Notes under the pieces: model-generated
What the model was told of the DNA's origin: nothing
The model's input: only the letters and a program-made list of their open reading frames with translations
Databases searched by the model: none
Assembly (NCBI GenBank): GCA_002256995.1
Contig: NCGX01000021.1
Span: 1 to 50,072 of the forward strand
From: Hydrogenophilales bacterium 16-64-40
GTDB taxonomy: Bacteria; Pseudomonadota; Gammaproteobacteria; Burkholderiales; Thiobacillaceae
Reading direction: 5' to 3'
Length of the DNA stretch: 50,072 nucleotides
Shown here: in pieces, positions 1-50,072 of the stretch
Position numbering within the stretch: the stretch's first letter is position 1
How the letters are laid out: each line of letters starts with the position of its first letter
Translations under genes and position numbers: made by a program

Positions 1-348
1 ATGGCGGTCGAGGACGGCCAGATTCCCCTGCCTCCGGTCCCGACAACGGGCGACTGGGTTGCTGTTGCGGCAAGCAACGGCAAGGCCCTGGTGTTCCCCC
101 TCGAAGAAGTCAAGGACGGCACCGGCGGCAAGGGCGTGCAGCTGATCAAGCTCGACGCGGGTGAAAAGATGATGGCGCTGACCGTATTCGACGGCCAGAC
201 CCTGATGGTGGAAGGCGCCGGAAAGGGCAAGCGCAGCGGCAGGCTGAAACTTTCGGGCGAGAACCTGGAACGCTACCGGATCCACCGAGCGAAGAAAGGC
301 AGCCTCCTCGAAAAAGAGATGGTGGCGAGCAGGCTCTGGACAGATTGA
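1..348 (+). CDS. parC: DNA topoisomerase IV subunit A, C-terminal end (partial)
   Basis: The last 115 residues of a ParC/GyrA-type C-terminal beta-pinwheel are visible; the gene enters from the left edge, so the ATG at position 1 is probably internal. The family's GKALVFPLEEV blade motif and the GKGVQLIKL stretch are present. The basic tail (KRSGRLKL, then RAKKGSLL) matches the E. coli ParC ending (KRKIKL ... RRGTL) rather than GyrA, which has an acidic tail. The protein is the DNA-wrapping part of the decatenating type II topoisomerase that works with ParE. The breakage-reunion domain lies outside the window. The identification rests on motif memory. Confidence 0.85.
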   Translation: MAVEDGQIPLPPVPTTGDWVAVAASNGKALVFPLEEVKDGTGGKGVQLIKLDAGEKMMALTVFDGQTLMVEGAGKGKRSGRLKLSGENLERYRIHRAKKGSLLEKEMVASRLWTD

Positions 349-368
349 CCCTGGCTGTCCTGTCTCTT

Positions 369-941
369 TCAGCCGGTCTGGTTTTTGTTCGCCAGGCTGC
401 TCACTGCAAGCTGTACCAGTGTCTCCAGGAGCGTCTGAACAGACTGCCGGGTCGGCTCATCGGTCAGCCTGCCGTCCGGGCCAAAGCGCTGTGCGGCATT
501 GTCGATCATCACTTCCGGTTGGTTGACCGTTGACATATCCAGCGCGACGAGGATTTGCCGCAGATGGTATTGCGCGCGGGCCGTTCCCTGGCTACCGGTA
601 GACGCTCCCATCACCGCCGCCGGTTTGCCTGTCCAGGCGCTTTCGCCATAGGGCCTCGATGCCCAGTCGATGGCGTTCTTGAGCACGCCGGCAACCGAAT
701 AATTGTATTCCGGCGTGGCAAACAGGATGGCATCGGCGGCCAGAATCTGTTGCTTGAATTCCAGTACGGCAGCAGGCATCGTCATTTCATCATCCTGATT
801 GAAGATGGGAATGCCATGCAGTTCGACCAGGTTCAGCACCGAGCCGTCCGGCAGCAGTTCCTGCGCCGCCTTGAGGGCGAAATGGTTGTAGGAGTCTTTG
901 CGCAGGCTGCCGACGATGCCCAGGATTTTGATTTCTTTCAT
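369..941 (-). CDS. NADPH-dependent FMN reductase / quinone reductase (ChrR-YieF family)
   Basis: This 190-residue protein is full length for the NADPH:FMN/chromate/quinone reductase family. It has the phosphate-binding loop GSLRKDSYN (residues 11-19), the flavin-binding TPEYNYS (76-82), the KNAIDWASRP stretch (88-97) typical of YieF/ChrR, and the second FMN loop GASTGSQG (112-119). It is a cytoplasmic flavodoxin-fold enzyme that probably reduces quinones or metal oxyanions with NAD(P)H. The start at 941 is supported by an AAGGAG site about 8 nt upstream. It converges on parC, leaving a 20-bp gap, and is transcribed alone. The physiological substrate cannot be read from sequence. Confidence 0.85.
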   Translation of the reverse strand: MKEIKILGIVGSLRKDSYNHFALKAAQELLPDGSVLNLVELHGIPIFNQDDEMTMPAAVLEFKQQILAADAILFATPEYNYSVAGVLKNAIDWASRPYGESAWTGKPAAVMGASTGSQGTARAQYHLRQILVALDMSTVNQPEVMIDNAAQRFGPDGRLTDEPTRQSVQTLLETLVQLAVSSLANKNQTG

Positions 942-1321
942 ATTCGTGACTCCTTGTTGTATGGGCTGTTTACAGGATGCCCGTGCCTAACGGCCACCGC
1001 TGTGCGACAGCGCACATAGGTAATCTGCTTGCCGGTCTATAGTGTTTTAGCACTTGGCTTGTTATGACTACTCAGGGCGTGCCTCCGGCCGCTTGAGAAA
1101 ATGCTTTTTCAAGCGTCCGTCACCGGTGAAGCCTTCCCCCGTGTTTTCGAGGAGCCAACATGAATATTCCCATCCCAATCCACCACGATCCCGCTGACTC
1201 GGCTGGCCCCGCTCACCCAGCTGCTCCTGCCTTCTGCGAACCTGCAAGCGCAGCAGCCCATGTTGATTTCCCTGCGCCACACCGACGCGTGCGACTAACT
1301 GACCCGCATTCGAGGAAGACC
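942..1321. other. Divergent intergenic region between the FMN reductase and the lipoprotein gene
   Basis: About 380 bp with no convincing gene. An ATG at 1160 with a GAGGAG site is in frame with the lipoprotein gene downstream, but it would add 54 proline/histidine-rich residues ahead of the signal sequence. A second frame here (ending at the TAA near 1297) has GC-rich third positions but no start codon. The promoters of both flanking genes should lie here; I cannot place them. Confidence 0.5.
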
Positions 1322-2725
1322 ATGAGTCTGGTAAGCATAGGGGTTGATGGTGCTGCGAGTGTTGGGGCTGCTGTGAAGGATCGTTCTCGCTTTACACTCA
1401 ATCCAGTGCGACTGCGCTTGTCGCCACGGTTGTTTGGCGTGGTGGTCCTGGCACTCACTGCCTGCAGTGAGGTGGCCACGCTGCCGATCTCGGCCGGTAC
1501 CGGGCCACAGCCCACGCTGCCGCCAGCCAAGCAGAGACTGATTCCTACTGTTCACATCGCGCCCGCCCAGGGCTGGCCGTCCGGTACAACACCGCTGGCA
1601 GCACCGGGCACGCATGTCGCAGCGTTTGCGGGCGGCCTGGATCATCCGCGCTGGTTGCTTGTGCTGCCCAACGGTGACGTGCTGGTAGCGGAGACCAATG
1701 CGCCGCCCAAGCCCGACGACGCCAAGGGCATCAAGGGGTGGGTGATGGGCCTGGTGATGAAGCAGGCGGGTGCGGGAGTGCCGAGTGCCAACCGTATCAC
1801 GCTGTTGCGCGACACCGATGGGAATGGGGTGGCGGACCTGCGTTCGGTCTTGCTGGCAGGCTTGAACTCGCCGTTTGGCATGGCGGTGGTCGGCAACGAT
1901 CTCTATGTGGCCAACTCCGACGCCGTGCTGCGCTTTCCGTACGTTGCGGGTGACACTCGCATCACCGCGCCTGGGATCAAGGTGGTCGATCTGCCGGCGG
2001 GTCCGATCAATCATCACTGGACCAAGAATCTCATTGCCAGCCCGGACGGCAGCAAACTGTATGTGACGGTGGGCTCGAACAGCAACGTGGCCGAACGCGG
2101 CATGGCGGTGGAGGCGGAGCGAGCCGCCATCTGGGAGGTGGACACCCGGAGCGGCGCGCACCACATCTTTGCCTCAGGCCTGCGCAACCCCAACGGCCTG
2201 GCTTGGGAATCCTACAGCGGCGCGTTGTGGACGGTGGTGAACGAGCGCGACGAGCTGGGCAGCGACCTGGTTCCCGACTACCTGACCTCGGTGCGCGACG
2301 GCGGCTTCTACGGCTGGCCCTACAGCTACTACGGCCAGCATATCGACACACGGGTGAAGCCGAAGCGGCCGGAATGGGTGGCACAGGCGATTGTCCCGGA
2401 CTATGCCCTGGGGCCGCACGTCGCCCCGTTGGGTCTGGCGTCTTCCACCGGCACCACGCTGCCGGCCGCCTTCGCCAACGGCATGTTCATCGGTCTGCAT
2501 GGCTCGTGGAACCGCAGGCCGCGTAGTGGCTACAAGGTGATTTTCGTACCCTTCGAAAACGGCAAGCCTGCTGGTTCGCCCATCGATGTGCTGACCGGTT
2601 TCCTCAGTGAAGCAGGCAATGCCTATGGCCGCCCGGTCGGCGTGGCGCTAGACAGGCAGGGCGCGCTGCTGGTCGCCGACGATGTGGGCAATGTGGTCTG
2701 GCGCGTGAGCGCCGGGCCGCGCTAA
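1322..2725 (+). CDS. Sorbosone dehydrogenase-like beta-propeller lipoprotein
   Basis: The protein is 467 residues from the ATG at 1322, which has GAGGAAG 5-6 nt upstream. It resembles the PQQ-type L-sorbosone/glucose dehydrogenase family: repeated [28 protein letters not shown] and [14 protein letters not shown] blades, then NERDELGSD and GGFYGWPY, and a closing [15 protein letters not shown] blade. A lipobox LTAC ends at Cys48, so it is probably a lipoprotein in the cell envelope. A GTG at 1406 would shorten the signal to a typical 19 residues before that Cys and is an alternative start; an ATG at 1160 is less likely. It probably oxidises a sugar or aldose-like substrate in the periplasm, but members of this family often lack proven activity. 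The alternative oxidase gene follows 114 bp downstream on the same strand, so electron flow to the quinone pool is conceivable but unproven. Confidence 0.8.
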
Positions 2726-2839
2726 CACGCCCCGGCCTGTAGTCCGGCAACAGTGGCCCCGTTACACATCGCACTGAGTAGCCCGTGCAATGGCAGAGGG
2801 GTGAAGGTACCGAATACTGGAAAGATCGAGGAGAACGCA

Positions 2840-3460
2840 ATGCCGATAACGCCTCAGCCTGATCGACACTACGAACCGAGGAATTTTTCCGACCGGATTG
2901 CTTATGCTTTCGTTGTATTGCTGCGATTCTTCGCCGACACTTTTTTTGCCCGTCGATACGGCCATCGCGCGGTTGTGCTGGAAACGGTTGCGGCCGTGCC
3001 GGGCATGGTTGGCGGTGCGCTGCAACATTTGCAGTCTCTGCGTCGAATCGAAGCCGATTACGGCAGGATACGCTTACTCCTGGACGAAGCGGAGAATGAA
3101 CGCATGCACTTGATGACCTTCATCCATATTACCGAGCCCTCCAGGCTTGAGCGCCTGCTAATCCGGCTTGCCCAAGGCGTCTTCTTCAACCTTTACTTTT
3201 TGCTTTACCTGATTTCGCCCACGATCGCGCATCGTGTCGTGGGGTACCTGGAGGAAGAAGCGGTCCACAGCTACACCGAGTATCTGGCTGGGGTGGACAA
3301 CGGCACTCACGCCAATGTTCCTGCGCCCCGCATCGCTATTGATTACTGGAAACTCGCGCCCGCCGCACGGCTGCACGACGTCATCGTCGCAGTCCGTGCC
3401 GATGAGATACGTCACCGTGAAGTCAATCACGCACTTGCCGACACGCTGGCTCGATCCTGA
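2840..3460 (+). CDS. aox: Alternative oxidase (diiron ubiquinol oxidase)
   Basis: This 206-residue protein carries all the alternative-oxidase ligand motifs: LET (Glu48), NERMHL (Glu87, His90), [10 protein letters not shown] (Glu139) and RADEIRHRE (Glu189, His192). Hydrophobic helices around 20-37 and 108-135 fit the interfacial membrane attachment of the family. It oxidises ubiquinol and reduces O2 to water without pumping protons, which bypasses cytochrome oxidases. The start at 2840 has a GAGGAG site; an in-frame ATG at 2753 has none. The protein is shorter than plant AOX because it lacks the transit peptide and regulatory N-terminus. AOX occurs sporadically in bacteria. Confidence 0.95.
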
Positions 3461-3558
3461 GCTGTGTCCGTCGGAATTCCCTCAAGACCATCGTTCCCGC
3501 ATCCGCCCGGACGCATGGACACCCATGTGAGACGGTCAAGGTCGGCAGGACAATCGTG

Positions 3559-4083
3559 TCATGCCATGTCGATGTCCTTGGCGTCGCCGAGCGAAGCGCG
3601 GATCACTTCTCCTGCAATTGCCGTTTCCTGCGGCGTCCGGGTTTCGACCACCAGCACGACCTGACCGCTGGCGATCGCATCGCCGATCAGGTCAGACAAC
3701 CAGCCTTCCTTGTCTCCGGCACCCGGCGTGGCACCGGCTGCTGCGCCGATCAGGCCACCGATGCTGGCACCCCACCCCAGCAACATCAAGGGGGCGACCA
3801 AGGGGCTGGCGACGAACAGACTCACGCTCGCCGCTGCCAGCGCCACGCTACCCAATGCGCCAATGCCGGTGCCAACCGCGGTTCCGATGGTGGCGTCGAC
3901 CAGCACGTCCTGCAACACCGCATTGCTGCCCTCTTTGGGCGCCGAGTCGGACGCCGCCGGGTCGTTTGCGAAGATGCGCAGCCGCTCGCGCGGCAGCCCC
4001 TGCTCGACGAGCCTGGAAAGGGCACTTTCGGCTTGTTCGCGGTGGGTAAAAAAGCCTGATACGTGGTGGCGGTATTCGTCCAT
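3559..4083 (-). CDS. Glycine-rich membrane-associated stress-type protein
   Basis: 174 residues from the ATG at 4083, which has AGGAGA about 7 nt upstream; the longer reading from 4203 lacks such a site. The N-terminal part (HHVSGFFTHREQAESALSRLVEQG) resembles the 'general stress protein 17M-like' fold that samples an alpha-beta domain with a Phe-rich start. A central glycine/alanine-rich segment (about 65-125: GTAVGTGIGALGSVALAAA) looks like one or two small-residue membrane hairpins. The C-terminal part (VVLVVETRTPQE) looks like a second alpha-beta strand-helix unit. Function is unknown. It is monocistronic and lies downstream of the flavodoxin-family gene on the same strand, 130 bp away. 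Confidence 0.65.
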   Translation of the reverse strand: MDEYRHHVSGFFTHREQAESALSRLVEQGLPRERLRIFANDPAASDSAPKEGSNAVLQDVLVDATIGTAVGTGIGALGSVALAAASVSLFVASPLVAPLMLLGWGASIGGLIGAAAGATPGAGDKEGWLSDLIGDAIASGQVVLVVETRTPQETAIAGEVIRASLGDAKDIDMA

Positions 4084-4212
4084 GTTCTTTCTCCTGGAAA
4101 ATGATCCGTACGAAACGGATGGTGTTTCAAGCCTATCCGGCGGTCGCTGAGGCGTCTGTGCGTTGTCGTACAGCACGCCATACTGACCTCTGGGCGTCAT
4201 CACCCCGACGGC

Positions 4213-5283
4213 TTATTTGGGTCGCGGACGCGACAGCACCGGCTGCACCGCCTGCAGCCGGCCGGCACGCAACTCGACCACGGCCTTTGCTACTGCGCGC
4301 GCCACATTGCGCGCTTCTTCCTGCACCGGTCCATCCCGGTCCAGAGCGTCGTGACTGGTGGCATACGGTTCGTAGTAGCCGATGTAGCGGTCCAGTCGCG
4401 CCTGCGCACCCGCGTCGATGAAACCCATCCAGTCGAGCCAGTCCGACAGGGCGCGGCGCGAGCCTTCGATTCCGGCCACATCACCGTGGACGATCAGCCC
4501 GTAGGCGCGCCCTGCCAGATGCTGGGGATAGTCCCAGCCGGCCATCTCGAGTGCTTTTGCCTTGGCGGGATTCTTGCCCGAGGTCGCGGTGGGATCGGGG
4601 TTGCCGCCGTCGGCGCACACCAGGCGGTCGATCATCAGCTTCAATGGACCGGGACTCTGGTACCAATACACCGGCGAGACGATGATCACCGCATGGGCGG
4701 CGGTCCAGCGCTCGTAGATCTCGGCCATCCAGTCGTTGGTCTGGTCGAGCGCATGGTTGGGGTAGCAGCTGCACGGCCAGTTGCACAGGGGCATCGCGGT
4801 GGACGCACAGCCCTTGCAGGGATGGATCTTGCGGCCGTATTCGGAGGAGAGCAGGCTGAGGTCGAGCACGTCGGGCTGGATGCCGGCCTGCTCCACGATT
4901 TTGCTCGCGATTTCCAGCAGCCGGAAGGTCTTCGACATCTCGCCCGGGCAGGTGCCGTCATTGCGCGCCGATCCGCAGACCAGCAATACCCGGGACGGGC
5001 TCGCCGGGTCGGCCCAGCGCAGTTGCGCCGCGTCGATGCGCTGTTTCGTGGCCATCCACTCGGACGACAAGTCGTAGTCCGGATCGGCATAGCCCGGGCC
5101 CGCCTTCTGCGTGAGCGGAGATTTGCGGTACTCGCTGTGGGCCTGCCAGGCGATTGCTTCAAGGCGGGCAATGGACGCGTCTTCGGCACGGAACGCCGGA
5201 TCGATGAAGGAGGCCCGAAAGCGGGTACTGAATTCGGCACGTGTAAGGGGGGCCGGTGCCTGGCCCTTGCGAATCTCAATCAT
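4213..5283 (-). CDS. Flavodoxin-family (WrbA/NADPH-FMN reductase type) oxidoreductase with long N-terminal extension
   Basis: 356 residues from the ATG at 5283, which has AAGGAGG 6 nt upstream. The first 100 residues (a helical region with ADPDYDLSSEW) precede a flavodoxin-like domain: RVLLVCGSARNDGTCPGEMSKT (FMN phosphate loop), the CKGC pair with further cysteines (CASTAMPLCNWPCSC), and SPVYWYQSPGPLKLMIDRL (isoalloxazine loop). This matches multimeric flavodoxin proteins of the iron-sulfur flavoprotein/WrbA type. Six cysteines in about 25 residues could bind a metal or cluster. The start codon overlaps the stop of a 26-codon upstream reading frame (5276-5356), so translation may be coupled. 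Confidence 0.7.
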   Translation of the reverse strand: MIEIRKGQAPAPLTRAEFSTRFRASFIDPAFRAEDASIARLEAIAWQAHSEYRKSPLTQKAGPGYADPDYDLSSEWMATKQRIDAAQLRWADPASPSRVLLVCGSARNDGTCPGEMSKTFRLLEIASKIVEQAGIQPDVLDLSLLSSEYGRKIHPCKGCASTAMPLCNWPCSCYPNHALDQTNDWMAEIYERWTAAHAVIIVSPVYWYQSPGPLKLMIDRLVCADGGNPDPTATSGKNPAKAKALEMAGWDYPQHLAGRAYGLIVHGDVAGIEGSRRALSDWLDWMGFIDAGAQARLDRYIGYYEPYATSHDALDRDGPVQEEARNVARAVAKAVVELRAGRLQAVQPVLSRPRPK

Positions 5284-5356
5284 AACGGCCTCCTTGGGTT
5301 GCCTGTTTTGTCGCCCGGCCGCCAAGGCAGAGGCGCGGGCAAGTAAGTGTTTTCAT
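5276..5356 (-). CDS. Possible 26-residue leader peptide overlapping the flavodoxin-family start
   Basis: A short reading frame starts with ATG at 5356, has AAGGAGAAC about 6 nt upstream, and ends with a TGA at 5278-5276 that overlaps the next gene's start codon region. It encodes a basic peptide with two Cys (MKTLTCPRLCLGG...). Two strong ribosome sites in series and the overlapping stop suggest translational coupling or a leader peptide. It is too short for compositional support, and it may be only the transcript leader. Confidence 0.3.
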   Translation of the reverse strand: MKTLTCPRLCLGGRATKQATQGGRYD

Positions 5357-5843
5357 GAGGTTCTCCTTGCATAGAGACAAGTAGCGCAGGATCAGGCACA
5401 AGGCGACGTCGCGCGATATCCGACGTCCGATAGAGCAAGGCTAACAATCTGGCGGATGGTCGTCTGTGCGGTGCCGAACGAAATAGGCACCACGCCCGCT
5501 GCAACGTGAATGCATTAAGTGGGCAGACGCAGATGGCCCAGTGCGGCGTCAGACAGGATGCGCCAGATCGTCAGCAAGCGATATTCCGCCACGGTGTCTC
5601 CAGAAAATGACTAAAGTGAATCAGCGGTGGCCACGAAGCAAACCGGTGACGAGGACTGCCGCAGGCCGTAGGCGTGAATTTGTCCGAGTTCAATGTGCGC
5701 TTTCGTTCAGACAGGTGTCTTTCCATGAGTAGCATGGTAAGCAAGGACATGGCAATGACACCAAGCCGGCATTCCCCGAAAGACCTCGATCCTGACATCT
5801 CGCCCGAGTGTGAGGAAACCAATTGAATAAAAGGAACATGATC
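5357..5843. other. Intergenic region upstream of the DsrC-like gene
   Basis: About 490 bp between two divergent genes. Apart from the weak 33-codon frame at 5725-5826 I see nothing that behaves like a gene. Promoters for the minus-strand flavodoxin-family gene and the plus-strand DsrC-like gene must lie here. Confidence 0.4.
5725..5826 (+). CDS. Weak short reading frame before the DsrC-like gene
   Basis: A 33-residue frame (MSSMVSKDMAMTPSRHS...) ends 17 bp before the start chosen for the DsrC-like gene. The ribosome site is poor. Its position could mean a small upstream peptide, but it could equally be chance. I do not recognise it. Confidence 0.15.
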   Translation: MSSMVSKDMAMTPSRHSPKDLDPDISPECEETN

Positions 5844-6212
5844 ATGAACGATTCAACTCAGGATTTCGTACGCCCAGGCTACGAAACCCAGCCCATTCCG
5901 GGTTTCCCCCATGCCCCCTTCGACTGGTCCCGCGAACAGGCTGAGGAAGTCGCCCAAACGGAAGGCCTGACGCTGACGGAAGCGCACTGGGAGGTCGTGC
6001 GTGCGTTGCAGGAGATCTGTGCGCACCATGCGGAACCTGCCCTGAACGCCCGCGACCTGCACGATGCGCTCGATGAGCACTTCCATGCCGAAGGCGGCAT
6101 CAAGTATCTCTACGAACTGTTCCCCAAGGGCCCCCTGGCCCAGGGCTGCCTGCTCGCCGGCGTGGAACCGCCGGCAGGAACTCAGGATCAGGGCATGGGT
6201 AGCGCAGTCTGA
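5844..6212 (+). CDS. DsrC/TusE-family sulfur-carrier-like protein lacking the penultimate cysteine
   Basis: 122 residues. The family core is clear: LTEAHWEVVRALQEI (45-59), then KYLYELFPKGPLAQGCLLAG (87-106). In DsrC the arm carries CysB in this GC/AC position and CysA ten residues further on, next to the C-terminus; TusE keeps only CysA. Here Cys102 (the CysB position) is present, Thr113 occupies the CysA position, and the C-terminus is extended (GTQDQGMGSAV). It is therefore neither a canonical DsrC nor TusE and may be a regulatory or divergent sulfur-related member. AAGGA stands 8 nt before the ATG at 5844; the ATG at 5838 is too close to it. It is monocistronic, and no dsr or tus neighbour is visible. 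Confidence 0.85.
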   Translation: MNDSTQDFVRPGYETQPIPGFPHAPFDWSREQAEEVAQTEGLTLTEAHWEVVRALQEICAHHAEPALNARDLHDALDEHFHAEGGIKYLYELFPKGPLAQGCLLAGVEPPAGTQDQGMGSAV

Positions 6213-6248
6213 GCGCTTGTTGGCATCCGGCAACAAGGCGATCCACCG

Positions 6249-6275
6249 CCGCGCAACCCCTGTGGGTTTGCGCGG
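6249..6275 (+). terminator. GC-rich hairpin after the DsrC-like gene
   Basis: CCGCGCAA pairs with TTGCGCGG, extended inward by CCC/GGG across one mismatch around a TGT loop. It lies 37 bp after the stop. No T-run follows, so it may be an RNA-stabilising hairpin rather than an intrinsic terminator. Confidence 0.35.
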
Positions 6276-6670
6276 CTCCGTCACGTATTCCTCAGTGGTC
6301 CCGCGCCAATCCGGCCGATCATCGCCAGAAACTCGCGGCGTGTCGGCCAGCGGCAATTCAGTTGGGGAAGTCAGAACGTCTCTTGTTCGGCCTTATGTGG
6401 AGCGCTACATAATCGGCCATTGCGGCCGGCGGATTCTGAGCCAACTTGGTCCACTATGCGGCGGCCATGAGCAGCCACTGGTCAGGAATTCACGCCGAAC
6501 GGCCGCTTCAAACTTCGGCGAATGCGTACTCCCGACCCGCTTTGTGTATATGTCCTCTCGTTGCTTGACCATCCATTTTGCGATGCGGAGGAGACGCTCG
6601 CGAAAGTCGGTTTGCAGTTTCCAGCCAAAACAGCCACTCACTTGATACCCGATTTCATGCAAATATTTGG
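6276..6670. other. Unassigned region between the DsrC-like gene and the phn operon end
   Basis: About 395 bp with no supported gene. A minus-strand frame at 6405-6662 (85 codons, MHEIGYQVSGCFGWKL...) is open but unrecognised, with irregular codon use. On the minus strand near 6345-6290 a fragment reads TRREFLAMIGRIGAGPL, like a twin-arginine signal, and then stops; it may be the remnant of a lost exported protein. The region probably holds decayed sequence. Confidence 0.35.
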
Positions 6671-7522
6671 CTAAATTGCCATGACCGCCAGGCCTCCGAC
6701 GATAACCGTTGCACCAAACACTCGTCTGCGCCAGTCAGCACGTTCTCCGAAATAAAAGATTGAAATGAGGGTTGCGACAACAATCCCTGCGTTGGAATAC
6801 GACACGACTTCTGCCGATGGCAAATAACGCATGGCATGGATGACCAGGGCGTAGGCGAGTCCGACGCATACACCCCCGACCAGCAGCGCAGACGTATTGA
6901 CCCTTTGCCTGGGAACCCATCGACCCGTGCGGCGCTTGAGCACCCAACACAGCGTTAACCAGGAAGCGAAATAGCCCACGGAGACAAAGCCCAGCAGCCC
7001 GGCAAAGCTGGGGATGCTGGCGGTTGCCGCCTTGTCGCTCAGTGAATAAACGCTGGTGGCGAGCATGGCCAGCAATGCCCAGGCCAACGCGTACCGGTCC
7101 GATCCCTGTCGCAGGGCGCTGGCGGAAAGTACCCACAAACCGACCACGCTGATGCAAATTCCCATCCATGCGTTGGGTCGCAGGGCGTCGCCAGTCAAAA
7201 AGGTACCCCAGATAGCGATCAGTAAGGGCGAGCTGCGCACCAGCGGATAAACCAGGGCCACAGGTGCGTGTTCATAGGCCTTGTGCAATCCCAGGAAATA
7301 AACCGCATTGGCTGTCGCCGACGTCACCAGCAAGGCAACGAAGCCTGGCGTCCATTCGACCGCTCGCACCAAGGCATACAATCCCCATGGCCCGAATATC
7401 ACCAGATGCGCAAGCAACACCCACCACAGCGGGAAGGCTTCACGTGGCTGCTGGCGGGCGATGAGGTTCCATGCGACGTGCATGGCGACGGAGGCGCCGA
7501 CAGCAAGGGCGGCCTCGTTCAT
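6671..7522 (-). CDS. EamA/DMT-family permease associated with the phn operon
   Basis: 283 residues with about ten hydrophobic segments in two homologous halves, as in the drug/metabolite transporter (EamA) fold. The first half includes VALVYPLVRSSPLLIAIWG and the second includes AEVVSYSNAGIVVATLISIFYFGE, the usual paired signatures. Its ATG overlaps the phnP stop by 4 bp, so it is the last gene of the C-P lyase operon. A DUF6/EamA protein linked to phosphonate operons is a recognised family (phn_DUF6). It could export a breakdown product or import a phosphonate; the substrate is unknown. Confidence 0.85.
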   Translation of the reverse strand: MNEAALAVGASVAMHVAWNLIARQQPREAFPLWWVLLAHLVIFGPWGLYALVRAVEWTPGFVALLVTSATANAVYFLGLHKAYEHAPVALVYPLVRSSPLLIAIWGTFLTGDALRPNAWMGICISVVGLWVLSASALRQGSDRYALAWALLAMLATSVYSLSDKAATASIPSFAGLLGFVSVGYFASWLTLCWVLKRRTGRWVPRQRVNTSALLVGGVCVGLAYALVIHAMRYLPSAEVVSYSNAGIVVATLISIFYFGERADWRRRVFGATVIVGGLAVMAI

Positions 7523-8286
7523 TCCGCTGTCGGGACCACGTCGAATACTTGTCCATCGGCCGCGATGAGAAGGCTTTCCGGCATCCGCGGGGATTGGGTG
7601 ATCAGCCAGTCGTCGAGCTTGTGTCCGACATGCGTCAGCCAGGTCCGGGCGGGCTGAAGTTCGTCGACGCAGGCCAGCGCCGAATCCCAGTCGTTGTGGT
7701 TGGCCGGCTCCGGCCGGGGCGGAAAGGAGCAGTCCAGCGCCAGCTCGAAGCGCCCCCAGTTCTGCAGCCAGGCAAGACTTCTGGGCGGCAGCCCCCGCGT
7801 ATCGGTCAGATAGGCGAAGCGCTCCCCGCCAGGCCCCTCGACGGCATAACCCAGGGTCGGTTTCGAGTGAATCAAGGGCAGTGGCGTGATCTTGAGTTCG
7901 CCGACCGTGAACGGCGCGAATTTACGCGCAGATTGAAAATCCAGCAGGCCGGGGTGCTTGTAGAGATCGGCGCACCCCTCCGAGTCCTTCGGGCCATGCA
8001 CCGCGAGCTTTTCGCCGACGCCCCAGCGCAGATGAAACAGTCCTTGCACATGGTCCGGGTGGAAGTGGGTGAGCAGGATGGCGTCCAAACTGCCGTGAGG
8101 AAATCGGCGGTGCAGGTCCATCAGCCCGGCGTCCAGCAGGACGCGGGTCAAGCCGGTTTCGATCAGGGCGCAGCAGGGCTGGCGCACCGCTGCCCGGTCG
8201 GCGTGGGCCCGCTCGCAGGCCCGGCAATGGCAGCCGTATAACGGAACGCCGCCGGCCGCGCCGGTGCCGAGAAAGCTCACGCGCAT
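7519..8286 (-). CDS. phnP: Phosphoribosyl 1,2-cyclic phosphate phosphodiesterase PhnP
   Basis: 255 residues from the ATG at 8286, which overlaps the phnN stop by 10 bp. It is a metallo-beta-lactamase-fold hydrolase: the metal motif HFHPDH, downstream YLTDTRG and THVGHKLDDW, plus the PhnP-specific structural zinc cysteines YGCHCRAC (Cys19, 21, 24). It opens the 5-phosphoribosyl 1,2-cyclic phosphate released by the C-P lyase to ribose 1,5-bisphosphate. Cytoplasmic. Length matches E. coli PhnP (252). The in-frame ATG at 8304 is less likely. Confidence 0.95.
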   Translation of the reverse strand: MRVSFLGTGAAGGVPLYGCHCRACERAHADRAAVRQPCCALIETGLTRVLLDAGLMDLHRRFPHGSLDAILLTHFHPDHVQGLFHLRWGVGEKLAVHGPKDSEGCADLYKHPGLLDFQSARKFAPFTVGELKITPLPLIHSKPTLGYAVEGPGGERFAYLTDTRGLPPRSLAWLQNWGRFELALDCSFPPRPEPANHNDWDSALACVDELQPARTWLTHVGHKLDDWLITQSPRMPESLLIAADGQVFDVVPTAE

Positions 8287-8843
8287 GCGAAGGCTCCGCT
8301 GCATTTCCGGATCAGGTCGACCAATGCTTCGCCTGCAACATCGAGCGTCTCGTTGTTGGGGATCACCGTGCCGTGAAATCCACAGGACTGCAGGCCGCGG
8401 TTGCGTTCAAGACGCTTCTCAACCTGCGCCGGCGTTTCCCGGCCTCTGGATAGCAGGCGCTCCCGCAGGACATCGTGGGCAACCTCGATATGAACCGGCA
8501 GCAGTTCCGGATAGCGTTTCCAGGCCTCGTGCAGATATTCCCGCGAGCCGTTGACCACCACCGTGACTCCCTTGCCCAGCCACTGGTTGAGTTCGATCCC
8601 GATCCCGTAACGCAGGCCATGGCTTTCCCAATGCAGTGCGAAAAGCCTCGCCTGACAGCGGGCGGCGAACTCTTCCTCGGTGAGCGCCACATGGTTCTCG
8701 CCGCCCGCGCCCGCCGGCCGGGTAATGTAGCGGTGAGCGAAGCAGATGCCCGGATCGGTGCAAAGCCTTTCGCGTGCGTAACGCATCAGGCTGTCCTTGC
8801 CGCTGCCCGACGCGCCCACGACATAGATCAGCGCGGCCCCCAT
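8277..8843 (-). CDS. phnN: Ribose 1,5-bisphosphate phosphokinase PhnN
   Basis: 188 residues from the ATG at 8843, beginning MGAALIYVVGASGSGKDSL with the Walker A loop at residues 9-17; GAGG lies about 6 nt upstream. An ATG at 8858 would overlap the phnM stop but lacks a ribosome site. The guanylate-kinase-like features RYITRPAG, the GIELNQWL region and VVVNGSREYL fit PhnN. It converts ribose 1,5-bisphosphate to PRPP, closing the C-P lyase pathway. Length matches E. coli PhnN (185). Confidence 0.92.
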   Translation of the reverse strand: MGAALIYVVGASGSGKDSLMRYARERLCTDPGICFAHRYITRPAGAGGENHVALTEEEFAARCQARLFALHWESHGLRYGIGIELNQWLGKGVTVVVNGSREYLHEAWKRYPELLPVHIEVAHDVLRERLLSRGRETPAQVEKRLERNRGLQSCGFHGTVIPNNETLDVAGEALVDLIRKCSGAFACA

Positions 8844-8850
8844 GCCGGCC

Positions 8851-10005
8851 TCACGCATGGTCGAAATGGGCGGACAGGGCGGACTTGCCGCCGGACCACA
8901 CCCGTTCTGCCTGCGGCAGGCCGCCGAGATGCTTGACCGCAATCAGGTCGGCACGCTTGCCCACTGCAATTTCGCCTCGGTCGGCCAAGCCCGCCGCCCG
9001 CGCCGGATTGCGCGTCACCAGCGCAATGGCCGCAGGTAGCGTAATCCCGGCCAGCGCCGGCAGGCGCATCACTGAGGGCAGCAGCGCGGCGGGCGAATAG
9101 TCGCCGCACAGGCAGTCGGCCACCCCGGCCAGCACCGCATCCAGTGCCCGCATGTTGCCCGACTGCGACTTGCCGCGCAGGATATTGGGCGCGCCGAACA
9201 GGGTGGCAAGACCGTGCGCGCGTGCCGCCTGCGCCGTCTCCAGGTTGATGGGGAATTCGGAAATGACGGCACCCAGGGCGCACACGGTGGAGACCTTGGC
9301 GGGCGAATCGTCGTCGTGGCTGGCGATGGCCACGCCGCGTGAGCGCGCCTGGGCGGCGAGCGCCTCCATGCGGCCCAACGCACCCTTGGCTGCCTGCGCC
9401 TTGCGTTCGAGAATGTCGTCGAGTTCGCGCTCGTCTGTCTTGTAGGTCTTTGCCAGATAACGGCGGTAAGCCTCGACGTCGCGGAACTGACCCTGGCCCG
9501 GACTGTGGTCCATGAACGACAACAGGTGGGCGTGGCCGGCGTCCAGCAGCGCCGACAGCACGGGCGGCGCCGTCTCGTCGGTCAGTTCGTAGCGAAGATG
9601 GACGCGGTTATCCACCAGGGCATGGGGCTGCCAGTCATGGATGGCGCGCGCAATCTCGGCGGCAAAGGCGTTATTGCGCACCCCCAGTTCATGATTGGCG
9701 AAGGACAGCGCGTGATAGACAGTGGTGATGCCGGCCGCCGCATTGCGCTTGTCGGCTTGGGCACAGGCAAAGTCCAGTGGAAAATGCACGCCGGGACGCG
9801 GCTCGACTTCCTTTTCCATCGCGTCGCAGTGCAGGTCCACCAGGCCGGGCATCAGGGTGCGGCCGGCAAGATTCATTTCGGTCGCGCCTGCGCTGCTCGC
9901 GGGGTCGAGGGCGGCAATGGTGTCGCCCTCGATCAGGACGGCGACATCGTCGCGGACTTCGTCGGCGAAAACAACCGTGGCGTGGGTCAACAGGAAGCGA
10001 TTCAT
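8851..10005 (-). CDS. phnM: Alpha-D-ribose 1-methylphosphonate 5-triphosphate diphosphatase PhnM
   Basis: 384 residues, an amidohydrolase. Metal-binding VDLHCDAMEKEVEPRPG stands near residues 55-70, FMDHSPGQGQ in the middle, and ASHDDDS carries later metal ligands, all typical of PhnM. It releases pyrophosphate from the ribose triphosphate intermediate before the radical-SAM cleavage. The ATG overlaps the phnL stop by 4 bp, and GGAGAAC lies about 9 nt upstream. Length is close to E. coli (378). The reading frame stays open far upstream into phnL, but the start is fixed by the overlap. Confidence 0.95.
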   Translation of the reverse strand: MNRFLLTHATVVFADEVRDDVAVLIEGDTIAALDPASSAGATEMNLAGRTLMPGLVDLHCDAMEKEVEPRPGVHFPLDFACAQADKRNAAAGITTVYHALSFANHELGVRNNAFAAEIARAIHDWQPHALVDNRVHLRYELTDETAPPVLSALLDAGHAHLLSFMDHSPGQGQFRDVEAYRRYLAKTYKTDERELDDILERKAQAAKGALGRMEALAAQARSRGVAIASHDDDSPAKVSTVCALGAVISEFPINLETAQAARAHGLATLFGAPNILRGKSQSGNMRALDAVLAGVADCLCGDYSPAALLPSVMRLPALAGITLPAAIALVTRNPARAAGLADRGEIAVGKRADLIAVKHLGGLPQAERVWSGGKSALSAHFDHA

Positions 10006-10724
10006 GATGCACAGTTCTCCAATAAATCGGTCACCGCCACCGGTGGCGCCAGTTCGACAACACGGTCGGCCAGGCGTCGCACCAGCTCGGGGTGATGAAA
10101 AATGGCCAGCATGGCGACGCCTTCGGCCTTGATGACCTTCAGCAAGTCGACGACACGGTCGGTCGTGGCCGGGTCCAGGCTGGCGGTCGGCTCGTCTAGC
10201 AGCAACAGCCGCGGACGCGCGATCAGGCCGCGGGCCAGGTTCACACGCTGCTTCTCGCCACCGGAGAACGTGGCGGGCGGCACCGCCCAGAGACGTTCGG
10301 GAACGTTCAGCAGGCGCAGCAGTTCGCGCGCTTTCTCCTGGGCGTTTTCCAGAATGTCTCCGCGCGCGACAAGGGGTGCCGCCACCACGTCGAGCGCAGA
10401 CTTGCGGGGCAGGCAATGCAGGAACTGGGTGACGAAGCCGATCTCGGACTGTCGCAATTCGAGCATGCGGTATTCCGACGCCTGGGCCAGGTCGGTGACG
10501 TGCCCCGCAGCATCGCGGAACAGCATGCGCCCGGCACTCGGCAGGTAGGTGCGATAGACGCACTTGAGCACGGACGATTTGCCGGCCCCGGTCGGGCCGA
10601 CCAGCGCGCTGAGCGCCCCGCTGTATACCGCCATGTCGACATTCGCGCAGGAGGGGATCAGCTTGTTCTGATCGTGCAGCTGGAAGTGCTTGGACAGCCC
10701 CTCTATTTTCAGGATTGCTTGCAT
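10002..10724 (-). CDS. phnL: C-P lyase complex ATP-binding protein PhnL
   Basis: 240 residues with the complete ABC ATPase set: Walker A GPTGAGKSS (near 43-51), Q-loop region VTQFLHCLPR, signature FSGGEKQRVNLARGL and Walker B LLLLDEPTASLD, then the His switch FHHPEL. PhnL, with PhnI/G/H/M, is needed to attach the phosphonate to ribose from ATP. It lies 10 bp after phnK and overlaps phnM. Confidence 0.95.
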   Translation of the reverse strand: MQAILKIEGLSKHFQLHDQNKLIPSCANVDMAVYSGALSALVGPTGAGKSSVLKCVYRTYLPSAGRMLFRDAAGHVTDLAQASEYRMLELRQSEIGFVTQFLHCLPRKSALDVVAAPLVARGDILENAQEKARELLRLLNVPERLWAVPPATFSGGEKQRVNLARGLIARPRLLLLDEPTASLDPATTDRVVDLLKVIKAEGVAMLAIFHHPELVRRLADRVVELAPPVAVTDLLENCAS

Positions 10725-10734
10725 GGCGTGTTTC

Positions 10735-11565
10735 TCACAAGGCGGAGGCCACCAGCCGCTGGGTGTAAGCGTGCTGGGGGTCTTCCAGGATTTGATCGGT
10801 CAGGCCGGATTCGATGACCCGCCCGTATTTCATGACGAGGGTGCGCCCGGCGAGCAGGCGGATGACACCGAGGTCGTGAGTGACCACGATCATCGCGGTG
10901 CGCAGTTCCTGCTGGATTTCCAGGATCAGGTCGAGGATGCGGGCCTGCACCGACAGGTCGAGGCCGGTGGTCACTTCGTCTAGGAACAACAGCGGCGGCT
11001 GCGTGGCCAGCGCCTTGGCGATCTGCACGCGCTGCTGCATGCCGCCGGAGAACTGCTTCGGCGACTCGTCCATGCGCTCGGGCAGCACCTCGGTGCGCGC
11101 CAGCAGCATGCTGGCGCGTTCGCGGATTTGTCCGTAATGGGTGAGATCGCTCATCAACAGCCGCTCGGCGATGTTGCCGCCGGCCGACACATTGAAGTTC
11201 AGCCCCAGGTGCGGATTCTGGTACACCATGCCAAAGCGGTGATTGCGCAGCCAGCGCTGTTCCGCGGCATTGAGCGCGAACAGGCTGCGCTGCTGCTCGC
11301 CGTCAAAGAAAACGGCCTCGCCCGCACTCGGTGCGTCATCGAAGAATAGCGTCTTGACCACGGTTGACTTGCCGCTGCCCGATTCGCCCATGATGCCGAG
11401 AATCTCGCCGGCATGCAGTTCGAAGCTGACGCCGTGCGCGGCGACCACCGACCCGCAATGCGGGCAGAGGTTGGTATCCATCTCGGGGCCGGTGCTTTCG
11501 TAACAGTGGGCGCACCCCTGTCCGTGGATCTTGGACAGGCCGCGCACTTCCAGGATTTTTTTCAT
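10735..11565 (-). CDS. phnK: C-P lyase complex ATPase PhnK with an N-terminal four-cysteine insertion
   Basis: 276 residues from the ATG at 11565, which overlaps the phnJ stop by 4 bp. ABC ATPase motifs are GESGSGKST, FSGGMQQRVQIAKAL, LLFLDEVTTGLD and VTHDLGVIRLLA, as in PhnK and oligopeptide-type ATPases. Residues 18-37 hold CAHC-x12-CPHC, a zinc-ribbon-like insert placed between the first strand and the normal HGVSFELHAGE segment. E. coli PhnK, as I recall it, has no such cysteines. PhnK docks on PhnJ in the C-P lyase core. The insert may bind zinc or help contact PhnJ, whose own cysteine-rich C-terminus lies next to it in the operon. Confidence 0.93.
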   Translation of the reverse strand: MKKILEVRGLSKIHGQGCAHCYESTGPEMDTNLCPHCGSVVAAHGVSFELHAGEILGIMGESGSGKSTVVKTLFFDDAPSAGEAVFFDGEQQRSLFALNAAEQRWLRNHRFGMVYQNPHLGLNFNVSAGGNIAERLLMSDLTHYGQIRERASMLLARTEVLPERMDESPKQFSGGMQQRVQIAKALATQPPLLFLDEVTTGLDLSVQARILDLILEIQQELRTAMIVVTHDLGVIRLLAGRTLVMKYGRVIESGLTDQILEDPQHAYTQRLVASAL

Positions 11566-12464
11566 GCCGTCACCTCGATCTGCGCGGTGCGCGTTGCCAA
11601 CGTCTCGTTGCAGTAGTCTGAATCCGAGCATTGCCAGGTCTTGCTGCCGTCGTCGGCGATCATCTCGTCGAGAAAGCTGTCGGTGGCGCCGCAACGGCTG
11701 CAGGCACGGCGATGCCCTTGCCCGTCGCGGAAATCCTCGATTCGAAACGGCACGTCGTCGAAGACGAGCGGCATCGCATCGGTATAGGGCGGCACCGCGT
11801 AAATCTTCTTCTCGCGGCCGGCACCGAGCAGGACCAGCGCGCGGGATTGATGCAGCCTGGGCACGTCGTAGCGAGGGATCGGGCTCGGGTCGATTACGTA
11901 GTGGCCATTGATCCGGGTCGGGTAACGGTGCGAGATGGTGATCTCGTCGAACTGCACGATATCTTCGTACAGCTTGGTCAACAGCCTTGAATAGTCGCCT
12001 TCGCCGTGCATCACCTTACGACGGGCCTCCGAAGGCTCGACGATGACCAGCGGGTCGGGATACGGCACCTGCAGCACCAGCACCTGTTGCTCGGTCAAGG
12101 CCCGCTCGGGGATGCGGTGACGCGACTGGATCAGCGTCGCCTCGTGCGTGCGTTCGGTGGTGTCGACCCCGGGGCAGGTCAATTCCACGAAGTGGCGCAG
12201 ATTGACCGCGTTGACCGAGTCGTCCGCACCCTGGTCGATAACCTTCAGGGTGTCGCCCGGGCCGATCAGCGACAGGGTGAGCTGCAGCCCGCCGGTGCCG
12301 AAGCCGCGCCCCATGGGCATCTCGCGGGATGCATAGGGCGTCTGGTAGCCGGGAATGCTGATGGCCTTGAGTAGGGTGCGGCGGATTTCGCGCTTGGCGA
12401 ATTCATCGAGGAATCCGAAGCTGTAGCCGGCCTCGTCCTGGGGGAGTTCATAGCCAGGGTTCAT
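11562..12464 (-). CDS. phnJ: Carbon-phosphorus lyase PhnJ (radical SAM)
   Basis: 300 residues. The GYNEAYLDE-type N-terminal core is represented by DEAGYSFGFLDEFAKREIRR, with MPMGRGFGTGGLQ following. The C-terminal cluster region is Cys255-x2-Cys258-x20-Cys279-x5-Cys285. Three of these bind the [4Fe-4S] cluster and one is the thiyl residue, by analogy with E. coli Cys241/244/266/272; the spacing here is one residue shorter. PhnJ cleaves the C-P bond to give alkane and the cyclic phosphate. It overlaps phnI and phnK by 4 bp each. Confidence 0.97.
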   Translation of the reverse strand: MNPGYELPQDEAGYSFGFLDEFAKREIRRTLLKAISIPGYQTPYASREMPMGRGFGTGGLQLTLSLIGPGDTLKVIDQGADDSVNAVNLRHFVELTCPGVDTTERTHEATLIQSRHRIPERALTEQQVLVLQVPYPDPLVIVEPSEARRKVMHGEGDYSRLLTKLYEDIVQFDEITISHRYPTRINGHYVIDPSPIPRYDVPRLHQSRALVLLGAGREKKIYAVPPYTDAMPLVFDDVPFRIEDFRDGQGHRRACSRCGATDSFLDEMIADDGSKTWQCSDSDYCNETLATRTAQIEVTA

Positions 12465-13576
12465 GCCTCGACTCCTTTTTGCTCGACACCCGATTGGGAC
12501 TGTGTGGTGCGCAGGCGATCCATGTCCGACTGGAAAGTGACGTAGTGCGGCATCTTGTAGTGGTTAGCAAATCCCATGGAATCGACGCCATCGACATGTA
12601 GCAACACGAATTCCGGATCTTCGGAGGGATTCGACGGGCCGTCGCGCATGCCCTTTTGCAAGGCGCGATCTAGGATGGCCATGGAGATCGCCTTGACCTC
12701 GTTGTGGCCGAAGCAGGCGCCGTAGCCTAGAGTGAAGACCGGCGGGCCGTCGTGGTCGTCGCGCTCGTACATGGCGACCACCTCGCATTCAGTCATCAGC
12801 ACTTCGCCCGCCTCGATCAACTCGCCAGTCACCGGATGCGGCAGCATCACCGGCAGATAGCCGACGCGCAGTTCGGCAATGGTGGGATGCACGTCGCCGT
12901 AGCCGCGCATGTTGGAATAGGCGATCGCCAGCAGCGAACCCGTCTCAGCCCGCGCCATGGTGGCAAGCGCTGCCGAACGCGGCACCGGAAATACCAGCGG
13001 ATCGCGCGTGATGTCGAACGCTTCTTGCGGTTGTGCCGCGACAGGCGGCAGCAGGCCCTCGGCGCGTAGCGCATCGACCACCTTGGGGAAGGTGTCCGGC
13101 AGGTCGCTGTCCGGCATCTCATCCATGAAGCGGCGCGAAACCCGGCGGAACGCCTCGGGCGATTCGTCGGCCAGATCCAGACGCATCAGGCGCAGAGCGT
13201 AGTCGTAGGTCGGCCCCAGCATCTGGCCGCCGGGGATGTCCTTGAAGGCGCTCGAGATGCGTCGGATCAGGCGCATGCGGTTGGTGTCCTGCAGTGGCGC
13301 TTCGAGCAGGCGAGGCTTGGTGGAGCGGTAGGCGCGCAGCGCAAAAGCCGCCTCCAGGGTATCGCCCTGCATTTGCTTGATGGCAAGTGCTGCCAGCCGC
13401 GGGTGGTACAGGCCGCCTTCCGATACCACGCGCGAGGTCAGCAGCCGCAACTGTTGCTCGATGGCGGCCAGCGTCAGCGGCGTACCGGCCTCGCCCTCGG
13501 CCGTGCGCAGCGCGTCCAGTGCCGCCTCGGCGCCCCGGATGGCGCGGCCGCCCCCCTTGATGGCAACGTATCCCAT
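12461..13576 (-). CDS. phnI: C-P lyase core subunit PhnI (nucleosidase)
   Basis: 371 residues from the ATG at 13576, whose A is shared with the phnH stop (TGATG). The start MGYVAIKGGGRAI and the internal HPTIAELRVGYLPV and LGYGACFGHNEVKAI stretches are characteristic of PhnI. With PhnG, PhnH and PhnL it displaces adenine from ATP to form ribose 1-phosphonate triphosphate. Slightly longer than E. coli (354). The open frame continues upstream, but the overlap sets the start. Confidence 0.95.
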   Translation of the reverse strand: MGYVAIKGGGRAIRGAEAALDALRTAEGEAGTPLTLAAIEQQLRLLTSRVVSEGGLYHPRLAALAIKQMQGDTLEAAFALRAYRSTKPRLLEAPLQDTNRMRLIRRISSAFKDIPGGQMLGPTYDYALRLMRLDLADESPEAFRRVSRRFMDEMPDSDLPDTFPKVVDALRAEGLLPPVAAQPQEAFDITRDPLVFPVPRSAALATMARAETGSLLAIAYSNMRGYGDVHPTIAELRVGYLPVMLPHPVTGELIEAGEVLMTECEVVAMYERDDHDGPPVFTLGYGACFGHNEVKAISMAILDRALQKGMRDGPSNPSEDPEFVLLHVDGVDSMGFANHYKMPHYVTFQSDMDRLRTTQSQSGVEQKGVEA

Positions 13577-14163
13577 CAGTGCGCTCCCTTGACTTGAATG
13601 CGGGTCGTGCGCGGCAAGGCGACGAGGCGCCGGCCGGCCACGAGAATCAGGTCGACTCCCATGGGGAATGAAGTATTCCATCGGCTGCGCTGTATCCACC
13701 ACCCAGGGGCCATTCCGGCCACGTGCAGTGTGGTTTCGCCATCGATTCCCGGCCCGGTCAGGTCCAGGCGCGCGCCCTCGCCCAGCGACTCGACGCAGAC
13801 GATCACGGTGGCCCCGTGTTCCGGGCTCTCCAGTGTGCCCAACACGGGCTGGTAATCGGGTACGTGTGCGCCCTGTGATACGACAAACTGCGCGCGATCG
13901 GGCAAGGCAAGTTGCGCGTCGAGACGGCGCCGGTCATCCGCAGACACCTGGTTGAGCGGATCGGCCAGTGTCACCCCGGCATCGACCAGGGTGGCCAGCA
14001 GCATGGTCAGTGTGTCGTTGGGAGCCGCGCCCAAACTGACCACCCGCCCGGGGTAGGAGAACGCTTCCAGCACATGCCTGAAGGCTGCCTGCTGTGCCAG
14101 CGGCTGCCACGGCTGAATAGCGTGCTGGTCGGTCGAATTGGTGTTCACGCGAGCCTCATGCAT
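13576..14163 (-). CDS. phnH: C-P lyase core subunit PhnH
   Basis: 195 residues from the ATG at 14163, which overlaps the phnG stop by 8 bp; a GTG at 14148 is an alternative. FRHVLEAFSYPGRVV near residues 25-40 is the standard PhnH opening, and the C-terminal half includes GPGIDGE and WNTSFPMGVDLILVAG, both conserved in PhnH. It forms a structural part of the PhnGHIJ core. Length matches E. coli (194). Confidence 0.95.
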   Translation of the reverse strand: MHEARVNTNSTDQHAIQPWQPLAQQAAFRHVLEAFSYPGRVVSLGAAPNDTLTMLLATLVDAGVTLADPLNQVSADDRRRLDAQLALPDRAQFVVSQGAHVPDYQPVLGTLESPEHGATVIVCVESLGEGARLDLTGPGIDGETTLHVAGMAPGWWIQRSRWNTSFPMGVDLILVAGRRLVALPRTTRIQVKGAH

Positions 14164-14644
14164 CCTCGTCGTCCTCGTCCGCCGTGCCGAGCAGGGAGAA
14201 GTCCACGCGTGTCGCCGCCAGAAGCGCCCGGCGGCCGGCAGCGATTTCGTCCACCGCTCGCGCCCCTTCCTCCAACAATTCCAGAATGGGCTCGAATCCT
14301 GGCAGACGGGCGGCCAGCACGCCGTCGAGTATGGCCATCGCGCGGGTAAGGCTGGCGCGGTCATCGAGCAGAACGGCCGCGCCTTCGGCGACCATGCCCG
14401 CATCGTCGATAATGCGCACATGCGCCCGAGCCAAGGGAATCTCCCCCAGGAAATAGGATTCACCGAGTGCGCTGTCGCGCAGGGGCAGCAGCCCCAAACC
14501 AGATGGGGATGCACCCAGATCCTCGATACGATAGCGCTGGGCAAAGCCATCAGCGACCGCTTTAACCCGGCCCGGGGAAAGGGCTGACCAGAGGCGAAGC
14601 CAGTCACCCCGCGTCCGGTTTGTTTCAATATGGCCTGCCAGCAT
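14156..14644 (-). CDS. phnG: C-P lyase core subunit PhnG
   Basis: 162 residues from the ATG at 14644, preceded by AAGGA with 7-nt spacing; this is better placed than the in-frame ATGs at 14659 and 14707. It has the PhnG pattern: an N-terminal helical part, GESYFLGEIPLARAHVRI, a central Ala-rich helix, and the C-terminal AATRVDFSLL matching ASRVDFFTM of E. coli. It ends in an acidic tail (DEDDEDA) that overlaps phnH. E. coli PhnG is 150 residues. Confidence 0.93.
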   Translation of the reverse strand: MLAGHIETNRTRGDWLRLWSALSPGRVKAVADGFAQRYRIEDLGASPSGLGLLPLRDSALGESYFLGEIPLARAHVRIIDDAGMVAEGAAVLLDDRASLTRAMAILDGVLAARLPGFEPILELLEEGARAVDEIAAGRRALLAATRVDFSLLGTADEDDEDA

Positions 14645-14719
14645 GGATATGTCCTTCATTGACGGGGATAGCTGTTGTATAGGTGCGATGTAAATGAAAT
14701 CGAACACCCAGCCAAATGG

Positions 14720-15760
14720 TTAAATGAGCTTGGCCCTGATACGCGCGGAAAGCTGATCAAGCGCGAAGACGAACAGGAAAATAGCGATCAGGATGGTGGC
14801 GACGTGGTCGTACTGGAACATGTCGAAGCGACCCTTTAGCTCCTGGCCGATCCCGCCGGCGCCTACCAGGCCGACAACGGTGGCCATGCGCAGATTGCGA
14901 TCAAGAATGTAGGCGGTGTAAGCGACATATTGCGGCACCACCTGAGGCAATACGCCGTAGCACAAGGTTTTCAGCTTGCCCGCCCCAATCGCCTCCAGTG
15001 CCTCCTGGGGTTTCTTGTCGGCATTCTCGATATCCTCGGCATAGAACTTCCCGAGGAAGCCGGCCGCGTGCAGACCGAGTGCAAGCACCCCGGCAATGGG
15101 CCCAAAGCCATAAGCCAATACCAGGAACAGCGCGACGATGAGTTCCGGCATCGAGCGCAAAAAGCTGACCGTGCCGCGTGCCAGGGTGTAAGTCCAGCGC
15201 CTGGGGCTGTAGTTGCTTGCCGCCAGGTAGGCCAGCGGCGCGGACAGCAAAACAGCAAGCAATGTCCCCCAAATCGCTATTTCAAGCGTTTCCAGCATCT
15301 TGACGAATACCGTCCATAGATAGCCGACAGGCTTGACCAGCACCTCGATGGTTTCGGTTTGCGCCTCAAGCTGCAAGGTCTCAAGATTCATGCGCTGTTC
15401 AGTTTGTTGCCTTTTCTCGACATAGGAAAACATCGGCAGACGATCGCGATCAAGCTCGGGTAGGCGATTGACTTCCTCCATCTCGGTTATGGCTGGGGGC
15501 CACATGGATTGGCCGACACGCGACAGCCCGCGAACCACTTGCGAATCGCTGCTCAGGCCGAGCAGTTGGCCGACGGCCTGCGTGGTCATGATCACCATGC
15601 GATCCATTTCGGTACGGTGCCCTGTGAGCAGTAGCAATGCCAGCAACACGATGACGACCAACAGATGGCGGGTGCTGTAGGGATGTGGCAAGTGCCATGA
15701 CAATGGCGTACCCGGTGCGGGGACAGGAATAGGTTTGTTGGTCATGGCAGGTTCAGGCAT
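14720..15760 (-). CDS. phnE: Phosphonate ABC transporter permease PhnE
   Basis: 346 residues. A first membrane helix (about 31-48) is followed by a roughly 100-residue polar region, then the permease core with helices around 150-175 and 200-240 and near the C-terminus. The coupling EAA-like loop (EALEAIGAGKLKTLCYGVLPQ) stands near 255-275. The polar insert makes it longer than typical PhnE (260-290). It is an inner-membrane channel for phosphonates together with PhnC and PhnD. Its start overlaps the phnC stop by 8 bp; an ATG at 15745 is possible. Confidence 0.92.
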   Translation of the reverse strand: MPEPAMTNKPIPVPAPGTPLSWHLPHPYSTRHLLVVIVLLALLLLTGHRTEMDRMVIMTTQAVGQLLGLSSDSQVVRGLSRVGQSMWPPAITEMEEVNRLPELDRDRLPMFSYVEKRQQTEQRMNLETLQLEAQTETIEVLVKPVGYLWTVFVKMLETLEIAIWGTLLAVLLSAPLAYLAASNYSPRRWTYTLARGTVSFLRSMPELIVALFLVLAYGFGPIAGVLALGLHAAGFLGKFYAEDIENADKKPQEALEAIGAGKLKTLCYGVLPQVVPQYVAYTAYILDRNLRMATVVGLVGAGGIGQELKGRFDMFQYDHVATILIAIFLFVFALDQLSARIRAKLI

Positions 15761-16547
15761 GCGCTAGCGTCAAATGCGTGGATGCGGCGTCACTGTGTTC
15801 AGAAGGCGTTTCCCACTGCGCGCCGCTGTAAAGGGAATGGATACATGCATCAGTGAATTCCGCAGGCGCGCCATCGAAAACGATGGCGCCATCGCGCAAT
15901 CCAACGATGCGGTCGCCGAACTCGCGCGCCAAATCCGTCTGGTGCAGACTGCATACGACCGTGGTGTGATGTTCACGCGCAGCGTCACGGATCAAGGAAA
16001 GGATGTCGCGCGAGATCTTCGGATCCAGGCTGGCCACCGGTTCGTCTGCCAATACGATTTGAGGATTGAGCATGAAGGCGCGGGCGACACCTACGCGTTG
16101 CTGCTGTCCACCCGAGAGATCGCCTGCGCGCCGCTTCAGGTGCTCCGGCGCCAGCCCAACTTCCTCTAGCATCCGGCATGCTTTGGCACGATGTTCGGGT
16201 CTAAACCATCCTGACAGCGCGCGTGCAGTCGATACAACCGGCAGAAGTCCCGCAAGAACATTGTTGGCCACGCTCATGCGCGTGGTCAGATTGAAGTGCT
16301 GGTGAATCATTGCTACCTGCTGACGCAGCAGACGTTGGCTTGATATGTTCAGTTCGGCCCCATTGATCATCACGCGGCCTCGCGTCGGCTTGATCAATCC
16401 ATTGACGGCCCGCAACAGTGTGGACTTTCCGGCGCCTGACGGTCCCAGTACGACGCAAAATTGGCCGCGCGGGATCTCGAGATTAATGTTGCCGAGAGCC
16501 AGGGTGCCATCAGGCCAGGCCTTGTCGAATTCTTCGAATCGGATCAT
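15753..16547 (-). CDS. phnC: Phosphonate ABC transporter ATPase PhnC
   Basis: 264 residues from the ATG at 16547, which has AGGAG 7-8 nt upstream. Motifs: GPSGAGKST (Walker A), IHQHFNLTTRMSVANNVLAG (the extended PhnC Q-loop region), LSGGQQQRVGVARAF, VLADEPVASLDP and SLHQTDLAREFGDR. It energises PhnE. Separated from phnD by 75 bp holding a strong hairpin, so phnC and the downstream genes may be expressed below phnD. Confidence 0.95.
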   Translation of the reverse strand: MIRFEEFDKAWPDGTLALGNINLEIPRGQFCVVLGPSGAGKSTLLRAVNGLIKPTRGRVMINGAELNISSQRLLRQQVAMIHQHFNLTTRMSVANNVLAGLLPVVSTARALSGWFRPEHRAKACRMLEEVGLAPEHLKRRAGDLSGGQQQRVGVARAFMLNPQIVLADEPVASLDPKISRDILSLIRDAAREHHTTVVCSLHQTDLAREFGDRIVGLRDGAIVFDGAPAEFTDACIHSLYSGAQWETPSEHSDAASTHLTLAHA

Positions 16548-16569
16548 GAAACAACTCCTGTATTGGGTC

Positions 16570-16605
16570 AGGCGGCGGCTGAGTTTCAAACGAAACCCGC
16601 CGCCT
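16570..16605 (-). terminator. Strong hairpin between phnD and phnC
   Basis: On the minus strand AGGCGGCGG pairs with CCGCCGCCT (9 bp), and inside it GTTTC pairs with GAAAC around a GTTT loop. No T-run follows. A hairpin just after the gene for a binding protein usually protects the upstream mRNA end or attenuates read-through, giving excess binding protein over permease; that role is inferred. Confidence 0.6.
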
Positions 16606-16622
16606 TGCCCACCACGTATGGC

Positions 16623-17570
16623 TCAGCGTGCGCTGGCCTTCTTGATGATGTCCTGTTTGACCTGGTCGGTGACGAGAGCGAACATCTTGGCGGCGGCAGC
16701 CATTTCTTCCTCGCTGACCTTGGTCGTGTAGCGGTCCACCTTGGCGCCACCGTAACCACGAATCTGGTCGGGGGTCACGCCAGGCAATTCATGGACACGC
16801 TCGAATGCATCTCGCAGTTGAGCCTGGACTTTGGCGGGCACACCCGGGTGAATGGCCAGGGGAGGATAGGGAATCGGCGCGCTCTTCTTGATGACCTTGA
16901 TCTTGGTCGGATCGATGGCCTTTTGGTTGACCGCCTTTTCATAGGAATCGAACGACGCGCCGCCGATATCTGCAACGCCTTCGGCCAGGGCCTTGAGCAC
17001 GTTGGCATGACTGCCCGCCAGATTGATCGCCCCTGCCTCCTGTGACGGATTGACACCGCCATCAATCATCATGGCGACAGGCACCGCAAAGCTGGAGGTC
17101 GAATTCAGATCGCCGAGGGCAAGACGCTTGCCTTTGACATCCTTGATGGTGTCGATTCCAGCATCAGTACGTGCGAACAGGCCGGAGTAATACACCGATT
17201 CGTTATGCTTCACAGCCAGTGCCAGCAGATTGGCGCAGCCCTTCCGGTGCACCGGAAGATACGAAGCAGGGCCATAGAACGCGATGTCGGCAGCACCGGC
17301 GCATTGGGCCTCCATCACGGCGCCGTAGCTTTGCCCGACCTTGATGTCGAATTTCAGACCGGTCGCCCTGGTAATGGCATTGAAAATCGGCACAAAATCC
17401 TTTTTGGTTCCGTCCTCGGTGCCGCCATCGGCAGGGACCAGGATGACGCGCAAGGGCTGCGCGGAACTGCCGTCATGTTGCGCGGCGGCGAATACGGAGA
17501 GCGGTAACACAGCGACCGAAGCCAAACCGTAAACCAACAGTTTGCGACGAAGGTTGAATTTCAGATACAT
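16623..17570 (-). CDS. phnD: Phosphonate-binding periplasmic protein PhnD
   Basis: 315 residues from the ATG at 17570, with AGGAG 8 nt upstream. A Sec signal peptide (RRKLLVYGLASVAVLPLSVFAAA, cleavage near 29) precedes the mature PhnD/SsuA-like domain: LRVILVPADGG, KVGQSYGAVMEAQCAGAADIAFYGPASY, then DLNSTSSFAVPVAMM and ADIGGASFDSYEKAV. It captures phosphonates in the periplasm for PhnE-PhnC. It is encoded 49 bp after phnF. Confidence 0.95.
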   Translation of the reverse strand: MYLKFNLRRKLLVYGLASVAVLPLSVFAAAQHDGSSAQPLRVILVPADGGTEDGTKKDFVPIFNAITRATGLKFDIKVGQSYGAVMEAQCAGAADIAFYGPASYLPVHRKGCANLLALAVKHNESVYYSGLFARTDAGIDTIKDVKGKRLALGDLNSTSSFAVPVAMMIDGGVNPSQEAGAINLAGSHANVLKALAEGVADIGGASFDSYEKAVNQKAIDPTKIKVIKKSAPIPYPPLAIHPGVPAKVQAQLRDAFERVHELPGVTPDQIRGYGGAKVDRYTTKVSEEEMAAAAKMFALVTDQVKQDIIKKASAR

Positions 17571-17619
17571 TTGAGATGCTCCTGCAAGTTGGATGATAAA
17601 AGTGAGGTTTGCGAGACCT

Positions 17620-18348
17620 TCAGGGGTTGATGCGCAGTTGGATCCGGTCTGCACGGAACCGGGTAATGGCATATTCGACCGGGACACCATCCCGCTCGTC
17701 TACGTTCACACTCTTGACCCGCAGCACCGGCCGGTTCTGTGGCATGCCCAGATACCTGGCGTCATCCCCTTGCGGGAGCACCGCCGTCACCAGACTTTCA
17801 GTCCTCCGCAACTGGCATCCATAGCTGGATGCCAGAAACTCATGCAGTGACCCGCCCTGGTAGCGGTCGAGCAGATCGGAAAAGCGTTCGGCGGGGATGA
17901 AATGGGAAATGACACACATCGGACGCTCATCGACCGTCCTCAGCGTCTCGATCCAGTGCACCGCTTTTCCTTCGTTGATCTGCAACCGTTCTGCCACGCC
18001 TTTGATCGCCGGGAGCGTCTGTTTACGGAGTATCCGGTTGAAAGCAAGCACGCCCATGGCGGCCAGGTTTTCAGTGAAGCGGGTGCCGGCACCGATCTGG
18101 TAATCAATCTGGCTATCCAGAACAAAGACGCCGCGGCCATGGCGACGCTCCAGGAGTCCTGCATCGACAAGCTCATCGATCGCGCGTCGCAATGTATGCC
18201 GGTTCACGCCGAACCGCATTGCCAGATCGTTCTCCGAGGGCAGGCAGTCACCAGGTGCATAAAGGCTCGCAACGTCACGCTCAAGTTGGCGAGCAATTTG
18301 TGCGTAAAGCGCTTCTCCGTTTTCCCGGATTACTGCGTAGAGGCTCAT
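17620..18348 (-). CDS. phnF: GntR-family transcriptional regulator PhnF
   Basis: 242 residues. The N-terminal winged helix (about 12-78) has LPSENDLAMRFGVNRHTLRRAIDEL, and the C-terminal UTRA-type ligand domain includes NEGKAVHWIETLRTVDERPMCVISHF and PVLRVKSVNVDERDGVPVEYAITRFRAD. It is the first gene of the phn operon and probably a repressor relieved by a phosphonate or pathway intermediate. A 22-bp palindrome starts 6 bp upstream of the start codon, which suggests autoregulation. Confidence 0.93.
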   Translation of the reverse strand: MSLYAVIRENGEALYAQIARQLERDVASLYAPGDCLPSENDLAMRFGVNRHTLRRAIDELVDAGLLERRHGRGVFVLDSQIDYQIGAGTRFTENLAAMGVLAFNRILRKQTLPAIKGVAERLQINEGKAVHWIETLRTVDERPMCVISHFIPAERFSDLLDRYQGGSLHEFLASSYGCQLRRTESLVTAVLPQGDDARYLGMPQNRPVLRVKSVNVDERDGVPVEYAITRFRADRIQLRINP

Positions 18349-18353
18349 GTGTA

Positions 18354-18375
18354 GTCATCTAGATAAGCAGATGAC
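18354..18375. promoter_or_regulatory. Likely PhnF operator palindrome
   Basis: GTCATCT, an 8-bp spacer and AGATGAC form a perfect 7-bp inverted repeat, with a nested ATCTAGAT palindrome in its left part. It sits right before phnF, overlapping the expected 5' leader or promoter of the phn operon. GntR regulators of the HutC/PhnF type bind short palindromes near their own promoters. No second copy was found in the phnF-phnD gap. Confidence 0.6.
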
Positions 18376-18900
18376 CGTGACCTTACTTGGGCTTTGTTAC
18401 AGGGTCGTGAAGATGGGAGCAGATCTTTCTTGGCTGACTGCTTTGGATGAGACGGGCTATCGTGCTTGCATGCCAAGTGTCTCTTTTGAACTCTAGACCG
18501 GATGGACGGCAGCCATTTATATACTCTTGCAGAGGCCGCTCCTGTTAAGGGTTGTACGATGCCTGCCCCCACCCGCGGGCCTACCGGTACGCGCTAACCC
18601 AGCGGGCAGGCGTCGGACAAGCCTCGAGGGAGGAAACCGCGGGGACTGGTGATGCGGCTGGGTAAGCCTACAAATCTATGGGGATTTGATGGAGCGCACT
18701 CATGCTGGACGTGGCGATGAGGAGGATCAATCTGTGTTGGGCAGCTGTTCGGTATCGCCATCCGGAGCGGATACGCCACATTATTCGGGGAGGCGTCAGG
18801 CACGAAACGGCGCTATTCCAGCGCAAGGTCAAGCCGTCCGCTATCGGCGCTGGACGCTGAAGAGCCGACGGATGATTGGTGCATCGGGAAGTGATCGCGC
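18376..18900. other. Spacer between the phn operon and the IS91-like element, including the element's probable 3' end
   Basis: About 525 bp. The part next to phnF should carry the phn promoter; an AT-rich patch at about 18516-18530 is the only promoter-like sequence. From about 18670 the sequence looks like the non-coding end of an IS91-type element (remnant reading in several frames downstream of the transposase stop), but I cannot fix its boundary. No gene is supported. Confidence 0.35.
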
Positions 18901-20094
18901 TCATGGCGCACCCCGAAGCAGTGGTGGCGCGCGGATCGGTTGCCCGCGTATCAGAACCTCGACCACGATCATCGCCGCCCCACAGTCGGGGCAAACGAAG
19001 GTCGGCTGGGCGATGCCGGCCGCTGCATCCGTACCCGGGGATTCTGCGTCGGGGTCGGGAATGGCATGCAGCAGTTCACGCGCCTTGGCGAGAGCCTCGC
19101 GGCGTCCGGCATTGGCAAGCAGCCCATAGTGGCGGATACGATGAAAGCCCCCAGGCAGAACATGCAGCAGGAAGCGGCGCATGAACTCGTCGGCACCGAG
19201 CGTCATGGTCTTGTGGCGTGTCCTGCCCTTCGCCCGGTAATCCTTCCAGCGGAAGCTGACGCCATGCTCGTCCAGGGCGATCAATCGGCTGTTGGAGATT
19301 GCCACCCGGTGGGTATAGCGCGACAGATATGCCAGCACCGCCGCCGGCCCGGCAAACGGGCGTTTGGCATAGACCACCCACTCGCATTTCCGCAAGGCTT
19401 GCAGCCAGTCGGCGAAGGCCGTCTCGTCGGCGAGCTGCGCGTACTCGCCGAAGAATTGCAACTGACCGCTGCGATGCGCCGTCTCGAGCGCTTCGAGGAA
19501 GCGGCGGCGGAACAGCCGCGACAGCACCCGCACCGGCAGGAAGAAGCCGGGCCTGCAGGCGACCCAGCGTGTGCCGTCCGGCGACAGCCCGCCGCCGGGG
19601 ACGATGCCGTGCACGTGCGGATGGTGCGTGAGCGCCGATCCCCAGGTGTGCAGCACCAGGGTCACGCCGATGTGCGCCCCCAGATGTTTCGGATCGGCGG
19701 CGATGGTGCGCAGGGTCGCGGCGGCGACCTCGAACAGCAGGGCATAGATCACCGCCTTGTTGGTGTAGGCGATGGCGCTGATCGGCGCCGGCAGGGTGAA
19801 CACTGCATGGTAATAGTCCACCGGCAAGAGATCGGCCTGGCGCGCTTCGAGCCAGCGTCGCGCGGCACTGGCCTGGCACTTCGGACATGCCGGTTGCGGC
19901 AGGAATTGTAGGCGATCCGCTATGCCCGCAGGCGTCGCAGCGGAGCACATGTCCCCCCAGCGCCGCGCTGCGGCACTGCTCGATGGCCGACATGACCTTC
20001 TGCTGCCCCAGGCTCAGTGGCCACACTGAGCCTGCCGCCAGGCCGGCCCGTGGGCACGGAAGATGTCCGCGACCTCCAGGGCGCAACGCCCCAT
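18901..20094 (-). pseudogene. IS91-family transposase, frameshifted at the N-terminus
   Basis: The start MGRCALEVADIFRAHGPAWRQAQCGH (ATG at 20094) is in one frame; LSLGQQKVMSAIEQ...RCDACGH continues in a second; the Cys-rich IAYNSCRNRH segment is in a third; and CPKCQASAARRWLE onward stays open to the end at 18901. At least three single-base losses between about 20025 and 19890 are needed to explain this. The long last part holds the HUH metal motif HHPHVH, RYTHRVAISNSRL and KTMTLGADEFMRRFLLHVLPGGFHRIRHYG, all typical of IS91 Y2 transposases. The C-terminal CPDCG is a second zinc pair. Sequencing errors cannot be excluded. Confidence 0.85.
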
Positions 20095-20103
20095 GGCCGT
20101 GAC

Positions 20104-20978
20104 CTACGCGGAATGCAGGGTCTCGATGGGGCTGACCACTTCGCGCAGGATGTCGGTGGCGACCTGGGCATACAGCGCGGTGGTCTCCATCTTCTTGTGC
20201 CCGAGCAGAACCTGGATCACCCGGATATCCACCTTGGCTTCCAGCAGATGGGGGGCGAAGCTGTGCCGCAGGGTGTGCATCGAGACGCGCTTGTCGATGC
20301 CCGCTGCGTCTGCTGCGGCATGGATGGCCCGGTTGAGCTGACGGGTGCTGAGCGGGTCGATCGGATCGAGGCCCGGAAACAGCCAGCCGCCATCGAGCAT
20401 CCTGCCCTGGGCACGGGCCACCCGCCACCAGCTGCGCAGGCGCTCGAGCAGCACCGGCGAGAGCATGGCGTAGCGATCCTTGCCGCCCTTGCCCTGTTCG
20501 ATGCGCGCGTCATGCGCTGGCTGTCGATGTCGCCGACCTTCAGCGCCACCACCTCGCTGGCGCGCAAGCCGGCGCCGTAGGCGACCGAGAGCGCCGTCTG
20601 ATGCTTAAGGTTGCCGGCCGCGGCGATCAGGCAGGCTACCTCCTCACGGCTCAACACCACCGGCAGCGTGTGCGGCACGTGGACCGGCTGCATCTTGGCT
20701 GTCAGCTCGGGTTGGTCGGCGGTGACGTCGAAGAAGAACTTCAGCCCGGTGATCGCCGCATTGAGCGAGACCGGCGAGATGCCGTGATCAACCAGGTACA
20801 GCTGGTAGTTGCGCAGGTCCTCCACGCTGGCGGTGTCGGGTGGCCGGTGCAGATAGCCGGCGAACTGTCGCACCGCGCGCAGATAGTGGCTCTGTGTCTT
20901 GGGGGAAGGCTTGCGCATCCGCATGTCGTCGAGCATGCGCTGGCGAAGCGGACTGACAGTTTTATGGGAAGGTTTCAT
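20104..20978 (-). pseudogene. Tyrosine recombinase of the IS91-like element, frameshifted
   Basis: Starts at the ATG at 20978 behind AGGAG. The first part has the SAM-like N-terminal core-binding domain (RMRKPSPKTQSHYLRAVRQFAGYL) and the first catalytic Arg region (AYGAGLRASEVVALKVGDIDSQ). A base is lost near 20510, after DSQRMT. The correct frame then gives IEQGKGGKDRYAMLSP and the rest of the catalytic domain (HTLRHSFAPHL, LLGHKKMETTALYAQV with the Tyr nucleophile). Every catalytic residue is present, but in two frames. Confidence 0.85.
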
Positions 20979-21306
20979 GGCTCGGCTCCTGTCGAAAAAC
21001 GAGGCGGATTGCCTCATTCCTCAACATAGAAACCGGGGCCCTGGTCTCAACTATCCGCCGGCGTCGGATTGCCCCCTACCGCGCGAGCGGTTTAGTCCCC
21101 TGGCCGGGAGCGTGAATTCCGTCGGTTTCCCCATTGCGGTCATTCGCCAGCCATTCCCGATGCCGGCACGGGCCTGTCATTGCGCCCGCTGATGAACCCC
21201 GGCAATGCCCCCGGCACTTTCATGACGGACCGCCGACGCCTGCGCATTGACGCGCGCGGCCAAACCGGTGCAGGCTTGAGGCCTCCTCCGTTATTCGCCG
21301 ACATCC
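20979..21306. other. Spacer between the IS91-like element and ggt
   Basis: About 330 bp without a supported gene. The first 150 bp or so probably includes the right end of the IS91-like element. The promoter of ggt should be in the remainder, but no convincing -35/-10 pair is visible. Confidence 0.35.
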
Positions 21307-23163
21307 ATGTCCCTCCGCTCGCTTTGCATGCGCTGGATCGCGCTCTTTGCTTTGTTTTCCCCCTCGGTGCTGGCCGCCTTGCCAGACGGCGTGGTGGCGG
21401 TATCGCACCCGGCGGCGGCGGCGGCCGGTGCGCGCATGCTGGCTGCGGGCGGCAACGCCGTGGATGCGGCGGCGGCGGTGCAGTTCGCGTTGAACGTGGT
21501 CGAGCCGCAGTCGTCCGGCATCGGCGGCGGCGGTTTCATGCTGATCCATCTGGCAAAAACCGGCGAGACCTTCATCGTCGATTCGCGCGAACGCGCGCCA
21601 GCTGCGGCCAGCGCCGACATGTTCGCGCCGGACGGCTTGCCGATGCCCTTTCCGCTCGCTTCGACCAGCGGCCTTGCGGTGGGCGTGCCGGGCACGCTGC
21701 GCGGCGTCGACACCGCGCTCACCCGCTGGGGCACGAAGACGCTGGCGGATACGCTGGCGCCCGCGATCGAGCTCGCCGAACACGGCGTTCGCGTCAACCG
21801 CTTCCTTGCCGCCGACATCGCAAACGACGGCGGCCGCACCCGGATTCATCCCGAAACCGCGGCGATCTTCCGCCCCGGCGGCGTGCCGCTCGCAGAAGGC
21901 GACTGGCTGGTGCAGCCCGCGCTCGCCCGAACCCTCAAACGCATCGCCGCCCGGGGGCCGGATGCCTTCTATCGCGGCGCCCTCGCACGGTCGATCGTCA
22001 GGGCGCAGCAGCGCACGCGCAGCGAACTGGGCGCAACCGGAACAGGTCGCATGACGCTGGCCGATCTCGCGCAGTACGAGGTCGCGATCCGCGACCCCCT
22101 GGTCGGGCAATATCGCGGCTGGACGCTCGTCGGCATGCCCCCGCCCTCTTCCGGCGGCCTTACCGTGCTGCAGATGCTGGGCCTCTTGGAGCGCTTTCCG
22201 CTCGGCGACGCCGCGCAGGGCTATGGGTTCGGCAGCCCGAAAACCCTGCACGCGATGATCGAGGCGATGCGCCTGGCCTTCGCCGACCGCGCGCTGTGGA
22301 TCGGCGACGACGATGCCGCGCCGCTGCCGCGACAGGGCCTGCTGCATCCGGACTATCTGGCAACCCGCGCCGCTTTGATCCAGCCGGACCGCCGCATGGA
22401 TCCGCCGCAGGCGGGCGACCCCCTGCCCTGGGATGCATCTGTCACCGTGCGGCCGCAACCGTCGCGCACCCCGCAGGAAAGCCCCCACACCACGCATTTT
22501 TCCATCGTCGATCGCTGGGGCAACGTGGTGAGCTACACCAGCACCATCGAATACACCTGGGGATCCGGCATCACCGTGCCGGGCTATGGCTTTCTGCTCA
22601 ACAATGAGCTGACCGATTTCAACTTCCTGCCCGCCGCCGACGCCTCCGCAAGCAACCCAGGCGCCAACGACGTCGCCCCGCACAAGCGCCCGCGCTCCAG
22701 CATGGCGCCGACGCTGCTGTTCAAAAACGGCAAGCCGGTTGCCGCCTACGGCTCGCCCGGCGGCGCCACCATCATCAACTCCGTGCTCAACGTCACGCTC
22801 AACCTGATCGACCACGGCATGAGCCTGCAGCAGGCCATCGACGCCCCGCGCCTGTCGGTCACCCACGCAGCCGGCCCGGTGCAGTGCGAAGGTGGCGCGA
22901 CTTTCATGCAGCCTCGTTTCAGCGTCGCCGCGCAGGATGCCCTGCGCGACTGGGGGCATGCGGGATTGGGCGACGCGGGAACCGACGGCTGCCAGGCTAC
23001 GATCGGGTCGGTACAGGCGATTGTCATCGACCTCGCGTCCGGCACCCATCACGGCGCTGCCGACCCGCGCCGCGAGGGAACCGTGATCCAGGTCAGATCC
23101 GCCCGCCTCGACGAAAACCAGGCCCCCCTTCAGCCCGTGAAGGCCGACGAAATTCCGCATTGA
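21307..23163 (+). CDS. ggt: Gamma-glutamyltransferase (autoprocessing glutathione hydrolase)
   Basis: 618 residues. An N-terminal signal peptide (MRWIALFALFSPSVLA, up to about residue 24) exports the proenzyme. The large-subunit signature is AAGGNAVDAAAAVQFALNVVEPQSSGIGGGGF. The processing site is the first Thr of TTHFSIVDRWGN (Thr395), which becomes the N-terminal nucleophile of the small subunit, aligned with E. coli Thr391. SSMAPTLLF and GSPGGATIINSV follow in the small subunit. The enzyme cleaves periplasmic glutathione. Transcribed alone. A long antisense frame over it is only a codon-bias shadow. Confidence 0.95.
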   Translation: MSLRSLCMRWIALFALFSPSVLAALPDGVVAVSHPAAAAAGARMLAAGGNAVDAAAAVQFALNVVEPQSSGIGGGGFMLIHLAKTGETFIVDSRERAPAAASADMFAPDGLPMPFPLASTSGLAVGVPGTLRGVDTALTRWGTKTLADTLAPAIELAEHGVRVNRFLAADIANDGGRTRIHPETAAIFRPGGVPLAEGDWLVQPALARTLKRIAARGPDAFYRGALARSIVRAQQRTRSELGATGTGRMTLADLAQYEVAIRDPLVGQYRGWTLVGMPPPSSGGLTVLQMLGLLERFPLGDAAQGYGFGSPKTLHAMIEAMRLAFADRALWIGDDDAAPLPRQGLLHPDYLATRAALIQPDRRMDPPQAGDPLPWDASVTVRPQPSRTPQESPHTTHFSIVDRWGNVVSYTSTIEYTWGSGITVPGYGFLLNNELTDFNFLPAADASASNPGANDVAPHKRPRSSMAPTLLFKNGKPVAAYGSPGGATIINSVLNVTLNLIDHGMSLQQAIDAPRLSVTHAAGPVQCEGGATFMQPRFSVAAQDALRDWGHAGLGDAGTDGCQATIGSVQAIVIDLASGTHHGAADPRREGTVIQVRSARLDENQAPLQPVKADEIPH

Positions 23164-23297
23164 ACAAATCGTCAGCGCCCGCAACACGCCCCGCCGGGCC
23201 GCGCGGTGCGCACTTTAAAAACGCGCATCGTTTGCTAAGGTAAGTGGCATCCCCGGCCTTTTGTCAATCCGTCTGCCCGGGGTCCAGGAGGTAAACC

Positions 23298-23519
23298 ATG
23301 GATATTGTTGACATGATCGTCCATGTAAACGAGACGGTTCCCGCCGAGCGAATGAACGAGCTGGAAGAGGTGCTGCGGACCGACGCCTGTGTCATCAGCG
23401 CCTGCAGTTCGAATCCCCATCTGCTGATGGTGACCTACAACCCGGCGTGCACGACTTCCGGCAATCTCTTGAACATAGTTCAAGCACAAGGCCTTCACGC
23501 GAACCTGGTCGGGCTCTAG
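23298..23519 (+). CDS. Small HMA-like alpha/beta protein of unknown function
   Basis: 73 residues with a very strong ribosome site (AGGAGGT, 6 nt upstream). The alternation of strands and helices (DMIVHVNETV, helix MNELEEVLR, then VISACSSNPHLLMVTYN and a second helix) resembles a ferredoxin-like heavy-metal-associated fold, but the CxxC metal site is absent; cysteines appear as ACVISAC and PAC instead. It follows ggt by 134 bp and precedes the c-di-GMP riboswitch region. I cannot assign a function. Confidence 0.7.
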   Translation: MDIVDMIVHVNETVPAERMNELEEVLRTDACVISACSSNPHLLMVTYNPACTTSGNLLNIVQAQGLHANLVGL

Positions 23520-23662
23520 CAAGCGCCTTCGCATTGCTTTCGATACGGTGCCGCGCGACGCTCTTCTCTCGGGCATCGATCGTGTTGAACCACGGGCGCT
23601 GCGTGTCGCGGGTGCCTTGCTTGCAACACGCGCGAGAAGGTCTAAAACATACTTGTATCGTT

Positions 23663-23766
23663 AAATAGCAAAGCCGCCGCAAGGCGGTGACGCAAAGCCA
23701 GCGGCCTCATGTGCGCGTCCGGATCGGGCCGTTGCACTTCGAGGCGGCGCGGTTACCAATACCGGC
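23663..23766 (+). ncRNA. Cyclic-di-GMP-I (GEMM-I) riboswitch
   Basis: The region shows the conserved GEMM-I core in order: GCAAAG, a hairpin CCGCC-GCAA-GGCGG (23674-23687) with a GNRA loop, the invariant GACGCAAAGCC (23689-23699), a second arm that includes GTTGCACTT (as in the Vibrio Vc2 aptamer), and the closing GGTTACC (23751-23757) followed by a CCGGC pairing strand. It lies 89 bp upstream of the DUF1540 start, with no gene between. The expression platform may be translational: the ribosome site at 23842-23851 can pair with the adjacent CTCC (GGAG-GT-CTCC). No T-run terminator is visible. A possible promoter is TTGCAA (23621-23626) with TAAAAC (23643-23648). The rest of the 23520-23854 gap holds nothing else I can support. 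Confidence 0.85.
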
Positions 23767-23854
23767 TCCAGCCGACCGCACGCAATCAGGTGCACGTCTT
23801 GCACGCCGCGTGCCCGCTGGATTTCATGCACTCCACGTTTCAAGGAGGTCTCCC

Positions 23855-24154
23855 ATGAAACACATGACCATCGACATGCCGATCGTATCCGAATGCCTGG
23901 CGAGCGAATGCGCCTACAACGTCGGCATGAACTGCCACGCCAAGGCGATCACCGTGGGCAATAGCCTGCATGCAGGCTGCGACACCTTTTTTTCGGCTTC
24001 GGGCCACACCAAGGCGGCCACCCGAACGGCGGGGATCGGCGCCTGCAAATCCACCAACTGCACATTCAACGAGGATCTGGAGTGCACGACGGACAGTATC
24101 CGCGTGGCCCCGGCAGGTCAGGAGGTCAACTGCATGACCTACTCGCCGCGCTAA
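23855..24154 (+). CDS. DUF1540 domain protein with two Cys-rich repeats
   Basis: 99 residues from the ATG at 23855 behind AAGGAGG. Two copies of the DUF1540 motif are present: CLASECAYNVGMNCHAKAI (14-32) with GCDTF after it, and CKSTNCTFNEDLECTTDSI with NCMTY. This is probably a small cytoplasmic metal- or redox-active Cys protein; the eight cysteines could form two zinc sites. It is the first gene after the c-di-GMP riboswitch, followed 48 bp later by DUF2173 genes. Function unknown. Confidence 0.85.
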   Translation: MKHMTIDMPIVSECLASECAYNVGMNCHAKAITVGNSLHAGCDTFFSASGHTKAATRTAGIGACKSTNCTFNEDLECTTDSIRVAPAGQEVNCMTYSPR

Positions 24155-24202
24155 CCGGCAAGTTTACCCAGCCTGTCGATCTACAAACCACTGAGGATTC
24201 CT

Positions 24203-24559
24203 ATGTCACGATCATCCGAATTGCTCGAGCTGCCTGGCATGGTTGCCGCGGGCCTCTTTTCCCGCAAGGGATTTCTGGAAGAGTTCGAAGGCCCTTACCC
24301 TGCCAGCGAGGCGGCCGGGCTGGCAGGCTTGTGTTCCGCCATTACGCTAACGATGGAAATGCAGGGGCTGCTGCTGGAGCGCTTGACCGGGGAACCCGGG
24401 TGGGCAGGCTGTTACGGCTGGGCGGCCTGGGGGCCGGGGAGCGCCATCGTCGCGGTGGAAGACAGCATGTGCATTGTGCAGACACCGGCAACGTCCTTCG
24501 ATGTGGTGTTCTCGGCCATGCGCACGGCTGCGGGCGTCGAGGTCAACAAAACCGAATAA
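24203..24559 (+). CDS. DUF2173 family protein, copy 1
   Basis: 118 residues. The opening LLELPGMVAAGLFSRKGFLEEFEG is the DUF2173 signature and recalls Roadblock/LC7-type alpha-beta folds. The middle ends in EPGWAGCYGWAAWGPGSAIVAVEDSMCIVQT. It lies 48 bp after the DUF1540 gene and 12 bp before copy 2, clearly in one operon. Proteins of this family are frequent in sulfur- and metal-oxidising bacteria, but no biochemical role is known to me. Confidence 0.8.
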   Translation: MSRSSELLELPGMVAAGLFSRKGFLEEFEGPYPASEAAGLAGLCSAITLTMEMQGLLLERLTGEPGWAGCYGWAAWGPGSAIVAVEDSMCIVQTPATSFDVVFSAMRTAAGVEVNKTE

Positions 24560-24571
24560 AAGGAGGATGAC

Positions 24572-24904
24572 ATGCCGACCCTGGATCAACTCATGCAATT
24601 GCCGGGCGCTTATGGCGCAATCGAATTTTCCTGCGCAGGCGAGCTGGGCGACATGCGCGGCGAACTGGAGCCGGATTTCGCCGAAATCGTCGCGCAGATG
24701 TGCGCCGCCAACATGGCCATCTATCGCATGCAGGCCACGGGCTGGGCGAAGCATACCGGCCAGCAGGGCTTTCTGCCCGAACGCGGCTTTGCCTTCCTGA
24801 GTCTCGACCATGTGATGATGGGAATGGACGGAAAAGCTGTACTCGGACGCGGTCCGGTTTTCGACTACGACCAGGCTTACCGGCTCTTCAATGAAAATGC
24901 CTAG
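24572..24904 (+). CDS. DUF2173 family protein, copy 2
   Basis: 110 residues, with AGGAGG 7 nt before the ATG. The same layout as copy 1: LMQLPGAYGAIEFSCAGELGDMRG at the start, a central helix, then FAFLSLDHVMMGMDGKAVLG. It lacks copy 1's WGPGS motif and diverges strongly in the second half, so the paralogues are old or specialised. Unknown function. Confidence 0.8.
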   Translation: MPTLDQLMQLPGAYGAIEFSCAGELGDMRGELEPDFAEIVAQMCAANMAIYRMQATGWAKHTGQQGFLPERGFAFLSLDHVMMGMDGKAVLGRGPVFDYDQAYRLFNENA

Positions 24905-25016
24905 AGAAACGCTGGATCATTCATCGTTTGCCATTGCGCATGCAGCGAAGCAATCCAGACGGCAGGCGAAATCGACGCGTCCCGAAGGCGACGGTGTTCA
25001 CAAGAGGGGATAGACC

Positions 25017-25352
25017 ATGACGGATCTGGCGAGTCTGCTTGAGATCAAGGGCGTGGTCGCAGCCCTGCGCTTTTATGATGACGGCACCCTGATGGAGGCG
25101 GCAGGCGAGATCGATCCGCTGCATACTGACCTTGCTGCGGAGTTGTGTTATGCCAATGGACGCATCCTGCATCACGGCAGCGATGTCCTCACGACCATTT
25201 CCGGCAAGGCTGGCTGGCCGCCGCGGGGATGGATGATGATGGGCGACGGGCTGTCCATCTGCACGATCGCGAATGTGGTGTGTTTCGTGAAAAACAGCGA
25301 GGTGTCTTTCAACGCGACATTGAAAGCCCTGTCCGAGCTGGAAGGTCAATAG
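25017..25352 (+). CDS. DUF2173 family protein, copy 3
   Basis: 111 residues. The start (LLEIKGVVAALRFYDDGTLMEAAG) matches copies 1 and 2. The central part has KAGWPPRGWMMMGDGLSICTIANVVCFVKNSEVSFN, where copy 1 has EPGWAGCYGWAAWGPGSAIVAVEDSMCIVQT. The gap to copy 2 is 112 bp, enough for a separate promoter, but the order and strand suggest a shared role. The preceding AGAGGGGA is a usable ribosome site. Confidence 0.8.
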   Translation: MTDLASLLEIKGVVAALRFYDDGTLMEAAGEIDPLHTDLAAELCYANGRILHHGSDVLTTISGKAGWPPRGWMMMGDGLSICTIANVVCFVKNSEVSFNATLKALSELEGQ

Positions 25353-25427
25353 AAACCGGACCCTGGGCAGGACACCGGCCCGACTCGCCTGCTCCCGCCC
25401 ATCCCCAAGACCTTGCGAGTCGACCGA

Positions 25428-26327
25428 TCAGCGCGACCCCGCCATGGAGCGGTTGAAACTGTCGATGCAGTTCTTCAGGTTCTGACTAACGCTTGCCTTG
25501 TCGCTCACCTGACAGTCTCCAGCGTCGATGCCGGGACGGCTGCCGGCAGCCGCGCTGCCGATTGCTGCAAAAGCAGGAGCGTCTGACGGTCCGGCGTTTT
25601 CCTTTGCTGCCGCCTCTTTCACGGTGCCCTTCTGTTCGAGTTTCTTTTGCGTCGCCAGCAATTCCGCCTGGAGGTGTTTTTTCTCCTGCGCCGACTGCAG
25701 CAGCATCACAGCCATCGCGCCGATCAGCACCAGCAGCATGGCGCTGGCACCCGGTATCCATACCCATTTGTTCGACAGCGTGGCAAGCACACGCCGGATG
25801 CGGCCGGGCGGTGCCGTGTCCTCATCGCTGTCGGATTCGTCTTCGCTGAAGGCTGTCGCGTCCCGGTTCAGTTCCGCGCCGGGGATCGACTCGTCGGCCT
25901 CGAGCGCGTCCGGCTTGGTCTGCCTGCGAAAAGTGGTTTTCAGCCGCGCCAGCACAGAAAGCTTGGGTGCAGGCGCTGCCTCGGTGGCATTTTCATCGGC
26001 CAGTTCCCGGGCGGGCGCTTCAGCAAGCGAGGCCGGATCCGGCGCCACGGGCTGTTCAGCAATCGATTTGCGGCCCAGGTTCAAAAGCTGTTTCAGGCGC
26101 TCGAAACGGCCGGCCTGCGGCTCGGCGGTGTCAGCGGCGGCTGCTTGTTCCGCCTCGGGCGGCACCTCCGTCGACGCTTCCGCGGCAGGCGTTTCCGGCT
26201 GTTCCGGGAACGCCGCAGCCGGCTTGCGCCAGAAGGCGAGCCGGGAAACTCCCTGCACGAGTTTTGCGGTTAAACGGTTCAAAGAAGGTCCCTTGCCGGT
26301 GCGTGCTTTTGATATGCCCCGCCCCAA
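25428..26327 (-). CDS. Single-pass membrane protein with acidic N-terminus and coiled coil
   Basis: 299 residues of unknown function. The N-terminal 190 residues are Ala/Pro/Glu-rich and probably disordered in the cytoplasm, with repeated basic patches (RLKQLLNLGRK, ARLKTTFRRQTK). One membrane helix lies at about 195-217 (WIPGASAMLLVLIGAMAVMLL), followed by a short coiled coil (QEKKHLQAELLATQKKLEQK). A small C-terminal segment with two cysteines (Cys272, Cys287) is probably periplasmic, where they could form a disulfide. It lies downstream of pepN on the same strand, 65 bp away. I do not recognise the family. Confidence 0.65.
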   Translation of the reverse strand: MGRGISKARTGKGPSLNRLTAKLVQGVSRLAFWRKPAAAFPEQPETPAAEASTEVPPEAEQAAAADTAEPQAGRFERLKQLLNLGRKSIAEQPVAPDPASLAEAPARELADENATEAAPAPKLSVLARLKTTFRRQTKPDALEADESIPGAELNRDATAFSEDESDSDEDTAPPGRIRRVLATLSNKWVWIPGASAMLLVLIGAMAVMLLQSAQEKKHLQAELLATQKKLEQKGTVKEAAAKENAGPSDAPAFAAIGSAAAGSRPGIDAGDCQVSDKASVSQNLKNCIDSFNRSMAGSR

Positions 26328-26392
26328 TAGCGGCTAAAACGCGGCCAAGTTGAGCGGGAAGCCGCGCCCGGCAAGGCGTCTGGCCGTTTGGC

Positions 26393-29092
26393 CTACTTCA
26401 GGGCGTTGCCGACGACTTCGGCGACGTCTTTCGCCAGTGGATCGCAGGCCGCGATCCGCTCCAGCGCGGCGCGGGCGTGGCCCTGGTGCACGGCATCGAA
26501 CTGGCGCCAGCGGTCGAAGCTGCGCGCCAGGCGCGACGCCACCTGCGGGTTGATCGCCTGCAGCTCGATGATGACGTCGGCCGCCAGCGCGTAGCCGCTG
26601 CCGTCGGCCGCGTGGAAGTGGCGCGGGTTGGCGCCGCAAAAGCTGCGCACCAGCGCATAGACCTTGTTCGGATTCCTCAGGTCGAAGGCCGGGTGCCGCA
26701 TCAGTTCGCGCACCCGCGCCGCGGTGCCGGGCAGGCGCGACGTTGCCTGCACCTGCAGCCACTTGTCGACCACCAGCGCCTCGTCCTGCCAGCGCGCGTA
26801 AAACGCCGCCAAGGCAGTGTCGCGTTCGGGCAGACCGAGGTTGGCCAGCGTGCCTAGCGCCGCGATGACGTCGGTCATGTTGCCGCCGGCTTCGAACTGC
26901 GCCAGCAGGCGCGGCAACACGGCGGCGCGCAAATAGGCGTCGTCGCTTTCGGCGAGGTAGCCGAGGCAGAGGTTGCGCAAGGCGCGGCGGCCGACCTGGG
27001 CACCGTCCGGGGCGTAGGGTTCGGCCGGCGCGAGCGCGCGCCACACGGCCTCGAAGCGATCGCGCAGTTGGATGGCGAGGTGGCGGCGCAGGTTGACGCG
27101 GGCGCGATGGATCGCCTCGGGGTCGATGGCTTCGCCACGGCCGGCCACTTCTTCGGCCAGCACCTGCTCGGCCGGCAGCACCAGCGCTTCGGCGGCGAGT
27201 GCGGGGTCGAGAACGAGGCCGGCGTCGAGCACGCGGCCGCAGGCGGCGACGAAGTCCGCCGGAATCCAGCGGGTGCCCTCGCCGCCGGCCGCGATGCCGG
27301 CGAGCAGGACGCGGGTAGCGAGGCGCTGGCCCGCCTCCCAGCGGTTGAATGCATCGGCGTCATGCGCCATCAGGTGAGCAAGCTCGGCGTCGGTTTGTTC
27401 GAAATCCAACTGCACCGGCGCGGAAAAGTCGCGCAGCAGCGAGGCGACCGGCGCGGCCGGGATGTCCTCGAATACGAAGGTTTGGCTGGCAGCAGTGAGC
27501 GACAGCACGCGTGTGCTGCCCTGCGGTGCGGACTCGCCGGCCAGACGCAGCGGCGCGTCGCTGCCGTCGGGCAGCACCAGGCCCAGCGCAACCGGAATGT
27601 GCAGCGGGCCTTCGACGATCGGCATGCCCGCATCCTTGAGGCGCTGCTCGTAGGCGGTCGGCGCGAGGCTTTGCGTGAGGGTCAGGGTGTAGCGCCGGGC
27701 CGCGGCGTCCCAGTTGCCCTCGGCTTTCAGGCGCGGCGTGCCGGCGCGGGCGTACCAGCGGCGGAACTGGGCGAGGTCGACGCCGGAGGCATCCTGCATC
27801 GCGGAAACAAAGTCCTCGCAGGTGACGGCCTGGCCGTCGTGGCGCTTGAAATACAGATCCATGCCGGCGCGAAACCCCGCGCGCCCGAGCAGGGTGTGGA
27901 TCATCCGCACGACTTCGGCGCCCTTGTTGTACACGGTGGCGGTGTAGAAGTTGTTGATCTCGGCGTAGGAGGCGGGGCGCACCGGATGCGCCATCGGACC
28001 GGCATCCTCGGGGAACTGGCCGACGCGCAGGGCGCGCACTTCCTGAATGCGGGTGACCGCGCGCGAATGCGTATCGGCGCCGAATTCCTGGTCGCGAAAG
28101 ACGGTGAGGCCCTCCTTCAGCGACAGCTGGAACCAGTCGCGGCAGGTGACGCGGTTGCCGGTCCAGTTGTGGAAATACTCGTGGGCGACGACGCGGTCGA
28201 TGGCCTGGTAGTCGGCGTCGGTCGCGGTGTCGGGGCGCGCCAGCACGTACTTGGTGTTGAAGATGTTGAGGCCCTTGTTCTCCATCGCCCCCATGTTGAA
28301 GTCGCCCACCGCGACGATCATGTAGTGGTCGAGGTCCATTTCGAGGCCGAAGCGTTGCTCGTCCCAGCGCATCGATTTCTTCAGCGCCGCCATGGCGTGG
28401 CCGCACTGGTCGAGCTTGCCCGGTTCGACGTAGATCGCCAGCCGCACCTTGCGGCCCGACCCGGTAACGAATTCATCCTCCAGCATGTCCAGCTTGGCGG
28501 CGACCAGCGCGAACAGGTAGGCCGGCTTGGGGAACGGGTCTTCCCAGCGCGCCCAGTGGCGCGAGGCGTCGTCCTCGCAGGGGCCGGAGGCAACCAGATT
28601 GCCGTTCGACAGCAGCTGCGGGAAGCGCTCGCGCTCGGCCTCGACAATGCAGGTGAAGCGCGCCATCACGTCGGGACGGTCGGGGAAGAAGGTGATGCGG
28701 CGAAAGCCCTGGGCCTCGCATTGCGAGAAGTAGCCGTCCTTGGAACGATACAGGCCGGAGAGCTGGGTGTTCGCGTCCGGCTCGATGCGCACCACGGTTT
28801 CGAGCACGAAGGCATCCGGCAGCGGGCCGGCAATACTCAGCGTGTCGTCGCCAACGCTATAGCGCGCGGGATCGAGCGCGTCGCCGTCGAGGCTGACCGC
28901 CTGCAAGGCGAGCGCCTCGCCGTTTAGCACCAGGGCGCCGCCGGCCCCCTGCGGGTTGCGCCGGCAGGCCAGCCGGGCGCGGACTTCGGCGTGGCCCGGA
29001 TGGATCGCAACGTGGAGATCGACCGTGTCGACTTGCCAGGCGGGGACCGTGTAGTCACTGAGGAAGATGGTGTTCGGGGTATCGGTGCGCAT
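26393..29092 (-). CDS. pepN: Aminopeptidase N (M1 family)
   Basis: 899 residues, close to E. coli PepN (870). The exopeptidase motif GAMENKGLN and the zinc site HEYFHNWTGNRVTCRDWFQLSLKEGLTVFRDQEF are intact and identical to PepN's, and the C-terminal DUF3458-type helical domains follow. It is a cytoplasmic broad-specificity aminopeptidase for peptide turnover. The start at 29092 (MRTDTPNTIFLSDY) is the standard N-terminus. It is followed 65 bp later by a membrane protein gene on the same strand. A very long antisense frame over it is a codon-bias artefact. Confidence 0.97.
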   Translation of the reverse strand: MRTDTPNTIFLSDYTVPAWQVDTVDLHVAIHPGHAEVRARLACRRNPQGAGGALVLNGEALALQAVSLDGDALDPARYSVGDDTLSIAGPLPDAFVLETVVRIEPDANTQLSGLYRSKDGYFSQCEAQGFRRITFFPDRPDVMARFTCIVEAERERFPQLLSNGNLVASGPCEDDASRHWARWEDPFPKPAYLFALVAAKLDMLEDEFVTGSGRKVRLAIYVEPGKLDQCGHAMAALKKSMRWDEQRFGLEMDLDHYMIVAVGDFNMGAMENKGLNIFNTKYVLARPDTATDADYQAIDRVVAHEYFHNWTGNRVTCRDWFQLSLKEGLTVFRDQEFGADTHSRAVTRIQEVRALRVGQFPEDAGPMAHPVRPASYAEINNFYTATVYNKGAEVVRMIHTLLGRAGFRAGMDLYFKRHDGQAVTCEDFVSAMQDASGVDLAQFRRWYARAGTPRLKAEGNWDAAARRYTLTLTQSLAPTAYEQRLKDAGMPIVEGPLHIPVALGLVLPDGSDAPLRLAGESAPQGSTRVLSLTAASQTFVFEDIPAAPVASLLRDFSAPVQLDFEQTDAELAHLMAHDADAFNRWEAGQRLATRVLLAGIAAGGEGTRWIPADFVAACGRVLDAGLVLDPALAAEALVLPAEQVLAEEVAGRGEAIDPEAIHRARVNLRRHLAIQLRDRFEAVWRALAPAEPYAPDGAQVGRRALRNLCLGYLAESDDAYLRAAVLPRLLAQFEAGGNMTDVIAALGTLANLGLPERDTALAAFYARWQDEALVVDKWLQVQATSRLPGTAARVRELMRHPAFDLRNPNKVYALVRSFCGANPRHFHAADGSGYALAADVIIELQAINPQVASRLARSFDRWRQFDAVHQGHARAALERIAACDPLAKDVAEVVGNALK

Positions 29093-29178
29093 GGGTCATT
29101 CCTGGAAAAACGTTCAAATCAGCGGGTGCCGCAAAAAAGGCCAGCACCTGGCTGGCCTGACGGGTGGCTGTGCGGGCC

Positions 29179-30012
29179 TCAGGCAGCGGCCGCCAGCATC
29201 TGCTTCCGGTACTTGTTGAGTTCGCGCACGTTCTCGAAGGGCTGGCCCAGCAGGCTCGACAGGTTGCGAAGAATGCCGCCCACCACCTTGTTTTCCCAGG
29301 TTTCGTCGAAGCAGATCTGCTCGTCGAGCCAGTGTTCGAGCCATTCCGGATTGGGCAGGCGCGACTGGATGGTGTCCTGCGGGAACAAGGCTTCGTTGAC
29401 GTGCAGGTTGGTTGGATGCAGCGCCTTGTCGGCGCGCTGGCTCGACGCCATCAGGAAGCCGATCTTGGCGAACGCGGCGGCCACGCCCGGCCCGCCCTGC
29501 TTCAGCGCGCGCTTCATGTATTGCAGGTAGGCGCCGCCGTGTCGGCCCTCGTCCCTCGAAATGGTTTCGTAGATGAACTTGATCACCGGCTCGGTGTGCC
29601 ATTCCGAGGCGCGCTTGTACCACTGAGTGAGGCGCACTTCGCCGCAGAAATGCAGCATCAGGGTTTCCATCGGTGGCGCCGGGTCGAACGGGAAGCGGAT
29701 CGCGTGCAGTTCTTCCTCGGTGGGCGCGAATTCGGGCTTGAAGCGGCGCAGGTACTCCATCAGCACCAGCGCGTGTTTCTGCTCCTCGTAGAACCAGATC
29801 GACATGAAGGCGGAGAAGTCGCTGTCGTGCACGAAGTCGCGCAGGAACATTTCAGTTGCGGGTAACGCCGCCCACTCGGTGATGGCGTTCATCTTGATCG
29901 TCAGCGCCTGCTCGTCGGTGAGCCTGCCGGCGTCGAACGTGTCCCACGGAATGTCGGTTTCCATGTTCCAGCGGGCGCGTTCGAGGGATTTGAAAAGGTC
30001 GATGTAGAGCAT
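29179..30012 (-). CDS. Ferritin-like diiron protein (acyl-ACP desaturase-like)
   Basis: 277 residues, mostly helical, with the four-helix-bundle diiron ligands: ATEMFLRDF (Glu), EEQKHALVLMEY (ExxH), CGEVRLTQWY (Glu) and SRDEGRHGGAYLQY (ExxH). This matches the stearoyl-ACP desaturase/ferritin-like superfamily. The family often desaturates or hydroxylates lipid-bound substrates, but many members are uncharacterised. The start MLYIDLFKSLERARW is accepted; an ATG at 29964 is possible. It lies 86 bp upstream of pepN on the same strand. Confidence 0.75.
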   Translation of the reverse strand: MLYIDLFKSLERARWNMETDIPWDTFDAGRLTDEQALTIKMNAITEWAALPATEMFLRDFVHDSDFSAFMSIWFYEEQKHALVLMEYLRRFKPEFAPTEEELHAIRFPFDPAPPMETLMLHFCGEVRLTQWYKRASEWHTEPVIKFIYETISRDEGRHGGAYLQYMKRALKQGGPGVAAAFAKIGFLMASSQRADKALHPTNLHVNEALFPQDTIQSRLPNPEWLEHWLDEQICFDETWENKVVGGILRNLSSLLGQPFENVRELNKYRKQMLAAAA

Positions 30013-30086
30013 GTCGGTTGGGGGGCGTGGAGGGTCAAGACACGAGCCGGTACGTCATAGTTGACGGAACGGATGCCATTTTAGTT

Positions 30087-30251
30087 TCAAACGGCCGGCT
30101 TGCTCTCCTTTGCGCTCCGCCAGCCGGACAGGCAGTCGAACAGGTCCTTGAATTCGGGCACCAGGCAGACGCCGTCGATCGGTTTGCGGATCGGCTTGAC
30201 GCCGTGGCCGCCCCTCCACGCAGCCTGCCCGTCGAACAAGGTGATCCGCAC
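30087..30251 (-). CDS. Possible small protein opposite the gpx start
   Basis: A 54-codon frame with GTG start at 30251 and TGA at 30087 reads (V)RITLFDGQAAWRGGHGV...FKDLFDCLSGWRS. Its third positions are almost all G or C, as in real genes of this window, while no good plus-strand frame exists here. The start overlaps the gpx start on the opposite strand, which is awkward. It could be a small gene, or the 3' remnant of a larger one whose 5' part was lost. I do not recognise the product. Confidence 0.35.
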   Translation of the reverse strand: MRITLFDGQAAWRGGHGVKPIRKPIDGVCLVPEFKDLFDCLSGWRSAKESKPAV

Positions 30252-30854
30252 ATGAAACCCGCCCTCTTTTTGTCCGCGCTGGTGCTGAGCGCCAGCGTCC
30301 ACGCCGCGCCCGCCTGCCCGCCCCTGCTCGACCACACGCTGAAGGACATCGACGGCACGATGCAGAATCTGTGCGCCTACGCCGGCAAGGTGGTGCTGGT
30401 GGTCAACACGGCCAGCCAGTGCGGCTACACCGGCCAGTACAAGGGATTGCAGGCGCTGCACGACAAATACGGCAAGCAGGGACTGGTGGTGCTGGGCTTC
30501 CCGGCCAACGATTTCGGCGGCCAGGAGCCCGGCAGCAACACCAAGATCAAGGACTTCTGCGAGACCAACTACCAGATCGATTTCCCGCTGTTTTCCAAGG
30601 TCGGCGTCACCGCGGCCAACGCCAATCCCCTGCACCAAGGCTTGGTGAAGGCGACCGGCGAACGGCCCAGCTGGAACTTCCACAAGTACCTGATCGACCG
30701 CAGCGGCACGCGCGCGCTGTCCTTCGACAGCCGGGTCGAGCCGGAATCGAAGGCGATGGTGCAGGCCATCGAATCCCTGCTCAAGGCCCGGCCCACTCTT
30801 TTCTCAAGGGAGCCGATAAATGCGAGGAGCTCTATTCCCGCCTGCCGGTGCTGA
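30252..30854 (+). CDS. Periplasmic glutathione peroxidase family protein
   Basis: 200 residues from the ATG at 30252, which has AAGGTGAT about 8 nt upstream. A signal peptide (MKPALFLSALVLSASVHAAP) is followed by the GPx fold: NTASQCGYTGQYKGL with the peroxidatic Cys in place of selenocysteine, GFPANDFGGQEPG with the catalytic Gln, and WNFHKYLID with the catalytic Trp. The export signal suggests it removes peroxides in the periplasm, possibly with thioredoxin-like donors. Confidence 0.92.
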   Translation: MKPALFLSALVLSASVHAAPACPPLLDHTLKDIDGTMQNLCAYAGKVVLVVNTASQCGYTGQYKGLQALHDKYGKQGLVVLGFPANDFGGQEPGSNTKIKDFCETNYQIDFPLFSKVGVTAANANPLHQGLVKATGERPSWNFHKYLIDRSGTRALSFDSRVEPESKAMVQAIESLLKARPTLFSREPINARSSIPACRC

Positions 30855-30984
30855 AGTGGCTGATGCGCGGCCTTGCCCGGCAGGCGGCCGCACCCTTGTA
30901 GGCAGCGTTGCGGGCTGCCATCCGCCGAATCGATCGCGTCCGGGAAGTGGCATAATCAAATCCCCCCGTTCGCTTCCGATCCCG

Positions 30985-31857
30985 ATGAATTCAGACCGCA
31001 CCCCCATTGCACCGCCCAACACGTTTGCCCTGTCCGAAGCTGAGTTGATCGCGCTGCAGGCTCAGGCCGCGCAAGCGGCAGGCTTGCCGGACGTGAATTT
31101 TCACGACGCACTGTCCGACGGCAGCGCAGCGCCGGGCCTCGCGATCATTCCCGCAGGCACCTTCGAATACGGCGCCGCGCCGGAGGAGGCGGCCCCCGAT
31201 GAGGAGCGCCCGCGCAAAGCCGCACTGATCGAGCGCAGCTTTGCCATCGGGGTGACTCCGGTCACCACCGAAGAATTCGAGGCCTATGCCCGCGCCAGCG
31301 GCTGGCAGCCGCGCGAGGAACTGCTGTGGCTGTCGGGCCGCTTGCCGGTGATCGATGTGCGGCAGAGCGACGCGCTCGATTACTGCGCCTGGCTGTCCAG
31401 CGAAACCGGCCAGCACTACCGCTTGCCCACCGAGCTGGAATGGGAATATGCCTGCCGCGCAGGGGCGGCCACGGCCTACCCGCACGGCGACAAGATCGGC
31501 CCGGACGAAGCCGTCTACAACGTCAGAAAAGATCTTGATGCAGCACGCCCCCCAAGTTCGCAGCCCGTGACCAGCCGCATGGCCCGCTGCGGCGTGATGG
31601 AGGCAGGCAAGCTGCGCCCCAATCGCTGGGGCCTCTTCGACATGCCTGGCAACGTGTGGGAATTCACCGCCAGCCCGTGGACCCGGGACCATATGAGCCT
31701 GCCCGATCGCCCCCAGGCCGGCAGCCCGCAGGCCGTCGTCACCAAGGGTGGTTCCTGGTTCGATGGCCCCGAAGACTGTCGCGCGGCCGCCCGCCGCCGC
31801 CGGCTGGAAAGCGAGCTCGACATCAATCTGGGATTTCGCGTAGTACGCGAGGTTTAG
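30985..31857 (+). CDS. SUMF/formylglycine-generating-enzyme-like protein lacking the catalytic cysteines
   Basis: 290 residues. The FGE-sulfatase fold is clear: IPAGTFEYGA, RSFAIGVTPVTTEEFEAYA, RLPTELEWEYACRAG, GLFDMPGNVWEFTASPW and KGGSWFDGPEDCRAAARRRR. In true FGE the copper-binding cysteines fall in the GGSY-C...C segment before AARS; here that stretch is GGSWFDGPEDC, so the first Cys is missing and only one remains. It is therefore more likely a NirV/EgtB-like or structural member than a sulfatase activator, and no sulfatase gene is present. The start is the ATG at 30985; a longer frame exists upstream. Confidence 0.8.
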   Translation: MNSDRTPIAPPNTFALSEAELIALQAQAAQAAGLPDVNFHDALSDGSAAPGLAIIPAGTFEYGAAPEEAAPDEERPRKAALIERSFAIGVTPVTTEEFEAYARASGWQPREELLWLSGRLPVIDVRQSDALDYCAWLSSETGQHYRLPTELEWEYACRAGAATAYPHGDKIGPDEAVYNVRKDLDAARPPSSQPVTSRMARCGVMEAGKLRPNRWGLFDMPGNVWEFTASPWTRDHMSLPDRPQAGSPQAVVTKGGSWFDGPEDCRAAARRRRLESELDINLGFRVVREV

Positions 31858-31910
31858 CATTTTCGGCAAAGCCTGCGGAATAACGGCCGGTCAACAACCG
31901 GTTGTGGAAC

Positions 31911-32300
31911 ATGAGCATGACTGACCTGCCCGCCGAAACCGAACCCTTCGTCGCCGAGCTCGATGCGGCGGTCGAGGCGCATATGAACTGGACCCGCCGG
32001 ATTCTGCGCTGCGCCGTGCTGCACGCGACGCCCGGCGAGGATGTGCTCGATCCCATGGCGCACACGCTGTGCCGTTTCGGCGCCTGGTTCGTGGAAAACC
32101 GGGCCCAGTTCGTGGCGCTGGATGAACCTGCCGCCCACCGGGTCGAAGTGGTGCACCAGACCATGCATGACGCCATCCGATCACTGTGCACCCAGGTCAT
32201 TGGCGGCGAAATGGAGGATCTGTCTAGCGTCGTCAAGCGGGCCGATCTGGCGCTTTACCAAGGGAAGGTCAGTGGACGCGATCGCTACGTGATTGCCTGA
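31911..32300 (+). CDS. CZB zinc-sensor domain fused to the last residues of a GGDEF domain (internally deleted DgcZ-like cyclase)
   Basis: 129 residues. The N-terminal CZB domain keeps all four zinc ligands: His24 (AHMNW), Cys54 (LCRFGAW), His82 and His86 (VVHQTMH). It matches DgcZ, in which zinc inhibits the attached diguanylate cyclase. The C-terminus VVKRADLALYQGKVSGRDRYVIA is exactly the end of a GGDEF domain (ADxALYxxKxxGRxR), but the roughly 150 residues containing the GGDEF active site between the two are gone. The junction, near residues 98-105, is in frame. It cannot make c-di-GMP; it may be a free zinc-sensing or competing partner, or simply decaying. Start could also be 31917. Confidence 0.75.
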   Translation: MSMTDLPAETEPFVAELDAAVEAHMNWTRRILRCAVLHATPGEDVLDPMAHTLCRFGAWFVENRAQFVALDEPAAHRVEVVHQTMHDAIRSLCTQVIGGEMEDLSSVVKRADLALYQGKVSGRDRYVIA

Positions 32301-32386
32301 CCTGGCTTTTTAGGGCTGGGTGCTGTTCGTCTTTGGCCGGGACGCCACTCCGCGCGCATCACCCAAGGCCCCAAGTATCCAGCGCC

Positions 32387-33352
32387 TCAGATCACCAGTT
32401 CTTCCCTGGCCTGAATCAGCGCCTGCGCCAGCCGCAGGCCGCTTTCCCACGCCCGTTCGACCCCCGCCCCGGCGATGCCGTCGCCGATCAGCGCGACCCG
32501 GTTTTCGCGATCGCCCAGCCAGAAACCGCCGACTGTCGATTCCGGCTGGGCGTAGCGCCACATCTGGGTCGCCTCGACCCCTACCGGCCACGGCAGCCCC
32601 AGCAAGCCCATCAGGGCCGAGGCTGCGCGGGTGCTGGCTTCTTCGATCGACGCCTCGAGGTAGGTTTCGGCAAATTCATGGCTACTGTGCACCGCCCACA
32701 GGCCGGGGCCGTCGGCGGGCTGGCGCACCGCCACACTGAGCAGATGGTCATCGAACTTGATGACGTCGGCCTTGGGGCCGCCTTCCCAGCGCATCAAGAA
32801 AGACCAGATCGGGCGGTAACGCACCTCGCCCAGGCGTTCGCGCAGCAGCGGCAGCGCGTCGAGCAGGGGAATGGCCTGCGGGATGGGCAGGCTGCAGATC
32901 ACGCAGTCGAAATCGCCGAACACCTGGCCATCTTCCAGGGTGATGGTGCGTGGCTGCAGGGTGGCAACACGTGCCTGGGTGTGCAGGCGCGCGTTGCCCA
33001 GCAGCTGGTGCACCAGCTGCGCGGGTTCGGTGGTAGGCCGGTAATGGTTTTGCAGTTGCACCTGCGACCACGGCAGGTTGGCGCGCCCTTGCAGGACATC
33101 GCCCCTCACCGGGGCCAGCCAGCCCTGGCGCACCCAGTCGCGCAGCTGGCTGCGGAAGGGATCGCGCTTGGCCGAAAAAAATGGGCTGCCCAGCGTGGCC
33201 CAGCCCTGTTCGGTGCGCCGGGTCGACAAACGCCCCCCCGCGCCGCGGGCCTTGTCGAACACCGTCACGTCCCAGCCTGCTGCGGCGAGCGTTCCCGCGC
33301 AATTGGCGCCGGCGATGCCCGCGCCAACAATGCCTGCCCTGAGTCTTGCCAT
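32387..33352 (-). CDS. FAD-dependent amine oxidase-like (renalase-type) oxidoreductase
   Basis: 321 residues from the ATG at 33352. The N-terminal Rossmann motif AGIVGAGIAGANCAGTLAAAG and VFDKARGAGGRLSTRR are characteristic of the renalase/NAD(P)-binding FAD family. The C-terminal VALIGDGIAGAGVERAWESGLRLAQAL closes the FAD site. It is probably a cytosolic flavin oxidoreductase for an amine or nicotinamide-type substrate. An ATG at 33391 is possible but lies before a less typical start. Confidence 0.85.
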   Translation of the reverse strand: MARLRAGIVGAGIAGANCAGTLAAAGWDVTVFDKARGAGGRLSTRRTEQGWATLGSPFFSAKRDPFRSQLRDWVRQGWLAPVRGDVLQGRANLPWSQVQLQNHYRPTTEPAQLVHQLLGNARLHTQARVATLQPRTITLEDGQVFGDFDCVICSLPIPQAIPLLDALPLLRERLGEVRYRPIWSFLMRWEGGPKADVIKFDDHLLSVAVRQPADGPGLWAVHSSHEFAETYLEASIEEASTRAASALMGLLGLPWPVGVEATQMWRYAQPESTVGGFWLGDRENRVALIGDGIAGAGVERAWESGLRLAQALIQAREELVI

Positions 33353-33529
33353 TTTTTTGCTAACCCCTATTGTGATGTGCGAGATGTTCATGAATCCTTG
33401 AGACCGGGCGCGCTGTCGCGACAGCGGGGCCTGGCAACCTGTGCGAACCCAATATTATTCATGATGGACTCTATCAGTAAATTCTTACTGGCCAATGCAA
33501 TGGCCCTGATCCGCTTGATGATGTTGCGC

Positions 33530-33958
33530 TCAAGCCAGTTCTTTATGCATGACTACGTGTGGGATGCCCGCCTCTACGTATTCTGCCCCCACGGCGACAA
33601 AGCCTGCGCGTGCGTAAAACGCAGCAGCGTGGGTTTGCGCGCCAAGCTGGACAAGGGCGTGTCCACGCGCCTGCGCCGCGTCCAGCGCGGCCGCCAGCAA
33701 GGCACGTCCAACGCCGCGGCCGCGCCAGGCCGGCAGCACCGCCATGCGGCCGATATGACCGTCGGGCAGCAGGCGGGCGCAGCCGATGGCTTCCCCCTGA
33801 TCGTCGACGGCGAGCAGCTGCACGGCACCGGCATCGTCGGCGTTCCATTCCAGCGTCTCGGGCACGCCCTGCTCGTCGATGAACACCGCACGCCGGACGC
33901 GGGACAGCCGTGCCTGCTCGTGCGCCCAGTCGGTGAGCAGGATGCGGAAATCAGCCAT
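33530..33958 (-). CDS. GNAT-family N-acetyltransferase
   Basis: 142 residues with the GNAT core: RRAVFIDEQGVPETLEWN at the N-terminus (as in ElaA/YjcF-like members), HIGRMAVLPAWRGRGVGRALLAAAL for acetyl-CoA binding and HAAAFYARAGFVAVG for the C-terminal half. Overlaps the UMF1 transporter stop by 8 bp and is probably co-transcribed. Substrate unknown. Confidence 0.9.
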   Translation of the reverse strand: MADFRILLTDWAHEQARLSRVRRAVFIDEQGVPETLEWNADDAGAVQLLAVDDQGEAIGCARLLPDGHIGRMAVLPAWRGRGVGRALLAAALDAAQARGHALVQLGAQTHAAAFYARAGFVAVGAEYVEAGIPHVVMHKELA

Positions 33959-35246
33959 GTTCGGCTTGCAGGATAAAGCGGTGCGCCGCGCGGCGGCCGC
34001 GATCGGCGCGGATCCCGCGCAGCACCCACAGGCCGGCGACGAACCAGGCGCCGGTAATCAGCAGGGCCTGACGATGGTCGCCCGCCGTCAGCCAGGTGGC
34101 GACGCCGTAGGTCAGCGGTCCGATGATCGAGGCGCACTTCACCGCCAGCCCCCACAGGCCGAAGAACTCAGCCTGGTGCGCGGGCGGCGCCAGGAGGCCG
34201 ACCATCGCCCGCCCCGCCGATTGCGACGCGCCCATGCACAGCCCGGCCAGGTTCGCCGCCAGCCAGAACATGCGTTCGTCCGGCGCGGCCCAGGCGAACA
34301 GCACCATTGCAATCCAGCCGACGAGCGTCAGGGCAATCGCCCGCACATGGCCGATGCGGTCCTGCACATGCCCAAATGCAAACGCGCCGATGGCGGCGGT
34401 GATGTTGACCACCAGCACCAGCAGAATGGTCCGCTGCGTATCGAACTGAAACACCTGGCTGGCATAGATCGCCGCCAGCGTGATGACCGCCTGTATCCCG
34501 GCTTGATACAGCACGGTGCAGACCAGAAAGCGCTTGAGGTCGGGCAGCTGGCTCAGGTGGCCGAGGGTGTAGCGCACCTGCCGCCAGGCGGTGCGCGGGA
34601 TGTGCGCGGGCAGCGGGACGGCGCGTTCGCGCAGCATCAGGAGCGTGGGCAGGCTCGACAGCGCAAAAATCGCGGCGGTGATCAGCATCACCACCGGGAC
34701 GAATTCGGCCGCGCCCTGCCCTTGCCCCTGCGCCCAGCCGATATACGCGAGGCTCGCGCCGAGCGATGCCAGCCCGCCGACGTAGCCCAGCGACCAGCCC
34801 CAGCCCGACACCCGGCCGAGCGCGCGCGGCCGTGCGAGTTCGGGCAGAAACGCGGCAATCAGGTTTTCACCGGTGCCGAAGAAATAATTGGACAGCACCA
34901 AGGCTGCGATCGCCAGCGCCAGCGCGCCGGGCGCGGCGAGATACAGCGCCGCGGTAAAGCCGACGCAGCCCAGCGTGGTCAGCCACAGCCCCTTTTTCTT
35001 GCTGGCGTGGGCGTCGGCCCAGGCGCCGATCAGCGGCGCGGTCAGCATGACGAGCGCGTAGGAAACAGACAGCGCCAACGTCCAGGCGAAGGTCGCCCAC
35101 GGCGCATTGCCGGCGACGACGGCGACAAAATACGCGCCGAACACCGCAGTGATGACGACCGTGGTGTAGCCCGAGTTGGCGAAGTCGAACATCGCCCACG
35201 CCCACACCTCGCGGCGCGGCACGCCGGGCTGCAGCAGCTTCTCCAT
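33951..35246 (-). CDS. MFS transporter, UMF1 (Atg22-like) family
   Basis: 431 residues with about twelve membrane helices. The N-terminus EVWAWAMFDFANSGYTTVV is the UMF1/Atg22 signature and the loop GAWADAHASKKKGLW is the MFS A-motif. UMF1 proteins are putative amino-acid or metabolite exporters in bacteria. The ATG at 35246 shares its A with the stop of the upstream ABC gene (TGATG). Confidence 0.88.
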   Translation of the reverse strand: MEKLLQPGVPRREVWAWAMFDFANSGYTTVVITAVFGAYFVAVVAGNAPWATFAWTLALSVSYALVMLTAPLIGAWADAHASKKKGLWLTTLGCVGFTAALYLAAPGALALAIAALVLSNYFFGTGENLIAAFLPELARPRALGRVSGWGWSLGYVGGLASLGASLAYIGWAQGQGQGAAEFVPVVMLITAAIFALSSLPTLLMLRERAVPLPAHIPRTAWRQVRYTLGHLSQLPDLKRFLVCTVLYQAGIQAVITLAAIYASQVFQFDTQRTILLVLVVNITAAIGAFAFGHVQDRIGHVRAIALTLVGWIAMVLFAWAAPDERMFWLAANLAGLCMGASQSAGRAMVGLLAPPAHQAEFFGLWGLAVKCASIIGPLTYGVATWLTAGDHRQALLITGAWFVAGLWVLRGIRADRGRRAAHRFILQAEHG

Positions 35247-37048
35247 CAGGCCGCACTGTCCTCGGCCTCGGCCTGCTGCTGCAGTGCCCACATGTGGGCG
35301 TACACGCCGTTCTTTGCCAGCAGGTCAAGATGCCGCCCGCGCTCGACGATGCGCCCCGCCTCGATCACCAGGATCTCGTCGGCCTCAACCACGGTGGACA
35401 GGCGGTGCGCGATGATGAGGCTGGTGCGGCTTCTGGCAATTTCCAGCAGCTCGCCCTGGATGGCCTTTTCGGTCTTGGTGTCGAGCGCCGAGGTCGCCTC
35501 GTCCAATATCAGGATGGCGGGGTTTTTCAGCAGCGTGCGGGCGATGGCCACCCGCTGCTTCTCGCCGCCCGAGAGCTTCAGTCCGCGCTCGCCCACCACC
35601 GTGTCCCAGCCCTGCGGCAAAATTTCGATGAAGTCGAGGATGTGCGCCGCGCGCGCAGCTTCGATGACTTCTTCCCGCGTCGCGTCGGGCCGGCCGTAGG
35701 CGATGTTGTAGTAGATGCTGTCGTTGAACAGCACGGTGTCCTGCGGCACCACGCCGATGGCGGCGCGCAGGCTGTCCTGCGTCACCTGGCGGATGTCCTG
35801 GCCGTCGATGCTGATGCGGCCGGAATCGACGTCGTAGAAGCGGAACAGCAGGCGCGCCAGGGTCGACTTGCCGGCGCCGCTGGACCCCACCGCCGCCACG
35901 GTGTGGCCGGCCGGGATGGTGAAGCTGACGTCGTGCAGGATCGGGCGGTCCGGATTGTAGGCAAAATCGACATGCTCGAATCTCACCTCGCCGGCGACGA
36001 CCGTTAGTTCACGCGCATCCGGCGCGTCCTCCACTTCGCGCGGGCGGTGCAGCAGCGCGAACATGCGCTCGACGTCGGCGATCGACTCCTTGATCTGGCG
36101 GTACATCACGCCGAGAAAGCTCAGCGGCTGGAACATCTGCAGCAGGAAGGCGTTGACCATCACCAGGTCGCCCAGCGTCAGCGTGCCCTTGACCACACCG
36201 TCGGCGGCGAGCAGCACCATCAGGGTGACGCCGATGGCGATCACCCCCGCCTGCGCGATATTGAGCATGCCCAGCGAGCGCTGCGATTTGAGCGCCATGT
36301 TCTCCCACTCGATCAGGCTGTTGTCGTAGCGGCGCGCCTCGTATTTATCGTTGCCGAAGTACTTGACCGTCTCGTAGTTCAGCAGGCTGTCGATGGCGCG
36401 GCCATACGCCTCGGAATCCAGCGCATTGGCGCGCCGCACGAACTGGGTACGCCACTCGGTGATGGTGATGGTGAAGCCGATGTAGGCCGCCAGCGTCACC
36501 AGGGTGATGAGACCGAACACCCAGTCGAGCTTGACGAACAGGATGCCCGCCACCATCAGAATTTCCAGCAGCGTCGGGGTGATGCGGAACAGCAGATAGC
36601 CGACCAGGCTCGACATCGCCTTGGAACCGCGTTCGATGTCGCGGGTGATGCCGCCGGTCTGCCGCTCGAGATGGAAGCGCAGCGACAGCGCGTGTAGATG
36701 CTGGAACACCGCCATGCTGATGCGGCGCATCGCGCGCTGCGTGACCTTGGAAAACACCACGTCGCGCAGGTCGGAAAACGAGGTGCTGGCAAAGCGCAGG
36801 ATGCCGTAGCCCAGTATGAAGGCCAGCGGCAGCACCACTTCCGGGCGCGGCTTGTCGAGCGCGTCGATGATTTCCTTCAGCACCAGCGGCACGGCCACCG
36901 AGGCCAGCTTGGCGCCGATCAGCAGCGCCAGCGCCAGCAGCACGCGGCCGCGGAATTCCCACAAATAGGGGAACAGGCGGCCGATCGAACGCAGGCTGGG
37001 TTCGCCGATTGGCGGTGGCGGAGAATGGGAATGATCGGGATGGAACAT
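35246..37048 (-). CDS. ABC half-transporter of the Atm1/ABCB7 type
   Basis: 600 residues. The N-terminal membrane domain (about 30-310) has six helices and the Atm1-type LLNYETVKYFGNDKYEARRYD. The ATPase domain has [41 protein letters not shown] and IIAHRLSTVV. Atm1-like exporters move glutathione-based metal or persulfide compounds out of the cytoplasm; the bacterial members are linked to heavy-metal tolerance. Starts MFHPDHSHSPPPPIGE, a His-rich N-terminus that may bind metal. First gene of a three-gene minus-strand operon with UMF1 and GNAT. Confidence 0.92.
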   Translation of the reverse strand: MFHPDHSHSPPPPIGEPSLRSIGRLFPYLWEFRGRVLLALALLIGAKLASVAVPLVLKEIIDALDKPRPEVVLPLAFILGYGILRFASTSFSDLRDVVFSKVTQRAMRRISMAVFQHLHALSLRFHLERQTGGITRDIERGSKAMSSLVGYLLFRITPTLLEILMVAGILFVKLDWVFGLITLVTLAAYIGFTITITEWRTQFVRRANALDSEAYGRAIDSLLNYETVKYFGNDKYEARRYDNSLIEWENMALKSQRSLGMLNIAQAGVIAIGVTLMVLLAADGVVKGTLTLGDLVMVNAFLLQMFQPLSFLGVMYRQIKESIADVERMFALLHRPREVEDAPDARELTVVAGEVRFEHVDFAYNPDRPILHDVSFTIPAGHTVAAVGSSGAGKSTLARLLFRFYDVDSGRISIDGQDIRQVTQDSLRAAIGVVPQDTVLFNDSIYYNIAYGRPDATREEVIEAARAAHILDFIEILPQGWDTVVGERGLKLSGGEKQRVAIARTLLKNPAILILDEATSALDTKTEKAIQGELLEIARSRTSLIIAHRLSTVVEADEILVIEAGRIVERGRHLDLLAKNGVYAHMWALQQQAEAEDSAA

Positions 37049-37132
37049 CAGGTCGGGTAGAATCGCGGCTTGTTTTCTTCCCCGATTTTACGTCCATGCG
37101 CGGAGGTTTCCGCCGCGGACGACACAAATGGC

Positions 37133-37480
37133 ATGAAGCTCTACGGCATTCCCAACTGCACCACAGTGAAAAAAGCGCGCGCCTGGCTGGCCGATCGCGC
37201 ACTCGACGTCGCCTTCCACGACTTCAAGAAACAGGGCGTCGATGCCGCATGGCTGCGCGAGGTTGCTGCGCAAACCGGCTGGCAGGCGCTCGTCAACACG
37301 CGCGGCACCACCTGGCGCAAACTCACCGATGCGGAAAAGGCCGCCGTCAGCGACAAGGCCAGCGCGATTGCATTGATGATCTCGCAGCCCAGCGTGATCA
37401 AGCGGCCGCTGCTGGAACGCGACGGGACATATCATCTGGGTTTCACCGAAGACCAGTACCAAACCTTATTTGGAGCATGA
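37133..37480 (+). CDS. Spx/ArsC-like (YffB) glutaredoxin-fold protein
   Basis: 115 residues from the ATG at 37133. MKLYGIPNCTTVKKARAWL has the single-Cys CxxxxKKA motif of the YffB/Spx/ArsC-like group, and VNTRGTTWRKL and MISQPSVIKRPLL complete the family pattern. A glutaredoxin-fold protein of uncertain role; in proteobacteria it is often next to dapE, as here (6 bp upstream). It is unlikely to be an arsenate reductase, because there is no ars context. Confidence 0.88.
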   Translation: MKLYGIPNCTTVKKARAWLADRALDVAFHDFKKQGVDAAWLREVAAQTGWQALVNTRGTTWRKLTDAEKAAVSDKASAIALMISQPSVIKRPLLERDGTYHLGFTEDQYQTLFGA

Positions 37481-38647
<1,167 letters not shown>

Positions 38648-38666
38648 TGGGTGTCTGCGAAGCGCG

Positions 38667-38803
38667 TTGTAGGAGCACCCGCAAGGGGTAGGCCGTGGCT
38701 GTAAGCCGACAAGTCGACAACAGCCACGCTCCGGCGCCCTCGCCGCGATTTCCGCACCGTCGCGATCTTCACGGCATCGGCCCGGGGGCGGGGCCTCCTA
38801 CAA
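38667..38803. repeat. GTAGGAG-type imperfect inverted repeat between dapE and prmB
   Basis: TTGTAGGAG (38667-38675) is mirrored by CTCCTACAA (38795-38803), enclosing about 120 bp of GC-rich sequence with further short inverted pieces. The outer arms and their GC-rich interior resemble REP-type palindromic elements of proteobacteria (TGTAGGAGCGG class). It may fold as a long hairpin between the two genes. It is likely a genomic repeat, but no second copy is visible in the window. Confidence 0.5.
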
Positions 38804-38833
38804 TTTTGCTTCGTGGACCATGGACTTTATGAA

Positions 38834-39730
38834 ATGAAACACTTCGACGACACCGAATCCCTCATCACCGTGCGCGACTGGCTGCGCTTCGCCGTGTCGC
38901 GCTTCAACGAGGCCAAGCTGTTTTTCGGCCACGGCTCCGACAACGCCTTCGACGAGGCGGCCTACCTGGTCCTGCACACCCTGCACCTGCCGCTCGAGCG
39001 GCTGGAGCCTTTCCTCGACGCCAGCCTGACGCATGGCGAATCGGAGGAGGTGCAGGCGGTGATCGAGCGGCGAGTGCGCGAGCGCATTCCGGCTGCGTAT
39101 CTGACGAACGAGGCCTGGCTGGGCGAACACCGTTTCTATGTCGACGAGCGGGTGATCGTGCCGCGCTCCTTCATCGCCGAACTGCTGCACGAGCAGCTGG
39201 CGCCGTGGATTGAAGCGCCGGACGAAGTGACGCGCGCACTCGATCTCTGCACCGGCTCGGGCTGCCTCGCCATCCTGGCGGCGCTGGCCTTCCCCCATGC
39301 CAAAATCGATGCGGCGGATTTGTCGGTCGATGCGCTGGCCGTCGCTGCGAAGAACGTCGCCGACTATGGCCTCGCGGATCGCGTCGAGCTGATCGAGTCG
39401 GATCTCTTCGCGGCGCTGGCAGGCCGCAGCTATGACGTCATCCTCAGCAACCCGCCCTACGTGAACGCCGAATCGGTGGCCGCGCTGCCGCCGGAATACC
39501 AGGCGGAGCCGGCGCTGGCGCTGGGCTCGGGGGAGGACGGCCTGGACGCCACGCGGCAGATCCTCGCTGCGGCCCGGGCCCACCTCAATCCCGGCGGCCT
39601 GCTGGTGGTGGAAATCGGCCACAACCGCGACGCACTCGAAGCCGCCTACCCCAACCTGCCCTTCACCTGGCTCGACACCGAGGGCGGCGACCAGTTCGTC
39701 TTCATGCTGCGGCGCGAAGACCTGCCGTAA
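38834..39730 (+). CDS. prmB: Ribosomal protein L3 glutamine methyltransferase PrmB
   Basis: 298 residues from the ATG at 38834 (a GTG at 38813 is possible). It is a class I SAM methyltransferase of the HemK family: LDLCTGSGCLAILAALAFP for SAM binding and the catalytic LSNPPYVNAE. The N-terminal domain (SLITVRDWLRFAVSRFNEAKLFFGHGSDNAFDEAAYLVLH) is diagnostic of PrmB rather than PrmC. It methylates a glutamine of ribosomal protein L3. Confidence 0.95.
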   Translation: MKHFDDTESLITVRDWLRFAVSRFNEAKLFFGHGSDNAFDEAAYLVLHTLHLPLERLEPFLDASLTHGESEEVQAVIERRVRERIPAAYLTNEAWLGEHRFYVDERVIVPRSFIAELLHEQLAPWIEAPDEVTRALDLCTGSGCLAILAALAFPHAKIDAADLSVDALAVAAKNVADYGLADRVELIESDLFAALAGRSYDVILSNPPYVNAESVAALPPEYQAEPALALGSGEDGLDATRQILAAARAHLNPGGLLVVEIGHNRDALEAAYPNLPFTWLDTEGGDQFVFMLRREDLP

Positions 39731-39734
39731 GCGG

Positions 39735-41987
39735 CTAGCCTGTTTTTTCGCCCAGCCGCTGCGCGTCGAGCATGCCCGCCAGCGCATCCGCCGGCTGCGG
39801 CCGGCTCATCAGATACCCCTGGCCGAATTCGCAGCCATGCTCGCGCAGAAAATCGTACTGCGCCTGGGTTTCGATCCCCTCGGCCACCACCTCCAGCTCC
39901 AGGCCTTTTGCCAGCGCCAGAATTGTCCTGACGATCTGGGTGTCGCCCGTACTCCCCGGAATCTTGCTCACAAACGACTGGTCCATCTTGAGGATATGGA
40001 ACGGCAGCTGCTTCAGATAGCTGAGGCTGGAATAGCCGGTGCCGAAGTCATCGAGCGACAAGCGCACGCCCATTCCGCGCAACTGGTCGAGGCTGCTGCG
40101 CACCTCGTCGTTCATGATCAGCATCACGTTCTCGGTAATCTCAAGCTCGAGAAACGCCGGCGCGAGGCCGGTGCGCGACAAGGCCTGCTCGACCGATTTC
40201 ACCAGACGCTGCCCTTCGAACTGGCGGGTGGACACATTGATGGCCAGCGTCATGCCTTCGGCCTTGCCCTGCTGCTGCCAGGCGCGCAACTGGGCACACC
40301 CGGCTTCCAGGACCCACTCGCCGATCGGGACGATCAGGCCGGTGTCCTCGGCAGAAGAAATGAACGCGCCCGGCATCACCAGGCCATGCTCCGGATCGTC
40401 CCAGCGCAGCAACGCCTCGAACCCCACCATGCGCCGGCTACCCAGTTCCACGATCGGCTGGTAGTGCAACAGGAGTTCGTCGCGCTCCAGCGCCTGGCGC
40501 AAACGGGTGTCGAGCGTCAGGCGTTCGACCACGCGCGTCGTCTGCTGGGCCTGATAAAAGAGGAAGCGGTTGCCGCCAAGCTCCTTGGCCTGGTACATGG
40601 CGGTGTCCGCATGCTTGAGCAGGCTGTCGACCGAATCGGCGTCTTCGGGGTACAGCGCAATGCCGATGCTGGCGCTGCTGTAGATCTGCGTCGGACCGAT
40701 ATGAAATGGTTCGCCCAGGCTGCGCAATAGGCGGGTGGCCACCAGTTCCGCATCCGAGGTGGCCTCGATGTCTGAAACGATCACCACGAATTCGTCGCCG
40801 CCGAAGCGGCTCAGGTGGTCGTTTGCACGCAATACCGACTGCAGGCGTTCGGCGATCTGCTTGAGCAGCAGATCGCCGGCGCCGTGCCCCAGCCCGTCGT
40901 TGATGTTCTTCAGCCGGTCGATATCGATGAACAACAAGGCCAGGCGTTCATGGTTTTCATGCAAGCCGGTCAGCATCTGCGCCAGCGTATTGCTGAATCC
41001 TTCACGGTTCGGCAAGCCGGTCAGGCTGTCGAAGTAGGCAATCTGCTTCAGATGCTGCTGCGCCGCTTCGCGCTGGCGGATTTCGGCATGGAGCATTTCG
41101 GCACGCCGCTGCAGCTCACCCGTCTGGCGCTGCACCTGGCGGCGCAGGAAGGCCGCGATCGCCAACGCCAGGCCCAGCACGACAGCCGCACCTGCCACGG
41201 CCCACGGCAGCCAGCGGGCATAGCGATCCGGCGGTGTCGCTTCCAGCCAGCGGCGCAGGGAATCGTAATACGCGGAATGCTGGTCAGCCTTGAGCTGGGC
41301 CAGATGATGGTCAAGTGCGGCCAACACTGCAGGATCGGCCGCCTTGGGCGCGGCATAGTGCACAAAAACCGGATTGAATACGATGGCCGTTACGACCACA
41401 TCCGGCTCGTGCGCATGCAGCGCGGCAAACACCCGGTTGACCGCCCCGGCGTCGACGTGCCGCTGTGCGACCGCCTGCATTACCTGGGGATAGGTGTCGA
41501 CATACACGGGCGTGAAGGCGGCATCGAAACGGGCCGCCAGTTCGACCAAAGCCTGGCCGTGGGTGCTGCTGCGCATCAAGGCGACGCGCTTGCCTTTAAG
41601 GTCAGGCAGCGATTCGATGCGGGCATCGGCATGCCGGAACACCATGCCCCAGTTTCCGATCAGGCTCTGCTTGGAAAACTTGAACTGGCTTGCGCGCGCT
41701 TCGGTATAGGCGAAGCCCACCAGCAGATCGATCTCGCCCCGTTCGAGGCGTTCCACCTGTTTGTCGAACGCGTCCGGCACAAACGCCAGTTTCCAGCCTT
41801 CACGGTCCGCCACCCAGCGCAGCATGTCGATCGCGATGCCTTCGGGTTGCGCCCCGGCGGGGGCACTGACGATCGGCGGGTTCTCGAACACCCCGACCCG
41901 CACCACCAAGGGATCCGATGCCGCCCATGCCAGGCCCGTCGACATCAGCCAAAGCAGCCAAATTTTCTTAAATATTTGTCGAGTCAC
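39735..41987 (-). CDS. Periplasmic-sensor GGDEF-EAL protein
   Basis: 750 residues. A signal sequence (about 1-22) is followed by an SBP_bac_3-type periplasmic ligand domain (about 28-245), a membrane helix (about 255-278), a short coiled coil, then a GGDEF domain with intact SRFGGDEF and an upstream RAND inhibition site five residues before it. An EAL domain follows with intact FEALLRW, ELEITENV and SLDDFGTGYSSL. Both catalytic centres look functional, so it may make or degrade c-di-GMP, switched by a small periplasmic ligand. Transcribed alone, convergent with prmB 4 bp away. Confidence 0.95.
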   Translation of the reverse strand: MTRQIFKKIWLLWLMSTGLAWAASDPLVVRVGVFENPPIVSAPAGAQPEGIAIDMLRWVADREGWKLAFVPDAFDKQVERLERGEIDLLVGFAYTEARASQFKFSKQSLIGNWGMVFRHADARIESLPDLKGKRVALMRSSTHGQALVELAARFDAAFTPVYVDTYPQVMQAVAQRHVDAGAVNRVFAALHAHEPDVVVTAIVFNPVFVHYAAPKAADPAVLAALDHHLAQLKADQHSAYYDSLRRWLEATPPDRYARWLPWAVAGAAVVLGLALAIAAFLRRQVQRQTGELQRRAEMLHAEIRQREAAQQHLKQIAYFDSLTGLPNREGFSNTLAQMLTGLHENHERLALLFIDIDRLKNINDGLGHGAGDLLLKQIAERLQSVLRANDHLSRFGGDEFVVIVSDIEATSDAELVATRLLRSLGEPFHIGPTQIYSSASIGIALYPEDADSVDSLLKHADTAMYQAKELGGNRFLFYQAQQTTRVVERLTLDTRLRQALERDELLLHYQPIVELGSRRMVGFEALLRWDDPEHGLVMPGAFISSAEDTGLIVPIGEWVLEAGCAQLRAWQQQGKAEGMTLAINVSTRQFEGQRLVKSVEQALSRTGLAPAFLELEITENVMLIMNDEVRSSLDQLRGMGVRLSLDDFGTGYSSLSYLKQLPFHILKMDQSFVSKIPGSTGDTQIVRTILALAKGLELEVVAEGIETQAQYDFLREHGCEFGQGYLMSRPQPADALAGMLDAQRLGEKTG

Positions 41988-42123
41988 GCGTATGTCAGGG
42001 GCTCGGCTCTCGGTACGTAATCTATTAAAGCGGCATTGACCAGGCTAATCTTGAATCGGCTTGGGGATAGGCCGACCCATCGGCGTCGGCCTGAAATCTA
42101 GCGGTAGGACCGCGCATTAACAA

Positions 42124-42140
42124 CCCTGCTGAAGGCAGGG
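42124..42140 (-). terminator. Intrinsic terminator-like hairpin after the hydrogenase operon
   Basis: CCCTGC and GCAGGG pair around a five-base loop; on the minus strand the hairpin is followed by TTGTTAA. It lies 12 bp past the stop of the maturation protease gene, the last gene of the hyh operon. Confidence 0.55.
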
Positions 42141-42151
42141 AAACCGGGCGG

Positions 42152-42594
42152 CTATCGGGACGCCGCCAGGTCGGCGGCAATGTGCCGGGCGAGTTGCCGC
42201 GCCGCGGCCTGAATATCGTCTCCCGCCGTTGTTCCGGGCGCAACCGGGCCGATTTCAATGCCGTACAGGTCGATGCGCGAGGGCAGACTGCCGAGTTCGC
42301 GCGCCAGTGACAAGGCGTCGATGACCCCGAGCCCGTGGCTGGACAGCCCTTGGCTGTAGGCAGGCCACGTCTCGGTGCCAAAACGGCGTATGTCACCGAT
42401 CGGGCTGCCACTTTGCATGGCGTCGATCAGGATGGCCCAGGCGGTGTCTTCTAGCAGGGGGATCAGGTTGGCGCCCGGGCGATCCAGCCTGTCGATGCAC
42501 GCGTCGACGCCCATGGCCGACAAAGCATCGGCGACCAGCCAGCCGGCCTGGTCGTCGCCCGACGGCGAGCCGATGCCGAGGATGCGCACTTTGT

Positions 42595-42598
<4 letters not shown>
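42152..42598 (-). CDS. [NiFe]-hydrogenase maturation protease (HyaD/HycI type)
   Basis: 148 residues from the ATG at 42598, overlapping the large-subunit stop by 4 bp. LGIGSPSGDDQAGWLVAD near the start is the family's nickel-probing Asp motif, LIDAMQSG follows, and SSHGLGVIDALSLAREL carries the third conserved part. It removes the C-terminal peptide of the large subunit after nickel insertion. Its presence in the operon supports a functional hydrogenase. Confidence 0.88.
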
Positions 42599-43888
<1,290 letters not shown>

Positions 43889-43896
<8 letters not shown>

Positions 43897-44692
43897 CGCC
43901 GCGCAGCCTGATTTTGTCGGCCGCCGCGAGAAACACCGGCGCCTGGCTGTTGATCGACTGGAAGCGCTGGACGATGTCGCGCGGCGCCAGCCCCAGGCTT
44001 GCGAACTGCGCCGCCAGCGCGTCGGTGTTGGCGTTTTCCGCCGGACCGTAGCAGCCGTAGCAGTCGCGCCCGAGGCCGGGGCACAGCGCGCCGCAGCCGG
44101 CCCGCGTCACCGGCCCCATGCAGGCGATGCCGCGGCTCACCATCACGCAGGCATGGCCCTGGCGCTTGCATTCGGTGCACACCTTGTCGGCGTTGTCGCG
44201 CGGCGCCACCCCGAGCAGCAGGGCATTCACCACCGCCAGCATCTGCGGGCCGCTGACCGGGCAGCCCCACAGTTCGAAGTCGACCTTCACGTGGCTGGCA
44301 ATCGGCGTCGACTGCGCCAGGCTGCTGATCGCTTCGGGGTGGCTGTAAATCTGCGCCACCCATTGCGCGCCGTCGGCGCCGTTGCGCAAGGCCTGGATGC
44401 CCCCTGCGGTGGCGCAGGCGCCGATGGGAATCAAGAGGCGGCTGTGCTGGCGGATGTGCTGGATGCGCTCGATGTCTTCCGGGGTCGACACGCTGCCTTC
44501 GACGAAGGCGACATCCACGTCGGTGTCCGGGTCGAGCGGTCCGGCTTCGGCGAAGTGCACCAGATCGACGCGTTCGGCAAGCGCGAGCAGGTCCTCGCCG
44601 AGGTTGAGCAATGCCAACTGGCAGCCGTCGCACGAACTGAACTTGTGCACCGCCACGCGCGGCCTGATGGAATTGTTGATCGCTGAATTCAT
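43889..44692 (-). CDS. [NiFe]-hydrogenase small subunit, group 3b-like (delta)
   Basis: 267 residues, without a Tat signal, so cytoplasmic. The proximal-cluster motif SSCDGCQ (Cys21, Cys24) and GACATAGG, plus later WGCPVSGPQ and the Cys-rich CTECKRQGHACVMVSRGIACMGPVTRAGCGALCPG, supply three [4Fe-4S] clusters. It is the typical F420-nonreducing/sulfhydrogenase delta layout. The start shares a base with the gamma subunit stop (TGATG). Confidence 0.93.
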
Positions 44693-45540
44693 CAGAAGCC
44701 CCGGTGCGACAGCAGGATCTTGACCTCGCCCCAGTTGAACACCGGGCCGTCGCGGCAGACGAAGGCGCCGCCGAGCTGGCAATGGCCGCAGCGCCCCACC
44801 GCGCACTGCATGTTGCGTTCCATGCTCAGAAACAGCTGCGATTCGGGCAGGCCGCGCGCCAGCAGATTGTCCGCGGCGACGCGCATCATGCCTTCCGGCC
44901 CGCACATCATCGCCACCGCGCGCGTCGGGTTGAAGCGAGCGAGATCGAACAATTCCGTCACGCGCCCGACATGCCAGGGCCACAGCGCGCCACCCTCGTC
45001 GGCCGCAACCAGCACCTGGGTATCCGGCAACTTCGCCCAGTGGTCGTATTGCTCGCGCCAGATCAGGTCGTCGGCGTGCTTCACCCCCTGGATGATGACC
45101 AGCTTGCCGAAGCGCTCGCGCCGCCGCAGCACGTAGTGAATCACCGACACCGCCGGCGCGCAGCCGAGTCCCCCGGTCACCAGCACCACATCGCAGCCGC
45201 CCATTTCCTGCAGCGGCCAGCCGCGCCCGAACGGACCGCGCAGCCCCACCCGGTCGCCCGGTTGCAGCGCCGCCAATCCCCGCGTGACGCGTCCCACCGC
45301 GCGGATGGTGTGGCCGATCCCGTTGCGCGCCTCCGGGTCGGACATGATGGAAATCGGCACCTCGCCGACGCCGTAGAGATACAGCATGTTGAACTGCCCC
45401 GGCGCGAAGCGGTAGGCGGCCTGCGCCGCCGCGTCGTCGAGGCGCAGCTCAAGGGTGAAGATGGTCGGCGACTCCTGGGTCCGTGCCACCACGCTGGCGG
45501 CGTGCGGGGGACCGGCGTCGATGGCGTGCGGCGCTTTCAT
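44692..45540 (-). CDS. Hydrogenase gamma subunit, FAD/NAD(P)-binding
   Basis: 282 residues from the ATG at 45540. A ferredoxin reductase-like domain with RFAPGQFNMLYLYGVGEVPISIMSD for FAD, GGLGCAPAVSVIHYVL for NAD(P), MMCGPEGMM, and a C-terminal [2Fe-2S] or zinc-like CAVGRCGHCQLGGAFVC. It transfers electrons between the hydrogenase clusters and NAD(P)(H). Overlaps the beta subunit by 4 bp and the delta by 1-3 bp. Confidence 0.93.
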   Translation of the reverse strand: MKAPHAIDAGPPHAASVVARTQESPTIFTLELRLDDAAAQAAYRFAPGQFNMLYLYGVGEVPISIMSDPEARNGIGHTIRAVGRVTRGLAALQPGDRVGLRGPFGRGWPLQEMGGCDVVLVTGGLGCAPAVSVIHYVLRRRERFGKLVIIQGVKHADDLIWREQYDHWAKLPDTQVLVAADEGGALWPWHVGRVTELFDLARFNPTRAVAMMCGPEGMMRVAADNLLARGLPESQLFLSMERNMQCAVGRCGHCQLGGAFVCRDGPVFNWGEVKILLSHRGF

Positions 45541-46658
45541 GGCTGGACCTCGCTGGCCGTCAACGCGGCGACTTCTTCGGTCAGGTCGATGCCCACCGGG
45601 CACCAGGCGATGCAGCGGCCGCAGCCGACGCAGCCGCTGCGGCCGAACTGGTCATGCCAGGTGGCCAGCTTGTGGGTCAGCCACTGGCGGTAGCGGGTGC
45701 GGATGTCGGACCGCACATCGAAGCCGTGCAAATGGCCGTGTGCCTCGCCGAAGCAGGAGTCCCACTGGCGTGCGTGCTCGCTCGCCCCGCCGTCGAGCGC
45801 GGGCTCGTCGATCTCGGCATGGCAGAAGCAGGTGGGACACACCGCGGTGCAGTTGCCGCAGGCGAGGCAGCGCGCCGCCACCTCGTCCCAGCGCGGATGT
45901 TCCAGCCGGCTCATCAAGGCCTCGCGCAGGTTGCGCCCGGGCAGGCTGCGCGTCTGGGCGGCAGCCGCGGCCTGCCCCTGCTGGCGGGCGGCTTCGATCT
46001 GCTGCGGCGTGGCCGGCGACAGGCTCAATGCGTCCAGCACCGCATTTCCCTTGGCGCTGCCCGCCACCGCGACGAAGCCCTCTGCCAGTTCCGCCAGCGC
46101 CAGATCGTAACCCGCGGTCGGGGTCGGGCCGTCGCCGGTCGATGCGCAAAAACAGGTCGCGCCCGGTTCCGCGCATTGCACGGCAACCAGAAACAGCTGT
46201 TCGCGTCGTTGAGCGTAGTGCGCATCGCGTCGGCCTGCGGGCAGGAAATGCGCATCCTGCAAGGCCAGCGCCGCCAGATCGCAGGCGCGCACGCCGATGA
46301 TGGCCTGCGCCGGCGCGGCCGGCACCACCGCAGCGAACTGCAGGGCCCCCGCATCGTCGCGCTCCACGCGCCACAGCGATTCTTTCGCTGCGAACGCCTG
46401 CGGCTTGATGGCCTGCGGGCCGTTGGCCCAGGCGAAATAGCGGTTATGCGGATCGCGCGTCAGCCGGTAGCGGCCCGGCGCCTGCTCGGCCTGCAATCCG
46501 CGCGGCAGGCCGGCCGGATCATCCAGTTCACGCATGACGATGGCGCCGTTCTCCACCGCGGGCCCCAGGCATTGGTAGCCCATCTGCATGAGCTGGGCCA
46601 CCAGCGCATGCAGATGGGCGAGCGGCAGAAATCGGGCGCGGTCAGGCTGCGAAAACAT
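45537..46658 (-). CDS. Hydrogenase beta subunit, double [4Fe-4S]
   Basis: 373 residues. Two ferredoxin motifs lie in the second half: CLACGNCTAVCPTCFC and CVGCGRCIAWCPVGID. The N-terminal half contains the ARACDLAALALQD and ATCFCASTGDGP motifs typical of sulfhydrogenase beta (HydB) proteins. It relays electrons between the gamma and delta subunits. It is the first gene of the hyh-type operon. Confidence 0.92.
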   Translation of the reverse strand: MFSQPDRARFLPLAHLHALVAQLMQMGYQCLGPAVENGAIVMRELDDPAGLPRGLQAEQAPGRYRLTRDPHNRYFAWANGPQAIKPQAFAAKESLWRVERDDAGALQFAAVVPAAPAQAIIGVRACDLAALALQDAHFLPAGRRDAHYAQRREQLFLVAVQCAEPGATCFCASTGDGPTPTAGYDLALAELAEGFVAVAGSAKGNAVLDALSLSPATPQQIEAARQQGQAAAAAQTRSLPGRNLREALMSRLEHPRWDEVAARCLACGNCTAVCPTCFCHAEIDEPALDGGASEHARQWDSCFGEAHGHLHGFDVRSDIRTRYRQWLTHKLATWHDQFGRSGCVGCGRCIAWCPVGIDLTEEVAALTASEVQP

Positions 46659-46777
46659 GGGTTGGAAATGCCGTGGTTTTTAATCAGTGTATGCATAATG
46701 CCTTGCTTGTAACAGGCGTGCGTCATTGTCAGCCTGCCGATGCCGGGAAGCCGGGAAAGCCATCCCGATCCATTCGC

Positions 46778-46783
46778 TATAAT
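46778..46783 (+). promoter_or_regulatory. Consensus -10 box before the channel-like gene
   Basis: A perfect TATAAT lies 34 bp before the ATG at 46817, in a T/A-rich stretch between divergent genes. The -35 position (about 46755-46760) holds GAAAGC, which is poor, so the promoter may depend on an activator or be an extended -10 type. Confidence 0.45.
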
Positions 46784-46816
46784 CGGTTCTTTTCAAGCAG
46801 TAAAAAGGAGCGTGCC

Positions 46817-47482
46817 ATGCAGCAACAACTCGACGTCTTCGTCGCCTCCCTGTCAACGTTCTGGACACAGCTGGCAAGTTTTGTACCGCAATTACTGGCG
46901 GCACTGCTGCTGCTGTTCGTTGGCTGGCTGCTCGCCAACCTTGCCCGCACCGGGGTCACCAAGCTGCTGGATCTGTTGCGCTTCGACCGGCTGGCCGAAA
47001 AGACCGGCATCGAAGCCTTTCTCAAGCAGGGCAATCTGGACCTGTCGCTGTCGCGCCTGCTCGCCAAGCTGGCCTACTGGATCGTCATCTTCATCGTCGT
47101 CGTCACCGTGGCCAACAGCCTGGGCCTGCACATGGTGGCCGAACTGTTCAACAAGATCGCGCTCTACATCCCCAACATCATCGTCGCCATTCTGGTGCTG
47201 GTGTTCGGCGTGCTGATGGCGCGCTTCATCAACAGCATGGTGTTCGCCTACCTCAACAACATCGGCGTGCAGGGCGCGCTCACCATCAGCACGCTGGCGG
47301 AATACGCGACCATCGTTTTCGTGGTGTTCGTGGCGCTGGAACAGCTGGCGATCGGCACCACGCTGCTGACCGCCGCCTTCCAGATCGGCTTCGGTGCGAT
47401 CGGCCTGGCACTTGCGCTGGCGTTCGGGCTGGGCGGCCGCGAATGGGCGGCGGGGGTGATCAAGAAACTGACCGAAAAATAA
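46817..47482 (+). CDS. Mechanosensitive-channel-like membrane protein (MscS TM-helix type)
   Basis: 221 residues from the ATG at 46817 behind AAAAGGAG. Five or so membrane helices include LLAALLLLFVGWLLANL and IIVAILVLVFGVLMARFI. The C-terminal AFQIGFGAIGLALALAFGLGGREWA resembles the pore helix of MscS-related proteins (FGLGG in YnaI-type members), but the long cytoplasmic beta domain is absent. It matches the TM_helix repeat family, small osmotic-stress related membrane proteins. Divergent from the hydrogenase operon. Confidence 0.8.
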   Translation: MQQQLDVFVASLSTFWTQLASFVPQLLAALLLLFVGWLLANLARTGVTKLLDLLRFDRLAEKTGIEAFLKQGNLDLSLSRLLAKLAYWIVIFIVVVTVANSLGLHMVAELFNKIALYIPNIIVAILVLVFGVLMARFINSMVFAYLNNIGVQGALTISTLAEYATIVFVVFVALEQLAIGTTLLTAAFQIGFGAIGLALALAFGLGGREWAAGVIKKLTEK

Positions 47483-47562
47483 GACAAACCGGCCCCTGGC
47501 CATTGCCTCGATGGCCGGAGACAGACGCAGAAACGCCTGGCCGAGTTTCAAATCAGGGAAAC

Positions 47563-47591
47563 AATATGGCGTGGAAATTCCACGCCATATT
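47563..47591. terminator. Perfect 12-bp hairpin downstream of the channel-like gene
   Basis: AATATGGCGTGG pairs perfectly with CCACGCCATATT around an AAATT loop, followed by TGTTT on the plus strand. It lies 80 bp after the stop of the channel-like gene and at the boundary between conserved chromosome and accessory sequence. It works on either strand, so it may be bidirectional. Confidence 0.7.
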
Positions 47592-47612
47592 TGTTTATGC
47601 ATCGAGTGTCCG

Positions 47613-47716
47613 GACCCCCGTCTGGTTTACTGAGGGCGGCAGGAAACTCTATGCGAATGGGGCGCGACATGATGCGAAGTGCTACTTACTACTTAGCTAG
47701 ACCTGACCCCCGTCTG
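47613..47716 (+). repeat. 12-bp direct repeat flanking the accessory-region boundary
   Basis: GACCCCCGTCTG occurs at 47613-47624 and again at 47705-47716. The 80 bp between holds no gene. The second copy ends right where the truncated ABC transporter fragment begins, suggesting that the repeat marks a deletion or insertion junction. Confidence 0.45.
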
Positions 47717-47996
47717 TTTGTCCGGCGGCCAGCGCCAGCGGCTGGCCATCGCCCGCGCGTTGCTCAAGCGCCCCAAGATTCTCATCTTTGACGAAGCCAC
47801 CAGTGCCCTCGATCCGCAAACCGCCGAGCACTTCGCTGCCACCGTCAACCAGCTCCGCGGCAAGGTCACCATGCTTTTCATCACCCACGCCTTGCCCAAA
47901 AACCTGCACGTGGACGAAGTGGTGAAAATCGGCGGCGACAAACCCACCGTGGTCGGCCTGGCGCACGACCCGGCAGAAACAGGACACAAGCCATGA
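47717..47996 (+). pseudogene. C-terminal fragment of a type I secretion ABC transporter
   Basis: About 92 codons. The sequence begins inside the ABC signature ([37 protein letters not shown]) and continues through the His switch ([21 protein letters not shown]), a run typical of HlyB/LktB-type T1SS exporters. The membrane domain and Walker A are missing; the sequence upstream is non-coding. There is no start codon with a ribosome site. It is therefore a 5'-truncated remnant, overlapping the GNAT gene by 4 bp as the intact gene must have done. Confidence 0.85.
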
Positions 47997-48484
47997 ATAT
48001 TCGTTTCGCCACCCTGGAAGATGTGCCCACGTTTGTGGAAATGGGCAAGCGCTTTCATGAACTCACCCGCTTTCGCGCATACGACTACAACCCAAGCCGG
48101 GTGGCCGACCAGCTTCGAGCGGTTATCCACACCGGGCAGAACGAAAAAGGCACCCACTGTTTCTTCGTGGCCGAAGACAGCCAGGGCCAGCCCATCGGCG
48201 GGCTGATCGGCTGCGTGGAAAAGCATTTCTTCTCCGATCAACTCGTCGCCACCATCATCCACTACGACGTGCTACCCGAAAAACGCATGAGCGGCGCAGG
48301 CTTGCGCGTGCTGGCCGCTTTCCGCAAATGGGCTGAGAACCGGGGTGCGGTGGAACTCAGTGCGGGGGTAAACAGCGGTGTTGAACTGGAAAAGATGAAC
48401 CGGTTTTTGCAGCGGCTGGGGTTTCTGCAGACTGGCGGAAATTATTCGTTGCCGTTAATTCCAATCACCACATCCAAGCAGTGA
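47993..48484 (+). CDS. GNAT-family N-acetyltransferase
   Basis: 163 residues. The ATG overlaps the stop of the ABC fragment (ATGA). GNAT features: [19 protein letters not shown] at the N-terminus, [30 protein letters not shown] in the acetyl-CoA region and [19 protein letters not shown] at the end. Some T1SS-linked GNATs are of this type, for example acyltransferases near RTX transporters, but the target is unknown. The intact original operon probably paired it with the secretion ATPase. Confidence 0.8.
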
Positions 48485-48515
48485 CCCGATACTCCAGCTT
48501 GCCGTGAAACATACA

Positions 48516-49322
48516 ATGAATCTCGACTTCAGAAAACTAATCTTGGCGTTGTCGTTGGCCCTACTCTTGGCGGGTTGCCAGACTGTTCCCCTTGTCGAAA
48601 CCAGCGGGACTGTATTTACGGCACCCGCGTCCAGTCAGAGCGGCCAGGTGCGCGTTGGTGCTTTTCATATTCCAAGAGATGAGCCCGGCACCATTCGGGC
48701 CTTTTTTCAGCTTGGTGGCCCTAACCGCGATCGGCCTTTTGGTGTGTCTGTCTTTGATATCACAGGAGAGATGCGTTATCTGGGGACGCTTCCCGAAGGC
48801 CCCTACCACTATCCTCAGTCCTGGCTTGAATACGAGACCACGCCAGGCAAACATACCCTCATGTTGGCTGCGGGTCTTGCTGTACACCGCATTGACTGGT
48901 TGAACGTCGATTTCATTGAAATCCACGTTCAGCCGGGCGGGATCAATCATGTTGTTTTGTCACGATACGGGTTTCTCAGCCTCCCTTATCTGGGCGAGGT
49001 TCAGATATCCGATTCAAACCGCAAATATTGTGAGCGCCTGACCGGCACACGTCGCGAACGCGAAAAAGCAGCCCTCGCTTACATGGCCGTGAATGGTATC
49101 GACCCGCAGGCCAAGGACTTCGTAAGGTTTTGCCTCGTGCTGTCCGATCCCAAGCGCATCGTCGGCCTCACCGACGAAGCTCGCAGGCAGTTTGAGGAAT
49201 TTAAGCCCCAGCTCGAAAAACTGCGCGTAGGGCGCCATGAGAAGTGGAAGCGCGAAGTGGAAAAGCACGCGCCCTACGATCTGATGCGTAGCTACGAGCC
49301 AGTCGACATGCAATCGCCTTGA
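48516..49322 (+). CDS. Predicted lipoprotein of unknown function
   Basis: 268 residues from the ATG at 48516; a GTG at 48504 is four codons earlier. A lipoprotein signal (KLILALSLALLLAGC) ends at the acylated Cys, 21 residues from this start. The mature part is unfamiliar: a beta-rich N-terminal section (VRVGAFHIPRDEPGTIRAFFQLGG), then a helical, charged C-terminus (EEFKPQLEKLRVGRHEKWKREVEKHA). Codon use is less GC-rich than in the rest of the window, a sign of transfer. Confidence 0.75.
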   Translation: MNLDFRKLILALSLALLLAGCQTVPLVETSGTVFTAPASSQSGQVRVGAFHIPRDEPGTIRAFFQLGGPNRDRPFGVSVFDITGEMRYLGTLPEGPYHYPQSWLEYETTPGKHTLMLAAGLAVHRIDWLNVDFIEIHVQPGGINHVVLSRYGFLSLPYLGEVQISDSNRKYCERLTGTRREREKAALAYMAVNGIDPQAKDFVRFCLVLSDPKRIVGLTDEARRQFEEFKPQLEKLRVGRHEKWKREVEKHAPYDLMRSYEPVDMQSP

Positions 49323-49487
49323 TATGGAGTTTGGTCGAAGGAATGCACGACGGGACATGAACGGGGTTCTTGATTTCCCGGTTAACCAAAAAGACAAGGA
49401 ATGGAGGATAACAGCGTGGTCACAAGCCTAGACAGTCAGAAAAGTCAGAACCACAGGCAATACGGACAATTTCAACAGGAGCAAGAC

Positions 49488-49898
49488 ATGGGATTTGTTA
49501 ATGAGTTCATCGCGGAAGCCGATTATGAAAGAACCGGCATTAAAGATATCGCGAAGCGCTTTGGCGGCCCGATAGATCGCTCCTGGACGATAGATCGCGA
49601 ACGCAACATGTATCTGCACTGTGTGGATAGGGGGCGTGAGGAAGCCAGGAATCATTCGACTTGGATTTTTTGTTGGCACGGTGAATTGGTTGTGGTTTGG
49701 CTAGCTCTCATGGAACACAGGGGAGAGCGTGGCGAGCCAGGCTGGTCGCACTGGAAGTTGCGCGGTATTGACCTTCCACCACACCTACAAAATCGTCGTG
49801 AAGAAGTTCTTGCTGATTTGGAAGAGGCGCTTATCGCCTACAAGGACTTCGGCACGTATTCGGTCAATACCAATTACACCATCACCCTTGATATTTGA
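49488..49898 (+). CDS. Small orphan protein of unknown function
   Basis: 136 residues from the ATG at 49488 behind AGGAG; the frame is also open from 49401. Sequence MGFVNEFIAEADYERTGIKDIAKRFGG, then SWTIDRERNMYLHCVDRGREE and FCWHGELVVVWLAL suggests a small compact alpha/beta protein of the sort often found among island cargo or immunity-like proteins. Base composition is AT-richer than the neighbours. No function is assigned. Confidence 0.65.
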   Translation: MGFVNEFIAEADYERTGIKDIAKRFGGPIDRSWTIDRERNMYLHCVDRGREEARNHSTWIFCWHGELVVVWLALMEHRGERGEPGWSHWKLRGIDLPPHLQNRREEVLADLEEALIAYKDFGTYSVNTNYTITLDI

Positions 49899-49915
49899 GA
49901 CTGGGAGAACAAGAA

Positions 49916-50011
49916 ATGTCGTTTACCTACGATCAAGCCATTGAAGAACTCCTCAGGCTTAGTAACCCGACTGTGAACCGCCCCGGGTTTCGTGGAGGCC
50001 ATTTGGTTTAA
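49916..50011 (+). pseudogene. Gene start interrupted by an insertion-sequence end
   Basis: A reading frame starts at 49916 (MSFTYDQAIEELLRLSNPTVN...), 16 bp after the previous stop, with GGGAGAA upstream. At about 49974 it runs into TGAACCGCCCCGGGTTT, which looks like an IS3-like terminal sequence, and stops 12 codons later. The true protein was presumably longer. Confidence 0.5.
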
Positions 50012-50072
50012 GTGCAGGCCGTTGACTTGGCCTGTTCGGCGAGTTGCCTGTAGTAGTTTGCCTCAGCTTCAG
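49974..50072. mobile_element. End of an IS3-like insertion sequence (partial)
   Basis: Starting at 49974 the sequence TGAACCGCCCCGGGTTTCGT matches the style of IS3-family terminal repeats. A minus-strand reading frame, the C-terminus of a transposase, enters from the right edge and stops 35 bp inside that end. The rest lies outside the window. Confidence 0.55.
50009..50072 (-). CDS. Transposase C-terminus (partial, runs off the window)
   Basis: Minus-strand frame ending in EAEANYYRQLAEQAKSTACT and TAA at 50011-50009. It has typical GC-rich codon use and ends close to the IS-like terminal sequence, as IS3-type transposase genes do. Only 20 codons are visible, so the family is a guess. Confidence 0.45.

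Follow-up and report, generated by a model that had tools for sequence, protein, structure and literature searches.

The riboswitch studied here belongs to the DUF1540 gene, and the three DUF2173 genes which follow it are a separate, old unit. The window, a stretch of 50,072 nucleotides from Hydrogenophilales bacterium 16-64-40, contains both (Table 1). A sequence-only reading had inferred a single module controlled by c-di-GMP, and so combined two units which in most cases occur separately. It is most economical to assume a c-di-GMP-I/DUF1540 transcript of Thiobacillus, with a type-2 DUF2173 trio placed behind it in one lineage: The "module" formed by DUF1540 and the trio looks like a lineage-specific capture. 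The best overall explanation, to which we give slightly better than even chances, is a DUF1540 message which is controlled by the switch in the ON direction and carries the trio.

Table 1. Features of the window around the riboswitch
Feature	Position	Strand	Basis or remarks
hyp73, gene for a 73 amino acid protein of unknown family	23298..23519	+	Upstream neighbour of the switch; omitted by the sequence-only reading
Promoter-like element TTGCAA-N14-TCTAAA	23621..23646	+	Upstream of the leader; conserved
5' strand of P1 (GTAT)	23655..23658	+	Pairs with ATAC at 23759-23762
c-di-GMP-I (GEMM-I) riboswitch aptamer	23657..23760	+	RF01051 match, 24-sequence alignment, leader pairing
Linker hairpin TCCAGC...GCTGGA, inner GCACGC...GCGTGC	23767..23821	+	Between the aptamer and the ribosome-binding site; without a T run
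Shine-Dalgarno-like AAGGAGG of the DUF1540 gene	23842..23848	+	Read from the sequence
DUF1540 gene, 99 amino acids, two four-cysteine units	23855..24154	+	PF07561, 41.5 bits
DUF2173 gene A (type-2 trio)	24203..24559	+	PF09941, 80.6 bits
DUF2173 gene B (type-2 trio), predicted Roadblock/LC7 fold	24572..24904	+	PF09941, 103.7 bits
Spacer between B and C, 112 bp	24905..25016	+	Short repeat at 24942-24958
DUF2173 gene C (type-2 trio)	25017..25352	+	PF09941, 105.5 bits

The riboswitch and the DUF1540 gene

The riboswitch that had been proposed is borne out by the Rfam covariance-model search, where RF01051 reaches 59.2 bits against a gathering threshold of 35 (E 3.8e-9, complete model, 1-87). The 50 kb window gives no other Rfam match over the gathering score. 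The sequence-only reading had correctly located the GCAA-loop hairpin, GACGCAAAGCC and GGTTACC. The columns presumed to contact the ligand are invariant in the 24 aligned aptamers: The G of GCAAA, the middle A of GCAAAG and the first C after GGTTA. We take them to be G20, A47 and C92 in Vc2 numbering.

Pairing was compared over nine leaders. Paired cells amount to 97.2% in P1, 100% in P2 (the helix with the GNRA loop) and 92.0% in P3, with one pair changed on both sides in P1, one in P2 and none in P3; the compensatory change in P1 (GTAT/ATAC) is found in one of the nine leaders, L115. For the entire leader structure, 93.3% of the cells are paired, versus 29–43% when the partners are slid. Five leader pairs are changed on both sides, a number reached by 7 of 500 shuffles. 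One of the five pair-count measures, further pair types, falls below the shuffled mean (13 observed, 13.7 in shuffles). In the linker hairpin 3 of 12 pairs are changed on both sides, and its two helices are 91.8% and 85.4% paired. The folding energy of the whole leader is unremarkable (z -1.21). Pairing and covariation support an RNA structure in the leader and fall short of proof, because nine related sequences are few.

The DUF1540 protein matches PF07561 in two stretches, above the cut-off of 22.1 bits, and it is the only DUF1540 match in its own genome. Its eight cysteines are invariant across 58 aligned homologues, which makes metal binding most likely. The AF2 model has a mean pLDDT of 43.8. 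Searches by sequence for solved relatives of the DUF1540, DUF2173 and 73 amino acid proteins gave nothing convincing (best E 0.094), and PHROGs gave nothing for three proteins. CdeA, from the exosporium of C. difficile, is a DUF1540 protein with four conserved cysteines (PMC7677010). It shares the domain with the window protein, a comparison made by name rather than by the CdeA sequence. However, CdeA is a Firmicute spore protein with four cysteines, and the window protein, from a sulfur oxidiser, carries two four-cysteine units. A likeness to CydX, a subunit of bd oxidase, has been noted for some Firmicute DUF1540 proteins (PMC5322542). In the literature searched, five papers name DUF1540 and one names DUF2173, and the texts consulted report no tested function for either.

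The 73 amino acid protein shows no Pfam family at E≤1. A homologue of its gene lies near DUF1540 in 7 of the 11 Thiobacillus-type DUF1540 loci. Its position varies: Some genomes have it upstream, G032 has it downstream, and G011 has two copies.

The DUF2173 trio

All three DUF2173 genes exceed the PF09941 cut-off of 26.1 bits. The gaps between DUF1540 and A, A and B, and B and C are 48, 12 and 112 bp. With 23% and 29% identity to the first protein, the second and third are not recent duplicates. The old divergence suggested by the sequence-only reading is supported by a tree of 72 proteins, taken from 22 loci and from the two trios of the window's own genome. In it a single branch sets off all the A proteins from the rest, and the same is true of B and of C; SH-aLRT values are 99 for B and C and 11 for A.

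We have typed 70 loci, a few of which overlap, by best match to the six DUF2173 copies of the window's genome. All 61 three-copy loci have the order A-B-C; 48 are type 1 and 13 type 2, the type found in the window. The remaining nine have one or two copies, some of them truncated where a contig or locus ends or shortened by the length filter, while the incomplete trios of L189 and L190 are apparently real. In a sample of 369 genomes drawn from the larger class, DUF2173 is found in 46, with precisely three copies in 38 of them. The second trio of the window's own genome lies beside apparent ilv genes, and no aptamer is found in the 12 kb examined there.

A cluster with an RDD-family gene recurs at 14 of 24 DUF2173 loci, including L011, on whose copy the Pfam assignment was made, and the other recurrent neighbours are housekeeping-like by eye; we have taken this as conservation of position, not of function. 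The type-2 trios of Thiobacillus have no constant neighbour.

Several minor features of these loci may be mentioned. The repeat GCAGCGAAGCAATCCAG lies between B and C in the window; its last 14 bases recur in the B-C spacers of G022 and G002 and occur twice in L115. Two genera from a different family have a DUF2173 trio ahead of a cbb3 oxidase cluster, ccoNOPG (G085, L219:7067-13672; G231, L229:1308-8575; Pfam run on L219), and the trio of G231 is type 2 by best match. G029 and G034 have an extra pair of DUF2173 genes which match both trio types poorly (L095:4912-5580 and L013:1151-1824).

That DUF2173 resembles Roadblock regulators had been a guess. It holds for copy B, the one modelled, which has a predicted Roadblock/LC7 fold (alpha-beta2-alpha-beta3-alpha) when structures are compared with VIA-align. 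None of A, B and C matches Robl_LC7 (PF03259) at E≤1, and no protein of the genome does so at E≤0.01. Only two proteins of the genome match the Arf profile at E≤0.01; their best matches are IF-2 and Era, so no MglA-type GTPase is found among them. The trio thus differs from known Roadblock/LC7 proteins, such as MglB, Ragulator p14/MP1 and Streptomyces 3kye, in consisting of three paralogues in fixed order without a Robl_LC7 match in Pfam, and from the MglA/MglB system in having no MglA-type GTPase among the Arf-profile matches of its genome.

The sulfur-oxidiser setting suggested from the sequence agrees with the co-occurrence of DUF2173 with dsrA and soxB in the class sample. Uncorrected for kinship, dsrA is found in 33 of the 46 genomes with DUF2173 versus 86 of the 323 others, soxB in 43 versus 119, and either of them in 45 versus 130; G362 is the genome with neither. 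These counts are matches at E≤1e-20: 119 genomes for dsrA, with 112 over the curated cut-off, and 162 for soxB, with 148 over it. The window's own genome also has a second dsrA-like gene with one in-frame TAG (G000:C1:131034-132287). In two Sulfolobaceae, elemental sulfur induces a DUF2173 gene 99-fold and 32-fold, among the most induced genes (PMC11323534). That protein belongs to the same Pfam family and is likewise linked to sulfur oxidation. It differs in its description there as a putative membrane protein, with several transmembrane domains, whereas the proteins studied here have about 110 residues and are encoded in threes.

Tentatively, and with the odds somewhat against it, the A-B-C proteins could be an undescribed, ancient Roadblock-fold complex without an MglA-type GTPase, a scaffold or sensor in the sulfur respiration of sulfur-oxidising proteobacteria; Thiobacillus would have a second copy, which in one lineage came under the direct control of a c-di-GMP riboswitch together with the cysteine-rich DUF1540 protein, so that surface or biofilm state would be coupled to sulfur respiration. 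The DUF2173 side of this work may be the weightier one: A Roadblock-fold trio in fixed order, whose hosts in the class sample nearly all have dsrA or soxB. The role of Roadblock proteins in sulfur oxidisers without MglA becomes a question open to testing.

The two units together and apart

Eleven DUF1540 loci are of the Thiobacillus type: The window, G001 (L113), G002 (L111), G011, G022 (L110), G023 (L112), G032 (L114), L115, L116, L117 and L118. L116 is labelled Burkholderiales and has been counted here for its 86% identity; G002 is T. denitrificans RG, of the same genus as the window genome. The aptamer lies immediately upstream of DUF1540 in nine of them, all except G002 and G011. Counting the 79 named DUF1540 loci, 8 have an aptamer. 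L111 and 70 more distant loci (identity 63% or less, some of them short upstream of DUF1540, as the 9 bases of L140) yield aptamer matches of E 0.48 at best; we have set aside as chance four matches of E 0.48–0.76, including one at a second place in L118. In seven DUF1540 loci belonging to other genera of the class, an Rfam scan at E≤1 returned nothing.

Of 60 genomes compared, 36 belong to the genus and 24 to other genera within the order; c-di-GMP-I riboswitches are found in 44 under strict filters, DUF2173 in 33 and DUF1540 in 7, the last two only within the genus. At least 13 of the 36 genus genomes have a type-2 trio (G000, G002, G005, G008, G011, G018, G019, G022, G023, G026, G030, G032 and G033), a lower bound, as the typing did not extend to the trio of G004 or to the incomplete copies of G006, G028 and G033. 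The trio stands behind DUF1540 in four of them (G000, G002, G022 and G023). The aptamer is present in three of these four, all but G002, which supports the earlier reading on this point.

This conserved order in three genomes with the switch and one without it is what speaks for that reading in its strict form, a co-evolved c-di-GMP module of DUF1540 and three DUF2173 proteins. Nevertheless, the trio is away from DUF1540 and the switch in 9 of the at least 13 genomes, and six of the nine switch-bearing loci (L113-L118) have no DUF2173 gene within 3.6-5 kb on either side. The proposed search for GEMM-I next to DUF2173 elsewhere also turned against it: Among 94 other loci with DUF2173 genes or pieces, many reaching 1.5 kb per side and several places being covered twice, the aptamer is found in two syntenic relatives only, the next matches having E≥0.61 (four, of E 0.61-0.96, were set aside). 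We consider a strict module improbable. The same six loci, and the lack of a switch at other DUF2173 loci, agree with a riboswitch which governs DUF1540 only, the trio being independent and read from a promoter of its own that went unrecognised in the 48 bp gap. Against such a promoter, the gap between DUF1540 and the trio is merely 48-64 bp, on the same strand, in all four linked genomes, and CCTATA[CG]T, a promoter-like sequence upstream of A in six of eight free-standing Thiobacillus trios (by eye; the ninth, in G011, was left out), is found in none of the four linked ones. Independence of the trio is a serious alternative which we find rather unlikely. Because of the short gap and the missing promoter-like sequence, we favour the trio being read from the DUF1540 message, and the switch may reach it in this lineage.

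The ligand could also be in doubt, if the aptamer were degenerate or sensed another cyclic dinucleotide, 3',3'-cGAMP. The base taken as position 20 is a G in all 24 aligned aptamers, the one in the window included, and we give this possibility very little weight, even though a G20A change lets GEMM-I accept cGAMP (PMC6274999).

Proposed direction and working of the control

The preferred explanation, a switch-controlled DUF1540 message carrying the trio, would work as follows. The transcript would start just past 23646 and open with a canonical c-di-GMP-I aptamer. Binding of c-di-GMP would set the yield of the message for the two-unit, eight-cysteine DUF1540 protein, which probably binds metal. 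The old A-B-C unit, 48-64 bp downstream, would be co-transcribed and come under the same control in this lineage, its Roadblock-fold proteins probably forming a hetero-oligomer. The captured trio may tie a messenger of biofilm and lifestyle to proteins which otherwise track sulfur oxidation.

The promoter-like element keeps the form TTG...CTAAA and a constant length of 26 bases in 10 of the 11 Thiobacillus-type loci, and it is absent from T. denitrificans RG and from five more distant loci examined. A scan of 23100-25500 for the sigma-70 consensus gave no sites. T. denitrificans RG has all four genes and neither the switch nor the element; G011 keeps the element and lacks the switch. The control therefore appears to be dispensable, and these two relatives are natural comparisons.

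A terminator scan and accessibility modelling of the nine leaders found no expression platform, and the plus strand shows no terminator-like site. AAGGAG or AGGAGG is present in all nine. When the aptamer is constrained, the predicted accessibility of the Shine-Dalgarno sequence is almost unchanged, and that of the start codon goes down in six leaders, stays the same in three and increases in none; the largest drop is that of L118, from 0.44 to 0.20. This modelled drop is a weak hint of OFF control, contrary to the ON direction we have chosen. Exposure of the ribosome-binding site on ligand binding is not predicted: The start codon becomes, if anything, less accessible. In one candidate mechanism the 5' P1 strand would sequester the start codon (GTATCGT with ATGAAACA). 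This pairing holds in 88.5% of cells with zero covariation, and the partner is coding sequence which is also kept in the switch-less T. denitrificans RG, so this candidate is not supported. Alternatively, P3 could pair through its 3' strand (CGGYTG) with CAGCCG, the 5' arm of the linker hairpin; this helix, with 88.2% of cells paired and no pair changed on both sides, is a possible platform.

The choice of ON is made by analogy with Vc1, which precedes gbpA in Vibrio cholerae: Lower c-di-GMP gives lower expression there, and neither a terminator nor an anti-SD is evident (PMC4744006). Vc1 has the same RF01051 core as the window aptamer, and both are without a visible terminator or anti-SD switch; they differ in their targets, gbpA and DUF1540. 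We would call ON about an even bet, and OFF a little short of that.

DUF1540 represents a class of c-di-GMP-I target which we have not found in the literature searched. In fact, no paper in that search, from which subscription journals were mostly left out, joins a c-di-GMP riboswitch with DUF1540 or DUF2173. Of the downstream genes at 29 other aptamer loci, in Thiobacillus and in further genera of its order, 13 fall into a group with a DUF1631 gene of the window's own genome and 8 into a group with an S8 subtilase gene; Pfam assignments were made on one gene per group. One of the 13 is preceded by the second c-di-GMP-I riboswitch of that genome, with 56.8 bits (L012:3636-3728, corresponding to G000:C59:160635-160727).

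Elsewhere in the window, adjoining transposase-like and tyrosine recombinase-like reading frames are seen by eye at 18901-20466, upstream of a gamma-glutamyltransferase-like gene.
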